From assembly GCF_000215085.1 (NCBI RefSeq), contig NC_015589.1, forward strand, positions 310,001-374,000: a DNA stretch of 64,000 bases, in the 5' to 3' direction. The notes beneath the pieces were generated by a model, which worked only from the letters and a program-made list of their open reading frames with translations, ran no database searches and was not told the DNA's origin. The stretch comes from Desulforamulus ruminis DSM 2154. Its GTDB lineage: Bacteria > Bacillota > Desulfotomaculia > Desulfotomaculales > Desulfotomaculaceae. A program made the translations under genes and the position numbers. Positions 1 through 64,000 of this stretch are shown one piece after another. Numbering within the stretch: position 1 is the stretch's first letter; each line of letters starts with the position of its first letter.

Positions 1-1
1 T

Positions 2-379
2 CTGATGACCGTTACCGGTCAGCGGCCGATCACCACCAAGGCCAAGAAATCCATCGCTGCCTTCAAGCTTCGTGCCGGAATGACCATTGGAACTAAGGTT
101 ACCCTGCGCGGAGAGCGCATGTATGAATTTGCCGACAGGCTCTTCAATATCGCACTGCCCCGGGTTCGTGACTTCCGTGGTGTTTCCGACAAATCCTTTG
201 ATGGCCGCGGCAATTACAATATGGGAATCAAAGAGCAGTTAATCTTCCCGGAAATTGAATACGACAAGATTGATAAAGTGCGCGGTATGGATGTTTGTTT
301 TGTAACAACAGCCAAAACCGATGAAGAAGCCAGAGAGCTGCTTAGACTGATGGGCATGCCCTTTATTAAAGCAAGCTAA
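2..379 (+). CDS. rplE: 50S ribosomal protein L5, C-terminal part (5' end outside window)
   Basis: The reading frame is open from the first bases, and the visible residues begin inside the conserved L5 segment TGQRP followed by TKAKKSIA, so the N-terminal third lies upstream of the window. The rest ([18 protein letters not shown], then [10 protein letters not shown] and the [11 protein letters not shown] segment) is typical L5. L5 binds 5S rRNA and forms part of the central protuberance of the large subunit. It is followed after 24 bases by rpsN, the normal spc operon order. The ATG at base 5 is an internal methionine, not the start. Confidence 0.97.
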
Positions 380-403
380 ACTTCCGGCAAAGGAGGGTAT
401 TCG

Positions 404-589
404 ATGGCCAAAAAATCTATGATTAACAAGGCAAACCGGCCGCAGAAGTTTACAGTGCGTGCGCATAACCGCTGCAAATTGTGTGGTCGGCCCCACGGCT
501 ATATGCGAAAGTTTGGTATCTGCCGTATTTGCTTCCGCGAACTTTCCTATAAAGGCGAGATTCCCGGAGTAAAGAAAGCTAGCTGGTAA
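404..589 (+). CDS. rpsN: 30S ribosomal protein S14, zinc-binding short form (type Z)
   Basis: This 61-residue protein is the short S14 form. It carries two CxxC pairs (CKLC near residue 24 and CRIC near residue 40) that hold a structural zinc, and ends in the usual KKASW. S14 sits in the head of the small subunit. A GGAGGG ribosome binding site lies 7 bases before the ATG. Position between rplE and rpsH is canonical for Firmicutes. The zinc form is the one that a zinc-independent paralogue replaces under zinc limitation in Bacillus; no such paralogue is in this window. Confidence 0.97.
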
Positions 590-610
590 TCAGGAAGGAG
601 GTTGCATCAC

Positions 611-1009
611 ATGGTCATGACCGATCCCATTGCGGATTTTCTAACCAGGATACGCAATGCCAATACGGTTTACCATGATAAAGTAGAAGCCCCGGCCTCC
701 AATGTAAAAAAGGCCATTGCAGAACTTTTAAAGCAAGAGGGCTATATTAAAGATTATGAAACCGTAGAAGATGGTAAACAAGGTGTTTTAAGACTGTATC
801 TAAAATATGGCGGCAGCAAGCAGCGCGTTATTACCGGCTTAAAAAGAATTTCCAAACCCGGTCTGCGGGTTTACGCCAAAAAAGACCAGGTTCCCAAGGT
901 ACTGGGTGGTCTGGGGATTGCCATTGTATCTACTTCCCAGGGAATTATGACCGACAAACAAGCGCGTCAGGCTGGACTGGGCGGCGAGGTTATTTGCTAC
1001 GTATGGTAG
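611..1009 (+). CDS. rpsH: 30S ribosomal protein S8
   Basis: S8 binds helix 21 of 16S rRNA early in small subunit assembly, and in many bacteria represses spc operon translation. The protein begins [18 protein letters not shown] and ends with GGEVICYVW, both family hallmarks. The ATG at 611 is chosen because the AAGGAGG at 595-602 is 8 bases upstream. A TTG at 602 overlaps the ribosome binding site and is unlikely, while ATG 617 would also fit the family start. Length of 132 residues is normal. Confidence 0.96.
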
Positions 1010-1032
1010 CTTGCGTACAGGAGGTGTGATTG

Positions 1033-1581
1033 ATGTCCAGGATTGGTAAAAAGCCAATTCCAGTGCCCCAAGGGGTTGACATCCAGATCAATGGCAACAA
1101 TGTTCTGGTTAAAGGACCCAAGGGTCAGATGGAAAGGGAATTCCACCGGGATATGATGATTAAACTGGAGGATGGCACTCTGCTGGTTGAACGCCCCAGT
1201 GATGCGAAGGACCACCGTTCACTGCATGGTTTAAGCCGGACTCTGCTCAGCAATATGGTGGAAGGGGTAACCAAAGGCTTCCAGCGCAACCTTGAACTGG
1301 TGGGCGTAGGTTACCGGGCTGCCAAACAAGGCAATAAACTGGTGCTAACTGTGGGTTACTCCCACCCGGTAGAGATGGATCCTCCTGCCGGTATTGAAAT
1401 TGAAGTTCCTGCACCCACCAAAATCAGCATCAAAGGTTATGACAAGCAAGTGGTGGGTCAATTTGCAGCCAACGTTCGTGCCGTGCGGGAACCCGAGCCT
1501 TATAAAGGCAAAGGGATTAAATACGAGGGTGAACGTATCCGTCGTAAGGCCGGCAAGGCAGGCGGCAAAGGCAAGAAATAG
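1033..1581 (+). CDS. rplF: 50S ribosomal protein L6
   Basis: A 182-residue L6 with the usual [12 protein letters not shown] start, the two tandem alpha/beta domains and the C-terminal motif [20 protein letters not shown] that contacts 23S rRNA near the factor-binding site. The ATG at 1033 has GGAGGTG about 7 bases upstream; the TTG three bases earlier is ignored. It lies between rpsH and rplR as expected. Nothing unusual is seen. Confidence 0.97.
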
Positions 1582-1599
1582 GGAAGGAGTTGAATCCGG

Positions 1600-1968
1600 T
1601 TGCTTACCAAACCCGACCGTAAAGCGATTCGTGCCAAGCGCCGTCGCAGAGTACGGAATAAGATTTTGGGCACAGCGGAAAGGCCGCGTCTTAACGTGTT
1701 CCGCAGCTTAAATAACATTTATGCCCAACTCATTAATGATGAAACTGGCGTGACCGTGGTTGCTGCTTCAACCCTGTCGCCGGAATTAAAGGGCCAGTTG
1801 AAGAGCGGCGGCAACTTAGAAGCCGCTAAAGCCGTTGGCAGCCTGATAGGGAAACAGGCCCTGGAAAAGGGTGTTAAAGAAGTAATCTTTGACCGTGCGG
1901 GCTACCTGTATCATGGTCGTGTAAAAGCCCTGGCAGAAGGTGCCAGAGAAGCAGGGCTGGACTTCTAG
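1600..1968 (+). CDS. rplR: 50S ribosomal protein L18
   Basis: A 122-residue L18 that binds 5S rRNA together with L5. The very basic N-terminus ([16 protein letters not shown]) and the C-terminal [22 protein letters not shown] are diagnostic. The start is a TTG at 1600, 8 bases after GGAAGGAG; no ATG fits the family start. Neighbouring rplF and rpsE complete the canonical order. Confidence 0.97.
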
Positions 1969-1998
1969 TCTGGTGACAAAGGAGGGAAGCAACTAAAC

Positions 1999-2499
1999 AT
2001 GGCGAGAATTGATGCCAGCAAGTTGGAACTATCCGAAAAGGTTGTATTTATAAACCGCGTCGCCAAGGTTGTTAAGGGTGGTCGGCGTTTTAGCTTCTCC
2101 GCCCTGGTGGTCGTCGGCGACGGCAATGGTCATGTAGGTGCCGGTCTGGGCAAGGCCGGTGAAGTTCCTGAAGCCATCCGCAAAGGAATTGAAGATGCCA
2201 AGAAAAATTTAATTAAAGTACCTTTAAACGGTACCACCATTACCCATGAAGTACAAGGCCGCTTTGGCGCAGGGAAAGTATTAATGAAGCCCGCAGCCAA
2301 AGGTACCGGTGTAATCGCCGGAGGTCCTGTACGTGCCATCCTGGAATTGGCCGGAGTTAGAGACATCTTAACCAAGTCTTTGGGCTCCAACAATGCCAAC
2401 AACATGGTTAGCGCTACCATCGAGGGCCTTAAAATGCTTAAGACTCCCGATGAAGTTGCCCGCTTACGCGGGAAAGCCGTAGAAGAACTGTTAGGTTAG
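1999..2499 (+). CDS. rpsE: 30S ribosomal protein S5
   Basis: S5 (166 residues) has the N-terminal double-stranded RNA-binding type domain with [19 protein letters not shown] and the C-terminal alpha/beta domain with [17 protein letters not shown]. It acts in decoding accuracy together with S4, also encoded in this window. GGAGGG lies 13 bases before the ATG. Operon spacing to rpmD is 12 bases. Confidence 0.97.
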
Positions 2500-2511
2500 G
2501 GGGACGGACAA

Positions 2512-2691
2512 ATGGCCAAGCTGAAGATCACACTGGTTCGCAGTCTTATCGGCAGGCCTGAGGCACAGCGGAAAGTTGTCCGCGCCCTGGGTTTAGGTAA
2601 GACCAACAGCGTTATCGAACAACAGGATACCCCCATCATTCGGGGTATGATCAATAAGGTTTCTCACCTGGTTAAGGTTGAGGAAGCCTAA
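2512..2691 (+). CDS. rpmD: 50S ribosomal protein L30
   Basis: A short gene of 59 codons plus stop, reading [20 protein letters not shown] and ending HLVKVEEA. The segment RSLIGR followed by [22 protein letters not shown] is the L30 signature. Its stop codon overlaps the AAGGAGG that serves rplO. The position between rpsE and rplO is invariant in this operon. Confidence 0.96.
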
Positions 2692-2704
2692 AGGAGGTGT
2701 ACCG

Positions 2705-3145
2705 GTGAAACTCTCTGAATTAAGGCCGGCTCCCGGAGCAAGAAGAAAGGCCACCCGTAAGGGTCAGGGTATTGGTTCCGGTTTAGGCAAGACTTCCGGT
2801 AAAGGCCACAAGGGTCAAAACGCCAGATCCGGCGGCGGCGTACGCCCCGGTTTTGAAGGCGGCCAAATGCCCATGCAGCGCCGGTTCCCCAAGAGGGGTT
2901 TTACGAACATATTTAGAAAGAACATCGTGGCTATTAATTTGGACCAACTGAATGTGTTTGAACCCGGCACGGAAGTAACTCCGGAGGTATTACTGACAGC
3001 AGGTTTGATCAAAAAGACTGGCGACGGTGTAAAGATTTTGGGCGATGGGATCATGGAAAAGGCTTTAACCGTAAAAGTACACGCCTTCAGCAAATCGGCA
3101 GTTGAGAAGATTACTGCTGCGGGCGGCAAAGCCGAGGTGATTTAA
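2705..3145 (+). CDS. rplO: 50S ribosomal protein L15
   Basis: L15 is recognised by its glycine- and basic-rich N-terminal extension ([20 protein letters not shown]), which threads into 23S rRNA, and the globular C-terminal domain. The GTG at 2705 follows AAGGAGGTG with good spacing and gives the family start [14 protein letters not shown] (146 residues). Reading the frame further upstream would run through the 3' end of rpmD and is rejected. Confidence 0.96.
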
Positions 3146-3147
3146 GG

Positions 3148-4407
3148 GTGTTAAACAGCCTTAAGACTGCGTTCAAACTGGATGAACTGCGGGGCAAGCT
3201 GCTTTTTACCCTGGCCATAATTTTTCTGTTCCGGGTTGGCGTTCATATTCCGGTTCCCGGAATTAACCCGGATGCCTTTGCAGATTTGCTTAAGGGCGGA
3301 GCATTGCTTGGTTTCTTTGACGTAATCTCCGGGGGTGCCTTCAAAAGAGCCAGTATTTTTGCCATGAGTATCACCCCCTATATTAACGCCTCTATTATCA
3401 TGCAGCTTTTAACCGTGGTAATCCCACACCTTGAAAGGCTGGCCAAGGAAGGGGAAGAGGGGCGCAAGAAAATTACCCAATATACCCGTTACTTTACCGC
3501 TGTGCTGGCTTTTATTCAAGCCATCGGCATGTCCGCGGCTCTGAAAGGCGCACTGGTAAATCCTTCGGTGTGGAACTATCTGATGGTTGCCCTTACCTTC
3601 ACCGCAGGCACCGTCTTGCTGATGTGGATGGGGGAACAAATTACCGAGAAAGGCATTGGTAACGGGATTTCCTTGCTGATCTTTGCCGGTATCGTTTCCA
3701 GAATTCCTTCGGCACTGGTAAGCATTGGTGAATATTTAGAGGCAGGAACCATCAATATTCTGAGCATACTGCTTCTCATCGTCATTGGCACCCTGGTCAT
3801 TGCCGCAGTGGTTGCGGTACAGGAAGGCCAACGCCGGATTCCCGTGCAGTACGCCAAGCGTGTGGTAGGCCGTCGGGTATACGGAGGTCAGAGTTCCCAT
3901 CTGCCAATAAAAGTGAATCAGGCCGGTGTTATTCCCATCATCTTTGCTTCTTCACTTTTAATGTTCCCGGGTCAAATTGCTTCCTGGTTCCAGGGCAATA
4001 GCGTTGCTGCCTGGTACCTCAAATGGTTTGCCTGGGGCGGTGTTCTGAACAGTCTTTTATATGCCCTGTTAATTATCGGTTTTACCTATTTCTATACCGC
4101 GGTTATTATGAACCCGGTGGATATGGCCGAAAATATTAAAAAGTATGGCGGCTTCATACCCGGGCTGCGTCCTGGACGCCCTACCGCCGATTATATCGGC
4201 AAGGTTATGAGCAGGATTACCTTGGCCGGGGCGTTATTCCTGGCGATCATTGCCATCTTACCCAACGTTATACTGGCCTTAACCCGTATTCCCAACGTGT
4301 ACTTTGGTGGAACCGCACTGCTGATTGTAGTAGGCGTTGCCCTGGATACCATGAAACAGATTGAATCTCACCTGTTGATGCGTAGCTACCAGGGGTTTCT
4401 TAAGTAG
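3148..4407 (+). CDS. secY: Preprotein translocase channel subunit SecY
   Basis: SecY forms the protein-conducting channel of the inner membrane with SecE and SecG. The 419-residue protein has ten hydrophobic segments and hallmark stretches such as LGFFDVISGGAFKRASIFAMSITPYINAS near residue 50 and the cytoplasmic loop QEGQRRIPVQYAKR near residue 230. The start is a GTG two bases after the rplO stop, so translation is probably coupled. In many Firmicutes adk follows secY; here map follows directly after 12 bases. Confidence 0.97.
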   Translation: MLNSLKTAFKLDELRGKLLFTLAIIFLFRVGVHIPVPGINPDAFADLLKGGALLGFFDVISGGAFKRASIFAMSITPYINASIIMQLLTVVIPHLERLAKEGEEGRKKITQYTRYFTAVLAFIQAIGMSAALKGALVNPSVWNYLMVALTFTAGTVLLMWMGEQITEKGIGNGISLLIFAGIVSRIPSALVSIGEYLEAGTINILSILLLIVIGTLVIAAVVAVQEGQRRIPVQYAKRVVGRRVYGGQSSHLPIKVNQAGVIPIIFASSLLMFPGQIASWFQGNSVAAWYLKWFAWGGVLNSLLYALLIIGFTYFYTAVIMNPVDMAENIKKYGGFIPGLRPGRPTADYIGKVMSRITLAGALFLAIIAILPNVILALTRIPNVYFGGTALLIVVGVALDTMKQIESHLLMRSYQGFLK

Positions 4408-4419
4408 TGGTGAGTTGAA

Positions 4420-5166
4420 ATGATCATTATAAAGACCGAGAGGGAACTCACCTACATGCGGGATGCCGGAAGGCTGGTGGCGGAAACCTTCCAGGAAATC
4501 AAGGGATCTGTAAAACCCGGTGTAAGCACCAGGGAACTGGATGCCAAGGCGGAGGATTACATTCTGAAAAAGGGCGCCAAGCCAGCTTTTAAAGGGTATG
4601 GCGGGTTTCCCGCCACCCTTTGTACCTCCATTAATGAAGAGGTGGTACACGGCATTCCCGGTTTAAGAAAATTGGAAAATGGGGATATTATTAGCATTGA
4701 CTGTGGTGCGGTAATAAATGGTTTTGTTGGTGACAGCGCCCTGACCTTGCCTGTGGGGGAGATCAGCCACGAAGCCCAGGAATTGTTAAGGGTCACCGAA
4801 GAATCTTTATACGCCGGCATTGCTCAGGCAGTGGAGGGAAATCGCCTTTCCGATGTTTCTCATGCGGTTCAACAATGTATAGAGGGACAGGGCATGTCCG
4901 TTGTTCGGGATTATGTAGGCCATGGCATTGGAGCTAAAATGCACGAGGACCCGCAGATTCCTAATTATGGGCGTCCCGGCCGCGGACCCAGGCTGAAGAA
5001 AGGTATGACATTGGCAATTGAACCGATGGTTAACCTGGGCACCTTTGAGGTGCGCACGCTACCGGATAACTGGACAGTAGTAACACTCGACGGTAGGTTG
5101 TCGGCCCACTTTGAACATACAATCGCCATAACCGATGATACACCAGAAATTCTAACCAAACTTTAA
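4420..5166 (+). CDS. map: Type I methionine aminopeptidase
   Basis: A 248-residue methionine aminopeptidase that removes the initiator methionine from nascent proteins. The pita-bread fold ligands are visible: [16 protein letters not shown] holds the two metal-binding aspartates, [10 protein letters not shown] the histidine, and AIEPM and FEHTIAI the glutamates. The N-terminus lacks the SH3-binding zinc extension of eukaryotic and some actinobacterial forms. ATG at 4420 follows a weak GGTGAG. It belongs to the spc operon. Confidence 0.96.
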
Positions 5167-5206
5167 GTGGCCAAGGGCACGGCGAGAGTGTTGGAGGTGC
5201 AAGGTT

Positions 5207-5515
5207 TTGGTTGATGAAGTGAGGCCCGGGCAACTGGTAAGTTCGACCCAGGGGCGTGATGCAGGAAGGTTCTACCTGGTGCTTGATAAGTCAGACCTCT
5301 TTGTGATGGTGACCGATGGAAAATTCCGAGGCCTGGAAAAGCCGAAGAAGAAAAACCTCAAACATCTTAAAATCTGGCCGCTGGTGGCAGAGAACCTGGC
5401 CCACAAGCTGGCGGAGGAAAGCAAAGTGAGCAATTCCGAGATAGTAGAAATGCTAAAGGATCTGACGGGTTCACTAGAGGAGGAACCTTTACTCAAAGGT
5501 AAGGAGGTTGGGTAA
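5207..5515 (+). CDS. KOW-domain RNA-binding protein, L14e/L6e/L27e-like
   Basis: A 102-residue protein starting at TTG 5207 behind GGAGGTG. The first 45 residues form a KOW-like segment (RPGQLVSSTQGRDAGRFYLVLD) resembling the ribosomal L14e/L27e group, followed by a basic patch KPKKKNLKHLK and an acidic helical tail. Such small proteins are common between map and infA in clostridia and Bacillus and are presumed to bind rRNA or act in ribosome assembly. Exact function is not known. It ends 6 bases before infA. Confidence 0.8.
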   Translation: MVDEVRPGQLVSSTQGRDAGRFYLVLDKSDLFVMVTDGKFRGLEKPKKKNLKHLKIWPLVAENLAHKLAEESKVSNSEIVEMLKDLTGSLEEEPLLKGKEVG

Positions 5516-5521
5516 AGAGCA

Positions 5522-5885
<364 letters not shown>

Positions 5886-5906
5886 CACGGGAGGTGTAAT
5901 CGAAGT

Positions 5907-6278
5907 ATGGCACGTATTGCCGGTGTGGACCTGCCAAAGGATAAAAGGTCGGAAATCGCTCTTACCTACATCTACGGAATTGGTAAGCCCACTGCACAAA
6001 AAATTCTGAGCCAAGCCGGTGTAAATCCGGATACTAGAATCAAAGATCTAACCGAAGAAGAAGTGAATAAACTCCGGGACTATATTGATAAAAACGTTAA
6101 AGTTGAAGGTGACCTCCGCAGGGAAGTTGCTCTAAACATTAAACGCTTAATTGAGATTGGTTGCTACCGGGGCCTCAGACACCGTCGCGGATTGCCTGTT
6201 CGCGGCCAGCGTACAAAAACCAACGCCCGTACCCGCAAGGGTCCCAAAAAGACCGTTGGTGTACGTAGGAAGAAGTAG
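5907..6278 (+). CDS. rpsM: 30S ribosomal protein S13
   Basis: S13 (123 residues) contacts tRNAs and the large subunit from the head of the 30S particle. The start [14 protein letters not shown], the helix-two-turn-helix with [10 protein letters not shown], and the basic tail [19 protein letters not shown] are all typical. GGGAGGTG lies 11 bases before ATG. It opens the alpha operon segment rpsM-rpsK-rpsD-rpoA-rplQ. Confidence 0.98.
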
Positions 6279-6302
6279 GGTGAGAGGGGGTAAAGAACAA
6301 AC

Positions 6303-6692
6303 ATGGCGCGTCGCCAAGTAAGAACAAAACGTAAAGAAAAGAAAAACATCGAGCAGGGTGTAGCACATATCAAGTCTACCTTTAACAATACCATCGTTAC
6401 CATTACCGACCTCAAAGGCAACTGCCTCGGTTGGAGCAGTGCCGGGCAGGTTGGTTTCAAGGGTTCCCGTAAAAGTACTCCCTTTGCCGCTCAAATGGCT
6501 GCCGAAGCAGCTGCCAAGGACGCGATGGAACATGGCCTGAAAGAGGTAGAAGTTACTGTAAAAGGGCCTGGTTCCGGTCGTGAGGCTGCGATCCGTTCTT
6601 TACAAGCTGCAGGTTTGGAAGTAAACATGATCAAAGATGTGACTCCAATTCCACACAATGGTTGCCGGCCGCCTAAGCGCCGGAGAGTGTAA
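6303..6692 (+). CDS. rpsK: 30S ribosomal protein S11
   Basis: S11 (129 residues) is identified by the central segment [36 protein letters not shown] and the end [18 protein letters not shown]. It lines the platform of the small subunit near the mRNA exit. The ATG at 6303 follows GAGAGGGGG. Ordinary member of the alpha operon. Confidence 0.98.
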
Positions 6693-6712
6693 AGGGAGGT
6701 GTGTGAGTTTCC

Positions 6713-7339
6713 ATGGCAAGATATACAGGTCCCCACTGCCGCTTGTGTCGGCGTGAAGGTCTGAAGTTGTATTTAAAAGGGGAACGTTGCTACACCGGTA
6801 AGTGCGCTGTTGACCGCCGTAGCTATGCTCCCGGACAACACGGCCAAGGTCGTAAAAAAATATCCGAATATGGTATTCAACTGCGTGAAAAGCAAAAGGC
6901 CCGCCGGATTTACGGCATTCTGGAAAAGCCTTTCCGGGCCTATTTTGAACGGGCTGAGCGGCAACCCGGCGTTACCGGTGAAAACCTGCTTCGTCTTTTG
7001 GAGCGCCGCCTGGACAACGTGATCTTCCGTCTGGGTCTGGGTGCTTCCAGGGTGGAAGCCCGCCAACTGGTACGCCACGGGCATTTCACCGTGAACGGGA
7101 AGAGAGTGAACATTCCTTCTTTCCAAGTCCGGGTTGGTGACGAAATCAGCGTTCGCGAAAAGAGCAAGTCTTCCCCGCGGGTGAAAGAATTAATCGAGCG
7201 GGCCGCAGAGCGTACTCCAGTTGCTTGGCTGGAATATGACGCAAACGAACTTAAGGCCAGGGTAGTGGCACTGCCCAACCGGGATCAAATCGATATTCCG
7301 GTTCAAGACCACCTGATTATCGAGTTGTATTCCAGGTAA
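6713..7339 (+). CDS. rpsD: 30S ribosomal protein S4, zinc-binding form
   Basis: S4 (208 residues) nucleates small subunit assembly. The N-terminal region carries the four-cysteine zinc motif (CRLCRREG and [11 protein letters not shown]), and the S4 RNA-binding domain lies near residues 97-160 ([20 protein letters not shown]). Unlike Bacillus subtilis, where rpsD is elsewhere, it is here within the alpha operon between rpsK and rpoA, the usual clostridial arrangement. Start ATG at 6713 behind GGGAGGTG. Confidence 0.97.
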
Positions 7340-7387
7340 TTGGTCGGTAATTGTTAGTACCGGTCCGGCCAAAGGAGGGTTACCGAA

Positions 7388-8335
7388 TTGTTGGAAATTG
7401 AGAAGCCAAAGATTGACATACTGGAACAGAATGAAGATAATACGTACGGTAAATTTATGGTAGAACCGCTGGAGAGAGGCTACGGGATCACCCTGGGCAA
7501 CTCTCTGCGCAGAATTCTACTTTCCTCCCTGCCTGGAGCTGCTGTTACCTCCGTCAAAATTGACGGAGTGCTGCATGAATTCAGTACTGTTCCAGGTATT
7601 CGGGAAGATGTTACTGACATTATCCTGAATCTGAAAAATCTTTGCCTTAAGATTCACAGCGACGAGGAGAAAGTTCTTCGGATTGAAGCGCAAACCGAAG
7701 GTCCCGTTACTGCCGGTGATATTATTCATGATGCCGATGTGGAGATTTTAAACCCTGATTTACATTTGGCAACCCTTGATACCGGTGGACGGTTATTTAT
7801 GGAAATTACCGTAAACAAAGGCCGTGGATATTCTTCTGCTGAGAAGAATAAAAAGGGTGAGCATATTATTGGGGTCATACCCGTCGACTCCGCATATACA
7901 CCGGTACGCAAAGTGAACTACGCCGTGGAGAATACCCGGGTAGGTCAGATTACCGACTATGACAAGCTCACTCTGGAGGTCTGGACCAACGGCAGTATCC
8001 GGCCTGATGAGGCGACCAGCCTGGCTGCCAAAATTTTAAGCGAACATTTAAGACTGTTCATCGGTTTAACCGAAACAGTCAATGATGTTGAAATTATGGT
8101 GGAAAAGGAAGAGGAACAAAAGGACAAGATCATGGAAATGACCATTGAAGAACTCGACTTGTCCGTACGCTCCTACAACTGCCTGAAAAGGGCTGGCATC
8201 AATACCGTTGAAGAACTGATCCAGCGTAACGAGGAAGACATGATGAAGGTTCGCAACCTGGGCAAAAAGTCACTGGAAGAAGTTGTCAACAAGTTGAACG
8301 AACTGGGCCTGTCTCTGAGGAAAGACGACGAGTAA
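7388..8335 (+). CDS. rpoA: RNA polymerase alpha subunit
   Basis: The 315-residue alpha subunit has the N-terminal dimerisation domain ([20 protein letters not shown] near residue 25) and, after a linker near residue 235, the C-terminal DNA- and activator-binding domain with helix-hairpin-helix segments ([28 protein letters not shown]). TTG at 7388 follows AAAGGAGGG; the family start MLEIEKPKI fits this codon. Confidence 0.98.
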
Positions 8336-8349
8336 GGGAGGGACGATTT

Positions 8350-8688
8350 GTGGGTTATCGCAGATTTGGTTTAACCACTGGACACAGAAAAGCTATGCTT
8401 AGAAATCTCGTTACCTCTTTATTCCGGGATGAACGGATTGAAACCACCGAACCCAGGGCTAAAGATGTACGCAGCATTGCTGAGAAGCTGGTTACCACTG
8501 CCAAAAAGGGTGATTTGGCTGCTCGCCGCCAGTGTTTAGAATATATCTACGAAGAAGAAGTAGTTAAAAAGCTTTTTGATTCCATCGCTCCCAAATATGC
8601 TGAACGCCAGGGCGGTTATACCCGTATTGTTAAGGTAGGCTATCGCCGGGGTGACGCAGCAGAAATGGTGCTGTTGGAACTGGTTTAA
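8350..8688 (+). CDS. rplQ: 50S ribosomal protein L17
   Basis: L17 (112 residues) begins [20 protein letters not shown] from a GTG at 8350 and closes the alpha operon. The segment [21 protein letters not shown] is characteristic. It is followed by terminator-like hairpins, then by the ECF transporter genes as in many Firmicutes. Confidence 0.98.
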
Positions 8689-8782
8689 ATCTTTATGGCA
8701 TTAAGAACTAGCGGAAACCCCCGGATGTGGTTTCCGTTTCGCCTTCTATTGTTCTGAAAGACAAAATGCCAAGTTATATCCT

Positions 8783-8830
8783 GCCCCGGGGTAACCGCAG
8801 AAGCTGTGGCGGGATGCCCCGGGGTTTCTT
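8783..8830 (+). terminator. Probable rho-independent terminator after rplQ
   Basis: Two copies of GCCCCGGGG (8783-8791 and 8816-8824) bracket an inner CCGCAG/CTGTGG stem and are followed by TTTCTT. A smaller hairpin, CGGAAACC/GGTTTCCG, lies just upstream at 8712-8736. The pair would end most transcription of the ribosomal operon before the ECF genes. Confidence 0.65.
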
Positions 8831-8890
8831 ATTATCAAAAGGGCTAAACTTTTAAACATGCCGGGACAGTTCATGGGTGAAGGGGAAAGC

Positions 8891-9721
8891 ATGAAAGACA
8901 TCATTATTTCTGTAAACAATTTGTTCTTTCAGTATCCGCAACAGGAGCAATGGGCACTGGAGGATGTTTGCCTGGATATTTATGCCGGTGAATTCTTGGT
9001 GCTGTTGGGACCCAATGGATCGGGGAAATCTACTCTGGCCCGGCATCTTAACGGCTTGCTTTTGCCTGCCCGAGGACAGGTGCTGGTGCATGGGTTATCC
9101 ACCGCCGATGAGCCGGCCCTTTGGGACATCCGGAAAAAGGTGGGCATGGTTTTTCAAAATCCCGACAACCAGTTGGTGGCGGCGCTGGTGGAGGAAGAGA
9201 TTGCTTTTGGTCTGGAAAATCTGGGTGTTTCACCGGATAATATCGGGGAGCAGATTGTAAAGATCAGCGGCAGGCTGGGTTTGCAGCATCTTTTATCCTC
9301 TCCGCCTCACCGGCTTTCCGGGGGCCAAAAGCAAAGGGTAGCCATTGCCTCGGTGCTGGCCCTGGAACCGGATGTGCTGGTGCTGGATGAACCCACCTCC
9401 ATGCTGGACCCGTCGGGGCGCAAGGATGTCCTGGAGGAAATTCTACGCCTCCGGGAGAGGGGGAAAACCATTGTTCTGGTGACCCATGACATGAATGAAG
9501 CCCTGCAGGCAGACAGAGTCCTGGTCTTGAATCAGGGCAAAATTTTTCTTTCAGGAAGTCCGGAAAAATGTTTTAGTCAGGTTGCAGAACTAAAAAAAAT
9601 TGGATTGGGAATTCCTCCTGCCGCCGAATTGGCAGGCCATTTAAGGCAGAGGGGATTCGGGCTGCCGGATTCCTTACTGCGTGTAGAGGATTGGATTGAA
9701 TATCTATGCGGGAGGTCATAA
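8891..9721 (+). CDS. ecfA1: ECF transporter ATPase EcfA1
   Basis: An ABC ATPase of the energy-coupling factor family, which powers uptake of vitamins and metal ions through exchangeable substrate-binding S components. Visible motifs are Walker A GPNGSGKST, signature LSGGQKQRVAIA, Walker B VLVLDEPTSMLDP and the switch histidine in VTHDM. ATG 8891 follows GAAGGGGA; an upstream in-frame ATG at 8858 would add 11 residues. The end overlaps ecfA2 by 16 bases, so the two are translationally coupled. No S component is in the window, consistent with a group II shared module. Confidence 0.93.
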   Translation: MKDIIISVNNLFFQYPQQEQWALEDVCLDIYAGEFLVLLGPNGSGKSTLARHLNGLLLPARGQVLVHGLSTADEPALWDIRKKVGMVFQNPDNQLVAALVEEEIAFGLENLGVSPDNIGEQIVKISGRLGLQHLLSSPPHRLSGGQKQRVAIASVLALEPDVLVLDEPTSMLDPSGRKDVLEEILRLRERGKTIVLVTHDMNEALQADRVLVLNQGKIFLSGSPEKCFSQVAELKKIGLGIPPAAELAGHLRQRGFGLPDSLLRVEDWIEYLCGRS

Positions 9722-10578
9722 CCATTAAAAATCTTGAAGTCACCTATGCACCGGAAACCCCCTTTGAACAAAGGGCCCTCCAGAACATCAACATCACCGT
9801 TCAGGCCGGGGAATTCAGAGCCATTATCGGGCCCCAGGGTTCGGGCAAATCCACCCTGCTTCAGGTGATGGCAGGCTTAATACCGGGCCGGGGGACCATC
9901 CGGGTGTGTGACGAGGACCTTACCTGCAAAAAGACCAGAGCCGGTCTCTGGCGCAAGGCCGGTGTGGTTTTTCAATCGCCCGAGCGTCAGCTCTTTGAAG
10001 ATACCGTTTTTAATGACGTGGCTTATGGGCCGGTTAATCTTGGTCTGCCTCAGGAAGAGGTGGAGCAGCGGGTTAAGCGGGCGCTGGAGATGGTAAAGCT
10101 GGAAGAACAATATCACCGGGTTTCCCCCTTTGCTTTGAGCGGGGGGCAGCAGCGCAGGGCGGCCATTGCCGGGATTCTGGCGCTGCAGCCCGAGGTATTG
10201 CTGCTGGATGAACCGACGGCCGGCCTGGACCCAAGGGGCCGCCGGCAGCTAATGGATTTGTTCTCCGAACTTTGCCGGGAACATGGAACCACCGTTGTGC
10301 TGGTGACACACGACATGGAAGAGGTGGCCCACCGGGCTCACCGGGTGACCGTCCTGCATCAGGGAAAGATGGCCCTGGAGGGCTCCCCCAGAGATGTGTT
10401 TGCCCGAAGACAGGAACTGCAGGAACTGGGTTTGACAGCCCCCTTTGCCGCAGAACTGGCCGGCGCTTTAAAGCAAAGGGAGTTGCCGGTCCGGGGGGAT
10501 ATCATCACCCTTCCCGAAGCGGAAGAGGAAGTGGAGAAGCTGCTGCTTAGGGGCAGGAATTTAGGGTCCAGTTGCTAG
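9706..10578 (+). CDS. ecfA2: ECF transporter ATPase EcfA2
   Basis: The second ATPase (290 residues) pairs with EcfA1. Walker A is GPQGSGKST, signature LSGGQQRRAAIA, Walker B VLLLDEPTAGLDP and switch VTHDM. The ATG lies within the end of ecfA1. Its final codons fall inside the first copy of the 34-bp repeat array described separately, so the last residues (NLGSSC region) are encoded by repeat sequence. Gene order ecfA1-ecfA2-ecfT is standard. Confidence 0.93.
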   Translation: MREVITIKNLEVTYAPETPFEQRALQNINITVQAGEFRAIIGPQGSGKSTLLQVMAGLIPGRGTIRVCDEDLTCKKTRAGLWRKAGVVFQSPERQLFEDTVFNDVAYGPVNLGLPQEEVEQRVKRALEMVKLEEQYHRVSPFALSGGQQRRAAIAGILALQPEVLLLDEPTAGLDPRGRRQLMDLFSELCREHGTTVVLVTHDMEEVAHRAHRVTVLHQGKMALEGSPRDVFARRQELQELGLTAPFAAELAGALKQRELPVRGDIITLPEAEEEVEKLLLRGRNLGSSC

Positions 10579-10787
10579 ACTTAAGGGAAAAGCTCAGGGG
10601 TCCAGTTGTTAGCCTTAGGGGTACTACTTAAGGGTCCTGCTGTTAGACTCAAAATATTTATCAAGGTCCTCCTATTTATAATTGATTATTCCCCGAACTA
10701 CAGGACCTAAAGAAATGCAGTAATAGTCTAACAACAGGACCCCAAAGAAATGCCTATAAGGCTAACAGCCGCTCCCTAAAGAAATAC
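10565..10787 (+). repeat. 34-bp-period inverted repeat array between ecfA2 and ecfT
   Basis: Three forward copies of a 17-bp unit start at 10565, 10599 and 10633 (GGTCCAGTTGCTAGACT, GGTCCAGTTGTTAGCCT, GGTCCTGCTGTTAGACT), exactly 34 bases apart. Two full inverted copies follow at 10725-10741 and 10759-10775, again 34 apart, plus a partial inverted copy ending at 10707 and a degenerate forward one at 10665. The inverted copies are separated by CTAAAGAAATGC-like spacers. The array therefore forms one large imperfect palindrome centred near 10680. The first copy includes the ecfA2 stop codon. Confidence 0.85.
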
Positions 10788-10812
10788 CACAAAGACAACC
10801 GGAGGCCATTCC

Positions 10813-11619
10813 ATGTCACTCTTTTCAAGCATTACCATTGGACAATATTACCCGGGCAATTCCCTGGTGCACCGTTTGGATCCCCGGGCGAAACTCTTGG
10901 CAGTGCCCCTGCTGGTGGCTGCCGGCCTTCTGGCTAAAGGACCGGCCGGTTATCTGGCGGCAGGCGTCCCTGTATTGATGGCGCTGGCAGTTTCTGGGGT
11001 CCCGGTGGCAGCCTTTTGGCGGGGCATGCGATTCCTGTGGGTTCTTTTGTTTATCAGCCTGATCTTTCACGCCCTGTCCTATCCGGGGCAAATTCTATGG
11101 CAGTGGGGACCGTTAGAGTTTACCCGTGAGGGACTGGTCTCCGGGGGAAAAGTGATTTACCGGTTGTCCGTGATTATTCTGGCGGGCATGCTGCTGACCA
11201 TGACCACCACCCCGGTTTTACTAACCGGGGGCTTGGAAAAACTGCTGCAGCCCTTTAAAAGATTCGGTCTGCCGGCCCATGAACTGGCCATGATGATGAC
11301 CATTGCCCTGCGCTTTATTCCCACCCTGCTGGAAGAGGCTGAAGCGGTAATGAAAGCCCAGCAGGCCAGGGGGGGCTCCATCGCCAGCGGTTCTGCCGGG
11401 CAAAGACTGAAGGCGGCGGTGGCCTTGCTGGTTCCCCTGCTGGCCGGTTCCCTGAGAAGGGCGGAGGATTTGGCCACGGCCATGGAGGCCCGGGGCTACC
11501 GGGGAGATGTGAAAAGGAGCAGTTTCAGGCAGTTTACCTACAGCTCATGGGATTTTGCGGTGCTTTTGTTTGTATTTTTTTCCCTGGTTATGGTGGTGAT
11601 GGACCGGTGGGTAATTTGA
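10813..11619 (+). CDS. ecfT: ECF transporter transmembrane subunit EcfT
   Basis: A 268-residue membrane protein that couples the two ECF ATPases to interchangeable S components. It has several hydrophobic segments (about residues 25-60, 70-90, 110-130 and near the C-terminus) and the paired coupling motifs around AQQARGG (near residue 180) and [10 protein letters not shown] (near residue 225). ATG 10813 follows CCGGAGG. Separation from ecfA2 by a 234-bp repeat array is unusual, since these genes normally abut. Confidence 0.92.
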
Positions 11620-11653
11620 TTTTGTTCGACGTGGGGATCAGGGGGATTGGCAG

Positions 11654-12409
11654 ATGAGTACCCGGAATATCAAATTAACGGTAGCCTATGACGGCACCCA
11701 TTATCATGGCTTTCAAGAGCAGCGGGGCACCGGGCTGCCCACCGTTCAGGAGGCCCTGGAAGCTGTGCTGAGTCAATTGGCCCAAAAACCGGTTCAAGTC
11801 ATCGGGGCGGGACGCACCGATGCAGGGGTTCACGCCCTGGGCCAGGTGGTCAATTTTCGCTGCGATCCCTGGCGGATACCGGTGGAAAGAACCCCCCTGG
11901 CCATGAACCCCCTGCTCCCGGCGGACATTTCAGTTTTAAAGGCGGAGCCGGTGCCGCAGGACTTTCACGCCCGGTTTTCCGCCATTGCCAAAACCTACCG
12001 TTACTCCATTTATCACCACCGGATCATGTCGCCGCTGCAGCGGCTCTACTGCCACCACGAACCGAGGCGGCTGGACACCGGGGCCATGAAGCAGGCGGCC
12101 CAATATCTGCTGGGCACCCACGATTTTAAAAGCTTTCAGGCCCAGGGCACCCCGGTAAGGGATACCGTAAGGACCATCTACCGGGCGGAAGTGGTTGAAG
12201 AGGGGCCTTTGATTCATATTTATGTAAGGGGAAACGGATTTCTCTACAATATGGTGCGCATTATTGCCGGCACCCTGCTGAAGGCAGGTCTGGGTAAGAT
12301 CAAACCGGAGGAAATGGAGCACATTATCGCCTCCAAAAACCGCGTTCTGGCAGGGGTCACAGTCCCTCCCCGGGGCTTATGCCTGATGGAAGTGGAGTAC
12401 TCCAAATAG
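11654..12409 (+). CDS. truA: tRNA pseudouridine synthase A
   Basis: TruA (251 residues) makes pseudouridine at positions 38-40 of the tRNA anticodon arm. The catalytic aspartate lies in [15 protein letters not shown] near residue 55, and the C-terminal [16 protein letters not shown] is conserved. In related genomes rplM and rpsI follow directly; here a minus-strand block of about 6 kb intervenes. ATG 11654 follows a weak GGGGGATT. Confidence 0.95.
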
Positions 12410-12533
12410 TAATGCATTTCTTTGCGTGGACATTAGTTTTGGGGATCTCCTTAAAGATCATTGAAAACTACTTAATAGAATGACATAGTCAGGTTATATA
12501 AGGCATAAAAATTTAACATAATTTAGAAAAAGA

Positions 12534-12556
12534 AAATCGCCCTAAAAGGGCGATTT
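12534..12556 (+). terminator. Bidirectional terminator between truA and the minus-strand block
   Basis: AAATCGCCC and GGGCGATTT form a 9-bp stem with a 5-base loop, flanked by A-rich and T-rich sequence, so it could end transcription from truA and from the convergent gene at 12644-13348. Confidence 0.75.
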
Positions 12557-12643
12557 GTTATTTAAGAGCGGTAATATAAGCTCAATTCTCGTAACCAACA
12601 TATCAATCTGGGCTTTGATCTGTTTTAATGAATATTATTTTCG

Positions 12644-13348
12644 CTATGGTAAGCCAATGGGATTTCTAAAACTAATGGAAGATGTATCAGATACATATCC
12701 GTTTGTTTCAGATTCCGAATATCTGTATCTAGTACTATCTATAGTTCCATCATCAGAATATATGTTTCGACGAGAATTACTAGTACTCATTTTTACGTAG
12801 GTTCCACTTGTTGTAGTAAGGGTACTTTCAAAAAACTTGGCATTTTTGTAATAAGCAGCTGAAGGAATGTAGGGATTTCGATTTGCTGCGATACAACACT
12901 CTCTGTTGATGGCAGCTCCAGCGGCAAAAGCATTATAGGCATTTTGCGTAATATAAATATCAAAAATTCCTAGTACAGAGCCGCCAGTGGTTTCAATACT
13001 TGTCCTTAAATAATTAGGAGGTACAAGACTACTTTTAAGGACATAGGTTTGTCCGGCTGTTAAAGATACTACTTTTTCTTCGCCACTAAGGGGGTCTTGG
13101 GGATTTTTGGTTGCCTTATTAAGTGCATGGAAAGAAAGCATCCATTTCTTATTTCTGTAAATAACACCAATATCTATCCCGTAGGTGGATCCTTTATAAA
13201 AACCATGGAAGAACTCAGGGAAAATTCCATCATATTGACCTGAAGAATCACTTACACAGTCAAACTCAGAAGGAATTTGCAATTTACTGGCAATAGCTAC
13301 ATAGATTTGACTATTCGTACCTCGGTTGGGGACATGATAACCACCCAT
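12644..13348 (-). CDS. Uncharacterised serine/threonine-rich, probably beta-rich protein
   Basis: A 234-residue protein of unknown function. It starts MGGYHVPNRGTNSQIYVAI behind AAAGGAGT and shows no N-terminal signal peptide or membrane segment. The middle has alternating polar/hydrophobic stretches (GSTYGIDIGVIYRNKKW, GSVLGIFDIYITQ) suggesting a beta sandwich, and residues 175-225 are rich in Ser, Thr and Tyr. It faintly recalls YrpD-type Bacillus proteins, but I cannot confirm this. It is convergent with truA. Codon and base use are AT-richer than the flanking conserved genes. Confidence 0.6.
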   Translation of the reverse strand: MGGYHVPNRGTNSQIYVAIASKLQIPSEFDCVSDSSGQYDGIFPEFFHGFYKGSTYGIDIGVIYRNKKWMLSFHALNKATKNPQDPLSGEEKVVSLTAGQTYVLKSSLVPPNYLRTSIETTGGSVLGIFDIYITQNAYNAFAAGAAINRECCIAANRNPYIPSAAYYKNAKFFESTLTTTSGTYVKMSTSNSRRNIYSDDGTIDSTRYRYSESETNGYVSDTSSISFRNPIGLP

Positions 13349-13916
13349 TTTTTATTACTCCTTTCAAAATATAATTGTTTTTGCATCCGTTACTGGCCAG
13401 TAAGTTTTGCATCACATTCTTTATAGAGGAAAAAGGTACCCTAAATGACAACCAAAAAATTTTTTTATTAATTTAATTTTTTTGTAAAAGAATGTCCCCG
13501 AAAGATGTTTATACGGAATAATTCATAAGGTTTGTCGCCAGACTGTTTATATCAAAAAATGAATCCGGAAAAAATGGAGTATAAAATGAAAACTATCGTC
13601 AGCACGCCTGAACCTTTTGCTTCAATTAAAGGGTTTAGGATCTGACAAGGGAGTGGTATGATGATTTTAATATTGAGGCATGTATCTTATGATTGCATTT
13701 GCAACGCTCGTTGTTTTAATTATAAAAAGAAATAACCGCCCCTGATCAAGGTTTGCGGTTATTTCTAAATGAAGCTAACCGTTTCTGGTTAGATAACTTA
13801 GGAAGGGAGTGTGTCGAGCATATGCCCATTGCAAAACAAGGGGACAGGGATTATGTTTTTTAATAAGTCCCTCGAATTGTATTACAATACAGCAGCATGT
13901 TAAATTGCCTGATTGT
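13349..13916. other. AT-rich intergenic region with no convincing gene
   Basis: About 570 bases separate the unknown gene from the permease gene. Apart from the terminator hairpin near 13730-13766 and the ribosome binding site of the downstream minus-strand gene, I see only short unconvincing open frames. A segment GGGGACAGGGATTATG near 13842 resembles the kind of sequence found at the ends of small dispersed elements, but no partner is visible. Confidence 0.5.
13728..13766 (-). terminator. Terminator of the NCS2 permease gene
   Basis: A perfect 12-bp stem, AGAAATAACCGC paired with GCGGTTATTTCT. Read on the minus strand it is followed by TTTTTATAATT, which suits a rho-independent terminator about 150 bases beyond the permease stop codon. 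Confidence 0.75.
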
Positions 13917-15230
13917 CTATGGCTTTTTAAATACCTCGCTATTTCTTCTTCGATAAATAACATTTTCTAGGATTAAAACGGATAATACACCGATAACAAA
14001 GCCATTCCCCATAATGGGTCTTAGTGAACTAGGAAAGCTGTTTGCTATATTCGGGGGGAGGAAAGAAATGATTATACTTAGCATGAGAGGCAACCCCATA
14101 ATTAAACCATTTTCAAACTTGAATCCCCCGGTTGTGTTAAAGGCAACCAATAACCCCGAGGAAATTTGTGCACACATAATATAAATGAGTACGCTTCCCG
14201 TCACTGCCGAAGGAATGCTCCCGATAAAGGCAATTGTCGAGGGCAAAAATGAAAGCAGCAATAGCCCGAAAGCAGTGGGGATGAGAGTAAATCTAGAAGC
14301 TACACCGGTGGAGGCGATTACGCCGGGGCTTAAGGAAAAATTGACCGGTCCGATAACACCGAACAGCCCAGACAGAATGTTGCCCAATCCGGTAAATGAA
14401 ACACCTCTCGTAATCCGCTTTTCCATATTGTCCGGCCGGATGATTTCCCCAATGGATTGAATTGAACCCAGGTCATTAATGGACAAAGCTAAAAAGCAAA
14501 TGAGAAAAGAGATTAAAACACTAGGGTCTAGGGAAAAATCAAGGCTTACATGTCTAAAAAAACTGGAGATCGGGCTAAAATTCTGATGATAACTTATTCC
14601 GGTATACTGTGGGAAAAGGAGCATATAGAGCGCAGTTCCAATAATAACAGCCCAAATAATCAGGGTTGTCTTCCAAAGCCCCGTTAAACGCTGGTTGGCC
14701 CAGAACATACCAAGAACAAAAATAAAGACAAAACACAAATTTTGCACTGGAGCTACCTGCTGGGAAGCAAAAATTAAATTGATAATCATAGGTGTAAGCG
14801 TAAGTGCAATTAAAATCAGAATGGTTGCTATCACCTGCGGTGTAAAAAGCTTCTTCACTTTGGCAAATAATCCGGTAGCACTTAAGAGCAAAAGAATCAT
14901 ACCGCTAATTAAAATGGAAGAATAAATGGTACTGGTGCTGCTCCCCTGGCTTGCGGCAATACCCACCAGTAATACTGCTGCGGGACCTATAATTAATGGT
15001 AATCGATGTCCCCACAGCACTTGTGCCAAGAGGGAAACTGCCGATACAAAAAACAGTTTTTGCAGATAAACCACTTGATCCAATGGATCGCTAAAGTGCA
15101 GCCCCACGATGGCTTTGCCAATAATAATGATAATTGGGACGATAATGGCCAGCCATTGTAATCCAAATAACAATAGCTCTGTCAAAGGGGGAATATCATC
15201 TAGACCATATTTAAAATTTATTTTATTCAA
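13917..15230 (-). CDS. NCS2-family nucleobase permease (uracil/xanthine type)
   Basis: A 437-residue integral membrane protein with about 12-14 hydrophobic segments. The N-terminal YGLDDIPPLTELLLFGLQW closely follows the NCS2 opening motif, and the family core is visible in FLALSINDLGSIQSIGE and GVIGPVNFSLSPGVIASTGVASR. NCS2 proteins import uracil, xanthine or uric acid with protons; the substrate cannot be read here. The start is a TTG at 15230 with GGGAGG about 10 bases upstream. No purine riboswitch was recognised in its leader. It is part of the AT-rich minus-strand block. Confidence 0.82.
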   Translation of the reverse strand: MNKINFKYGLDDIPPLTELLLFGLQWLAIIVPIIIIIGKAIVGLHFSDPLDQVVYLQKLFFVSAVSLLAQVLWGHRLPLIIGPAAVLLVGIAASQGSSTSTIYSSILISGMILLLLSATGLFAKVKKLFTPQVIATILILIALTLTPMIINLIFASQQVAPVQNLCFVFIFVLGMFWANQRLTGLWKTTLIIWAVIIGTALYMLLFPQYTGISYHQNFSPISSFFRHVSLDFSLDPSVLISFLICFLALSINDLGSIQSIGEIIRPDNMEKRITRGVSFTGLGNILSGLFGVIGPVNFSLSPGVIASTGVASRFTLIPTAFGLLLLSFLPSTIAFIGSIPSAVTGSVLIYIMCAQISSGLLVAFNTTGGFKFENGLIMGLPLMLSIIISFLPPNIANSFPSSLRPIMGNGFVIGVLSVLILENVIYRRRNSEVFKKP

Positions 15231-15393
15231 TATTTAAGAACCTCCCAATTAGTATTAAAATTAATTCGATATATTATAAGAAATTCCTGGAGATGAAATA
15301 TTTACATAAATTTGGATCTAGCCTAATCTCTGACCTTGAGTAGATTAAATATGACAACGTTACTTAAAACCCTTGAGAGAACGCAAAACGGAA

Positions 15394-15447
15394 TGTCAGC
15401 CTTCCTGGACTTTTTAGTTGCAACTAAAAAGTCCAGGAAGGCTGACA
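15394..15447. repeat. Perfect 54-bp palindrome without loop
   Basis: The arm TGTCAGCCTTCCTGGACTTT continues to TTAGTTG at 15420 and is immediately followed, with no spacer, by its exact reverse complement through 15447. The symmetry stops abruptly at both ends. It lies between the 3' end of the SLH-domain gene and the 5' end of the permease gene. No T-run follows in either direction, so a simple terminator role is doubtful. Confidence 0.9.
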
Positions 15448-15513
15448 ATGGTACAGAATATAAAGAGTACATCTTTATGGCTATCTTTAAAATCAATTTG
15501 CTGGACACGTATA

Positions 15514-16983
15514 CTATTGAATTGAATTTAAAATAACTGTGGCTGCTTCGGCTCGAGTGGCATTTTCCTTAGGTTTAAAGGTACCATCAGGATAACCCTT
15601 CATCATATTGTGTTCGATTGCAATTGTAACCGATTCTTTTGCCCATGTCGAAATATCTTTACCATCCGTAATGCTAAATTCCTGGAAGGAAAAGTCAAGT
15701 TTTTTTGCTTTTACCATAATAACAGCCATTTCTTCCCGGGTAATAAGTTCATCCGGCCTGAAAGTCCCGTCTTGATAACCGTTGAGAATTCCGCAGGCAT
15801 TGGCTGTGGTGATTGCATCTTTTGCCCAGTGGTTTTGTATATCCATAAATACTTTTCCCTGTACCGGCTCAAGTTTAAGTGCTTTTACCAAAATCGTAAC
15901 GAATTCAGCCCTGGTTATCGGATGATCCGGACGGAAGCAGCCATCTGGGTAGCCAGAAACAAAACCATTGGTTACTAATTTTTTAATCGTATCTTTTGCC
16001 CAATGATTGGAAGTATCCATAAATATTTCGGATAGAGGGTCTTCCTGGTCACTCTTATAGCACCAAACACCGTCGAAGGTTCCGACATAAACAATTCCAT
16101 GATAATCGAATAAACAGTTAATCTGCGGCATTTCCTCCATTGTTCCATTTGCCGCTCCTAACCGCGACCAATCGGTCTGGTCCCAGACCCATACATCGCT
16201 GCCAAGTACTCCTGCCAACAGCTTGCCGTTAAAACTAAGCAGGCAAGACACGTGAGCACCACCTGATAAGGTAGGTAATGGGGTTTTCCCGGTTACAGGT
16301 TTCCAAACATTATTTTCTAAGATCCGTACGCCCTGGTTCATTAATCCTATAAACAACTTATTATCCACTGTTGCTAGACTTGAAACACCGTATCCCGCTG
16401 CAGATAACTCGCCTGTCTCCGACCAAATATCTCCATTCCATGCCCATACCTTATTAGGATGAATTGCATAAAGAACACCATTTGTACTAGTCAGACCGCA
16501 ACTTGTATTTGTAGGAGGTAAGTTGCCTAGCATAGACCACATAAAGCCGTTCCATACATAGACTCCACTACCCGTTCCGGCATAAAGCATCCCATTATGG
16601 ACGACAATTTGCGAGTCATTTGATAAATTACCTACCATCGACCATGTCTGTCCATCCCACTTCCAAACGCCGACAGCGGTTCCTGCGTATAATGAACCGT
16701 TATAAGCAGTAATATTTCTAGTATATACTGCGTCACCTAATAGTCCTTGGGGACCCCCTACCTGGGACCAGGTTTTTTCTTTCAGCACCCAAACACCATT
16801 GGAACCTGTTCCGGCATAAAGTAGCCCATTGTGGACAGTTAGGCTTACAACATTGGCATTATCTCCCGTAAGTGGAGGTTGCCCCACCTGTTGCCATATT
16901 TCATTATTCATGGCATAAACCGGAGATATAATACACCAGCTCAACAATAGAGTAGTGATCCAGGTTAGAAAAATTTTCCTCAT
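15514..16983 (-). CDS. Secreted surface protein with propeller-like repeats and three SLH domains
   Basis: A 489-residue exported protein. Residues 1-25 form a signal peptide (basic MRKIF, hydrophobic core, SPVYA cleavage region). Residues 30-325 contain about seven degenerate repeats with NGxLYAGTxxGVWxW and a following W-S-x-V/L-G, suggestive of a beta propeller. The C-terminal part holds three S-layer homology domains (NHWAKDTIKKLV, then NHWAKDAITTANA, then TWAKESVTIAIE; each followed by GYxDGxFxP and ITRAE-like motifs), which anchor proteins to pyruvylated wall polymers. ATG 16983 is preferred over GTG 16992 because AAGGACGG then sits 8 bases upstream. Confidence 0.88.
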   Translation of the reverse strand: MRKIFLTWITTLLLSWCIISPVYAMNNEIWQQVGQPPLTGDNANVVSLTVHNGLLYAGTGSNGVWVLKEKTWSQVGGPQGLLGDAVYTRNITAYNGSLYAGTAVGVWKWDGQTWSMVGNLSNDSQIVVHNGMLYAGTGSGVYVWNGFMWSMLGNLPPTNTSCGLTSTNGVLYAIHPNKVWAWNGDIWSETGELSAAGYGVSSLATVDNKLFIGLMNQGVRILENNVWKPVTGKTPLPTLSGGAHVSCLLSFNGKLLAGVLGSDVWVWDQTDWSRLGAANGTMEEMPQINCLFDYHGIVYVGTFDGVWCYKSDQEDPLSEIFMDTSNHWAKDTIKKLVTNGFVSGYPDGCFRPDHPITRAEFVTILVKALKLEPVQGKVFMDIQNHWAKDAITTANACGILNGYQDGTFRPDELITREEMAVIMVKAKKLDFSFQEFSITDGKDISTWAKESVTIAIEHNMMKGYPDGTFKPKENATRAEAATVILNSIQ

Positions 16984-17124
16984 GAAGAACACCGTCCTTG
17001 TTCTTATTTTGTTGTGCTATAATATAAGATCTCTCATTAATATAAGACTTTCTTAATCTAAAAAAGGTTTCGCATTAAAATACATTTTTATAAATTAATT
17101 AAAATTACGTTTGAATAAATTATT

Positions 17125-17544
17125 TTAAGAACGTTTTTGTTTACTTTGGTCATCTGTTTGAATTTTTAATTTTTCTAAAGTTCTTACCAGTAAAGGTGGT
17201 AATGGAACTCCCATCTTACCTAAATTTTCTAGAATACTTAGACCTTCATTGGTTATGTAGAACCAAATAGTCATCGTTCGAAGTAGGGGATCTTCCAAAC
17301 CCGTAGTCATATCAAGAAGGTGGGCAAGAGCGACCACGAAAAAAATACCTACCTTTCTCATAATACCTCTGAAACCAATTTCACTATTAAGGCTATTATT
17401 TATAACTGAAGATGCTACTCCTGTAATGTAATCAAATAAAACCAAAATAATTAAGGTTCGAATAATTAAGTCAAACCCTCCCAAAAAATAGGTGCCTAGG
17501 GTGCCAGACGTCGCTATAATAAAACTAATCACCTTATTATCCAT
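17125..17544 (-). CDS. Holin of the TcdE/phage holin 4 family
   Basis: A 139-residue small membrane protein with three or four hydrophobic segments (about residues 5-25, 27-48, 63-80 and 85-105). The segment FDYITGVASSVIN followed by GFRGIMRKVGIF and then YITNEGLSILENLGKMGVPLPP is the signature of the toxin-secretion/phage lysis holin family (TcdE, UviB-like relatives). No endolysin gene accompanies it. It lies 15 bases downstream of the sigma-factor-like gene, clearly in one transcript. In related systems such a holin releases a large toxin or bacteriocin; here the cargo is unknown. Confidence 0.82.
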   Translation of the reverse strand: MDNKVISFIIATSGTLGTYFLGGFDLIIRTLIILVLFDYITGVASSVINNSLNSEIGFRGIMRKVGIFFVVALAHLLDMTTGLEDPLLRTMTIWFYITNEGLSILENLGKMGVPLPPLLVRTLEKLKIQTDDQSKQKRS

Positions 17545-17559
17545 TTTTTCTCCTTAATT

Positions 17560-18072
17560 TTAAGAACTATAGTATACTTTTTGAAGTTTATCTTTTAAAA
17601 TATTTAGAGCTTTTTTTTGAGTTTTGAATACTGCTTGCCTAGAGATATTTAGTATACTGGCGGTTTTGGAATATGAATAATCTAATAATATCCTATATTC
17701 AATAACTTCTCGTTGCTTTTGAGATAAGGACTTTAGTGCATTTTTTATATCAATTTTGATATCTAAATCAATATTGTTTTCGGAGATGTACTTTAACTTA
17801 TCTAATTCTGTAGCAACTTCCTTTTGACTAATTAACTCTTGCTTCTTATTCAGTCTTATAAATTCATTTTTTATTGATTTTGCTATATAACTAGTGATTA
17901 CTCTCTCGTTTTCAGTATTAGGAATTTTCTTAATTAATTCTAATAAAAATATTGTTAAATCACTTTCAGCCTCTTCATAAAATAACCTCTTGCTATACTT
18001 TTTAATAAGGGGCTGAAATTTTTCAATTATTAGAAGAATATTTGAATTATTTTTGAAATTACTTTTAAACAT
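17560..18072 (-). CDS. Small alternative sigma factor, TcdR/BotR/UviA-like
   Basis: A 170-residue protein with a sigma region 2-like N-terminal half (LIKKYSKRLFYEEAESDLTI near residue 22) and a region 4 helix-turn-helix (LSQKQREVIEYRILLDYSYS then TASILNISRQAVFKTQKKAL near residues 115-155). Very high lysine and isoleucine content and AT-rich codons differ from the housekeeping genes. The domain pairing and the adjacent holin gene match the group 5 sigma factors that drive toxin or bacteriocin genes in clostridia (TcdR with TcdE, UviA with UviB). Its regulon cannot be read from sequence. A phage late regulator is an alternative. Confidence 0.7.
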   Translation of the reverse strand: MFKSNFKNNSNILLIIEKFQPLIKKYSKRLFYEEAESDLTIFLLELIKKIPNTENERVITSYIAKSIKNEFIRLNKKQELISQKEVATELDKLKYISENNIDLDIKIDIKNALKSLSQKQREVIEYRILLDYSYSKTASILNISRQAVFKTQKKALNILKDKLQKVYYSS

Positions 18073-18084
18073 AAATACATAATC

Positions 18085-18106
18085 ACCTCTTTTTAATAAA
18101 AGAGGT
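18085..18106 (-). promoter_or_regulatory. Hairpin covering the ribosome binding site of the sigma factor gene
   Basis: On the minus strand ACCTCTTTT is followed by a short AT loop and then AAAAAGAGGTGA. The 3' arm contains the AGAGGTGA that would serve the ATG at 18072, about 13 bases away. If the stem forms in the mRNA it would mask the ribosome binding site. A terminator reading on the plus strand is also possible (AGAGGTTTTG follows). Confidence 0.5.
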
Positions 18107-18612
18107 TTTGTATGTTTGTTCTGTTAACCACATCGACAAATCACCACAAAATATTACAATTAGAGGCATGCATCTTCCTAGTTTCTTTGGAGTACTTATT
18201 GGATTATCTATGTATCGATACTAGTTAGCTCAAGACCATTTTTAGTAATCTTGGTATTTCTTGATTTTTAGAAAAGAATTCAAATCTCCAAAATTTGCAG
18301 AAATAAATTTCAGTTAAGATCAATATAGAAGAAACTTATGGAAGAAAAAATATGCACCAACTAAATCTATAAAAATAATTTAAATTTTATAAATATCTTA
18401 TGTTTAGCAATCTTTGTTTTCTATTTATAATGATTTGTTTTAAAATATTAAAAGTCTATCAAGGCTGTAGACATAAGCGATACTCCTTTTTTGTCACTTT
18501 TTATAAATGGTATATTTGTGTTCCGCGTTGTTTGCCTAAATATGATCCTTTGATCAAATGCAAAATCCTAAAAAGCTCATAGAGAAAAACCGAACAAGTC
18601 ATGGCTTTCGGC
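18107..18612. other. AT-rich intergenic region upstream of rplM
   Basis: About 500 bases with strongly AT-rich sequence. It should carry the promoter of the minus-strand sigma/holin genes, but I could not pick a convincing one. Open frames here, such as one at 18400-18582, lack ribosome binding sites and resemble nothing known. Confidence 0.5.
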
Positions 18613-18641
18613 TTGACACCTGATTTCCCATGGATTAAAAT
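18613..18641 (+). promoter_or_regulatory. Promoter of rplM-rpsI
   Basis: TTGACA at 18613-18618 and TAAAAT at 18636-18641 are separated by 17 bases, a near-consensus housekeeping promoter about 80 bases upstream of rplM. It would let rplM-rpsI be expressed despite the block separating them from truA. The roughly 70-base leader is GC-rich and may fold, but I do not identify a known L13 leader. Confidence 0.75.
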
Positions 18642-18721
18642 ACTATTATGTGTGGCCGGTTGCGGCTCCCGCCCCGTTGTCGCAGTCAGGCACCCAGGCT
18701 TTAAGGGAGGTTTACAAAAAA

Positions 18722-19153
18722 ATGAAGACAACATTCATGGCCAAGCCAGCTGAAATACAGCGCAAATGGTATGTCATAGATGCTGAAGGAAAGGCCCTTG
18801 GTCGTGTGGCTGCAGAAGCTGCTCGCATCTTACGTGGCAAACATACTCCTATGTTTACCCCCCACGTAGACACCGGGGACCATGTTATTATTTTGAATGC
18901 TGATAAGGTAATCCTTACCGGTAACAAACTTGATCAAAAGATGTACACCCGGCACAGTGGTTATCCCGGAGGTCTGAAACAGACTTCCTACCGCAAGATG
19001 ATGGATAAACGCCCGGAACTGATTGTGGAAAAGGCCGTCAAAGGCATGCTGCCCCACAACCGTTTGGGAACTCAGCAGGCTACCAAACTGAAAGTTTACC
19101 AGGGTGTTGAACATCCCCATCAGGCTCAAAAGCCGGAAGTGTGGAACTTTTAA
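18722..19153 (+). CDS. rplM: 50S ribosomal protein L13
   Basis: L13 (143 residues) with hallmark [36 protein letters not shown] and the C-terminal [18 protein letters not shown] 18722 lies 11 bases after GGGAGG and gives the [16 protein letters not shown] start used in this group; an internal ATG at 18737 is possible. It is an early assembly protein of the large subunit and pairs with rpsI. Confidence 0.96.
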
Positions 19154-19185
19154 TTATTAAGTCTTGACCGGAAGGAGGAAATATT

Positions 19186-19578
19186 GTGGCTCAAGTACAG
19201 TTTTATGGAACCGGCCGTCGGAAGAATGCAGTGGCCAGGGTTTACCTGGTACCCGGTGAAGGCAAGGTTCTGGTAAATAGTAAGCAGGTTCTGGACTATT
19301 TTGGACGTAAAACGCTGGATATGGTGGTGCGCCAGCCCCTGGAGCTCACCAATACCGTGGGTCGCTTTGACGTGATGTGTAAAGTGATCGGCGGCGGCGT
19401 TAGCGGTCAGGCCGGTGCGGTAAGACACGGTATTGCCCGGGCCTTGATTCAGGCTGACCCCAATTTGCGTCCCATTTTAAAGCGTGCCGGTTTCTTAACC
19501 CGCGACCCTCGTATGAAAGAGCGTCGTAAATACGGTCTTAAGAAAGCCCGCCGGGCGCCTCAGTTCTCGAAACGTTAA
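19186..19578 (+). CDS. rpsI: 30S ribosomal protein S9
   Basis: S9 (130 residues) starts at GTG 19186 behind GGAAGGAGG. The sequence [18 protein letters not shown], the loop [19 protein letters not shown] and the tail RAPQFSKR, whose terminal arginine reaches the P-site tRNA, are diagnostic. It is followed by a clear terminator. Confidence 0.98.
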
Positions 19579-19591
19579 ATATCTCAAATTA

Positions 19592-19616
19592 AAGGAAGGC
19601 ATCCGCCTTCCTTTTT
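19592..19616 (+). terminator. Rho-independent terminator after rpsI
   Basis: AAGGAAGGC and GCCTTCCTT form a 9-bp stem with a short ATCC loop followed by TTT, 13 bases after the rpsI stop codon. Confidence 0.88.
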
Positions 19617-19649
19617 GTACTTTTAGGTATGGGTGTGAGGTGATGAGGG

Positions 19650-21797
19650 ATGTTGCAAAAGGCTAGGGAGATCCTAAAAAAATACTATGGTTATTCCTCC
19701 TTTCGAAGCGGTCAGGAAGAAATCATTAATCGTGTTTTACAAGGAAAGGATACCCTGGGGATCATGCCTACGGGCGGGGGAAAGTCCATTTGTTATCAGG
19801 TGCCGGCATTGCTGTTTCCCGGAACCACGCTGGTGATTTCACCTTTAATTTCTCTGATGAAGGATCAGGTGGACGCCCTCCATAGTCTGGGAATCCCGGC
19901 TGCCTATATTAACAGTTCCCTGGATTATGAAGAAGCGGCGGAAAGAATCCGGCAGGCAGGGCGCGGAAGATACAAGCTGCTATATGTGGCTCCGGAGCGT
20001 TTGGAAGCGAAGGGCTTTTTGGCCCGCATGCAATCGCTGCCCATCTCCCTGGTGGCGGTGGATGAGGCCCACTGTGTCTCCCAATGGGGACACGACTTCC
20101 GGACCAGCTATCTGGCCATTGCCCCCTTCATCCAAGAGCTGCCCCGCAGACCGGTGGTAACGGCCTTTACGGCCACCGCCACCGAAGAGGTAACCCGGGA
20201 TATGGTCCGGCTGCTCTCATTAAAAGAGCCCAGGATTTATATCACGGGATTTAATCGTGAAAACTTAACCTTTTCGGTTATCCGGGGAGAAAACAAAAGG
20301 GACTTCCTAACCCATTACCTGGCCAATCATGCCAACCAGGCAGGCATTATCTACGCGGCCACCCGCAAGGAAGTGGACAACCTCCATCACTGGCTGAAAC
20401 AAAAAGGGCATGCTGTGGGTAAATATCATGCGGGATTGGGTGATCAGGAAAGAGCCCACAACCAGGAAATGTTTTTATACGACGACATCCGTATCATGGT
20501 GGCCACCAATGCTTTTGGCATGGGGATTGATAAATCCAACGTACGCTATGTCATCCATTACAACATGCCGAAAAACATGGAGGCTTATTATCAGGAAGCC
20601 GGCCGGGCCGGCCGGGACGGGGAGCCCGGCCAGTGCATCCTGCTATTCGGCGCCCAGGATATCCAAGTACAAAAATTCCTCATTGAACAAAGCCCCATAT
20701 CTCCGGAAAGAAAAACACAGGAATATAAAAAGCTGCAGGGCATGGTGGATTACTGCCATACAACCCGCTGCTTACGGCAAACCATCCTAAAATATTTTGG
20801 GGAAGAAACGGTTCCCGAAAAATGCGGCAACTGCAGCAATTGCAATGATAACAGCCAGCTTACGGACATTACGGTGGAGGCGCAAAAGATTTTTTCCTGC
20901 ATCTGGCGCATGAAAGAACAGTACGGCGCTTCCCTGGTGGCGGATGTTCTCAAGGGCTCCCAGAGCAAAAGAGTAAAGCAGTATGGTTTTCATCAGTTAT
21001 CCACTTACGGCTTATTGAAGGAGTACACCGTTAAACAAATCACCGATTTGATCCATGTACTGATTGCCGAGGGCTATCTTTTTTTGACCGAAAGCCAATA
21101 TCCGGTGGTTCAACTTCTGCCCAAGGCCTTTGCCGTCCTGAAGGGTCAGGAGAAAGTCTTACAAAAGATAAGGCAAAAAGAACAGGTCAAGGATATAGAG
21201 GATGATTTATTTGAAAAACTTCGCAGTTTGCGCAAGGAGCTTTCCCAGAGAAACAAAGTCCCTCCCTATATTATTTTTCCGGACAGCACCCTGAGGGAGA
21301 TGAGTCAACACTGCCCCGCAGATCAAGGGGCCATGCTGGCCATCAAAGGGGTGGGACAGGCAAAATTCCAACAATACGGACAAGAGTTCCTGAAGCTGAT
21401 TCAGCAATATGTTCAGGAAAAAGGTATTTCTTTAGAAAAGGAGCGAGCCTCTAGCGGGGAGCCGGACCAGGAAAAGGAACCGCCCAGTCACGTGATCACC
21501 TGGAAGCTGCTGCAAAAAGGCTATTCCCTCCCGGAGATTGCCCGGGAAAGGAATTTGAAGCCGGTTACCATCCAAGACCACCTGATTCGCTGCGGCCTGG
21601 AAGGTTACGATATTCCCTGGGATACCTTGATTCCTCAAAAATATGAAGCCCTTATCCTGCAAAAGATTGAAGAACTGGGCGCCGATAAGCTTAAACCGCT
21701 CAAGGAGCAGCTTCCGGACGAAGTGGATTACATGGCCATTAAAGCGGTTTTATGCAAGCACAAAGTAGCCTGGAAAATAGGGGCCAGCAACAGATGA
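19650..21797 (+). CDS. recQ: ATP-dependent DNA helicase RecQ
   Basis: A 715-residue RecQ helicase of recombinational repair. Walker A is MPTGGGKS (near residue 40), the DEAH box VDEAHCVSQWGHDF lies near 137-150, and helicase motif VI is YYQEAGRAGRDG near 313-324. The RecQ zinc site follows (CHTTRC, then CGNCSNC near residue 394), then a winged-helix RQC domain and an HRDC domain (about residues 510-590). A further C-terminal helix-turn-helix extension (about 615-715, SLPEIARERNLKPVTIQDHL) is found in several Firmicutes RecQ proteins. ATG 19650 follows a GTGAGG ribosome binding site. Confidence 0.95.
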   Translation: MLQKAREILKKYYGYSSFRSGQEEIINRVLQGKDTLGIMPTGGGKSICYQVPALLFPGTTLVISPLISLMKDQVDALHSLGIPAAYINSSLDYEEAAERIRQAGRGRYKLLYVAPERLEAKGFLARMQSLPISLVAVDEAHCVSQWGHDFRTSYLAIAPFIQELPRRPVVTAFTATATEEVTRDMVRLLSLKEPRIYITGFNRENLTFSVIRGENKRDFLTHYLANHANQAGIIYAATRKEVDNLHHWLKQKGHAVGKYHAGLGDQERAHNQEMFLYDDIRIMVATNAFGMGIDKSNVRYVIHYNMPKNMEAYYQEAGRAGRDGEPGQCILLFGAQDIQVQKFLIEQSPISPERKTQEYKKLQGMVDYCHTTRCLRQTILKYFGEETVPEKCGNCSNCNDNSQLTDITVEAQKIFSCIWRMKEQYGASLVADVLKGSQSKRVKQYGFHQLSTYGLLKEYTVKQITDLIHVLIAEGYLFLTESQYPVVQLLPKAFAVLKGQEKVLQKIRQKEQVKDIEDDLFEKLRSLRKELSQRNKVPPYIIFPDSTLREMSQHCPADQGAMLAIKGVGQAKFQQYGQEFLKLIQQYVQEKGISLEKERASSGEPDQEKEPPSHVITWKLLQKGYSLPEIARERNLKPVTIQDHLIRCGLEGYDIPWDTLIPQKYEALILQKIEELGADKLKPLKEQLPDEVDYMAIKAVLCKHKVAWKIGASNR

Positions 21798-21829
21798 GGG
21801 GCTTATATCAACAAATGAATTATTACTGC

Positions 21830-21858
21830 AAATAACCACTGTTTAACAGTGGTTATTT
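21830..21858 (+). terminator. Terminator after recQ
   Basis: AAATAACCACTG and CAGTGGTTATTT form a 12-bp stem with a 5-base loop, followed by TATATCC. Symmetric A and T flanks mean it may work in both directions. Confidence 0.8.
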
Positions 21859-21947
21859 TATATCCAGGGATCGGATCCGTTGCTTCTATTTACCAAATTT
21901 CCTGCATACCATTTCCAGTAGAAGACTTGTACTAAGGAGTGGTAGGC

Positions 21948-22763
21948 GTGTCTGTGTTTGTAGGAGCCTTTCGATTAAAGAAAAGAGTTCTATTGGGTCT
22001 TTTGCTGCTATTGTTCATTCTGGTGCAGATGTATAAGATGTCCACCGCCCTATGGGCGGAAAAGAATGTGGAGGCCTTGTCCCCGGTTATGGTTAATAAG
22101 CTGATTGTGGTGGATCCCGGGCATGGTGGACGGGACCCGGGAAAGATTGGTGTCAGCGGGGTTCCGGAGAAAGAAATCAATCTGGAAGTATCCAAACGAT
22201 TGGCCACGGTGCTGGGACAAATGGGTGCGGCGGTCATTTTAACCAGGGACAGCGATGTGGATTTAAGCGACTCCTCGGCCAGCGGCTGGCAGGGAAAGAA
22301 AAGGCAGGATCTATCCAGGCGTGTGGCCATGGCCAATGATCGAAAGGCGGATTTATATATCAGCGTTCACTGCAACGCCTTTCCGGGAAAAAAGGAACAC
22401 GGGGCCCAGGTTTTTTCTCATCCGCAGTCTCCGGAAAGTAAGATTCTGGCAGAGTGCATTCAAGGGGAAATGGCCCGGATTCTTGGCAACACCACAAGAA
22501 AGGCCAAACAGGTGGATTACTACGCCATTCGAAAAACAACCATGCCGGCGACCATTGTGGAAATCGGCTTTATTACCAATCCAACAGAGGAAAAACTACT
22601 GCTGGATCCCCTGTACCAGAGTAAAGTGGCCTGGAGTATCACTGCAGGCATTGTAAAATACTTCGCTGAGGGGCAGTCCCAAGAGGAACCCGGGGCCAAA
22701 GCCAATGAAGACGTAATAAAAACCTTTCAACAACAGCCAGGGGAGTTTATTCCTGCTCCCTGA
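21948..22763 (+). CDS. cwlD: N-acetylmuramoyl-L-alanine amidase, CwlD-like
   Basis: A 271-residue protein with an N-terminal membrane anchor or signal segment (RVLLGLLLLLFILVQM) and an Amidase_3 domain. Zinc ligands and catalytic glutamate appear in VVDPGHGGRDPG, KEINLEVSKRL, SVHCNAFPG and TIVEIGFITNP. CwlD makes the muramic delta-lactam of spore cortex with PdaA, supporting a spore-forming host. In Bacillus cwlD also lies just after rplM-rpsI, so context agrees. GTG 21948 is chosen because AAGGAG ends 8 bases upstream; the GTG at 21939 overlaps the ribosome binding site. Confidence 0.9.
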   Translation: MSVFVGAFRLKKRVLLGLLLLLFILVQMYKMSTALWAEKNVEALSPVMVNKLIVVDPGHGGRDPGKIGVSGVPEKEINLEVSKRLATVLGQMGAAVILTRDSDVDLSDSSASGWQGKKRQDLSRRVAMANDRKADLYISVHCNAFPGKKEHGAQVFSHPQSPESKILAECIQGEMARILGNTTRKAKQVDYYAIRKTTMPATIVEIGFITNPTEEKLLLDPLYQSKVAWSITAGIVKYFAEGQSQEEPGAKANEDVIKTFQQQPGEFIPAP

Positions 22764-22896
22764 TTTAAAGGGTAGCATAAAAAAGCAAAGCGAGCTTTTT
22801 CCGGCAGCCGATGGTGAAATCCATGAACCGGCGCATATTGTAAAGCATAGAATGGAACATTAAGTAAGACACCTTTTTTCGAGGAGGAAAAAAATC

Positions 22897-24069
22897 TTGA
22901 TTTATTTTGACTCTGCGGCAACCTCTTGGCCCAAACCACCGGAAGTCTGGCAAGCCATGGAACACTTTATCAAAGAAGTGGGGGCAAGCCCCGGGCGGGC
23001 CGGGCACAAGCTTACGGTGACGGCAAACAAGATTGTGGATGAAACCAGGCAGCAGTTGGCTGACCTTTTTAGTATTAGAAATCATGAAAGAATTATTTTT
23101 ACCTTAAACGCTACGGATAGTTTAAATTTAGCCATAAAAGGATTGCTGCAGCCCGGGGACCATGTGATTACCAGTTCCATGGAGCATAATTCCGTAACCA
23201 GACCCCTCTATACCATGGAAAGTTACGGTGTTCAGGTCACCAAGATCATGTGCAATCAACAGGGGGATATGGATATCCGGGAGATGGAAAAAGCCATTTT
23301 GCCCAATACCAAAGCCATTATCCTGACCCATGCCTCCAATGTCACCGGAACCATTATGCCGGTGGAAGAGATTGGCCGGCTGGCGGCTCAATACCAACTG
23401 CATTTTATTATGGATGCGGCCCAAACCGCCGGGACCATAAGGATTGATGTAAAGAAACTGAATCTCAGCATCTTGACTTTTCCCGGACATAAAAGCCTCT
23501 ATGGCCCCCAGGGCACAGGGGGACTTTATATTCGTGAAGATGTAAACCTGCGCACCCTCCGGGAAGGAGGCACCGGCAGCGGCTCGGAAACACCCACTCA
23601 GCCCAGCATGATGCCGGAGCGGTATGAAAGCGGAACCTTAAATGCGGTGGGTATCGCGGGCCTGGGAGCGGGAGTAAAATTTATCCGCAAAACAGGCCTC
23701 GAGAAAATCAGAGAGCGGGAAATGGATTTAACCAAACGGTTTTTGCAAGGGGCAGCGGCGATTAGAGAACTAAAAGTCTATGGCAAGCAGACAACAGACC
23801 AGAGAGTGTCGGTGGTTGCCTTTAAAATAGAGGGCTATAAAGCTAGTGAGGTGGGAGAAATACTGGATAAGGAATACAATATCGCCTGCCGGGCCGGATT
23901 ACATTGTGCCCCGGATGCCCATCAAACCCTGGGAACCTTTCAGGAGAAGCTGGTGCGGTTTAGTTTTTCTTATTTTAACAAACCCGAAGAAGTGGATTTT
24001 GCCCTGGATGCCCTGCGGAAAATTGCCTCCGATAAGCCGAAGATCGGAACACTGCCCGTAGGGAAATAG
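22897..24069 (+). CDS. Cysteine desulfurase-like class V aminotransferase
   Basis: A 390-residue PLP enzyme of the SufS/CsdA type. The PLP lysine is in FPGHKSLYGPQG (near residue 200), the aspartate in MDAAQTAGTI, and the cysteine loop CRAGLHCAPDAHQTLGT near residue 330 carries the candidate persulfide cysteine. It starts at TTG 22897 behind GAGGAGG; the family start IYFDSAATSWPKP supports this. Sequence features match the stand-alone subfamily of Firmicutes (am_tr_V type) rather than the iscS or sufS operon members, and no scaffold gene is adjacent. Sulfur acceptor is unknown. Confidence 0.88.
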   Translation: MIYFDSAATSWPKPPEVWQAMEHFIKEVGASPGRAGHKLTVTANKIVDETRQQLADLFSIRNHERIIFTLNATDSLNLAIKGLLQPGDHVITSSMEHNSVTRPLYTMESYGVQVTKIMCNQQGDMDIREMEKAILPNTKAIILTHASNVTGTIMPVEEIGRLAAQYQLHFIMDAAQTAGTIRIDVKKLNLSILTFPGHKSLYGPQGTGGLYIREDVNLRTLREGGTGSGSETPTQPSMMPERYESGTLNAVGIAGLGAGVKFIRKTGLEKIREREMDLTKRFLQGAAAIRELKVYGKQTTDQRVSVVAFKIEGYKASEVGEILDKEYNIACRAGLHCAPDAHQTLGTFQEKLVRFSFSYFNKPEEVDFALDALRKIASDKPKIGTLPVGK

Positions 24070-24086
24070 ATTTTATGACATGAATC

Positions 24087-24119
24087 AATCACAGGAGTCT
24101 TATTTTCCTGTGATTTTTT
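24087..24119 (+). terminator. Terminator after the cysteine desulfurase-like gene
   Basis: AATCACAGGA and TCCTGTGATT pair around a TTATT loop and are followed by TTTT. It also separates this gene from the convergent minus-strand pair. Confidence 0.85.
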
Positions 24120-24187
24120 GTTTGCGTGGAGATAAAGTCAAGCACTGGAGGGTTAAAGAGATGTCATAAAAGGGGAGCATGGCTTTG

Positions 24188-24385
24188 CTATTTGGTGATC
24201 TTTTTATCCAATACAGCCACATGGACCAATATTCGGACCAGGGCCTCATGAAGTTCCGGAGGAATTTCTGCGCCCATACCCAGTTCAGACAGGGTTTGAG
24301 CCAAGGTTGGGTCTTGGTACAGAGGCGTCAGCGGGGCCCGGTTCGCCTGATCTGGAGAAACTGTCTTTTCCCGGTTCCTGTTCAT
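24188..24385 (-). CDS. FlhB C-terminal domain-like small protein (FhlB/YlqH type)
   Basis: A 65-residue protein whose second half, PLYQDPTLAQTLSELGMG then AEIPPELHEALVRIL, matches the end of the FlhB/YscU cytoplasmic domain and the stand-alone FhlB/YlqH proteins. Unlike those, it lacks the N-terminal VALRYD and VVAKG strands, so only the last helices remain. It follows the FliK-like gene by 2 bases on the same strand. A role in flagellar export switching is suggested by family only. It could be a decaying gene. Confidence 0.6.
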   Translation of the reverse strand: MNRNREKTVSPDQANRAPLTPLYQDPTLAQTLSELGMGAEIPPELHEALVRILVHVAVLDKKITK

Positions 24386-24387
24386 GG

Positions 24388-24972
24388 CTACACCTGCACA
24401 TTCAGCAGAAAATGAGCTTCTGCGGCTGGAAAATCAGGGTCCAGATCGGCAATACCGCGGATTCCCGGCTGGGTGCGGCAGGAGAGAATAACCGACGGGT
24501 AGCCTACTTCCGATAATTCCTCCTGCAGGGCGGTGGAGGCGGCCCGGAAAGCTTCGGCGGCTTCATTGTTTTCCGTAATGCACTGGACCGAAAGCAATTT
24601 ACCCGGCTGGGCGGCCAGAGTAAACCATAGTTGTCCCAGGAGGTCGGTATGGATGCTGAATAAAACCTTAACTTCTCCGTTTTCTTCGGTCTTGGCTGAA
24701 AAATCCCGGAGCTTATAATAAAACCGGGCGTCCTCATAGATCTGAGAACGAAGGGGAAGGGGAACGTAGGACAGTTCATCCTGCCGGTTGGCCGGGGCTG
24801 CTTCCGGTTGAGGAAGGTTCTTGGCCCCGGGGGTTTTGACGGCATTTGAGGTTTCACCGGGCATCTTGCCCCCCAAAATAAAGGGCTGCTGCTGAATTTT
24901 GTCCACCGGTTTGCCGGGGCTTACCTTTATGCTATCGGTCCGGAGTAAAGCGGACATCACTCGATCAATCAT
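24388..24972 (-). CDS. Putative FliK-like flagellar hook-length control domain protein
   Basis: A 194-residue protein. Residues 1-75 are proline-rich and low in predicted structure; the C-terminal half (KVLFSIHTDLLGQLWFTLAA, then NNEAAEAFRAASTALQEEL) resembles the Flg_hook/FliK C-terminal domain, which has the pattern LGxVxVxL followed by a helix. Coupling with the FlhB-like gene downstream repeats the FliK-FlhB functional pair outside a flagellar operon, as in ylqG-ylqH of Bacillus. ATG 24972 follows AAGGGGGG; an upstream start at 25008 has no such site. Assignment is from pattern, not from a search. Confidence 0.55.
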   Translation of the reverse strand: MIDRVMSALLRTDSIKVSPGKPVDKIQQQPFILGGKMPGETSNAVKTPGAKNLPQPEAAPANRQDELSYVPLPLRSQIYEDARFYYKLRDFSAKTEENGEVKVLFSIHTDLLGQLWFTLAAQPGKLLSVQCITENNEAAEAFRAASTALQEELSEVGYPSVILSCRTQPGIRGIADLDPDFPAAEAHFLLNVQV

Positions 24973-25228
24973 CAACAATCCCCCCTTTTTCCAGTATACC
25001 TTCGACATTTGTAAATTTGTTCCTTCTATTGTACCGATTCCGGCAGGAATTTGCCCTGTACACCCGAAAAATGTTACACAAGGTGAAATAAGCGGTAAAA
25101 ATGAAAGGATTTTGCCTTATTCTGCAGTGTCCAGGAAATTCACATAAAAATGAAGGCAATACGTTAGAATAGCTTTAACAAAGGAGCGGCGGACACTTTT
25201 TATTATTATAGGAATGGAGGGAATGCCA

Positions 25229-26632
25229 ATGAGTGTGGTATTTTGCGGTATTATGCCTCACCCGCCCATTGCGCTGCCGGAAGTGGGGGGAGAGGAGGCG
25301 GACAAGGTGCTGGCCACCCGGGAGGCCATGCTGGAGCTGGGCCGCCGGATTAAGGAAAGCGGCGCTCAATCACTGGTGATGATTTCACCCCATGCCCCGG
25401 TTTTTGGCGATGGCATTGCCATTAATAGTCTGCCGGAAACAAAGGGAGATTTAAGCCGTTTTGGGGCTGCCGGAGTTTCCTTTTCCTGCAGCTACGATCA
25501 AAAGCTGGGCGAGGAGATCGGCCGTCAGGCTGAAGACCTGCAGATCCCGGTTTTTGAACTGGATGAGGAATTAGCCCGGCAGACCGGTGTTGATCTGGAC
25601 CTGGACCACGGCTTCACGGTGCCCCTCTATTACCTTCGTCAAGCCGGGGTTGAACTTCCCCTGGTCCCCTGCTCCATGGGCGTTTTTTCGCCAGACCGGT
25701 TATATGCCTTTGGGGTGGCGGTGAAGCAGGCGGCCAAGGTTGCGGGAACCCCCGTGGCGGTAGTGGCCAGCGGGGATTTATCCCACCGTCTTACCCGTCA
25801 TGCCCCGGCCGGGTATGATGAGCGGGGAAAGGAATTTGACCGGAAACTGGTTTCCCTGGTGGGCGCCATGGACCTAGCGGGTTTAATGAATTTGGATGAA
25901 GATTTGTGCGAAGGGGCCGGACAATGCGGCTTGAGGCCCATCCTAATGATGCTGGGGGCGCTGGAGGGTACCGCGGTTAAGAGTGAAGTCTTGTCCTATG
26001 AGGGCCCCTTTGGGGTGGGCTATATGGTGGCTTCCCTGGAACCCACCGGCGACGCGCCGGAAAAGCAGTGGCTGAAACAACTGCGAACACAGCAGAGAAG
26101 CAAAATAGAAAGCTTGCAAAAGCAGGAAAGTTACCTTGTGCAGGTGGCCCGGGAGAGCCTGACCAGTTATCTGCAGGGGCAGTGGAAGACATCGGACCGT
26201 TACCCCGTTCCCGAAGCCTTTTCGGAAGCGGCAGGGGCTTTTGTTTCCCTGAAAAAGGACGGGCATTTGCGGGGATGCATCGGCACCACCGGCCCTACCA
26301 GAGCCAATGTGGTTGAGGAAGTGGCTTACAATGCGGTCAGTGCGGGAACCCGGGACCCCAGGTTCTACCCGGTTCGTCCGGACGAGCTGGACGACCTGGC
26401 CATTTCCGTGGATGTGCTGCTGCCGCCGGAACCCATTCAAAGTGTGGATCAACTGGATGTAAAGAAATACGGGGTAATTGTGCGCAGGGACCGCCGGAGC
26501 GGACTGCTCCTGCCGGACCTGGAAGGGGTGGACACACCGGAACAGCAGGTGGACATTGCCAGGCAGAAGGCAGGCATCGGGCCCCATGAAAAGATAACTC
26601 TGGAAAGATTTGGGGTTGTCCGCTACCGTTAA
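25229..26632 (+). CDS. AmmeMemoRadiSam system fused MEMO-like and AMMECR1 protein
   Basis: A fusion of about 467 residues. Residues 1-265 form a class III extradiol dioxygenase/MEMO-like domain (GIMPHPPIALPEVGG, MISPHAPVFGD, LDHGFTVPLYYL, VASGDLSHRLT). Residues about 295-467 form an AMMECR1 domain with LRGCIGT and SAGTRDPRFYPVRPDEL. The radical SAM partner follows after 34 bases. These three parts recur together across bacteria and archaea, but the reaction is unknown. ATG 25229 has GGAGG 8 bases upstream; the ATGs at 25214 and 25223 overlap or crowd that site. Confidence 0.9.
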   Translation: MSVVFCGIMPHPPIALPEVGGEEADKVLATREAMLELGRRIKESGAQSLVMISPHAPVFGDGIAINSLPETKGDLSRFGAAGVSFSCSYDQKLGEEIGRQAEDLQIPVFELDEELARQTGVDLDLDHGFTVPLYYLRQAGVELPLVPCSMGVFSPDRLYAFGVAVKQAAKVAGTPVAVVASGDLSHRLTRHAPAGYDERGKEFDRKLVSLVGAMDLAGLMNLDEDLCEGAGQCGLRPILMMLGALEGTAVKSEVLSYEGPFGVGYMVASLEPTGDAPEKQWLKQLRTQQRSKIESLQKQESYLVQVARESLTSYLQGQWKTSDRYPVPEAFSEAAGAFVSLKKDGHLRGCIGTTGPTRANVVEEVAYNAVSAGTRDPRFYPVRPDELDDLAISVDVLLPPEPIQSVDQLDVKKYGVIVRRDRRSGLLLPDLEGVDTPEQQVDIARQKAGIGPHEKITLERFGVVRYR

Positions 26633-26666
26633 TTTCAATGTCTGAGGTTACTGGGGTGATGTTTTT

Positions 26667-27665
26667 TTGCATGAAGCCATGTTTTATCAGCGAAAGGAAA
26701 AAGGGCGGGTTTTCTGCGGACTGTGCCCCAAAGGATGCACCATTCAGGAGGGACAGCGGGGTTTTTGCCGGGTCCGGGAGAACCGGGGGGATGTGTTATA
26801 CACTCTGAATTACGGCCGGGTCTCCGCCTGTGCCCTGGACCCGGTGGAGAAAAAACCCCTTTACCACTTTTGTCCGGGCAGCCTGGTTTTTTCTCTGGGA
26901 ACCCTGGGGTGCAACTTAAAATGCGGCTTCTGCCAGAACTGGCAGATTGCCCACGGCCAGCCCCGGACCAGGATTTTATCGCCCGGGCAGGCTGTGGATA
27001 TGGCCCTGGAACAAAAAAGCAGGGGATTGGCCTGTATTGGTCTGGCTTATACCTATTCGGAGCCCTTCATGTGGTATGAATATGTTTATGACACCTCCCG
27101 GTTAGCCCGGGAGGCCGGTTTGCAGAATGTACTGGTTACCAACGGTTATATCCGGGAAGAACCCCTGAGAAAAATTTTGCCCTACATCGATGCCATGAAC
27201 ATTGATGTGAAGGGTTTTACAGATCAATACTACCGGGAAAACTGCCTGGGAAAACTGGGCCCGGTAAAAAGAACGGTGGAAATAGCCCGGCAGGAATGCC
27301 ATGTGGAGATTACCACTTTGCTGGTGCCGGGACTCAATGATTCGCCCGCAGAAATATCAGAGCTTACCGATTGGGTTGCCGGAATGAGCAGGGATATTCC
27401 CCTGCATTTTTCAAGATACTTCCCCAACTATCAATTTGATCTGCCGGCCACCCCGGAGGAAACCTTGCACCGGGCCTACCGCATTGCCGGGGAAAAACTA
27501 AACTATGTTTTCCTGGGCAACCTTGGAGATCCGGCCACCCAGCACACCTATTGCCCTCGGTGCAAGTTTCCGGTTATTCAAAGAGGGGGCTATGCAACCG
27601 ACACCTCGGGGCTGCAGGGCAAGATCTGCCTGAAGTGCGGACAGGCTCTGGAACTTATAATATAA
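26667..27665 (+). CDS. amrS: AmmeMemoRadiSam system radical SAM enzyme
   Basis: A 332-residue radical SAM protein. The iron-sulfur triad is in GCNLKCGFCQNW (near residue 90), preceded by an N-terminal cysteine motif CGLCPKGC, and the C-terminus carries two further pairs, CPRC and CLKC, like a zinc ribbon. The body resembles pyruvate formate-lyase activating enzymes (YTYSEPFMWYEYV, NIDVKGFTDQYYRENCLG). Start TTG 26667 lies about 9 bases after GGGGTG; ATG 26679 is an alternative. It follows the MEMO/AMMECR1 fusion and presumably acts with it on an unknown substrate. Confidence 0.9.
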   Translation: MHEAMFYQRKEKGRVFCGLCPKGCTIQEGQRGFCRVRENRGDVLYTLNYGRVSACALDPVEKKPLYHFCPGSLVFSLGTLGCNLKCGFCQNWQIAHGQPRTRILSPGQAVDMALEQKSRGLACIGLAYTYSEPFMWYEYVYDTSRLAREAGLQNVLVTNGYIREEPLRKILPYIDAMNIDVKGFTDQYYRENCLGKLGPVKRTVEIARQECHVEITTLLVPGLNDSPAEISELTDWVAGMSRDIPLHFSRYFPNYQFDLPATPEETLHRAYRIAGEKLNYVFLGNLGDPATQHTYCPRCKFPVIQRGGYATDTSGLQGKICLKCGQALELII

Positions 27666-27703
27666 AACAGCAAAAATTAAAACCTGCTGCAAAGAAAAAA
27701 TGG

Positions 27704-27731
27704 TTGTATTTTATGCATCTATATGTATAAT
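27704..27731 (+). promoter_or_regulatory. Promoter of the arginine operon
   Basis: TTGTAT at 27704 and TATAAT at 27726 are 16 bases apart, about 80 bases before the argC start codon. A second TATAAT lies at 27771. The region is strongly AT-rich compared with its neighbours. Confidence 0.6.
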
Positions 27732-27796
27732 TATTAATATGCATAGCGGGATATAAAAGGAATAACGTTTTATAATATAAATATTTATGCATATAT
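27726..27796 (+). promoter_or_regulatory. Possible ArgR/AhrC operator region
   Basis: Two AT-rich imperfect palindromes, around TGTATAATTATTAATATGCA (27725-27744) and TATAAATATTTATGCATA (27776-27793), loosely match the paired ARG box TGNATWWWWATNCA bound by arginine repressors. The first overlaps the -10 element. No ArgR gene is in the window; the match is by eye. Confidence 0.4.
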
Positions 27797-27810
27797 TTGG
27801 AGGGGCTATA

Positions 27811-28851
27811 ATGATTAAAGCAGGAATTATCGGGGCCACAGGCTATGCCGGAGTGGAACTGGTTCGCCTTTTGTCCCGGCACCCCAGAGTAAAGTTGGCG
27901 GCGTTAACCTCCCAAACCTACGCCGGAAAACCCATGGGGGAGGTTTTTCCTCATTTATACGGCCTGGTGGATCATGTTCTGGAAGAGCTTTATTTACCGG
28001 AACTGGTGGCCCGGTGCGATGTGGTTTTTACCGCATTGCCCCACGGTCATGCCATGCCGGTGGGCGAGGAAGTCATGCGCCGGGGCAAGCGCCTGATCGA
28101 TCTGGGAGCGGACTTTCGCCTGAAAGATGTGGATGTTTACCAGTCCTGGTATAAAACCGAGCATACCGCCTCGGTGCTGGTGGCTTCGGCGGTTTACGGA
28201 CTGCCGGAGTTGAACCGTGAAGAGATTAAAGACAGTGTGATTGTGGCCAATCCCGGCTGTTATCCCACCAGTGCCATCCTGGGACTGGCACCTCTGCTCA
28301 CTGATAAATTAATTGATGCGAAATCCCTGATTATTGATGCCAAGTCCGGCGTTTCCGGGGCCGGCAGGGGGTTAAGCCTAAAGACCCATTTCTCGGAAAC
28401 CACCAATAATTTTCAAGCTTACGGGGTAGCCACCCATCGCCATACGCCGGAAATAGAGCAGGAACTTTCCCGGCTGGCAGGGGCTCCCGTCACGGTGAGC
28501 TTTACGCCTCACCTTACGCCTATGACCCGGGGCATCCTGAGCACCCTGTATGCCAATCTGACCGAAAAGATCAGCACCCAGGAACTTACCGAGAGATACC
28601 GGTCCTTTTATGCCGGAGAACGTTTTGTCCGGATTCTGCCTCCGGGAATGCTGCCCGCCACCAAAAACGTAGCCGGTTCCAACCACTGCGATATTTCCGT
28701 CACCGTTGATTCCCGAACCGGCCGGGTGATTGTGTTATCCGCCATTGATAATCTGTTAAAGGGTGCGGCGGGCCAGGCGGTGCAAAACCTGAACGTCATG
28801 GCCGGCCTGCCCGAGGAGACCGGACTGGATTTTGCGGGCATGTATCCATAA
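27811..28851 (+). CDS. argC: N-acetyl-gamma-glutamyl-phosphate reductase
   Basis: ArgC (346 residues) reduces N-acetylglutamyl phosphate to the semialdehyde with NADPH, the third step of arginine synthesis. The nucleotide-binding GIIGATGYAGVELVRLL starts the protein, and the catalytic cysteine is in VANPGCYPTSA. GGAGGGG precedes ATG 27811; an upstream in-frame ATG at 27787 has no ribosome binding site. First gene of the arginine operon. Confidence 0.96.
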   Translation: MIKAGIIGATGYAGVELVRLLSRHPRVKLAALTSQTYAGKPMGEVFPHLYGLVDHVLEELYLPELVARCDVVFTALPHGHAMPVGEEVMRRGKRLIDLGADFRLKDVDVYQSWYKTEHTASVLVASAVYGLPELNREEIKDSVIVANPGCYPTSAILGLAPLLTDKLIDAKSLIIDAKSGVSGAGRGLSLKTHFSETTNNFQAYGVATHRHTPEIEQELSRLAGAPVTVSFTPHLTPMTRGILSTLYANLTEKISTQELTERYRSFYAGERFVRILPPGMLPATKNVAGSNHCDISVTVDSRTGRVIVLSAIDNLLKGAAGQAVQNLNVMAGLPEETGLDFAGMYP

Positions 28852-28863
28852 GGAGGAAGAAAA

Positions 28864-30084
28864 ATGACTGAAGCAGGAAGCCTTAAAAATATACCCGGCG
28901 GAGTTACCGCTGCCCAGGGCTTTTTGGCCAGCGGTGTTCCGGCGGGATTGAAAAAGAACGGCGCTTTGGATGTGGCCTTAATCTTCTCCGAGCTTCCCGC
29001 CGCTGCCGCCGGGGTTTATACCACCAATCGGGTGAAAGCCGCACCCCTGGAACTCACCCGGAGCCGGGTGGAGCAGGGGAAGGCCCGGGCCGTTATTGTC
29101 AATGCCGGGAATGCCAATGCCTGTACCGGGCCCGGGGGGATGTCCGATGCCCAGGCCATGGCCCGCTCCGCGGCGGAAGCGCTGGACATTGCTGAAGAAC
29201 AGGTGCTGGTGGCTTCCACCGGCGTAATCGGGGTTCCTTTGCCGGTGGCCAAGATTGCCGCCGCAGTGCCTCAGGCAGTAGCGGAACTAAGCAGGGAAAA
29301 TCACTCGGCAGCGGCCCAGGCCATTATGACCACCGACCTGATGGCCAAGGAGTATGCCGTAGAGCTGCCCATTAAAAATAAAAGGGTCACCATTGGGGGA
29401 ATGGCCAAGGGTTCGGGAATGATTCACCCCAATATGGCCACCATGCTGTGCTTTATCACCACCGATGCCAACATTTCCGATGCAGTGCTGCAGCAGGCTC
29501 TTAAACGGGCTGTGGACCGTTCCTTTAATATGATTACCGTGGACGGGGATACCAGCACCAACGACATGGTGGTGGTGCTGGCCAACGGCAAAGCCGGCAA
29601 TGCGGAAATTGTTCAGGATACGGAAGATTACCGCCGGTTTTACGGAGCCCTGAAGGAGGTATGCACCGCCCTGGCCAAAATGATTGCCCGGGACGGGGAA
29701 GGAGCCACCCGGTTGGTGGAGGTGCAGGTTACCGGCGGGCCCTCCAGGGAGGATGCAGGCCGGGCCGCCAAGGCGGTGGCCGGTTCAAATCTCTTTAAAG
29801 CGGCTGTTTTCGGCAAAGACGCCAACTGGGGCCGCATTCTTTGCGCCCTGGGTTACTCCGGGGCAGCCTTTGATCCCGCCGCAACGGATATTTTTATCGG
29901 GGAAGTACAGGTGGCCAAGGACGGGGGAGCCCTGGCGTTTGACGAGGAACGGGCCGTGGAGATGCTGAGCCGGGACCCGGTGCAGATTTGCGTGGACCTG
30001 AAGTCCGGCGCCCACTCGGCCACCGCCTGGGGCTGCGACCTCACCTACGATTATGTAAGAATAAACGGAAGCTATCGGACGTGA
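28864..30084 (+). CDS. argJ: Bifunctional ornithine acetyltransferase/N-acetylglutamate synthase
   Basis: ArgJ (406 residues) recycles the acetyl group from acetylornithine to glutamate. The self-cleavage site sits in KGSGMIHPNMATML, where the threonine becomes the N-terminal nucleophile of the beta chain. Also seen are TTNRVKAAPLELTR and TVDGDTSTNDMV. Whether it is mono- or bifunctional cannot be read; no argA or argE is present here, and the operon is complete as a cyclic pathway. AAGGAGG precedes ATG. Confidence 0.95.
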   Translation: MTEAGSLKNIPGGVTAAQGFLASGVPAGLKKNGALDVALIFSELPAAAAGVYTTNRVKAAPLELTRSRVEQGKARAVIVNAGNANACTGPGGMSDAQAMARSAAEALDIAEEQVLVASTGVIGVPLPVAKIAAAVPQAVAELSRENHSAAAQAIMTTDLMAKEYAVELPIKNKRVTIGGMAKGSGMIHPNMATMLCFITTDANISDAVLQQALKRAVDRSFNMITVDGDTSTNDMVVVLANGKAGNAEIVQDTEDYRRFYGALKEVCTALAKMIARDGEGATRLVEVQVTGGPSREDAGRAAKAVAGSNLFKAAVFGKDANWGRILCALGYSGAAFDPAATDIFIGEVQVAKDGGALAFDEERAVEMLSRDPVQICVDLKSGAHSATAWGCDLTYDYVRINGSYRT

Positions 30085-30108
30085 TTGCTTATACAGGAGG
30101 CGAATGGA

Positions 30109-30966
30109 TTGACTCCCTTGGAGAAAGCGGGCGTTCTGGTGGAAGCCCTGCCTTATATTAAGAAATTTTACGGAAAAACTGTGGTTATTAAATACGGCGG
30201 CCACGCCATGATCAACGACCAGTTGAAACAGGCGGTGGTGACCGATCTGGTGTTAATGAAATTTGTGGGAATTCATCCGGTGGTGGTTCACGGCGGTGGA
30301 CCTGAGATCACCGGCATGTTGAAAAGGCTGGGGATTGAATCCCAGTTTGTGGGCGGCCTGCGGGTGACCGATTCTCCCACCATGGAAGTGGTGGAGATGG
30401 TGCTGGGCAAACTAAATAAAGAAATCACCTCCCTGATTAACCGGCTGGGGGGCCGGGGGGTAGGACTTTCCGGCAAGGACGCCAACCTGATTATAGCCGC
30501 CAAAAAACTGGGCGGAGAACAGCAGGACATCGGCTTTGTGGGAGAAGTAACGGAAATAAACCCGGGTCTAGTGGAAACGGTGCTAAAAGAGGGCTACATT
30601 CCCATCATCTCTCCGGTGGGTGTGGGCCGGGACGGGGAAAGCTACAACATCAACGCCGACTATGTGGCCGGGGCCATGGCGAAAGCCCTGAAGGCGGATA
30701 AGTTGATTATTTTAACCGATGTGGAGGGAATCCTCGAGAATCGCCATGATCCTTCTTCCCTGTTGTCCACCATCAAAGTGCAGGATATTCCCGCCCTGGT
30801 GGACCGGGGTGTGCTCCAGGGCGGCATGCTTCCCAAGGTGGATTGCTGCGTGGAGGCCATCCGGGGAGGGGTCAATTCCACCCATATTCTGGACGGACGG
30901 GTGCCGCACTCCATTCTGCTGGAGGTGTTTACCGACCAGGGAATTGGCACCATGGTTGCGCCCTAG
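30109..30966 (+). CDS. argB: N-acetylglutamate kinase
   Basis: ArgB (285 residues) phosphorylates N-acetylglutamate. The glycine-rich phosphate loops VIKYGGHAM and VVHGGGPEI and the segment [13 protein letters not shown] identify the amino acid kinase fold. TTG 30109 is chosen from the CAGGAGG 8 bases upstream and the family start [16 protein letters not shown]. An earlier in-frame TTG directly at the argJ stop codon would include the ribosome binding site and is rejected. The N-terminal helix expected of arginine-inhibited hexameric forms seems present. Confidence 0.94.
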
Positions 30967-31010
30967 AGACGGATGTAGGTTTTTAGATCAGTGAAAGGTA
31001 AGGTGGAGAA

Positions 31011-32210
31011 ATGAACAACCAGGAAATTATCAATATGGGTCAGCAGTACGTAATGAATACCTACGGTCGTTTACCCATGGCCCTGGTGAAGGGTGAAGGC
31101 CCGTGGGTTTGGGACGCCGACGGCCGCAAATACCTGGACTTTGTGGGAGGGCTGGCGGTTAATTCCCTAGGTCACGCCCATCCCAAGGTGGCGGAAGCCA
31201 TCTCCCGGCAGGCAGCGACCCTGCTGCATTGCTCCAATATCTATTGGATCGAACCCCAGGTTAAACTGGCCAAACTGCTGGTGGAAAATTCCTGTGCCAG
31301 CAAGGCCTTTTTTTGCAACAGTGGAGCTGAAGCCAACGAAGGCGCCATTAAACTGGCCCGCAAGTACGCCAAGAAAAATCTTGGGCCGAATCAATATGAA
31401 GTGATTTCAGCCACCAACTCCTTTCACGGGCGGACCCTGGCTACGGTTACGGCCACCGGGCAGACCAAATATCAAAAAGGTTTTGAGCCGCTGCCTCCGG
31501 GATTTCGCCATGTACCTTTTAATGATCTGGCCGCCCTGGAGGAAAACATCCGTCCTCAGACCTGTGCGGTTATGCTGGAGCCTGTTCAGGGCGAGGGCGG
31601 TGTAATTCCCGCCGATCCCGGCTACCTGGCAGGGGTGGCGCAACTGTGCCGGGATAAGGGCTTGCTGTTGATTTTTGATGAAGTTCAGTGTGGACTGGGA
31701 AGGACCGGCAAATTCCTGGCCCACCAGCATTATGGAGTGGAACCGGATATCATCACCCTGGCCAAGGCCCTGGGCGGCGGCTTTCCCATCGGGGCCCTGT
31801 TGGCCAAAGAGGAAGTGGCCGGCGCCTTCCAGCCCGGGGACCATGCCAGTACTTTTGGCGGGAATCCCCTGGCCACCGCTGCGGCCCTGGCGGCCATGGA
31901 AGCGCTGCTCCAGGACGGGGTCCAGGAAAATGCGGCCAAAGTGGGACAATACTTTAAGGAAAAACTATCGGGCCTAACGGCCAAGCATTCCTTTGTGAGG
32001 GAAGTGCGGGGACTGGGTCTCATGCTGGGTCTGGAATTAAGCATAGAAGGCAAGGACATTGTGGCTAAATGCCTGGAGCAGGGGCTGCTCATCAATTGCA
32101 CCAACGGCAACGTGCTGCGTTTCCTGCCGCCGCTGATTATTACCGAGGAAGATGTGGACCATGCCCTGGCCATCTTGTCCGGGGCCATGGACGAAGTGCA
32201 AAGCGCCTAA
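31011..32210 (+). CDS. argD: Acetylornithine aminotransferase
   Basis: ArgD (399 residues) is a class III PLP aminotransferase converting N-acetylglutamate semialdehyde to N-acetylornithine. The PLP lysine is in LAKALGGGFPIGA, with FCNSGAEANEGAIKLAR and IFDEVQCGLGRTG also visible. ATG 31011 lies after AAGGTGG. It may also serve the lysine pathway, as ArgD often does. Confidence 0.93.
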   Translation: MNNQEIINMGQQYVMNTYGRLPMALVKGEGPWVWDADGRKYLDFVGGLAVNSLGHAHPKVAEAISRQAATLLHCSNIYWIEPQVKLAKLLVENSCASKAFFCNSGAEANEGAIKLARKYAKKNLGPNQYEVISATNSFHGRTLATVTATGQTKYQKGFEPLPPGFRHVPFNDLAALEENIRPQTCAVMLEPVQGEGGVIPADPGYLAGVAQLCRDKGLLLIFDEVQCGLGRTGKFLAHQHYGVEPDIITLAKALGGGFPIGALLAKEEVAGAFQPGDHASTFGGNPLATAAALAAMEALLQDGVQENAAKVGQYFKEKLSGLTAKHSFVREVRGLGLMLGLELSIEGKDIVAKCLEQGLLINCTNGNVLRFLPPLIITEEDVDHALAILSGAMDEVQSA

Positions 32211-32246
32211 TAAAGAAAAACCCTATTAGCCCGAAGGAGGATCAGG

Positions 32247-35200
32247 ATGCCCAAGCGGAAGGACATCAAAACAGTACTAGTTATCGGCTCCGGCCCCATT
32301 ATCATCGGCCAGGCGGCGGAGTTTGACTATGCCGGAACTCAGGCCTGCAAGGCCCTGCGGGAAGAGGGCATCAAGGTGGTGCTGGTTAATTCCAACCCGG
32401 CCACCATTATGACCGACGGCGACATTGCCGACCGGGTTTATGTGGAACCCCTGTCCTGGGAAAGTCTGGAGAAAATCATCGCCAAAGAAAAACCCGACGG
32501 CCTGCTCCCCACCCTGGGGGGCCAGACCGGTTTAAATATGGCTGTGGAACTGGCGGAACAGGGCATTCTGGAAAAATATCAGGTGGCCCTGCTGGGAACC
32601 TCTCTGGAAGCCATTAAAAAGGCGGAGGACCGGGAATTGTTCAAGGCCACCATGCTGGAAATCGGCGAACCCATCCCCCAGAGCACCATCGCCGGCACCG
32701 TTGAGGAGTGCATTGATTTTGCCAATAAAATCGGTTATCCCTTAATTGTTCGCCCGGCCTACACCCTGGGGGGCACCGGGGGCGGCATTGCCAAGGATGA
32801 AAAGGAACTGACCGCCATTTGCCACCGGGGCTTAAAAATGAGCATGATCAGCCAGGTTCTGCTGGAACGCAGCGTGGCCGGCTGGAAGGAAATCGAATAC
32901 GAAGTGATGCGGGACGCGGCGGACAACTGCATTACCATCTGCAACATGGAAAACATCGACCCGGTGGGTGTTCACACCGGGGACAGCATTGTGGTAGCCC
33001 CTTCCCAAACCCTGTCGGACCGGGAGTATCAGATGCTGCGCAGCGCCTCCCTGAAAATTATCCGGGCCTTAAAGGTGGAGGGCGGCTGCAATGTTCAGTT
33101 TGCCCTGGATCCCTACAGCATGAATTATATCGTAATTGAAGTAAACCCCCGGGTTAGCCGTTCCTCGGCGCTGGCCTCCAAGGCCACCGGCTACCCCATT
33201 GCTAAAATTGCCGCCAAGATCGCCATTGGTTTGCATCTGGATGAAATCACCAATCCGGTTACCGGCAAAACCACCGCCTGCTTTGAGCCGACCCTGGATT
33301 ATGTGGTGGTGAAGATTCCCCGCTGGCCCTTTGACAAGTTTTCCAGCGGCGACCGGGTGCTGGGAACCCAGATGAAGGCCACCGGAGAAGTGATGGCCAT
33401 TGACCGGACCTTTGAAGGGGCTTTGATGAAGGCGGTGCGCTCCCTGGAAATCGGCGTGGACAGCCTGCAAATCAAGGGCAGCGCCAGTTGGACTGAAATG
33501 GAGCTGGAAAGCAAGCTGAACCGTCCGGATGATGAAAGGCTTTTTGTGGTGGCGGAAGCCTTCCGCCGCTACTGGACCCTCAAAGAAGTGGCCCAGTTAA
33601 CTTCCATCGACTACTGGTTCCTGGAGAAAATCAAGGATCTGGTGGTGCTGGAGCAGCAGATTCGCAAAACCGGGGGCCTGCCCGGGCCGGAACTGCTGCA
33701 CCGGGCCAAGGTGTGCGGCCTGGCTGACGCTCATATTGGACGGCTCTGCGGGGTCGCCATGAAAGAAATCCGGGAACTGCGGAAAGAATACGGCCTTCTG
33801 CCCACCTATAAAGTGGTGGATACCTGCGCGGCGGAGTTTGAATCTTCCACCCCCTATTACTATTCCACTTATGATACCGAAGACGAAGTGGAGGTATCCA
33901 ACCGGGATAAAGTGGTAGTCCTGGGCTCCGGACCCATCCGCATCGGCCAGGGAGTGGAGTTTGACTATTGCTCGGTACACTCTGTGTGGGGACTGCAGCG
34001 GGAAAAGATTGAAGCCATTATTATTAACAACAATCCCGAAACGGTTTCCACCGACTTTGACACCGCTGACAAGCTGTATTTTGAACCCCTGACCGTGGAA
34101 GACGTGATGAACGTTATTGATAAAGAAAAACCCCGGGGCGTCATTGTTCAGTTCGGGGGCCAGACGGCCATTAACCTGGCCGGGGACCTGGCGGACCTGG
34201 GGGTCAGCATCCTGGGAACGCCGGTGGAGGGCATTGACGCCGCCGAGGACCGGGAAAAATTTGAGAAGCTCCTCAAGGGCCTGGATATTCCCCAAACCGA
34301 AGGGAAGACAGCCACCACGGTGGAACAGGCCAGAAGCATTGCCGCGGGCCTTGGCTTCCCGGTACTGGTGCGTCCTTCCTATGTACTGGGGGGCCGGGCC
34401 ATGGAAATTGTTTATAACGACGACCAACTGTTGAAATACATGTCCACCGCCGTGCAGGTTTCTCCCAAACATCCGGTATTGGTGGATAAATACGTCCGGG
34501 GTAAAGAAGTGGAAGTGGACGCCATCGGAGACGGGCAGAAACTGTTTATTCCCGGCATTATGGAGCATGTGGAGCGGGCCGGAGTGCATTCCGGCGACAG
34601 CATCGCCGTGTACCCGCCCCAGAGCCTCACCGGCCGGGAGATGGATCTGGTGGTGGACTATACCCTGCGCATTGGAGCGGCTCTGAAGATCTGCGGGCTC
34701 ATGAATATTCAATATGTGGTGGGGGAAGGCGGGGTTTTTGTTCTGGAAGTAAATCCCCGGGCCTCCCGTACCGTTCCGGTCCTCTCTAAGGTGACCGGGG
34801 TGCCCATGGTCCAGGTGGCTACCCGCTGCATGCTGGGCAAGAACCTGTCCGATCTGGGCTATTGCCCGGGCCTGGGCCCGGTTTCCGACCATGTAACGGT
34901 TAAGGCGCCGGTATTTTCCTTTGAGAAGCTGGGCCTGGTGGAAACCTCCCTGGGGCCGGAAATGAAATCTACCGGGGAGGTTATGGGCGTGGACAAATCC
35001 TTCTCCCATGCCTTCTATAAGGCCATTACCGCCGCCGGCTTGAAGGTAGCCCGCAGCGGGTCGGTGCTTTTTTCGGTGGCGGACCGGGATAAGCTGGAAG
35101 CGGTGGCAGTGGCCCGCCAGTATGCCGGACTGGGCTTCAAGCTGTACGCCACCTTCCATACCGCCGACGCCCTGGCTTCTGCCGGGCTGCCGGTGGTGGG

Positions 35201-35471
35201 TACCGAGGACCCGGTGGGACTGGTGCGTTCCGGCAATATTCAATTGGTCATTAACACCCCCACCAAAGGAAAAGTTCCGGGCCGGGCGGGTTTCCGCCTG
35301 CGTCGTCTGGCGGCGGAATACAAAGTGCCTTGCCTGACCTCCCTGGATACGGCCAAGGCCATGGCCGGCGTGCTGCACGATTTGCTGAAAGGCGGCGAGG
35401 TCACCCCGGTGTCTTTGGACCAGTTTACTAAGTTCCTGGGTAACAAGGAACGCGCTAAAAACGCGGGTTAA
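32247..35471 (+). CDS. carB: Carbamoyl-phosphate synthase large subunit
   Basis: The 1074-residue protein has the two homologous ATP-grasp halves, each opening with a [14 protein letters not shown]-like motif (residue 11, and [18 protein letters not shown] near residue 555), and a C-terminal regulatory MGS-like domain (from about 935). It makes carbamoyl phosphate from bicarbonate, ATP and ammonia supplied by the glutaminase subunit CarA. No carA precedes it: only 36 bases separate it from argD. It must borrow CarA from elsewhere in the genome or use free ammonia. AAGGAGG precedes the ATG. Confidence 0.95.
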
Positions 35472-35488
35472 CAAACCGGAGAGAGAGG

Positions 35489-36439
35489 ATGACATACATG
35501 GAGGAACTCAGAAAAAAATTAAAGGGGAAAGACTTTTTAACCCTTCATGATTTCAGTGTTGAGGAAGTTCAATTTATGCTGGATGAGGCTGTTCGGATCA
35601 AAGGCCTGCAGAAGTCCGGCATCCCCCACCCCTACCTGAGAGGAAAAACACTGGCCATGATCTTTCAGAAAAGCTCCACCCGGACCCGGGTCAGCTTTGA
35701 GGTGGCCATGGTTCAACTGGGAGGGTACGCCCTGTTCCTAAGCCCCAAGGACATCCAGATGGGCCGCGGTGAATCCATTGCCGATACCGCCCGGGTGCTG
35801 TCCCGGTTTGTGGACGGCATCATGATCCGCACCTATGCCCAGAGCCAGGTGGAGGAACTGGCCCACTACGCCACGGTGCCGGTGATCAACGGCCTTACCG
35901 ATCTGACGCACCCCTGCCAGATCCTGGCGGATTTTCTGACCATCAAGGAACACAAGGGCCGCCTGGCGGGCCTGCGGCTGGCCTACGTAGGAGACGGCAA
36001 CAACATTGCCCATTCCCTGATGTACGGATGCGCCAAGGTGGGCATGAATATCAGCATCGCTTCCCCCGAAGGCTACAAGCCTGACCAAAAGGTGGTGGAA
36101 CTGGCCAAGCAGGATGCTCTGGCCACCGGCGCCAGAATTGAGATTGTCACCGATCCGGTGCAGGCTGTGACCGGGGCCGACGTGGTGGTTACCGACGTGT
36201 GGACCAGCATGGGCCAGGAAGCGGAATACGATCTGCGCAAGAAAATCTTTGCCCCCTACCAGTTGAATAAAGAATTGTGTGCCCTGGCCAAGGAGGACTA
36301 TATTTCCCTGCACTGTCTGCCGGCCCACCGGGGAGAAGAAGTGACCGACGAGATCATCGACGGGCCCCATTCTGCGGTTTGGGACGAGGCGGAGAACCGT
36401 CTTCATGCCCAGAAGGCCGTGCTGGCTCTATTGATGTAA
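35489..36439 (+). CDS. argF: Ornithine carbamoyltransferase
   Basis: ArgF (316 residues) joins carbamoyl phosphate and ornithine to citrulline. Carbamoyl phosphate contacts are in FQKSSTRTRVSFE and THPCQILAD, and the ornithine loop in LHCLPAHRGEEV. ATG 35489 or 35498 could be the start; the purine-rich GGAGAGAGG at 35478-35487 is spaced better for the second. The gene is followed by a hairpin, separating it from argG. Confidence 0.95.
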   Translation: MTYMEELRKKLKGKDFLTLHDFSVEEVQFMLDEAVRIKGLQKSGIPHPYLRGKTLAMIFQKSSTRTRVSFEVAMVQLGGYALFLSPKDIQMGRGESIADTARVLSRFVDGIMIRTYAQSQVEELAHYATVPVINGLTDLTHPCQILADFLTIKEHKGRLAGLRLAYVGDGNNIAHSLMYGCAKVGMNISIASPEGYKPDQKVVELAKQDALATGARIEIVTDPVQAVTGADVVVTDVWTSMGQEAEYDLRKKIFAPYQLNKELCALAKEDYISLHCLPAHRGEEVTDEIIDGPHSAVWDEAENRLHAQKAVLALLM

Positions 36440-36444
36440 GTACA

Positions 36445-36471
36445 AAAGGTGCGGTGTCACACCGCACCTTT
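36445..36471 (+). terminator. Hairpin after argF
   Basis: AAAGGTGCGGTG and CACCGCACCTTT form a 12-bp stem with a three-base loop. The following T-run is short (TTTCAAA), so termination may be partial and argG-argH may be read through. A Spo0A-box-like TGTCGAA occurs downstream at 36525. Confidence 0.7.
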
Positions 36472-36572
36472 CAAATAAGCTTATGCTGGTAAAATCCTTT
36501 ACATAGTAGGAATATCTGGCAAAATGTCGAAGAAACTAAGGATTAAGATCAAGTATGAAGGGAGATATCACC

Positions 36573-37778
36573 ATGCCAAAGGTTGTACTGGCCTACTCCG
36601 GTGGTCTGGACACATCTGTTATTATTGCCTGGCTCAAAGAAAATTACGGCTACGAAGTCATTGCCATGACGGCCGATCTGGGACAGGGCGAGGAACTGGC
36701 TCCCCTAGAGGAGAAAGCCATTCAGAGCGGCGCCAGCAAGATATACATTGAAGATCTGCGCAAAGAATTTGTTGAGGAATACGTTTTTCCCACCCTTAAG
36801 GCCGGGGCCGTCTACGAAGGGAAATACCTGCTGGGCACTTCCTTTGCCCGCCCCCTCATTGCTAAAAAACTGGTGGAAATTGCCGAGAAGGAGGGTGCGG
36901 TGGCGGTAGCTCACGGCGCTACCGGCAAAGGCAACGATCAGGTCCGCTTTGAGCTGGGCGTTAAAGCCCTGGCTCCCCACCTGAAAGTGATTGCACCCTG
37001 GCGGGAGTGGGACATTCGCTCCCGTGAAGACGCCATTGACTATGCCGAGGCCCGGGGTATCCCGGTGCCGGTTACCAAAAAGAGCATTTACAGCCGGGAC
37101 CGCAACATCTGGCACATCAGCCACGAGGGCGGCGAGTTGGAAAGTCCGGCGAACCCTGCTTCCTATGACATGCTGATGCTGACCGTACCCCCGGAAAAGG
37201 CTCCGGAACAGCCGACCTATGTGGAAATCGGCTTTGAGCAGGGGATTCCGGTTGCTTTGAACGGTGAAAAAACAGACAGCGTTTCCCTGCTGGAAAAGTT
37301 GAATGAGATCGGCGGCGCCAATGGCATTGGTATTGTGGATATGGTGGAAAACCGTCTGGTGGGCATGAAGTCCCGGGGGGTTTACGAAACGCCCGGCGGC
37401 GCCATCCTGGTTTACGCCCACCGGGAAATGGAACTGCTTACCTTAGACCGGGCCACCCTGCACTATAAGGAACAAATGGCCCTGCGCTACGCCGAACTGG
37501 TATACGACGGCGTGTGGTTCTCTCCCCTGCGGGAAGCGCTGGACGCCTTTGTGGACAGCACCCAGCGCACGGTTACCGGTACGGTTAAATTAAAATTGTA
37601 CAAGGGCAATATCATCCCGGCGGGAGTTACTTCCCCTTATTCCCTGTATGACGAAGAACTTTCCACCTTCAGCCGGGATGAAGTATACAACCAGGCGGAT
37701 GCGGAAGGTTTCATCAATCTTTTCGGCCTGCCCCTGAAAGTCCGGGCATTGATGGAGAAAAAAGCGGGACTGCGCTAA
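36573..37778 (+). CDS. argG: Argininosuccinate synthase
   Basis: ArgG (401 residues) condenses citrulline and aspartate using ATP. The PP-loop [11 protein letters not shown] begins the protein, and [14 protein letters not shown] and [15 protein letters not shown] are conserved. ATG 36573 follows GGGAGAT at 8 bases; an ATG at 36555 would put that site within the gene. A 220-base repeat-bearing gap separates it from argH. Confidence 0.95.
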
Positions 37779-37786
37779 ACTGAAGG

Positions 37787-37847
37787 GTATTTCTTTGCGG
37801 TCGGGCTATTGGCTATCAGCCGTCGGTCATCGGTTTTGGGATTTTCT
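37787..37847 (+). repeat. Dispersed intergenic repeat, copy at argG-argH
   Basis: The stretch beginning GTATTTCTTTGCGGTCGGG, then CTATTGGCTAT and CGGTCATCGGTT, matches in reverse orientation the sequence at about 49645-49694 between leuA and leuC. The motif (G)YATTTCTTTG also starts the gap after truA (12414) and recurs inverted three times in the ecf repeat array. No coding potential. Confidence 0.65.
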
Positions 37848-37902
37848 CAAGGGTTTATAGAGATACAACTTGACACAGGGGTAAAAGCAGCCCTACCCTT
37901 TT

Positions 37903-37962
37903 GCCGAAAGCCGAAAGCCGAAAGCCGAAAGCCGAAAGCCGAAAGCCGAAAGCCGAAAGCCG
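37903..37962 (+). repeat. Tandem heptamer GCCGAAA, eight copies
   Basis: Eight perfect copies of GCCGAAA run from 37903 to 37958, followed by a partial GCCG. It lies about 20 bases upstream of the argH ribosome binding site. Such slippage-prone short tandem repeats can vary in copy number between strains. Confidence 0.95.
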
Positions 37963-37999
37963 CCCCTAAGAATTACTTAACCAAAAAGGAGTGCTGTTA

Positions 38000-39379
38000 A
38001 TGACCAAGCTCTGGGGCGGGCGCTTCCAGAAAACAACCGATCATCTGGTGGAGGATTTTCATTCCTCCATTTCTTTTGACCAGAGACTTTATAAACAGGA
38101 TATCCAGGGCAGCATCGCCCATGCCACCATGCTGGGCCGGGTGGGGGTTATTTCCCCGGAAGAGGCCGGTCAAATCGTAGAGGGGCTTAGGGAGATCCTG
38201 AAAGAGATTGAAGAAGGTAACGTGGAATTTGATGTGGCGGCCGAAGACATCCACATGAATGTGGAGCAGCTGCTGACGGCTAAAATCGGAGCGGTGGGCA
38301 AAAAGCTCCATACCGCCCGGAGCCGCAACGATCAGGTGGCCGTGGACATCCGCATGTACCTGAAGGATGAAATCAAAGAAATTCGCAGTCAGCTCCGGGA
38401 ACTGGTGGAAACTTTGTTAAACCTGGCGGAGCAGCACCTGTCCACAGTGATGCCAGGGTACACCCATATGCAGCGGGCCCAGCCCATCACCCTGTCCCAC
38501 CACCTGATGGCTTACGTACAGATGTTTTTGCGGGACATGGACCGCCTGGCCGACTGCTACCGCCGCACCGACGTGATGCCCCTGGGCTCCGGCGCCTTAG
38601 CCGGGACCACCTTTCCCCTGGACCGGGAATATACAGCGGAACTGCTGGGCTTTGCCGCTGTCAGCGACAACAGCTTGGATGCCGTCAGCGACCGGGATTT
38701 TGCCGTTGAGTTTTGTGCGGCTTCATCCTTAATTATGATGCATTTAAGCCGCTTTTGTGAGGAGATCATCCTCTGGGCCACCGGTGAATTTGCTTTTATC
38801 GAACTGGATGATGCCTACAGCACCGGGTCCAGCATTATGCCCCAGAAAAAGAACCCCGATGTGGCGGAACTGATCCGGGGTAAAACCGGGCGTGTTTACG
38901 GGGACTTGCTGGGGCTGCTGACCATGCTCAAAGGCCTGCCCATGGCCTATAACAAGGATATGCAGGAGGATAAAGAGGCCCTTTTTGACGCCATCGACAC
39001 CGTGAAGGGCTGTCTGCTGGTCTTCCGGCCCATGGTGGCTACCATGACGGTGCGCAAGGAAAATATGGCCGGGGCGGCCCGGGGCGGCTTTACCAACGCC
39101 ACCGATGTGGCGGATTACCTGGCTAAAAAAGGGGTACCCTTCCGGGAAGCCCATGAGGTGGTGGGCAAGGCAGTCTTTTACTGCCTGCAGCACCAGAAAA
39201 ACCTGGAGGCGCTGACTCTGGAAGAGTATCAAGCCCTTTCACCGGCCTTTGCAGAGGATATTTATGCCGCCATCGGCGTGGAATACTGTGCCGCGGCCCG
39301 GAAAGTCCGGGGCGGTCCGGCTCCCGAGGCGGTGCAGCAGGCCATCGGCGTTGCCAAGGCCAGACTGAGAGAGATTTAA
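38000..39379 (+). CDS. argH: Argininosuccinate lyase
   Basis: ArgH (459 residues) splits argininosuccinate to arginine and fumarate, the last step of the pathway. The superfamily signature [16 protein letters not shown], the histidine-bearing [12 protein letters not shown] and [15 protein letters not shown] are present. ATG 38000 lies 9 bases after AAGGAG; the GTG at 37991 abuts the ribosome binding site and is rejected. A strong terminator follows. Confidence 0.96.
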
Positions 39380-39559
39380 AAAATAAATCAAAATATAAAA
39401 GTACGATATTGGGATTGATTCCCGATGTCGTACTTTTTTATATGATTGCTTAATATCAAACAGTCAATATAAATACATCTTTTTACCAGATAATATTTGG
39501 TAATACAAAATTATAATTTATAATGATTTATATATAAATTTTAAGATGGAACAAGTAGG
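39380..39559. other. AT-rich gap after argH
   Basis: After the argH terminator the sequence is AT-rich to the putative small gene at 39560. TAATATTTGGTAATACAAAA and similar stretches could hold a promoter, but none stands out. Confidence 0.4.
39398..39438 (+). terminator. Rho-independent terminator after argH
   Basis: AAAAGTACGA and TCGTACTTTT, with an inner ATTGGGA/TCCCGAT pairing, form a long stem ending in TTTTTT, 20 bases beyond argH. Confidence 0.88.
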
Positions 39560-39679
39560 GTGAGAGTGAAAAAATTTAAACTGAAAAGATCGTTAAGAAT
39601 AGCCATAATTATTCTTAACGCTTTAATATTGGTTATTTGGAGCGGATACAAAAACAGCCCCGGGAATTTTCCCGGGTAA
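39560..39679 (+). CDS. Possible small membrane protein of 39 residues
   Basis: A short frame from GTG 39560 (or GTG 39566) encodes a basic N-terminus (MRVKKFKLKRSLR), one hydrophobic stretch (IAIIILNALILVIW) and a short polar tail. A weak AGTAGGG precedes it. The last codons form a CCCGGGAATTTTCCCGGG hairpin followed by TAAAATTTT, which could be a terminator. It has the architecture of a single-pass membrane peptide but no recognised homologue, and may be chance. Confidence 0.35.
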   Translation: MRVKKFKLKRSLRIAIIILNALILVIWSGYKNSPGNFPG

Positions 39680-39766
39680 AATTTTATGTAAAGTAATATA
39701 TTGGCAGGAATTTCTTATCAAAAATCAAACTACTTATATTTAAGCAGATTTTACGGGGTGGGATCC

Positions 39767-40888
39767 ATGGAAGAACAAGGTATCCTTCTGAAAAATCAAA
39801 CGGGATTTACTACAGATGAAATTGAAACCCTCATTGAAGCGGGGGGGTTACTGAGCTCCCGCCTGCGTTTGGAGGAGATTGTGGAAGTCCTGATGGAGCA
39901 GGCGATTTTCCTGGTTAAAGCCGAAGTGGGGGTACTTTGGCTGAACATTTGGGAAAACCGGGGAATTTCTCCGGTGGCGGCCTACAGCCTTGATTTTGAA
40001 TCCGTGGATTTCCTGCAGCAGCAGTTTAAAATTTTGATGGACGAGATATTGCTACGGGGAACCCCCCAAATTATTTCCAGGGACCGGGAAGAAGGCAGTC
40101 ATTATCTGCTGAAAGATACCAGCCGGGCTTTAAACATGGCGGTCAATTCCATGGTTTTCATTCCTCTGGTGGGGAAAGGCCGCTGTCTGGGCTGTCTGCA
40201 ACTGGTAAACAAGCAGGACGGCAGCCCCTTTAACGCCAGGGACCTGAGACTGTGCAGCGCCTTTTCCGGTCAGGCGGCCGTTATTATTGACAACAGCATC
40301 CTCTTCGCCAACCAGGAAAAACTGGTTCTGAGCCTGATCCGGGCCCTCTCATCGGCCCTGGATGCCAGGGACCCCTATACCCGGGGCCACTCGGAGCGGG
40401 TCAGCAAACTGGCCATGGAAATTGCCCGGGGACTGGGGCTGGATTACCAGCAGCAGGTGGTTTTGGAGCGGGCGGCACTGCTCCATGACGTGGGAAAAAT
40501 CGGTATCCGGGATAACGTTTTGCTGGAAGCGGGGCCGCTGTCCGAAGAAAAGTGGAACATTATGAAGAGCCATCCGGAAATCGGGGCTCAAATTATAGAA
40601 CAAATTGAACCTAAATCCCTGATGGATGAGGTTTGCGAAGGCGTCATGCATCATCAGGAAAAGTTTGACGGCACCGGCTATCCCCTGGGCCTCTCCGGGG
40701 AAAATATTCCTCTGGTGGCCCGGATTATTACCATCGCCGATGCCTTTGACGCCATGACCAGCGATCGCCCTTACCGCAAAGGGAAAAGCCCCCGGGAAGC
40801 CCTGAAGGAAATTGAGCGGTGTGCCGGTAGCCATTTCGATCCTTTTCTGGTGGAAGTTTTTCTCAAGGTGATGCGGGAAAGAGATTAG
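39767..40888 (+). CDS. GAF and HD-GYP domain protein, putative cyclic di-GMP phosphodiesterase
   Basis: A 373-residue cytoplasmic protein. Residues about 20-185 form a GAF sensor domain (SSRLRLEEIVEVLMEQA, then SMVFIPLVGKGRCLGCLQLV). Residues about 195-373 form an HD-GYP domain with RGHSERVSKLA, LLHDVGKIGI, HPEIGA, HHQEKFDGTGYP and IADAFDAMTSDRPY, so metal ligands and the GYP motif are intact. It probably hydrolyses cyclic di-GMP. ATG 39767 follows GGGGTGGG; the open frame extends upstream to 39701 without a ribosome binding site. It is monocistronic between two biosynthetic operons. Confidence 0.88.
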   Translation: MEEQGILLKNQTGFTTDEIETLIEAGGLLSSRLRLEEIVEVLMEQAIFLVKAEVGVLWLNIWENRGISPVAAYSLDFESVDFLQQQFKILMDEILLRGTPQIISRDREEGSHYLLKDTSRALNMAVNSMVFIPLVGKGRCLGCLQLVNKQDGSPFNARDLRLCSAFSGQAAVIIDNSILFANQEKLVLSLIRALSSALDARDPYTRGHSERVSKLAMEIARGLGLDYQQQVVLERAALLHDVGKIGIRDNVLLEAGPLSEEKWNIMKSHPEIGAQIIEQIEPKSLMDEVCEGVMHHQEKFDGTGYPLGLSGENIPLVARIITIADAFDAMTSDRPYRKGKSPREALKEIERCAGSHFDPFLVEVFLKVMRERD

Positions 40889-40925
40889 CAATCTCCATTT
40901 TAATCGAAAATTAACGAAACCTTTC

Positions 40926-40954
40926 TTGACAGGGATTGACTAAAAACTTATACT
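40926..40954 (+). promoter_or_regulatory. Promoter of the ilv-leu operon
   Basis: TTGACA at 40926 and TATACT at 40949 are 17 bases apart. Transcription would start near 40962, just before the T-box leader. Confidence 0.82.
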
Positions 40955-40976
40955 GTTTATTAATTCATATTTAACA

Positions 40977-41258
40977 ATGTTGATAGGGACGGTAGTCTGA
41001 AACAGGGCTTCAGAGAGCCGGATAAGGTGCAAGCCGGCGCCAATTGGCAGACTAGTCTCACCCTGGAGTTGCCCCCGTGAAAGTGGTTTTCCATTAGTAA
41101 TTGGGACCGGGTTGTGGAACCCGTTATCAAAACCAGCGCCATGTTTTTTTAGTTGGCGTACTGAGTTGGCTTCATGATCTTTTGAAGCAATCAGGGTGGT
41201 ACCGCGGAAGGATAAACCTCTCGCCCCTGGCCTAAGTGCCGGGTGCGGGAGGTTTTTT
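40977..41258 (+). promoter_or_regulatory. T-box leader with leucine specifier
   Basis: The T-box AGGGTGGTACCGCGG at 41193-41207 is canonical. Stem I shows AGAGAGCCGG and GGTGCAAGCCGG elements (41012-41037), and the specifier loop reads CTC at 41057-41059 followed by A and CCCTGGAGT, indicating uncharged tRNA-Leu as ligand. The terminator is AAACCTCTCGC paired with GCGGGAGGTTTTTT (41214-41258). Uncharged tRNA would favour the antiterminator and expression of the whole branched-chain operon. Confidence 0.93.
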
Positions 41259-41286
41259 AATTATTCTGACAGAGAGGGTGTAAACC

Positions 41287-42945
41287 ATGCGTAGTGATGC
41301 CATGAAAAAAGGGCTGGAAAGGGCTCCGCACCGCAGCTTATTTAGAGCTCTGGGTTTGGTGGATGAGGAATTGTCCAAACCCATGATCGGAGTGGTGAAC
41401 TCCTTTAACGAAATTGTTCCCGGTCATATGCACCTTAAAGATATCGCAGAGGCTGTCAAAGCCGGCGTGAGAATGGCCGGGGGAACCCCGGTGGAATTTC
41501 CGGCCATTGCCGTATGCGACGGTATCGCCATGGGCCACCCGGGCATGCGATATTCCCTGGCCAGCCGGGAAATTATCGCCGATTCCATTGAAGTGATGGC
41601 CCAGGCCCACCCCTTTGACGGGCTGGTGCTCATTCCCAACTGTGATAAAGTAGTTCCGGGCATGTTGATGGCGGCAGCCCGGTTGAACATACCGGCCATT
41701 GTGGTCAGCGGCGGCCCCATGATGGCAGGCCGGTTTCAGGATAAAGACGTCTCGGTGACCAATATTTTTGAGGCTGTGGGCGCCGTTCAGGCCGGGCGCA
41801 TGACGCCGGAAGAACTGGCCCAGTTAGAGGACAGCGCCTGTCCCGGCTGCGGTTCCTGCTCCGGGATGTTTACCGCCAACAGCATGAACTGTCTGACCGA
41901 GGTTCTGGGCATGGCCCTGCCGGGCAACGGAACCATTCCGGCCGTATCTGCAGCCCGGCGCAGGCTGGCTAAAATGACCGGCATCCGGGCGGTGAGTCTG
42001 GTGCAGGAGAACCTCAGACCCTGTGATATTTTAACGGCCAAAGCTTTTGCCAACGGTTTAACCGTTGATCTGGCCCTGGGCTGCTCCACCAATACGGTGC
42101 TGCACCTGCCGGCCATTGCCCATGAGGCAGGCATTGAACTGGATCTGAACCTGGTAAACCAGATGAGTGAAAAAACCCCGCACCTATGTAAGCTCAGCCC
42201 CGCCGGAGAGCACCATATAGAGAATTTATATGCTGCCGGGGGAATTCAGGCGGTGATGAAAGAACTGTCCCGCAAAGATCTGATTAATCTGAATATTAAA
42301 GCTGTCAGCGGTTTGACGGTGGGAGAACAACTGGCCCAGGCCGGCGTGAAGGATAACGGCGTCATTCGCAGTGTGAGCGAGCCTTACAGTGCTACCGGCG
42401 GTTTAGCGATCCTCAGGGGAAATTTAGCTCCGGACGGAGCGGTGGTAAAACGGGCCGCCGTGGCGCCGGAAATGCTGAAGCATACAGGACCCGCCCGGGT
42501 ATTTGACGGAGAGGAAGCGGCCATTCAGGCCATCATGGGCGGGAGAATAAAGCCCGGCGACGTGGTGGTGATCCGCTACGAAGGTCCCAAGGGGGGGCCG
42601 GGCATGCGGGAAATGCTGATGCCCACCTCGGCCCTGGCCGGTATGGGACTGGATAAAGAAGTGGCCTTGCTGACCGACGGACGATTTTCAGGTGCCTCCA
42701 GAGGAGCATCCATCGGACACGTTTCGCCGGAAGCAGCGGAAGGGGGTCTTATCTCCGTCCTTCAGGACGGGGATATTGTGGAAATCGATATTCCCAACTA
42801 CCGTTTGGAGGTTCAACTGTCCGAAGCAGAAATTAAAGAGCGGCAGGCCAACTGGCAGCCGCCCCAACCCCGGGTCACCAAGGGCTACCTGGCCCGCTAC
42901 GCTCGGCTGGTAACCTCGGCCGGCAAAGGCGCGGTGCTGACTTAG
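41287..42945 (+). CDS. ilvD: Dihydroxy-acid dehydratase
   Basis: IlvD (552 residues) dehydrates dihydroxy-isovalerate and dihydroxy-methylvalerate. Iron-sulfur cysteines appear in [10 protein letters not shown], in [20 protein letters not shown] and in [17 protein letters not shown] 41287 follows AGAGGGTG. It is first in the T-box operon, as in several clostridia. Confidence 0.97.
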
Positions 42946-42991
42946 GGGATAGATTTAGAGAAATGCAGTATAAGCAAGAGGAGGTTTGCTC

Positions 42992-44653
42992 ATGAAAATG
43001 TCCGGGGCGCAAATCCTGATCGATAGTTTAAAAGAAGCGGGCGTAGAGACGATATTCGGCTACCCCGGTGGGCAGGCGTTACCGATCTACGATGCCCTTT
43101 ATGATTCCGATCTTCAGCACATTCTTGTCCGTCATGAGCAGGGGGCGGCCCATGCCGCCGACGGTTATGCCCGGGCTTCCGGCAAGGTGGGTGTGTGTCT
43201 GGCCACCTCCGGTCCCGGAGCTACGAATTTGGTCACCGGTATTGCCAATGCCTATATGGATTCGGTTCCCATGGTGGCCATTACCGGCCAGGTGCCTACC
43301 TTCCTGCTGGGCAGGGATTCCTTCCAGGAGGTGGATATTACCGGCATCACCCTCCCCATCACCAAACACAACTATATTGTCAAAGATATTAAGGATATGG
43401 GACGGATTGTTAAAGAAGCCTTTTACGTGGCCAGCACCGGCCGGCCCGGTCCGGTACTGATTGATATTCCCAAGGATATCTCCTCGGGGGAAATGGACTA
43501 TGAGAGAAACGGCTGCCTGAATTTGCCCGGCTATAACCCGCCCCGGGAAGCCCGGGAGGATTTGGTCAATCAGGCCCTAAGGGCCATTGCTGAAAGCCGC
43601 TGCCCGGTGATCTACGCCGGAGGCGGGGTAATCAGCTCCGGGGCTCACCAGGAACTGAAGAAGCTGTCCGAAACCCTGCTGGCCCCGGTGACGGTTACCT
43701 TGATGGGTTTGGGCGGCTTTCCCGGCGATCATCCCCTATCCCTGGGAATGCTGGGCATGCACGGTTCAAAATATGCCAACTATGCCGTATGCGAGTGCGA
43801 TCTGCTCATTGCGGTGGGCGTCCGGTTTGACGACCGGGTCACCGGGAAAATAGAGAGTTTTGCCTCCAATGCCAAGATCATTCATATTGACATAGATCCG
43901 GCAGAAATGGGAAAAAATGTACAGGTGGATATTCCCGTCACCGGGGATGTCAAACTGGTGCTCAACCAGTTGCTGGAGCGGTTGGAAGCCAGGATTCCCA
44001 CAGCCTGGCAGGAGAAGATTGCCGCCTGGAAAAAGGAATATCCCTTTGACTATGACCGGACCGGGGAGACTTTGAAGCCCCAGCAGATCATCCGGGAAAT
44101 CGACCGGCAAACCTCCGGTCAGGCCCGGATTACCACCGAAGTGGGGCAGCACCAGATGTGGGCGGCGCAGTATTACACCTATACCAAGCCCCGTTCCTTC
44201 ATCTCCTCCGGGGGCCTGGGCACCATGGGCTACGGTTTTCCCGCCGCCATCGGCGTGCAGGTGGCCTGCCCGGAAGAGACGGTCTTTGACATTGCCGGGG
44301 ACGGCAGCATTCAAATGAACATTCAGGAACTGGCCACGGCGGTGAATTATGAGCTGCCTGTCAATGTGGCCATCATGAATAACGGCTACCTGGGAATGGT
44401 TCGCCAGTGGCAGGAAATGCTTTACAACCGGCGTTATTCCCAGTCGGAAATGAAAAGTCCGGATTTTGTAAAACTGGCCGAATCTTACGGGGCCGAGGGC
44501 TACCGGATCACCCGTAAGGAAGAGGTGACCCCGGTGCTGCAGGCGGCTATCCAGTCCCGGAAGCCGGTTTTAATGGACTTTGTGGTGGAGCCGGAAGAAA
44601 ATGTACTGCCCTTTGTACCTCCGGGTAAGGGGCTGAATGAAATGCTGGGTTAA
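42992..44653 (+). CDS. ilvB: Acetolactate synthase large subunit, first copy
   Basis: A 553-residue ThDP enzyme that makes acetolactate and acetohydroxybutyrate. The catalytic glutamate is in LVRHEQGAAHAADGYAR, and the ThDP/Mg motif runs from GDGSIQMNIQELATA to IMNNGYLGMVRQWQ. ATG 42992 follows GAGGAGG. The regulatory subunit IlvN is 15 bases downstream, so this copy is the natural holoenzyme partner. Confidence 0.95.
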   Translation: MKMSGAQILIDSLKEAGVETIFGYPGGQALPIYDALYDSDLQHILVRHEQGAAHAADGYARASGKVGVCLATSGPGATNLVTGIANAYMDSVPMVAITGQVPTFLLGRDSFQEVDITGITLPITKHNYIVKDIKDMGRIVKEAFYVASTGRPGPVLIDIPKDISSGEMDYERNGCLNLPGYNPPREAREDLVNQALRAIAESRCPVIYAGGGVISSGAHQELKKLSETLLAPVTVTLMGLGGFPGDHPLSLGMLGMHGSKYANYAVCECDLLIAVGVRFDDRVTGKIESFASNAKIIHIDIDPAEMGKNVQVDIPVTGDVKLVLNQLLERLEARIPTAWQEKIAAWKKEYPFDYDRTGETLKPQQIIREIDRQTSGQARITTEVGQHQMWAAQYYTYTKPRSFISSGGLGTMGYGFPAAIGVQVACPEETVFDIAGDGSIQMNIQELATAVNYELPVNVAIMNNGYLGMVRQWQEMLYNRRYSQSEMKSPDFVKLAESYGAEGYRITRKEEVTPVLQAAIQSRKPVLMDFVVEPEENVLPFVPPGKGLNEMLG

Positions 44654-44668
44654 GAAAGGGGTGGCTAA

Positions 44669-45181
44669 ATGTACAGAACACTGGCCGTTTTAGTGGAGAA
44701 CAGTCCCGGGGTATTGGCCCGGGTGGCCGGCCTTTTCAGCCGCCGGGGATATAACATTGACAGCCTGACGGTGGGCCGCACCGAAAATCCCGCCATCTCC
44801 CGCATGACCATTGTGGTGGAGGGAGACGACCGGATATTGGAACAGGTGACCAAACAGCTGCACAAATTGGTGGATGTCATCAAAATTAACGACATTACCG
44901 GTTCCCCCCATGTGGACCGGGAGATGGTCATCATCAAGGTAGGGGCCGACTCCGCCAGCCGGGGTGAGATTATGCAAATTACCCAAATCTTCCGGGCCAG
45001 CATTGTGGATTACGGGCACCGGAACCTGACCATCGAGTGTACCGGCAACCAGGAGAAAATCAGTGCTTTTGAAGAAGCTTTGCGACCCTTTGGCATCAAA
45101 GAACTGGTTCGCACCGGGAAAATTGCTGTGCTTAGGGGCTCCAAATTTACAAATATATCCAGAACAAAAGAGGAGGAATAA
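44669..45181 (+). CDS. ilvN: Acetolactate synthase small regulatory subunit
   Basis: IlvN (170 residues) has the N-terminal ACT domain ([20 protein letters not shown] then RRGYNIDSL) that gives valine feedback control, and the C-terminal ALS_ss_C domain. It lies between ilvB and ilvC; its stop is two bases before the ilvC ATG. Confidence 0.96.
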
Positions 45182-45183
45182 AA

Positions 45184-46176
45184 ATGGTTAAAGTGTATTA
45201 CGATTCCGATGCCAATTTAGAATTTCTGAAAGGTAAGAAGATTGCGGTGCTGGGTTATGGCAGCCAGGGGCACGCCCAGGCTCAGAGCCTTAAAGACAGC
45301 GGGCTGGATGTGGTAGTGGGACTGCGCAAAGACAGCGCCCGCTGGGCCAAAGCCCAGGCGGACGGACTGGAAGTGGACACTGTACCCGAAGCTTGCGCCA
45401 AGGCCGACGTTATCCAGATCCTGCTTCCCGATGAAATTCAGGGCCAGGTTTATGCCGAGGAAATTGCACCCTACCTTAGCGAAGGCAAAGCCTTAATGTT
45501 CTCCCACGGCTTCAACATCCATTTTGGGCAAATTGTGCCTCCCAAGAATGTTGACGTGTTCCTGGTGGCGCCCAAAAGTCCCGGACATCTGGTAAGACGG
45601 ATGTATGCCGAAGGCAAGGGAGTTCCCGGCCTGGTGGCTGTGCATCAGGATTACACCGGCAAAGCCAAAGACATTGCCCTGGCCTATGCCAAGGGCATCG
45701 GTTGCACCAAAGCCGGCGTCTTTGAAACCAGCTTTAAGGAAGAAACCGAAACGGATCTCTTTGGTGAGCAGGCTGTACTTTGCGGAGGTGTCAGCGAGCT
45801 GATCAAAGCGGGTTTTGATACCCTGGTGGAAGCCGGCTATGCTCCGGAAATGGCTTACTTTGAATGCCTGCACGAATTAAAGCTGATTGTGGATCTTATT
45901 TACGAGGGCGGCTTATCCCGCATGAGATATTCTGTCAGCAACACTGCCGAGTACGGCGATTACATGATTGGCCCCCGCATTATCACCGAGGAAACCCGGG
46001 AGGAAATGCGCTATGTATTGCAGGAGATCCAGGACGGAACCTTTGCCCGCAACTGGATGCTGGAAAATCAGGTTAAGGGACCCCAATTCAACGCCATTCG
46101 CAAAATGGAAAAGGAACACCCCATTGAGCAGGTTGGGGCTGAGCTGCGTCAGATGATGCCCTGGCTCAAAAAATAG
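45184..46176 (+). CDS. ilvC: Ketol-acid reductoisomerase
   Basis: IlvC (330 residues, class I) performs isomerisation and reduction of acetolactate. The NADPH loop is [17 protein letters not shown], with the basic RKDS following, and the metal-binding [13 protein letters not shown] and [16 protein letters not shown] segments are intact. AGGAGG precedes ATG. A 175-base gap with no gene separates it from the second ilvB. Confidence 0.97.
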
Positions 46177-46351
46177 TTTAAGACATACCGAAGAGCTTGG
46201 CCATGGGCTTTGACTGTCCGCTTTCGGCCTTGGCTAAGTAACCCCCAGTCATGTTTGAATTGCAACATACTTAGAATTGAAAGATTCAAGTTGGAGGTAA
46301 AAAACCGAGAGCCGTGGCCTATGGCCAACGGCAGAAAGGGAGGGAGAGGCT

Positions 46352-48013
46352 TTGGAAATTACCTGCGCCGAAGCGTTGGTACGCTGCCTGGAATTGGAAG
46401 GTGTTGAGCTGGTGTTTGGTTATCCTGGTGGTGCCATCCTCCCTGTGTACGATGCCTTAAATGACAGCAAGATTAAGCATATATTAACCCGGCACGAGCA
46501 GGGGGCGGCCCATGCTGCCAGCGGGTATGCCCGCACCACGGGGAAGGTTGGAGTGTGCATGGCCACCTCCGGCCCCGGTGCTACCAATCTGGTAACCGGT
46601 TTGGCCAACGCCTACATGGATTCGATTCCTTTGGTGGCCATCACCGGCCAGGTTCCCACCTCCCAGGTGGGAACGGACGCTTTCCAGGAAGTGGACATCA
46701 CCGGAATTACCATCCCCATTACCAAACACAATTATTTGGTTAAAGATGCTAAAACGCTGCCTTTAATCGTCAGAAGGGCCTTTCACATCGCCCGTACGGG
46801 CAGGCCCGGGCCGGTGCTCATCGACCTGCCCAAGGATGTGGCCAATACCCGGATTAAATTTAACTATCCCGAAGAAGTTCATTTAAAAGGTTATAAACCG
46901 ACGGTGAAAGGGCACATTGCCCAGATCAATCAGGCAGCCAAACTGATGATGCAGGCGGAACGGCCGGTCATCTATGCCGGAGGCGGTGTGGTCAACGCCG
47001 AAGCCTCGGAGGAGCTGGTCTGGCTGGCAGAAACCCTGGACGCCCCGGTGGTGACCACCCTCATGGGTCTGGGAGCTTTCCCCGGCGACCACCGGTTGTT
47101 CCTGGGTATGCCGGGGCTGCACGGAAACCTGGCGGCCAATCTGGCGGTAACCCACAGCGACCTGCTGATTACCCTGGGAGCCCGGTTCGATGACCGGGTT
47201 ACCGGGCGGATTGCAGGCTTTGCCCCGGGGGCCAGGGTAATCCACGTGGACATTGACCCGGCGGAGATCAGTAAAAACGTCATTTCCCACTTGCCCATCG
47301 TGGGCGATACCAAAAAGGTGCTGACAGATCTACTGGTGCGCCTGGATAAAAAGCAAAATCCCGGCTGGATTGAGCAGGTCAGTTCCTGGAAGGAAGAGCA
47401 TGCCCATCGTTATCAGCAGGAAGGGGAGCTTTTAAAACCTCAGTACGTTATTGAGGAAATCTACCGCCATTCCAAGGGCGACGTCATTGTAAGCACCGAC
47501 GTTGGGCAGCACCAGATGTGGGTGGCCCAGCATTTTCCCTTTAAAGAGCCCCGGGCCCTGGTTACTTCCGGCGGACTGGGCGTGATGGGTTTTGGCCTGC
47601 CCGGCGCCATTGGCGCCCAAATTGGCCGGCCGGAAAAAACCGTGGTGCTGGTCACCGGGGACGGCAGTTTTCAAATGTCCTTAAACGAGCTGTCCACCGC
47701 GGCGGAGCAGGAACTGCCTTTAAAAATTGTGGTGCTGAACAACCGCTGCCTGGGCATGGTTCGTCAACTGCAGGAATTTTATTGCGAAAAGCGTTATACC
47801 GCTGTGGATTTCGGCTTTGTGCCGGATTTTGCCGCCCTGGCCAGGGTCTATGGTTTTAAGGGATACACGGTTAACACGGCGGAAGAGCTGCAGTCAGCCT
47901 TGACCGAGGCCTTCCAGGATCCCGGACCGGTGCTCATTGACTGCAGTGTGGATCCCAATGAAAACGTACTGCCCATGGTACTGGCAGGGAAAGACATCTG
48001 TGACCCGGTGTAG
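46352..48013 (+). CDS. ilvB: Acetolactate synthase large subunit, second copy
   Basis: A second 553-residue acetolactate synthase catalytic chain, clearly paralogous to the first but diverged along its length. The catalytic glutamate (LTRHEQGAAHAASGYAR) and ThDP motif (GDGSFQMSLNELSTA to LNNRCLGMVRQLQ) are intact. It starts at TTG 46352 after AAGGGAGGG. No second small subunit follows; it may share IlvN or act unregulated. The 46177-46351 gap contains imperfect GGCC-rich inverted segments. Confidence 0.92.
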   Translation: MEITCAEALVRCLELEGVELVFGYPGGAILPVYDALNDSKIKHILTRHEQGAAHAASGYARTTGKVGVCMATSGPGATNLVTGLANAYMDSIPLVAITGQVPTSQVGTDAFQEVDITGITIPITKHNYLVKDAKTLPLIVRRAFHIARTGRPGPVLIDLPKDVANTRIKFNYPEEVHLKGYKPTVKGHIAQINQAAKLMMQAERPVIYAGGGVVNAEASEELVWLAETLDAPVVTTLMGLGAFPGDHRLFLGMPGLHGNLAANLAVTHSDLLITLGARFDDRVTGRIAGFAPGARVIHVDIDPAEISKNVISHLPIVGDTKKVLTDLLVRLDKKQNPGWIEQVSSWKEEHAHRYQQEGELLKPQYVIEEIYRHSKGDVIVSTDVGQHQMWVAQHFPFKEPRALVTSGGLGVMGFGLPGAIGAQIGRPEKTVVLVTGDGSFQMSLNELSTAAEQELPLKIVVLNNRCLGMVRQLQEFYCEKRYTAVDFGFVPDFAALARVYGFKGYTVNTAEELQSALTEAFQDPGPVLIDCSVDPNENVLPMVLAGKDICDPV

Positions 48014-48061
48014 GTTGAGTAACCGGACCGGAATCACTGATTGCAGACGGGAGGGTATGGT

Positions 48062-49579
48062 TTGCAGAACCGGGTATACATCTTTGATACAACGCTGCGG
48101 GACGGGGAACAGTCCCCGGGTGTCAGTTTAAATATGAACGAAAAACTTCAAATTGCCAGGCAACTGGCACGACTGGGCGTAGACATTATTGAAGCGGGTT
48201 TTCCCATTACCTCCCCCGGAGATTTTGCCGCGGTTCAGGCCGTGGCCAGGGAAGTCAAGGGAGTCACCGTGGCCGGTTTGGCCCGGGCCAACTTCAAAGA
48301 CATCGACCGGGCCTGGGAAGCTCTCTTGGACGCGGAGCAAGCCCGCATTCACGTCTTTATCGCCACCTCGGACATTCACCTGAAATATAAGCTGCGCAAG
48401 GACCGGGAACAGGTGCTTGCGGCTGCGGTGGAGGCGGTGAAATACGCCAAGAAATACACCTCCGATGTGGAATTTTCCGCGGAGGATGCGTCCCGGTCGG
48501 ATGTGGATTACCTGTGCCGGGTTTTTGGGGAAGTGATTAAAGCCGGGGCAACAGTGATTAACGTGCCGGATACGGTGGGCTACACCACCCCGGAAGAGTA
48601 CGCCCGGTTTATCCAAACCATCATGGAGAAAACTCCCGGCATGGAAAAGGCGGTTCTCAGCGTGCACTGCCATGACGATCTGGGCATGGCGGTGGCCAAT
48701 TCCCTGGCGGCGGTGGGAGCCGGCGCCCGCCAGGTAGAGGGAACCATCAACGGCATCGGGGAGCGGGCGGGCAATGCGGCCCTGGAAGAAGTAGTGATGG
48801 GCCTTTATACCCGCAAGGACCGGTATGGTTTGACCACCGGCTTTAACACCCGGGAAATTTTCCGCACCAGCCGGCTGATCAGTTCATTAACCGGCATGCC
48901 TGTGCACCCCAATAAAGCGGTGGTAGGTAAAAATGCCTTTGCCCACGAATCCGGCATCCACCAGGACGGGGTCTTAAAGGAAAGAACCACTTACGAAATT
49001 ATGAATCCCGAACTGGTGGGCATTACCGCAGGGAATCTGGTGCTGGGCAAACACTCCGGACGCCATGCCTTCCGGAACCGCCTGACCGAACTGGGTTACG
49101 AACTGAACGATGAAGAACTGAACCTGGCCTTCGGACGGTTTAAGGCCCTGGCCGACAAAAAGAAAGAAATCACCGATCACGATCTCCAGGCCCTGGTGGA
49201 AGATGAAATCCGGCATGTGCCGGAAACCTATGTGCTGGAATACCTGCATATTTCCAGCGGCACCACCGTGGTGCCCACCGCCACCCTGGGACTTCGTGCC
49301 GGAGATAAATTAAAAGAAGATGCCGCCTGCGGGGACGGCCCTGTAGACGCCATCTATAATACGGTGGATAAAATTACCGGAGTGTCCTGCACCCTGGTGA
49401 ACTACGCCATCAACGCCATTACGGCGGGCAAGGACGCCCTGGGCGACGTTACTGTCAAGCTGAGGAAGGCGGACCAGGAGAAGGTCTACACCGGACGGGG
49501 CGTCAGCACCGATATCCTGGAGGCCAGCGCCAAAGCCTACGTCAATGCTGTAAATAAGCTGATGTATGATAATAAATAG
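48062..49579 (+). CDS. leuA: 2-isopropylmalate synthase
   Basis: LeuA (505 residues) condenses ketoisovalerate with acetyl-CoA, committing to leucine. The HMGL-like barrel opens with [16 protein letters not shown], metal-binding histidines are in [16 protein letters not shown], and the C-terminal LeuA dimer/regulatory domain occupies about residues 380-505, so leucine inhibition is likely. TTG 48062 follows GGGAGGG by 6 bases; the earlier in-frame TTG at 48041 would contain the ribosome binding site. Confidence 0.95.
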
Positions 49580-49581
49580 TG

Positions 49582-49694
49582 GCTTTCGGTCCGAGGAAGC
49601 ATTCCTCGGTCGGCTGTCGGCTTTCAGTTTTCGGTTTTATGGTTTTAACCGATGACCGATAGCCAATAACCGACAGCCGACCCCAAAGCAATAC
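49582..49694 (-). repeat. Dispersed intergenic repeat, copy at leuA-leuC
   Basis: The gap holds the hairpin GACCGAGGAATG/GCTTCCTCGGAC-like pair near 49590-49613, then GGTCGGCTGTCGGCTTT near 49609, and the reverse complement of the argG-argH copy: GTATTGCTTTGGGGTCGG, TTATTGGCTATCGG, TCATCGGTT on the minus strand from 49694. The pair of GGCTGTCGG segments are inverted relative to each other, giving a long imperfect stem. Confidence 0.65.
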
Positions 49695-49723
49695 TAAACA
49701 AGCAAATGAGAGGTGAAGTAACC

Positions 49724-50986
49724 GTGCCAATGACAATAACGGAAAAGATACTGGCTGCGGCGGCAGGGAAGGATTACGTAAAACCCGGCGAACTGATTAA
49801 CGCCAAGGTAGACCTGGTGCTGGCCAACGACATCACCGCCCCGGTGGCCATTAAAGAGTTCGAAAAAATCGGCCTGCCGGGGGTTTGGGATAAAGAAAGA
49901 GTGGCCCTGGTGCCCGACCATTTTGTACCCAACAAAGACATCAAATCCGCCGAGCAGGCGAAGATGGTGCGGGACTTTGCCCACAAACAGGAACTGACCC
50001 ATTACTTTGAAGTGGGACGCATGGGCATTGAGCACTGCCTGCTCCCCGAACAGGGCCTGGTGGGCCCAGGGGACGTTATTATCGGAGCCGATTCCCACAC
50101 CTGCACCTACGGTGCTTTAGGAGCCTTTGCCACCGGCGTCGGCAGCACCGACCTGGCCGCGGCCATGGCTCTGGGAGAAACCTGGTTTAAAGTGCCTGAA
50201 TCCATTAAATTTGTTTTTAACGGCAAACTCAACCCCTGGGTGGGGGGCAAGGATTTAATCCTCTACACCATCGGTAAGATCGGCGTGGACGGCGCCCTTT
50301 ACCGGGCCATGGAATTCTGCGGGGAAGCCATTGAACAGCTTTCCATGGACGGCCGCTTCACCATGTGCAACATGGCCATTGAAGCCGGAGGGAAAAACGG
50401 GATTATCCAGCCCGATGAAATAACCCGCCAGTACGTTGAGGGCCGCACCAAGCGTCCTTATACCTTCTATACCAGCGATCCCGACGCGCAATATGCGGAA
50501 GTGCATGAATTTGACGTGAGTAAAATCGAGCCCCAGGTGGCTTTCCCCCACCTGCCGGAAAATGCCCGGTCCATCCGGGAGGCCGGTAACGTGGAAATTG
50601 ACCAGGCGGTCATCGGCTCCTGCACCAACGGGCGCATGGAAGACCTGCGCATTGCCGCCCAGGTTTTAAAAGGACAAAAAGTCAACCGCCGGGTGCGCCT
50701 GATCGTCATTCCCGGCACCCAGGAAATTTATCGCCAGGCCATGCATGAAGGACTGTTCGACATTTTCCTGGAGGCCGGCGCAGCCGTCAGCACCCCCACC
50801 TGCGGCCCCTGTCTGGGCGGCTACATGGGGATTTTGGCCCAGGGCGAACGCTGCATTGCCACCACCAACCGGAACTTTGTGGGCCGCATGGGCCACGCCG
50901 GAAGCGAAGTATACCTGTCCAACCCGGCCGTGGCTGCCGCCAGCGCCATCACCGGAAGGATATCTCATCCCGAGGAGGTGCTCTAA
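49724..50986 (+). CDS. leuC: 3-isopropylmalate dehydratase large subunit
   Basis: LeuC (420 residues, the short clostridial/archaeal-like type) is an aconitase-family [4Fe-4S] enzyme. Cluster cysteines are in [12 protein letters not shown] and [12 protein letters not shown], and [20 protein letters not shown] is conserved. GTG 49724 lies 9 bases after AGAGGTGA; the ATG at 49706 lacks a site. Its stop overlaps the leuD start. Confidence 0.94.
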
Positions 50987-51483
50987 TGAAACTGCAGGGT
51001 AAAGTTTGGAGATTCGGCAACGACGTGGACACCGATATTATCATCGCCGCCCGCTATTTAAACAGCTCGGACCCGGCGGAACTGGCCCAGCACTGCATGG
51101 AGGACGCGGACCCTCAGTTTTCTTCCAAAGTAAAGACCGGTGACATCATGGTGGCCGGTAAAAACTTTGGCTGCGGCAGTTCCCGGGAACATGCCCCCAT
51201 TGCCATCAAGGCGGCGGGACTGTCCTGCGTGGTGGCCAAATCCTTCGCCCGGATCTTTTACCGCAACGCTTTTAACATCGGGCTGCCCATCTTTGAGTGC
51301 CCCGAGGCGGTTGAAGAGGTTAAAGAAGGAGAAGAATTAACGGTGGACGCGGCCACCGGCAAGATTATCAATCATACCACCGGCAAGGAATACCAGGCCG
51401 CCCCCATCCCGGAATTTATGAGCCAGATTATTGACGCCGGGGGATTGATCAGCTACGTAAAAGGGCGGGTGAATCATGCATAA
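50986..51483 (+). CDS. leuD: 3-isopropylmalate dehydratase small subunit
   Basis: LeuD (165 residues) is the swivel-domain subunit; [14 protein letters not shown] and [21 protein letters not shown] form the substrate site. Its ATG overlaps the leuC stop (TAATG), and its end overlaps leuB by 8 bases, so the three are translationally coupled. Confidence 0.96.
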
Positions 51484-52546
51484 AATCGCACTGCTTCCCG
51501 GCGACGGCATTGGTCCGGAGATTGTGCCCCAGGCGGTCCGGGTTCTGGAAGCCGTAGGGAAAAAATTTAACCTGGAATTTCAGTTTGAAACCGCTCTGAT
51601 TGGCGGAGCGGCTTACGACGCCACCGGTCATCCCCTGCCGGAGGCAACCCTGGAGCTATGCCGCCGCAGCGACGCCATTTTGCTGGGCGCCGTGGGGGGA
51701 CCCAAATGGGATAACCTGGAGCCCGACCTGCGTCCCGAACGGGGAGCCCTGCTGCCCCTGCGCAAGGAACTGGGACTGTACGCCAACCTCCGTCCCGCCG
51801 CAGTGAACCCGGCCCTGGCTTCCGCCTCCACCCTGAAGGAAGAAATTGTTTCCGGGCTGGATATTATGATTATCCGGGAGCTAACCGGCGGTCTCTACTT
51901 CGGCCAAAAACACCGGGAAGAGCTGCCCGGCGGCGGTCAAAAGGCGGTGGAAACCCTGGAATACTCCACCGGGGAAATCGAACGGGTGGCCCGCCTGGGC
52001 TTTGAAATGGCCCGCAAGAGAAATAAACGGCTGATGTCCGTGGATAAGGCCAATGTGCTGGAAAGCTCCCGGCTGTGGCGGGAAGTGGTCCAGGAACTGG
52101 CCAAAGAATACCCGGATGTTGAGCTGAACCATATGTATGTGGATAACTGCGCCATGCAGTTGGTCCGCAACCCCAAACAGTTTGATGTCATGGTTACCGA
52201 GAACATGTTCGGCGATATCTTAACGGACCTGGCTTCCCAACTGACCGGCTCCATCGGCATGCTGCCTTCCGCCAGCATCGGCGGAGAAGTGGCTCTATAC
52301 GAGCCCATCCATGGCTCGGCGCCCGATATTGCCGGTAAAAACCTGGCCAATCCCATTGCCACCATCCTGTCGGCAGCCATGATGCTGCGGGTGTCCTTTG
52401 GTTTGGAAGAACCGGCCGCCTCCATTGAGGGAGCGGTGGCCAAGGTGCTGGAGCAGGGCTACCGCACCGGCGACATCATGCAGCCCGGCCAAAAGCAGCT
52501 GGGCACCGTGGAAATGACCGAAGCGATACTGAAGGCTTTGGGGTAG
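51476..52546 (+). CDS. leuB: 3-isopropylmalate dehydrogenase
   Basis: LeuB (356 residues) oxidatively decarboxylates 3-isopropylmalate with [15 protein letters not shown], the substrate arginines in [12 protein letters not shown] and [12 protein letters not shown], and [21 protein letters not shown] are diagnostic. Completes the leucine branch. Confidence 0.97.
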
Positions 52547-52577
52547 TGCATAAATAAGCAGTAATAGACTAAATGAG

Positions 52578-54170
52578 GTGAGTCAAATTGGGGATTATAA
52601 GGGTCTAATCAAAATTTACGACACATCCCTGAGGGACGGGACCCAGGGAGAAGGGGTCAGCCTTTCGGCGGAAGATAAAATGAAAATTGCCCGGCGTCTG
52701 GATGAAATGGGCTTCCACTATATTGAAGGGGGATGGCCCGGCTCCAATCCCAAGGATATGGAATTCTTTGCCCGCCTGCGGCAGACGCCTTTAAAGAATG
52801 CCCTGGTCACCGCCTTTGGCAGCACCTGCCGCCCGGGGGTGGAAGCGGCCCGGGATGAAAACCTCAACCGGCTGCTGGAATCCGGGGTGCGGGCTGCGGC
52901 TATATTTGGCAAAACCTGGGATTTCCATGTCACCAAGGCCCTGAATACCAGTCTGGAAGAGAACCTCCGCATGGTGCGGGACTCGGTGGCTTATCTTAAG
53001 CAACAGGGCCTCACGGTCTTTTTCGACGGAGAGCACTTCTTTGACGGCTTTAAAGCCAATCCGGACTATGCCCTGTCGGTCCTGCGGGCCGCCGTGGAGG
53101 GAGGGGCCGACGCGGTGGTGTTGTGCGACACCAACGGCGGTACTCTGCCCCACGAGCTCCAGTCGGTGGTTGCCCGGGTAAAGCAGGAACTGCCGGGGGT
53201 GGAATTGGGCATTCATGCCCATAACGACGGGGAAATGGCGGTGGCCAACACCATTGTGGCGGTCCAGGCCGGAGTAACCCAGGTGCAGGGCACCGTGAAC
53301 GGCCTGGGCGAACGCTGCGGCAATGCCAATTTATGCTCCATTCTGCCGAACCTGACGTTGAAACTGGGGTATGAGACCATCCCCCGGGAAAATTTTGCTT
53401 TCCTGACGGAGCTTTCCCGCTTTGTCTACGAGGTGGCCAACTTGAACCCGGTGAATAACCAGCCCTTTGTGGGAGAGAGCGCTTTTGCCCACAAGGGGGG
53501 GATTCATGTCAGCGCCCTGCTGAAGGAACCGGGAACCTACGAGCATATGCCTCCGGAGTGGGTGGGCAATACCCGCCGGGTGCTCATGTCCGAATTGTCC
53601 GGTCTGTCCAACCTGCTTTATAAATACAAGGAACTGCACCTGGACAAAAGCAGTCCCGAGGGACGCAGAGTACTGGAACAGCTTAAAAACATGGAACACC
53701 GGGGCTACCAGTTTGAGGCTGCCGAGGGTTCCTTGGAAATTATGCTGAGAAAGGCTGTAAACGGCTACCGGGAGCCCTTCCAACTGGAAAGCATGCGGCT
53801 TATTCTAGAGATGCGGGAAGACCGGCCCATTCAATCGGAGGCCGTGATTAAGCTAAGAGTCGGGGAAGAAGTGGTGCACACCGCCGCCGAAGGCAACGGC
53901 CCGGTGAACGCCCTGGACAACGCCCTGCGCAAGGCACTGGAAACCGTTTATCCCGAGGTTCCCGGGCTGCGGCTGTTGGACTACAAGGTCCGGGTACTGG
54001 AAGAAAAGGCCGGCACCGAAGCCCAGGTACGGGTGCTTATCGAAACCGGAAACGGCAAAAAAACCTGGGGAACGGTGGGTGTGTCCACCAATATCATTGA
54101 AGCCAGTTGGCAGGCTTTGGCCGACGGCATGGCCTACGGCCTGCTGAAAGATGAGAACAATAAGGCTTAA
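52578..54170 (+). CDS. cimA: (R)-citramalate synthase
   Basis: A 530-residue LeuA-family enzyme of the CimA type (IYDTSLRDGTQGEGVSLS, GGWPGSNPKD, GIHAHNDGEMAVANT, GLGERCGNANL, plus a C-terminal regulatory domain). It makes citramalate from pyruvate and acetyl-CoA, and LeuCDB then give 2-oxobutyrate for isoleucine, bypassing threonine deaminase; no ilvA is nearby. The start is uncertain: GTG 52578 overlaps GAGGTG, and no ATG fits, leaving a rare ATT at 52587 or another signal possible. Last gene of the operon. Confidence 0.92.
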   Translation: MSQIGDYKGLIKIYDTSLRDGTQGEGVSLSAEDKMKIARRLDEMGFHYIEGGWPGSNPKDMEFFARLRQTPLKNALVTAFGSTCRPGVEAARDENLNRLLESGVRAAAIFGKTWDFHVTKALNTSLEENLRMVRDSVAYLKQQGLTVFFDGEHFFDGFKANPDYALSVLRAAVEGGADAVVLCDTNGGTLPHELQSVVARVKQELPGVELGIHAHNDGEMAVANTIVAVQAGVTQVQGTVNGLGERCGNANLCSILPNLTLKLGYETIPRENFAFLTELSRFVYEVANLNPVNNQPFVGESAFAHKGGIHVSALLKEPGTYEHMPPEWVGNTRRVLMSELSGLSNLLYKYKELHLDKSSPEGRRVLEQLKNMEHRGYQFEAAEGSLEIMLRKAVNGYREPFQLESMRLILEMREDRPIQSEAVIKLRVGEEVVHTAAEGNGPVNALDNALRKALETVYPEVPGLRLLDYKVRVLEEKAGTEAQVRVLIETGNGKKTWGTVGVSTNIIEASWQALADGMAYGLLKDENNKA

Positions 54171-54178
54171 ACGGCATG

Positions 54179-54207
54179 AAGGCCGGGTGTTTTTCACCCG
54201 GCCTTTT
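54179..54207 (+). terminator. Terminator of the ilv-leu-cimA operon
   Basis: AAGGCCGGGTG and CACCCGGCCTT pair around TTTTT and are followed by TTATA, directly after cimA. Confidence 0.9.
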
Positions 54208-54367
54208 ATAATGGGGAAACCTTCATTCCAATCTCTAAAATGGAATAAATCAGGTTTTTTAAATAATATTGGTTTAATTTTATGATAATATATAGCCATA
54301 TCATAGTGGCAGAAATAGCCAATTTACACAAGAAGGCTATAAATAAAGAATGAATGGGGGAGAGTTA

Positions 54368-56101
54368 TTGAAGAAACACAGAATGGTTACCGGAGCTGTA
54401 CTGGCACTGACATTCAGCATTTGGGCGGCTTCTCCGGCGCCTGCCGGCGCAAACGAAGCGGTTGTTTCGGTCCCAGCCCAGGCTTCCTCAAGCGCGGAGG
54501 CAAGCAGCGTACAGATTTTTCCTGCGACTGAGGTAAAATTAACAGAATCCCAGCAAAAAAACCTGGATAAAATTTACGACATTCTTCCGGAACTGGGGAA
54601 ACTAAACGTCCAATATATCACAGACCCCGAAGCCGAAGGCAGATGGTCGGTATTTCTGGGGAAAGGGAGCTTGACAAGTTCTGGCGACCGTCCCGAGAGT
54701 TCTGCCCGGTTAGAATTTGACGCCGGAAGCGGGGAGTTAATTGATTTTGATTTCCATAACCCGCAATGGGCTTCGGAGAAAACTCCGTCTCCGGAATATG
54801 CCAAACAAAAGGCCGCCGAATTTGTCCGTCAGCTTTTGGGGGATAAGGCCGACCAGTACAAGGTGGGCGAAAATCTTGGTTATAGCGGAAGTTCCCATAG
54901 TGATGACAAGGGAAATCAAATTAATTGGACGGCTGCCAGCGTTCAGTTCAATCCACTGATTCACGGAGTTCCCTTATTAAACTGGGGCTTTAGAGTGAAT
55001 GTGGACGTCGCCGGCCATATTACCGGGTTTTCACAGCAAGACTCCATGCAGGATTTACCGGAAACTTTGTTCCCGGATCCAAAGAACGCCATCAGCCTGA
55101 AAGAAGCGGAAAGAAAATATGCCCGGGAAGTGCAAATGAAGTTGTCCTACCGTCAGCAGCAACCTTTATCCTACCGGATGATGGGCCAACTGGCGGAGAC
55201 GCGTCCGGCTCTAGTGTACACGCCCAATTTCCAAGGGTCTATTGATGCCCTAGCGGGTGAGCCGGTGGAGGATTTGGGCTATGTATTGGGCCAGCCGGAG
55301 CGGCGGGTGCTGACCGGTGAGGGAAAAGAGTTGGTTGCCCGCACCCCGGAAGAAGGGGTCAAATTACTGGCTGAAAAGTTTGGTGTGGATATGAACAACA
55401 TGGAACTTTTGCGTCGTCCTGAAGATCGCATAGATTCCCAGGAGAAGCGTAATATAAAAGACTATACGTGGAGAACCCCGTATGATTTACAAGAAGATCG
55501 GGAAAATCCTCGCTATGTCACCCTTCACACCGAGGCGGACACCGGGAAGGTGCTGAATTTTTCAGTGCAGGATGAGGCTTTCCGGGGGAAAGAAGGAAAG
55601 ATTACCCTGGAGACTGCCAGGCAGAAAGCAATACAGTTTGTGCAGCCCTATCTGGAAGCGGGTTCCGTGGAAATGGAACTGGTATCCTGGCCATTGGGTC
55701 AATTCATCCCCTCCTGGGTGGATCAAAGCAAGATAGACCGGGACGAACTGCCGGTACCCATCAGTCATTTTGTTTTCCAGCCCCTGCATCAAGGAATTCC
55801 GGTGGTAGACCGGGGTTATTCCGTATCTGTCAATGAGGTAACCGGTAAGGTGGTTAGCTATGTCCAGGGGGGACTGGACCCGGCTGTTGAGCTGCCGGAT
55901 GCCCAAGGAGTTGTTCCGGCGGAGGTGGCCAAAGCCGAGTATTTAAAAACCCATCCTCTGCGTTTGGTTTATTTATGGCCGGAATGGTTTGGACAGAGGC
56001 CCCCGGCTCCCTATCTGGTTTATACACCGGAAGAAGCGCTGGGATGGACCTATATTGATGCTTTGACCGGTAAAACCGTGGTTATAGAAGAAGGCAACTA
56101 A
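54368..56101 (+). CDS. Secreted protein with YcdB/YcdC-like (PepSY-type) repeats
   Basis: A 577-residue exported protein of unknown role. Residues 1-32 form a signal peptide (KKHRMVTGAVLALTFSIWA, APAGA). The rest contains repeated PepSY-like units: each has an A-x-x-K-A helix, a W- or Y-rich strand such as INWTAASVQFNPLIHGVPLLN, and V-x-G-x-I/V-x-x-F/Y (HITGFSQQ, TGKVVSYVQG). YcdB/YcdC proteins are common in sporulating Firmicutes. TTG 54368 is preferred because GGGGGAG lies 6 bases before it; an ATG at 54350 lacks a site. It is flanked by terminators, so it is a single-gene unit. Confidence 0.75.
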   Translation: MKKHRMVTGAVLALTFSIWAASPAPAGANEAVVSVPAQASSSAEASSVQIFPATEVKLTESQQKNLDKIYDILPELGKLNVQYITDPEAEGRWSVFLGKGSLTSSGDRPESSARLEFDAGSGELIDFDFHNPQWASEKTPSPEYAKQKAAEFVRQLLGDKADQYKVGENLGYSGSSHSDDKGNQINWTAASVQFNPLIHGVPLLNWGFRVNVDVAGHITGFSQQDSMQDLPETLFPDPKNAISLKEAERKYAREVQMKLSYRQQQPLSYRMMGQLAETRPALVYTPNFQGSIDALAGEPVEDLGYVLGQPERRVLTGEGKELVARTPEEGVKLLAEKFGVDMNNMELLRRPEDRIDSQEKRNIKDYTWRTPYDLQEDRENPRYVTLHTEADTGKVLNFSVQDEAFRGKEGKITLETARQKAIQFVQPYLEAGSVEMELVSWPLGQFIPSWVDQSKIDRDELPVPISHFVFQPLHQGIPVVDRGYSVSVNEVTGKVVSYVQGGLDPAVELPDAQGVVPAEVAKAEYLKTHPLRLVYLWPEWFGQRPPAPYLVYTPEEALGWTYIDALTGKTVVIEEGN

Positions 56102-56104
56102 TAA

Positions 56105-56139
56105 CAAGAAACCTGGCGTCAGAAGCGCCAGGTTTCTTG
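56105..56139 (+). terminator. Terminator after the YcdB/YcdC-like gene
   Basis: CAAGAAACCTGGCG and CGCCAGGTTTCTTG form a 14-bp stem with a short loop, followed by TTTCTCTT. Confidence 0.88.
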
Positions 56140-56295
56140 TTTCTCTTCATGATGCACTGGTGAAATAAATTATTATAAATCTTAGAAGGTTTTATGCAGA
56201 AATATATCGAAGAAGAAAGATTAAACAGATTCAAAGAGCATTAGTCTGTAAAATTTAGCCATACTAAAAATATAATAAAATAGGGGGAGTGCCGG

Positions 56296-57120
56296 TTGCT
56301 GGAACAACTGAAGGCGCTGAACCTTGACATTTTAAATATCTACAGTGTAATCGACATTCTGCTGGTTACCTTTGTTTTATACCGCTTTATGCGGATTATT
56401 CAGGGAACCCGGGCGGTTCAGTTAATCAAGGGGCTGGTGGTTCTTCTGGTGGCCACCACCGTCAGCAACTGGCTGCACCTGTACACCATCAACTGGCTGC
56501 TTAGACAGGTTATGTCCGCTCTGGTGGTGGCGCTGCCCATCGTTTTCTATCCGGAACTGCGGCGGGCCTTGGAAACCCTGGGCCGGGGAAAATTTTTTGC
56601 CAGCACCATGAGCACCCTGAAGGAAGAAGACCGCAGCCGCATGATTAATGAAGTGGTCCGGTCGGTTCAGGTGTTAACAAAAAATAAAATGGGTGCTCTG
56701 ATTATTATCGAAAGAATTACCGGCCTGGAGGAACACATTGGTTCCGGCGTCCGGATTGACGGGATGGTTACGGCGGAATTCCTGGTTAACATCTTCATTC
56801 CCAACACCCCCCTGCATGACGGGGCGGTGATTATCCGGGGAGACCGGGTGGCTGCGGCGGCCTGTTTTCTACCCTTGTCCGAAAACCCCGATTTAAGCAA
56901 GGAACTGGGTACCCGCCACCGGGCCGGTATCGGAGTGACGGAAGTATCCGACGCCCTGGCGGTGATTGTTTCCGAGGAGACCGGCGCCATCTCGCTGGCT
57001 GTGGAAGGAAATATTGACCGCACCCTGGATGAGTCCACCCTGAAGCAAAAACTAACCGACGCCCTGGAACCGGGACCCCAAAGCTCGCTGAGCGCGATAT
57101 TTAGGAGGAACGAGTCATGA
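56296..57120 (+). CDS. cdaA: Membrane-bound diadenylate cyclase CdaA
   Basis: A 274-residue protein with three N-terminal membrane helices (about residues 15-30, 42-60, 68-85) and a DAC domain that makes cyclic di-AMP from two ATP. The catalytic motifs DGA (in TPLHDGAVII, residues 175-177) and RHR (in ELGTRHRAGIG, 207-209) are intact. TTG 56296 follows AGGGGGAG. Its stop overlaps the next gene by 4 bases (ATGA), and the order cdaA-cdaR-glmM-glmS is conserved in Firmicutes. Confidence 0.95.
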   Translation: MLEQLKALNLDILNIYSVIDILLVTFVLYRFMRIIQGTRAVQLIKGLVVLLVATTVSNWLHLYTINWLLRQVMSALVVALPIVFYPELRRALETLGRGKFFASTMSTLKEEDRSRMINEVVRSVQVLTKNKMGALIIIERITGLEEHIGSGVRIDGMVTAEFLVNIFIPNTPLHDGAVIIRGDRVAAAACFLPLSENPDLSKELGTRHRAGIGVTEVSDALAVIVSEETGAISLAVEGNIDRTLDESTLKQKLTDALEPGPQSSLSAIFRRNES

Positions 57121-58085
57121 TCCGGCTGAAATGGAGCAACAACTCCATGATGCTGCTTTCCGTCCTGCTGGCCCTTTTGCTCTGGGTCTATGTAACCATC
57201 GTAGAGAACCCGGTGAAAGAGCAGGATTTCCGGGTGGAACTGGATACCCGGGGAGAGGTGGCCCAGGGAGTGCTGGTAGACGGATTGCCTAAAAATGTGG
57301 TTGTCCGGGTACAGGGAAAGACGGCCCAGCTCAGCGGGATCAGAGCCACGGATTTCCAAGCCACCGTGGAACTGGGCGCCCTGGAGGAAGGGAACACCAG
57401 CCGGCCGGTGCATGTTACCGTTCCCAGCGGCTTGCAGGTGGTTCAGGTGAATCCCGCCCGGGTGAACCTGACGGTGGAAAAAATCATTCAAAAACAAGTG
57501 CCGGTCCGTGTAGTGGTTAAGGGAGAACCGGCCAGCGGCTATTCGGCCCTTGAACCGGTGGTTCAGCCGGCAGCGGTTTTGGTAAAAGGATCGGCCAAGA
57601 TTGTAAACCAATTGAAAAGCCTGGAAGTTACGGCCAACATTATCTCGGCCACCCAAAACCTGGAGCAGGTATTGATGGTGCAGGTTCCTACGGGGGTCTC
57701 CTGCTCACCGGACCGGGTGAAAGTCATTATCCCGGTGACCCGGACCATGCCTTCCCGGTCACTGCCGGTGGTGCCCCGTTACTCGGGCAGCCTGCCGGAG
57801 GCGTACCAGCTGGTCCGCGCCATTGTTCAACCGGCCACGGTCCAGGTCTATGCTCCGGTAGAGGTACTGAACCGGCTGGAAAGTATCAGTACCGAAGCGG
57901 TCCGGTTGGATGGCATTACCGAGAACACCCTGAAGGAAGTCCGGTTATTGGTACCCGAGGGCGTTGTGGACATGGTTCCGGGGAAGGTGGAAGTGGCCAT
58001 TCAGGTTAGGCTCAAGCAAACGCAGCCGGAAACACCGCCCCCTGACGAGGAACCAGAGAATCCCCCGGTTGAAGAACAACCTTAA
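57117..58085 (+). CDS. cdaR: YbbR-domain regulator of CdaA
   Basis: A 322-residue protein with one N-terminal membrane segment (MMLLSVLLALLLWVYVTIVE) and about three or four YbbR repeats outside the membrane, each with V-x-x-V-P-V and a P-x-x-V-x-V-x-G/A pattern. The C-terminal tail is proline- and glutamate-rich. In Bacillus and Listeria this protein binds CdaA and alters its activity. Overlap with cdaA implies coupled synthesis. Confidence 0.9.
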   Translation: MIRLKWSNNSMMLLSVLLALLLWVYVTIVENPVKEQDFRVELDTRGEVAQGVLVDGLPKNVVVRVQGKTAQLSGIRATDFQATVELGALEEGNTSRPVHVTVPSGLQVVQVNPARVNLTVEKIIQKQVPVRVVVKGEPASGYSALEPVVQPAAVLVKGSAKIVNQLKSLEVTANIISATQNLEQVLMVQVPTGVSCSPDRVKVIIPVTRTMPSRSLPVVPRYSGSLPEAYQLVRAIVQPATVQVYAPVEVLNRLESISTEAVRLDGITENTLKEVRLLVPEGVVDMVPGKVEVAIQVRLKQTQPETPPPDEEPENPPVEEQP

Positions 58086-58097
58086 TTTTAGGTAATG

Positions 58098-58126
58098 AAA
58101 CTTGGCCCGTCCAGGGCCAAGTTTTT
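58098..58126 (+). terminator. Terminator after cdaR
   Basis: AAACTTGGCCC and GGGCCAAGTTT pair around a short loop with a TTTT tail, just beyond the cdaR stop codon, so glmM has its own promoter. Confidence 0.85.
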
Positions 58127-58201
58127 ATGCAAGAGCCCGGTAATTTCCAGCGGTGGGACAGCGTCAAAAGGGCAAAGCCCGGGCATACTATAGGTTTAAA
58201 A

Positions 58202-58231
58202 TTGACTGTAAACCGCCGGAGACGGTATAAT
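58202..58231 (+). promoter_or_regulatory. Promoter of glmM
   Basis: TTGACT at 58202 and a perfect TATAAT at 58226 are 18 bases apart, about 50 bases before the glmM start codon. Confidence 0.8.
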
Positions 58232-58283
58232 AGCCTTGGTTTATTATGAGCTTCCTCATAGAGGAAGGAGGACGAACTTTTAC

Positions 58284-59618
58284 ATGACAAAACTATTTGG
58301 CACCGACGGAGTACGGGGTGTAGCCAATACGGAACTGACCGCCGAAATGGCCTTTCAAATTGGCAGGGCCGGGGCCCACGTCTTAACCAGGCAGGGGCAT
58401 CCCCGGAAAGTCATCATTGGCCGGGATACCCGGATTTCCGGGGATATGCTGGAAGCGGCCCTGGTGGCCGGCATTTGTTCGGTGGGTGTGGATGCTTACA
58501 AAGTGGGAGTGCTGCCTACTCCCGCTATCGCTTATTTAACCCGCAAATTGGGCGCCGGGGCCGGCGTGGTGATTTCCGCCTCCCACAATCCTGTGGAAGA
58601 CAACGGCATCAAATTCTTCGGACCCAGCGGCTACAAACTGCCCGATGAACTGGAAGCCCAGATTGAAAAAATCGTCCTGGAGGAAGGGGCGGGTTTACCC
58701 CAACCCACCGCCGGGGATCTGGGCCGGACCTACTATGTTGAAGACGCCCTGGACCAGTACGTGGAATATGCCAAGAGCACCATAAATACCGATTTGAAAG
58801 GCCTTAAAGTGGTGGTGGACTGTGCCAACGGCGCCGCCTGCCAGGTGGCCCCCCGGGTGCTGACGGAGCTGGGAGCGGAAGTAATCCCCATTTTCCACCG
58901 GCCCGATGGCGTTAATATTAACGCCGGCTGTGGTTCGACTCATCCGGAAAACCTGATGAAAGCAGTGGTGGAGCAGAGAGCCCACCTGGGCCTGGCTCAC
59001 GATGGGGATGCGGACCGGGTGCTGGCGGTGGACGCCCAGGGAAAACTGGTGGATGGCGACCGGATCATGGTTATCTGCGCCAAACATCTAAAAGCCAAGG
59101 GGAAACTGCGCAAGCAGACCCTGGTGGTGACGGTCATGAGCAACCTGGGGTTATATAAAGCCCTGGAAAAATGCGATATTCACCTGGTGGAAACCAAAGT
59201 GGGCGACCGCTATGTGCTGGAGAAACTATTGGAAACCGGAGCCCGCTTTGGCGGGGAACAATCGGGCCACATTATTTTTCTTGAGCACAATACCACCGGA
59301 GATGGTATAATAACAGCATTACAACTGCTGGCGGTGATGAAAGAAACCGGCCAGTCCCTGGAAGAGCTGGCTTCCCAGATGGAGCAGTATCCCCAGATTC
59401 TGAAGAATGTCCGGGTTAAGGATAAAACCCAAGTGATGCACAGCCCCAGCCTTACGGAAGCCATCCGCCGTTTTGAACGGGATCTGGAGGGCCAGGGACG
59501 CATCCTGGTTCGTCCTTCGGGGACCGAACCCCTGGTGCGGATCATGGTGGAAGGAAAGGACATGGAGCAGATCCAGGCTATCGTAGACAAAATGGCTGAA
59601 ATCGTGGGTAACATCTAG
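58284..59618 (+). CDS. glmM: Phosphoglucosamine mutase
   Basis: GlmM (444 residues) interconverts glucosamine-6-phosphate and glucosamine-1-phosphate for UDP-GlcNAc. It begins [17 protein letters not shown]; the phosphoserine is in [17 protein letters not shown], the metal loop is [13 protein letters not shown], and the phosphate site [15 protein letters not shown] is near the end. ATG 58284 lies 11 bases after GGAGGA; the longer open frame upstream has no support. CdaA-CdaR-GlmM can form a complex in Bacillus, which fits the neighbourhood. Confidence 0.96.
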
Positions 59619-59954
59619 CCGTTGCCCACACTCCTTAAAGGAGGTGATGAAGGGCGAACAAACAGCGGACAACTAAATAAAATCAAGCGCCAGGACCCTG
59701 GAAGCACCGGGGTTGACGAGGAGAGGGAGTATCGAAGGTTCGGCGGATGCCCTCCGGCCGGTCACGGCCGTAAGCGCAGTACAAAACCCGGAGGCAACTC
59801 CGGCACAAAGACTGCAGGTGACCAACAGGCGGCATTTTTTGCAATGGATCACGCCCCGGTATGTTATTGCCTTAAACGGGGTAAATTACACAGTGATATC
59901 ATCAGCCGTGGCCGGTAAGGCCGCGGCATGACTATTTTTAAGGAGGCCAATCGT
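59619..59954. other. Leader region of glmS, non-coding
   Basis: The 336 bases between glmM and glmS hold the glmS ribozyme (59680-59830). The remaining 59831-59940 stretch, with GGCGGCATTTTTTGCAATGG and GCCGTGGCCGGTAAGGCCGC, is leader sequence before AAGGAGG. Short open frames here are chance products of the structured RNA. Confidence 0.7.
59680..59830 (+). ncRNA. glmS glucosamine-6-phosphate-activated ribozyme
   Basis: The conserved core is plain: AGCGCCAGGAC with the cleavage site just before G59687, then GTTGACGAGGAG, TATCGAAG, TTCGGCGGATGCCCTCCGG, GTCACGGCCGTAAGCGCAGT and ACAAAACCCGGAGGCAAC through CACAAAGACTGCAGGTGACC. Binding of glucosamine-6-phosphate triggers self-cleavage, after which the mRNA is degraded. 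It lies in the glmS leader, so the pathway product controls its own synthase. Confidence 0.96.
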
Positions 59955-61784
<1,830 letters not shown>

Positions 61785-61861
61785 GGGGCAAGGAAGGCAT
61801 GTATGAAAAAAATAATTAAAATTATTATTTCAAGTTAAGATGATGATAGTAAATTCCAATT

Positions 61862-61900
61862 ACACACCATTCTTAAAATCTAAAGGTGGTGTGTTTTTTT
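61862..61900 (+). terminator. Terminator after glmS
   Basis: ACACACCA and TGGTGTGT pair around an AT-rich loop with TTTTTT following, about 80 bases beyond glmS. Confidence 0.85.
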
Positions 61901-62587
61901 ATATTTAGAGTTGGGCTTAAGTCGAATTATTGGTAATTTATGTTGAAGGAAGAAGACTCATAAAGAAGAATAGTTATTTTAGGAGTATCAACTCAACCTA
62001 GCTATTTTAAATAGTATTGAAAGTAAAGTTCCTTAATTCCTTAGTTATTTCCGGATATGAAGATCACTAGAGTGGGTTCGGGCGATGCATGCAATAAACA
62101 GCCGAATAAGTCAGGCGGCTAATGAGATTTATCGGCTTTACTGAAGGAGGATACCTTATACAGAAGCAAATTTTGGAACTGGTCACGTTCAGAAAGAATG
62201 TATCTCCTTTTTGGGTTTGACTAAAAATTGATCGAGAGAATTGGGAAGCGCTGTACGGGTATGATAGCAATCAGTAATAGCACTTAAATCAATCATTGAT
62301 GCAATAAAAGTATAAATTTTCCTAAAAGATTCTACCTGATGCTGACGATTTTTATGGTTTCCTACAATATTTTTACTGAGAGAGATTGACAAAAGACACC
62401 TTTATATTGCATTTTAATATAAACAATATTGTTTTCAACGAATGATTCTGATTTGTCAGATGTGATTTAGAGATAAATAAACTTTTTGAAAAAAGGCTAC
62501 ATCGAAAGGTTTAGAAAAATATTATAGTTGACTAATGAAAATAATAGTTCGCCCTCTCTCTGATAATTAATCAAAGGATGATAAAAG
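61901..62587. other. AT-rich intergenic region before the restriction-modification genes
   Basis: Nearly 700 bases with no convincing gene. A strong GAAGGAGG at 62141-62148 is not followed by a start codon, and minus-strand frames at 62067-62270 and 62189-62392 lack ribosome binding sites. This looks like decayed sequence at the boundary of an acquired segment. No clear inverted terminal repeats or target duplications were seen. Confidence 0.5.
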
Positions 62588-63487
62588 ATGATAAATATTA
62601 CTTCTCTCAAAGAACTACAGATAAATAATTTAAATTTACATGACCATATGCTTTTACATGGTGATGTTGAAAAATTTTTAGATAGGTTACCTTTAAAACC
62701 AATTTTTGATTTAGTAGTGACTTCTCCCCCTTATAACATGGGTAAAGAATATGAAAAAAAAGTGCCATTAGAGGAGTACATAGCCTGGCAAAAAAGAATA
62801 ATTTCTAAAATTTATCTACGGCTAAAAGACACGGGAAGTATATGCTGGCAAGTGGGAAATTACGTTGATAATGGAAAAGTTGCTCCGCTGGATATTGAGA
62901 TTGCACCAATCTTTAAAGATCTCTCTATGAGTATGAGAAATAGGATCATTTGGCATTTTGGACACGGGCTACATAGTAAGAAGAGATTTAGTGGCCGCTA
63001 TGAAGTAGTCTTGTGGTACACTAAATCTGATGAGTATATTTTTAATCTAGATCCAGTTAGAATCCCTGCAAAATATCCTAGTAAGAAAAGTTTTAAAGGA
63101 CCTAATAAAGGCCAACTTTCTGGAAATCCATCTGGGAAAAATCCTGAGGATGTATGGGACATTCCAAATGTGAAAGGAAATCATATTGAGAAGACCATAC
63201 ATCCGTGTCAATTTCCGGTTGGACTTATTGAAAGATTAGTTTTGGCCCTTACTAATGAGAATCAGTTGGTTTTTGATCCCTTTTGTGGTGTTGCATCTTC
63301 AGGTGTAGCCTCAATATTGCACAACAGGATATATTGGGGTTGCGATATTTATAAGGAGTATTTGGACATTGGTATAAATAGGATAAAAGACACCTTTGAA
63401 GGTACCGTAAGATATCGTCCATACGACAAGCCTTTATATGATCCAAGCCAAAGCGCCCTATCAAAAATTCCAGACGAATGGAAATAG
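62588..63487 (+). CDS. Type II DNA methyltransferase, beta class (N4-cytosine or N6-adenine)
   Basis: A 299-residue DNA methylase. The catalytic motif IV, TSPPYN (near residue 46), comes before the SAM-binding motif I, FDPFCGVASSGVAS (near residue 229), the order of the beta class. The DVWDIP and HPCQFPVGLIERL segments are typical of this family. TSPPY is compatible with N4-cytosine as well as N6-adenine methylation, so the target base is not settled. ATG 62588 follows AAAGGATG. The nuclease gene is 21 bases downstream. Composition is much more AT-rich than the genes to the left, which suggests horizontal transfer. Confidence 0.88.
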   Translation: MINITSLKELQINNLNLHDHMLLHGDVEKFLDRLPLKPIFDLVVTSPPYNMGKEYEKKVPLEEYIAWQKRIISKIYLRLKDTGSICWQVGNYVDNGKVAPLDIEIAPIFKDLSMSMRNRIIWHFGHGLHSKKRFSGRYEVVLWYTKSDEYIFNLDPVRIPAKYPSKKSFKGPNKGQLSGNPSGKNPEDVWDIPNVKGNHIEKTIHPCQFPVGLIERLVLALTNENQLVFDPFCGVASSGVASILHNRIYWGCDIYKEYLDIGINRIKDTFEGTVRYRPYDKPLYDPSQSALSKIPDEWK

Positions 63488-63508
63488 CTATATTATAGGA
63501 GGAAGTGT

Positions 63509-63994
63509 ATGCGTATAAAAATTCATAGCCATAGAAGTGGAAAAAGTGTTGTTCCCAAGGAGATATTGGGACAAATTCAAAATATATTAATTGAAATTGA
63601 TATAAAAACAACACGTTATGCAGCTCCCGAAATTAAGAAGGCAGTCTTTAGGGGGTTAAAACATAATGGCTGGCCTAAAGATATTCTGTTGGATGATCAG
63701 TCCAAAATTACCATTACATCAAAATTGAATGAAGTTGGATTATGCGTTCAGTTAGGTAATGTTAGTCGTGTATATTATGACCTTTTAAAGCTACAAGCAT
63801 TGTTTACCAAGGGATTTATATCTTCAGGAATTATAGTAGTTCCCATTTTACAGGCAGCTAAAGCACTCGGTTCTAATCTCGCGAGCTATGAGCGGCTTGT
63901 AAAGGAGCTAAATATTTTTAATCAAGTTATAACAATGCCACTTGTAGTAATTGGTTTTAGTGAAAATAATAAGGAGTTTTGGGAGGGAATGTAA
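63509..63994 (+). CDS. Putative type II restriction endonuclease, BglII/BstYI-like
   Basis: A 161-residue protein behind AGGAGG. The core GLCVQLGNVSRVYYDLLKLQ followed by GFISSGIIVVP, then LGSNLASYERLVKEL and MPLVVIGF, resembles the BglII/BstYI/XhoII-type nuclease fold, in which a G-L/I-E-V-Q-x-G strand carries catalytic Glu and Gln. Here that position reads GLCVQLG, with cysteine where glutamate is usual. It is shorter than BglII (about 220 residues). The neighbouring methylase supports restriction-modification. Family placement is from memory of the pattern. Confidence 0.65.
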   Translation: MRIKIHSHRSGKSVVPKEILGQIQNILIEIDIKTTRYAAPEIKKAVFRGLKHNGWPKDILLDDQSKITITSKLNEVGLCVQLGNVSRVYYDLLKLQALFTKGFISSGIIVVPILQAAKALGSNLASYERLVKELNIFNQVITMPLVVIGFSENNKEFWEGM

Positions 63995-64000
63995 TGGTAA
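63994..64000 (+). CDS. Start of a further gene, cut by the window end
   Basis: An ATG at 63994 overlaps the stop of the nuclease gene (TAATG), with GGGAGGG 7 bases upstream. Only the first two codons are visible, so nothing can be said about its product. Coupling suggests a third member of the restriction-modification operon. Confidence 0.4.

What the first reader, a model, noticed from the sequence alone, without database searches (positions are those of the whole stretch)
17125..18072. TcdR/UviA-like sigma factor paired with a TcdE-type holin, without toxin or endolysin
A 170-residue sigma-like protein and a holin of the TcdE family are co-transcribed. In clostridia this pairing controls and releases large toxins or bacteriocins. 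Here no endolysin or toxin is present, but the same strand carries a secreted SLH-anchored propeller protein and an unknown protein in the same block. This may be an undescribed holin-dependent export or lysis-release module with its own sigma factor.
Basis: partly seen in the sequence, partly recalled or inferred. Interest (0 to 1): 0.66.

Follow-up and report, generated by a model that had tools for sequence, protein, structure and literature searches.

The report
Sigma factor, holin and leaderless cargo
A small DNA island in an anaerobic bacterium carries its own gene switch, a membrane pore protein and a protein with no export signal that is probably released through the pore, which suggests that the arrangement clostridia use to release toxins also serves harmless-looking environmental bacteria.

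Summary
The pair is real: a 170-aa sigma factor (17560-18072, -) with the SRQ motif of TcdR-related group 5, and 15 nt later a TcdE-type holin (17125-17544, -; PF05105). They lie in a 6.2-kb low-GC island between truA and rplM, a gap of 0.12-0.4 kb in six of eight congeners. It is not a prophage. In the window, sigma and cargo share GGTTNNCA-N17-CTCTWTWA, found only at these two places in the 3.97-Mb genome. The holin is TcdE-type in one relative, BhlA/UviB-type in the other. Of 40 named sigma loci, 21 have a holin within 1 kb and 17 the motif upstream of the sigma gene (shuffles 0.15). Best reading: a group-5 sigma drives itself, a holin and a leaderless protein that leaves through the holin. 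Wall crossing and cargo function are unknown. New variant of a known kind; SLH propeller and permease are probably bystanders.

The parts
17560..18072 (-). group-5 (TcdR/UviA-like) sigma factor, 170 aa, SRQ motif at residues 144-146
   Evidence: TIGR02937 1.1e-16, Sigma70_r4 6.9e-9; full-length relatives of about 30-40% identity; SRQ read in the translation, criterion from PMC4031146
17125..17544 (-). TcdE-type holin, 139 aa
   Evidence: PF05105 2.4e-40, TIGR01593 8.5e-29, phrog_199 lysis/holin 3.6e-28; 15 nt after the sigma gene
12644..13348 (-). leaderless cargo protein 'GYHV', 234 aa, no Pfam/NCBIfam/PHROG family
   Evidence: no family; 43% to L122:9810-10484, E 7e-50; 33% to L147; N-terminal hydropathy 1.17 against 1.96 for the SLH protein
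18099..18127 (-). sigma-gene promoter candidate TTAACA-N17-CTCTTT
   Evidence: its -10 also lies in a 9-bp inverted repeat with the ribosome-binding site
13423..13451 (-). cargo promoter candidate TTGTCA-N17-CTCTAT, ending 74 nt before the cargo ATG
   Evidence: shares GGTTNNCA-N17-CTCTWTWA with the sigma promoter, 2 matches in the whole genome, reversed control 0; TTNNCA-N17-CTCTWT 2 matches in the window, 0.33 expected
13390..13403 (.). leader palindrome TTACTGGCCAGTAA; its core ACTGGCCAGT is identical in the leader of the L122 relative
12534..12556 (.). two-way terminator-like hairpin downstream of the cargo gene
12410..18640 (.). acquired low-GC island (0.36 against 0.51-0.53) between truA and rplM

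Best explanation
The island carries a self-contained release module. The group-5 sigma factor transcribes its own operon (sigma plus holin) from TTAACA-N17-CTCTTT and, from a matching promoter 4.6 kb away, the leaderless 234-aa protein. The protein accumulates in the cytoplasm without a signal peptide and leaves through the TcdE-type holin, as proposed for large clostridial toxins and Bcn5. Shown by sequence: the sigma and holin families, the island, the cargo's relatives beside sigma and holin in two other bacteria, and promoter likeness. Inferred: that the sigma uses these promoters, that the holin passes the protein, and that the cargo acts outside the cell (a jelly-roll, lectin-like fold is only weakly indicated). 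How it crosses the wall without a linked endolysin is open; a chromosomal autolysin is the simplest guess.
For: Sigma and holin families over cut-offs; SRQ motif. Same pair in G043, G072 (two loci), Syntrophomonas, Desulfosporosinus, Lutispora and others, 8 of 8 tested holins being PF05105. Cargo relatives beside sigma and holin in L122 (PF05105 7e-41; motif TTTACA-N16-CTCTTT) and L147 (Holin_BhlA 1e-25; motif TTTACA-N17-GTCTTT, the same 17-nt spacing as in the window and as in L147's two other copies). Own genome: GGTTNNCA-N17-CTCTWTWA only at the two window promoters, reversed control 0. Same palindrome in the leaders of window and L122 cargo. Holins: 21 in 79.4 kb within 1 kb of the 40 sigmas, 10 in 464.6 kb further out. 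Motif with at most 1 mismatch upstream of 17 of 40 sigma genes, shuffles 0.15. Of 26 motif-driven proteins of 100 aa or more, one has a clearly hydrophobic N-terminus.
Against: The strict motif is absent from this genome: both window promoters depart from TTTACA-N16-CTCTTT. TTWACA-N16/17-CTCTTT is no commoner than its reversed control (6 against 9), and the GGTTNNCA pattern was drawn up after seeing the two sites. By plain likeness to the sigma promoter the cargo site is one of six equal second-best sites in the window. The window sigma's -10 lies in an inverted repeat with the ribosome-binding site. Cargo and holin are 3.8 kb apart with two other genes between. L122 and L147 were found by searching for the sigma, so the linkage is partly ascertained. 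L147's sigma falls in the same weakly supported group as the window's, so the two are not clearly independent. The two further relatives (G254) have no such motif; one lies near a LydA-type holin and another sigma, the other near a sigma-like regulator. The L147 cargo copy is frame-broken. 13 of 40 sigma loci show no TcdE or BhlA holin. Relatives' cargos are often wall hydrolases, which this one is not known to be.
Confidence: 0.62

Rival explanations
1. Lytic release: the sigma is switched on in few cells, the holin kills them together with an autolysin, and the cargo is set free by lysis (colicin-like), not passed through the membrane.
For: Holins of this class can support lysis (UviB and TcdE in E. 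coli, PMC4597214, passages); in related loci the same promoter drives wall hydrolases.
Against: No endolysin in the island; none seen next to the pair in L074 and L075 by reading the open frames (only part of them searched for families). Published TcdE-dependent secretion without lysis (PMC9527704, passages).
Confidence: 0.2
2. The sigma-holin pair exports or regulates a wall hydrolase encoded elsewhere; the 234-aa protein is a passenger of the island.
For: Hydrolases are common cargo in relatives.
Against: The cargo's relatives stand in two other such loci with the motif; of the five other own-genome matches of TTWACA-N16/17-CTCTTT none stands in front of a recognisable hydrolase gene on its strand, by reading the frames.
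Confidence: 0.09
3. Remnant of a prophage: late regulator plus holin.
For: PHROG matches to a phage sigma (phrog_1740) and a holin (phrog_199).
Against: No other phage gene recognised in 6.2 kb; no relatives in 2.9 million viral contigs by pattern-based scans; 3 of 50,697 phage records match, unverified faecal scaffolds, two of which branch with Gemmiger on the sigma tree, the third not placed.
Confidence: 0.04
4. The SLH-anchored propeller protein is the exported product.
For: It lies directly downstream of the holin on the same strand.
Against: Its N-terminus is signal-peptide-like by eye and hydropathy (1.96), no good group-5-like promoter was found upstream, and its propeller part has no match at 1e-4 in 63 related loci; its SLH repeats match three of them (L085, L086, L089), all split-sigma loci.
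Confidence: 0.03

Closest known systems
UviA-UviB-Bcn5 bacteriocin locus (C. perfringens pIP404)
   Same: Small group-5 sigma, a holin, a leaderless product, related promoters; relatives of this module even carry SH3 plus Peptidase_M14 proteins, the Bcn5 domain pair (PMC9527704 section 6 read)
   Different: Holin is TcdE-type, not BhlA/UviB; no endolysin; cargo has neither SH3 nor M14
TcdR-TcdE toxin loci (large clostridial toxins)
   Same: Group-5 sigma plus a holin of TcdE type (TIGR01593); product without signal peptide
   Different: No large toxin, no endolysin fragment found; a 234-aa unrelated protein instead; an environmental anaerobe by inference
SigO-RsoA split sigma of Bacillus subtilis (recalled; only a search listing seen)
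   Same: Related modules in several genomes have sigma regions 2 and 4 on two genes, some beside a small membrane protein
   Different: The window sigma is one protein; no homology to SigO or RsoA was tested

Membership tests
TcdR-related group-5 sigma factors | small sigma-70 family protein with regions 2 and 4 | tested here: met
   170 aa; TIGR02937 matches residues 15-163 over its cut-off; Sigma70_r4 over its cut-off; Pfam region-2 models not hit
TcdR-related group-5 sigma factors | SRQ motif in region 4.2 (marker proposed in PMC4031146) | tested here: met
   residues 144-146 are SRQ; criterion seen as passages; 7 of 9 rows of A3 have it
TcdR-related group-5 sigma factors | promoters with -35 TTTACA | tested here: inconclusive
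   TTAACA and TTGTCA in the window; TTTACA-N16-CTCTTT in relatives, 9 of 11 class-wide matches in the three genomes with full-length relatives, none in the window genome
TcdR-related group-5 sigma factors | functional exchange with other group-5 sigmas | not testable with these tools
   needs an experiment
TcdE-type holins (PF05105/TIGR01593) | match over the curated cut-offs | tested here: met
   137.7 bits (cut-off 22.2) and 100.1 bits (cut-off 40.2)
UviA-UviB-Bcn5 locus | BhlA-family holin | tested here: not met
   the window holin is PF05105, no BhlA hit
UviA-UviB-Bcn5 locus | endolysin gene in the locus | tested here: not met
   none among the five island proteins
UviA-UviB-Bcn5 locus | product with SH3b and M14 carboxypeptidase domains | tested here: not met
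   no Pfam match in the 234-aa protein
Large-clostridial-toxin locus | large toxin gene beside sigma and holin | tested here: not met
   no open frame over 492 aa in the island
Prophage lysis module | phage structural or replication genes around it, relatives in phages | tested here: not met
   core genes on both sides; no viral relatives in the scans
Holin-dependent protein export | holin needed for release of the protein without lysis | not testable with these tools
   needs an experiment

The most novel reading that the evidence does not exclude
Group-5 sigma factors and holins form a widespread, modular export system of non-pathogenic Clostridia in which interchangeable leaderless cargos (wall hydrolases, Bcn5-like proteins, and new, possibly lectin-like families such as the window's GYHV protein) are plugged in with their own promoter and a cargo-specific leader palindrome; toxin loci of pathogens would be one late use of it.
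Probability: 0.4. Interest if true: 0.82.

Novelty: new variant of a known kind. Interest (0 to 1): 0.64.

Why it matters
How holins move folded, signal-less proteins is an open question studied mostly in toxin-producing pathogens. This locus, with a 234-aa non-toxin-like cargo, no linked endolysin and a compact sigma-holin operon, would be a safe minimal system to test holin-dependent export. The related loci suggest that the toxin-release arrangement is broader than the toxins, and they tie a new protein family to export by its genetic context.

Tried and rejected
The SLH propeller as cargo: rejected (signal-peptide-like start, no good shared promoter, propeller part without match in 63 related loci). 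The permease likewise has no match there. A first alignment of the window cargo with the leaderless 'EYAK' proteins of G043/G072 (A2) looked promising by eye, but profile comparison gave E 0.33: no sequence kinship shown. Prophage origin: rejected. A single-protein scan of genome contigs with the window sigma found nothing; the nine-row alignment found 40 loci. Cargo relatives in phage and plasmid records: none.

Structure: the AlphaFold model of the cargo from three rows is poor (mean pLDDT 48, parts of 18-142 better); the best PDB matches are jelly-roll sandwiches (tailspike, laminin/neurexin-type, legume lectins, alginate lyases, and receptor-binding domains that use the same common fold), none with E at or below 0.001. 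Taken only as a hint of a lectin-like fold.

Leader palindromes as 5' RNA hairpins: z-scores from -1.85 to +1.68 in 10 leaders, so not supported in general. Rfam: no match in the island.

Full report
What is there. The two genes are at the stated places: sigma 17560-18072 and holin 17125-17544, both on the minus strand, 15 nt apart. The sigma protein matches TIGR02937 (1.1e-16) and Sigma70_r4 (6.9e-9) over their cut-offs; the BotR equivalog matches only at 2e-4, far under its cut-off. Residues 144-146 are SRQ, a marker proposed for TcdR-related group-5 sigmas in PMC4031146 (passages seen). The holin matches PF05105 (2.4e-40) and TIGR01593 'toxin secretion/phage lysis holin' (8.5e-29).

Where it sits. 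The genes belong to a block of about 6.2 kb with GC 0.36 (flanks 0.51 and 0.53) between truA and rplM. Of the 8 congeners searched, rplM was found on the truA locus in 7. By the match coordinates the gap is about 0.12-0.4 kb in six (in one of these the locus stops inside rplM) and 1.4 kb in G001 (locus also stops inside rplM); in G007 it could not be measured. The G001 gap holds a sigma region-4 remnant (Sigma70_r4 5.9e-5, just under the cut-off). So the block was gained in this lineage (inference). The organism is in the order of G030, whose contig has the length of a Pelotomaculum terephthalicicum contig (78,190 bases); that makes it a Desulfotomaculum-type anaerobe, by inference. The genome has four PF05105 holins; the other three lie beside Amidase_3 genes, one of them truncated. 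Only the window one has a sigma factor and no amidase beside it.

Not a phage. Apart from the holin and the sigma no phage gene was recognised in the block; the SLH repeats of the propeller protein also hit some phage families. Three scans of 2.9 million viral contigs, which depend on short peptide patterns, found no relative of the sigma or the cargo. Among 50,697 phage records three match the sigma, all unverified faecal scaffolds; two of the three were placed on the sigma tree and branch with Gemmiger contigs.

The same pair elsewhere. In 60 relatives only G030 and G043 gave full-length sigma matches below 1e-10 to the single protein (39% and 31%). With a three-row profile on 113 genomes of the class 41 had some match at 1e-6, most of them partial (region 4 alone, or region 2 alone); full-length relatives other than the query were in G030, G043 and G072. 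G043 and G072 (twice, once with a frame-broken sigma) have sigma followed at once by a PF05105 holin, and G020 has a sigma remnant with the same holin. G030 itself has a SleB-type hydrolase there instead of a holin. A scan of 84,980 named genomes with a nine-row alignment gave 40 loci, among them Syntrophomonas, Desulfosporosinus, Lutispora, Clostridium, Tissierella, Tepidibacter, Jeotgalibacillus and Gemmiger. They are not all independent: two Desulfosporosinus loci lie on one contig, L117 is G030, L141 is the plasmid of L041. With profiles that I built from loci including some of these, a TcdE- or BhlA-type holin was found in 27 of 40, within 1 kb of the sigma in 21 of 40; Pfam confirmed 8 of 8 TcdE-type and 2 of 2 BhlA-type holins tested beside such sigmas, besides the one of L125. 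Holin density is 21 in 79.4 kb within 1 kb and 10 in 464.6 kb further out. On the tree of 44 sigmas the holin type changes several times; the window sigma sits on a long, unsure branch, outside the well-supported clade that holds L117-L123.

The promoter. Upstream of the sigma genes in G043 and G072 I saw TTTACA-N16-CTCTTT. TTTACA is the published -35 of TcdR-related sigmas (PMC4031146, PMC5311115, PMC4597214, passages); that CTCTTT resembles the -10 of TcdR promoters is recalled, from no call. In 113 class genomes GTTTACA-N16-CTCTTTA has 11 matches in 5 genomes; 9 of the 11 are in the three genomes with full-length relatives; the reversed control has 4; the window genome has none. In the 40 named loci 17 sigma upstream regions hold the motif with at most one mismatch; 20 shuffled sets gave a mean of 0.15 and at most 1; of 433 other genes in the same loci 19 have it. 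The count is 19 of 40 if L146 and L148, missed by the window used there, are added. Genes downstream of other copies of the motif (0 or 1 mismatch) include many leaderless wall enzymes or wall binders: SleB-type hydrolase, CHAP, M23 with SH3, Peptidase_M14 with SH3 or choline-binding repeats, Amidase_2 with ricin-type lectin, phage lysozyme, PG_binding proteins, a Rv2525c-like glycoside hydrolase, and BhlA or TcdE holins themselves. SH3 plus M14 is the domain pair of Bcn5 bacteriocins (PMC9527704, section 6 read). Of 26 motif-driven proteins of 100 aa or more one (L117, 136 aa) has a clearly hydrophobic N-terminus (2.58; the next is 1.77) by a simple hydropathy measure. Some of these 26 are probably chance motif matches.

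The cargo of the window. The 234-aa protein at 12644-13348 has no family match and no marked hydrophobic N-terminus (1.17). A relative lies in L122 (Clostridia bacterium SM3-B6.2; 43% identity over 230 columns, E 7e-50), where the order is sigma 7998-8552, PF05105 holin 8554-8967 (7e-41), a short frame that by eye looks like a broken SH3 protein but matches no family, then the relative under TTTACA-N16-CTCTTT. A second lies in L147 (Sedimentibacter LM3-B4.1; 33%): sigma 7974-8504, BhlA holin 8540-8743 (1e-25), then the relative under TTTACA-N17-GTCTTT; L147 has two more copies with the same 17-nt spacing, before the sigma gene (GTCCTT) and before a 119-aa frame at 10918. The C-terminal part of the L147 relative is in another frame. 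Among 398 genomes drawn from the phylum only the window genome and G254 have the family. G254 has two distant copies, one in a locus with a LydA-type holin (6.5e-13) and a different sigma, the other near a sigma-like regulator; no TcdR-type motif with at most one mismatch was found there. No other genome of the class has it (1 of 113), and no plasmid or phage record.

The window promoters. Upstream of the sigma gene: TTAACA-N17-CTCTTT (18127-18099). Upstream of the cargo: TTGTCA-N17-CTCTAT (13451-13423). Both read TGGTTNNCA-N17-CTCTWTWA, with the 17-nt spacing of L147. GGTTNNCA-N17-CTCTWTWA occurs exactly twice in the 3.97-Mb genome, at these two places, and the reversed control not at all. 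The looser TTNNCA-N17-CTCTWT occurs twice in the window, 0.33 expected, 4 of 100 shuffles reaching two. The pattern was drawn up after seeing the two sites, and by plain similarity to the sigma promoter the cargo site is only one of six equal second-best sites in the window, so this is support, not proof. TTWACA-N16/17-CTCTTT alone is not enriched in the genome (6 against 9 in the control).

A leader palindrome. Between promoter and ribosome-binding site of the cargo gene lies TTACTGGCCAGTAA; the L122 relative has ACTGGCCAGT at nearly the same distance although the proteins are only 43% identical. Other motif-driven cargo leaders carry other perfect palindromes: TGAATTAGCTAATTCA before M14 proteins, TGAACGTTCA before Gemmiger proteins, TAGCCGGCTA before EYAK proteins. 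A palindrome of 10 nt or more with G or C occurs in 19 of 35 cargo leaders, the window's included (shuffle mean 1.3, maximum 6 in 100), in 0 of 21 sigma leaders and 0 of 4 holin leaders, which are shorter. Folding does not single these leaders out (z -1.85 to +1.68). The role is unknown; a binding site for a symmetric protein seems likelier to me than an RNA hairpin.

How it probably works. The sigma factor raises its own operon and so the holin, and the separate cargo gene. The cargo, made without signal peptide, leaves through the holin. Steps shown are gene content, linkage and promoter likeness; use of the promoters, passage through the holin and the role outside are inferred. The fold search hints at a jelly-roll, lectin-like core, on a poor model.

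What is known and new. Sigma, holin, endolysin and leaderless product in one locus are described for large clostridial toxins and Bcn5 (PMC9527704, passages and section 6), and a UviB holin in place of TcdE is described in a toxin-locus variant (PMC4597214, passages). Ten full-text searches, of which only two named environmental genera and both gave no paper, showed in their listings no account of such loci there or of this cargo family; the library holds only open-licence papers and I read listings, not all papers. I therefore file the sigma with group 5 and the holin with PF05105, but not the locus with Bcn5 or toxin loci, because defining parts are absent.

Noticed in passing
L123:10085-10645 +; L079, L080, L082, L083, L084; L017: Relatives with sigma region 2 and region 4 on two genes, some with a 108-aa membrane protein nearby and a hydrolase after them (SleB-type, M15, a glucosaminidase-like one under its cut-off); in L123 the stop of the first gene lies inside the apparent ribosome-binding site of the second. 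They recall SigO-RsoA of Bacillus.
   Followed up: partly
L082:4351-16340 -: Tandem copies of membrane protein, split sigma and cargo (two complete, a third set partly seen) in G072, with different cargos.
   Followed up: no
window 13390-13403 and leaders in L118, L121, L122, L125, L138, L140, L146, L148, L074, L075: Cargo-specific perfect palindromes just downstream of group-5-type promoters (19 of 35 cargo leaders against 0 of 21 sigma leaders).
   Followed up: partly
window 15394-15447: Perfect inverted repeat of 27 nt per arm without a spacer between the permease and SLH genes.
   Followed up: no
L074:12072-12734 +, L075:3335-4000 -: A second leaderless cargo family ('EYAK', about 220 aa, 34% identical to each other); the L075 gene and a shorter L074 copy (2512-3006) are under TTTACA-N16-GTCTTT, with a decayed copy under the strict motif at L075:9544; no such motif was seen before L074:12072.
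   Followed up: partly
L094:1105-1305 -: A sigma region-4 remnant in the truA-rplM gap of congener G001, as if this site takes up such insertions repeatedly.
   Followed up: partly
L161, L162 (G254): Distant cargo relatives: one in a locus with a LydA-type holin, another kind of sigma and a leaderless-looking 375-aa protein, the other near a sigma-like regulator.
   Followed up: partly
L147:10731-10759 and 10918-11277 +: A third TTTACA-N17-GTCTTT copy in L147, before a 119-aa frame of unknown function.
   Followed up: no
window 13917-15230 -: NCS2-type purine/pyrimidine permease inside the island, with no match in 63 related loci.
   Followed up: partly
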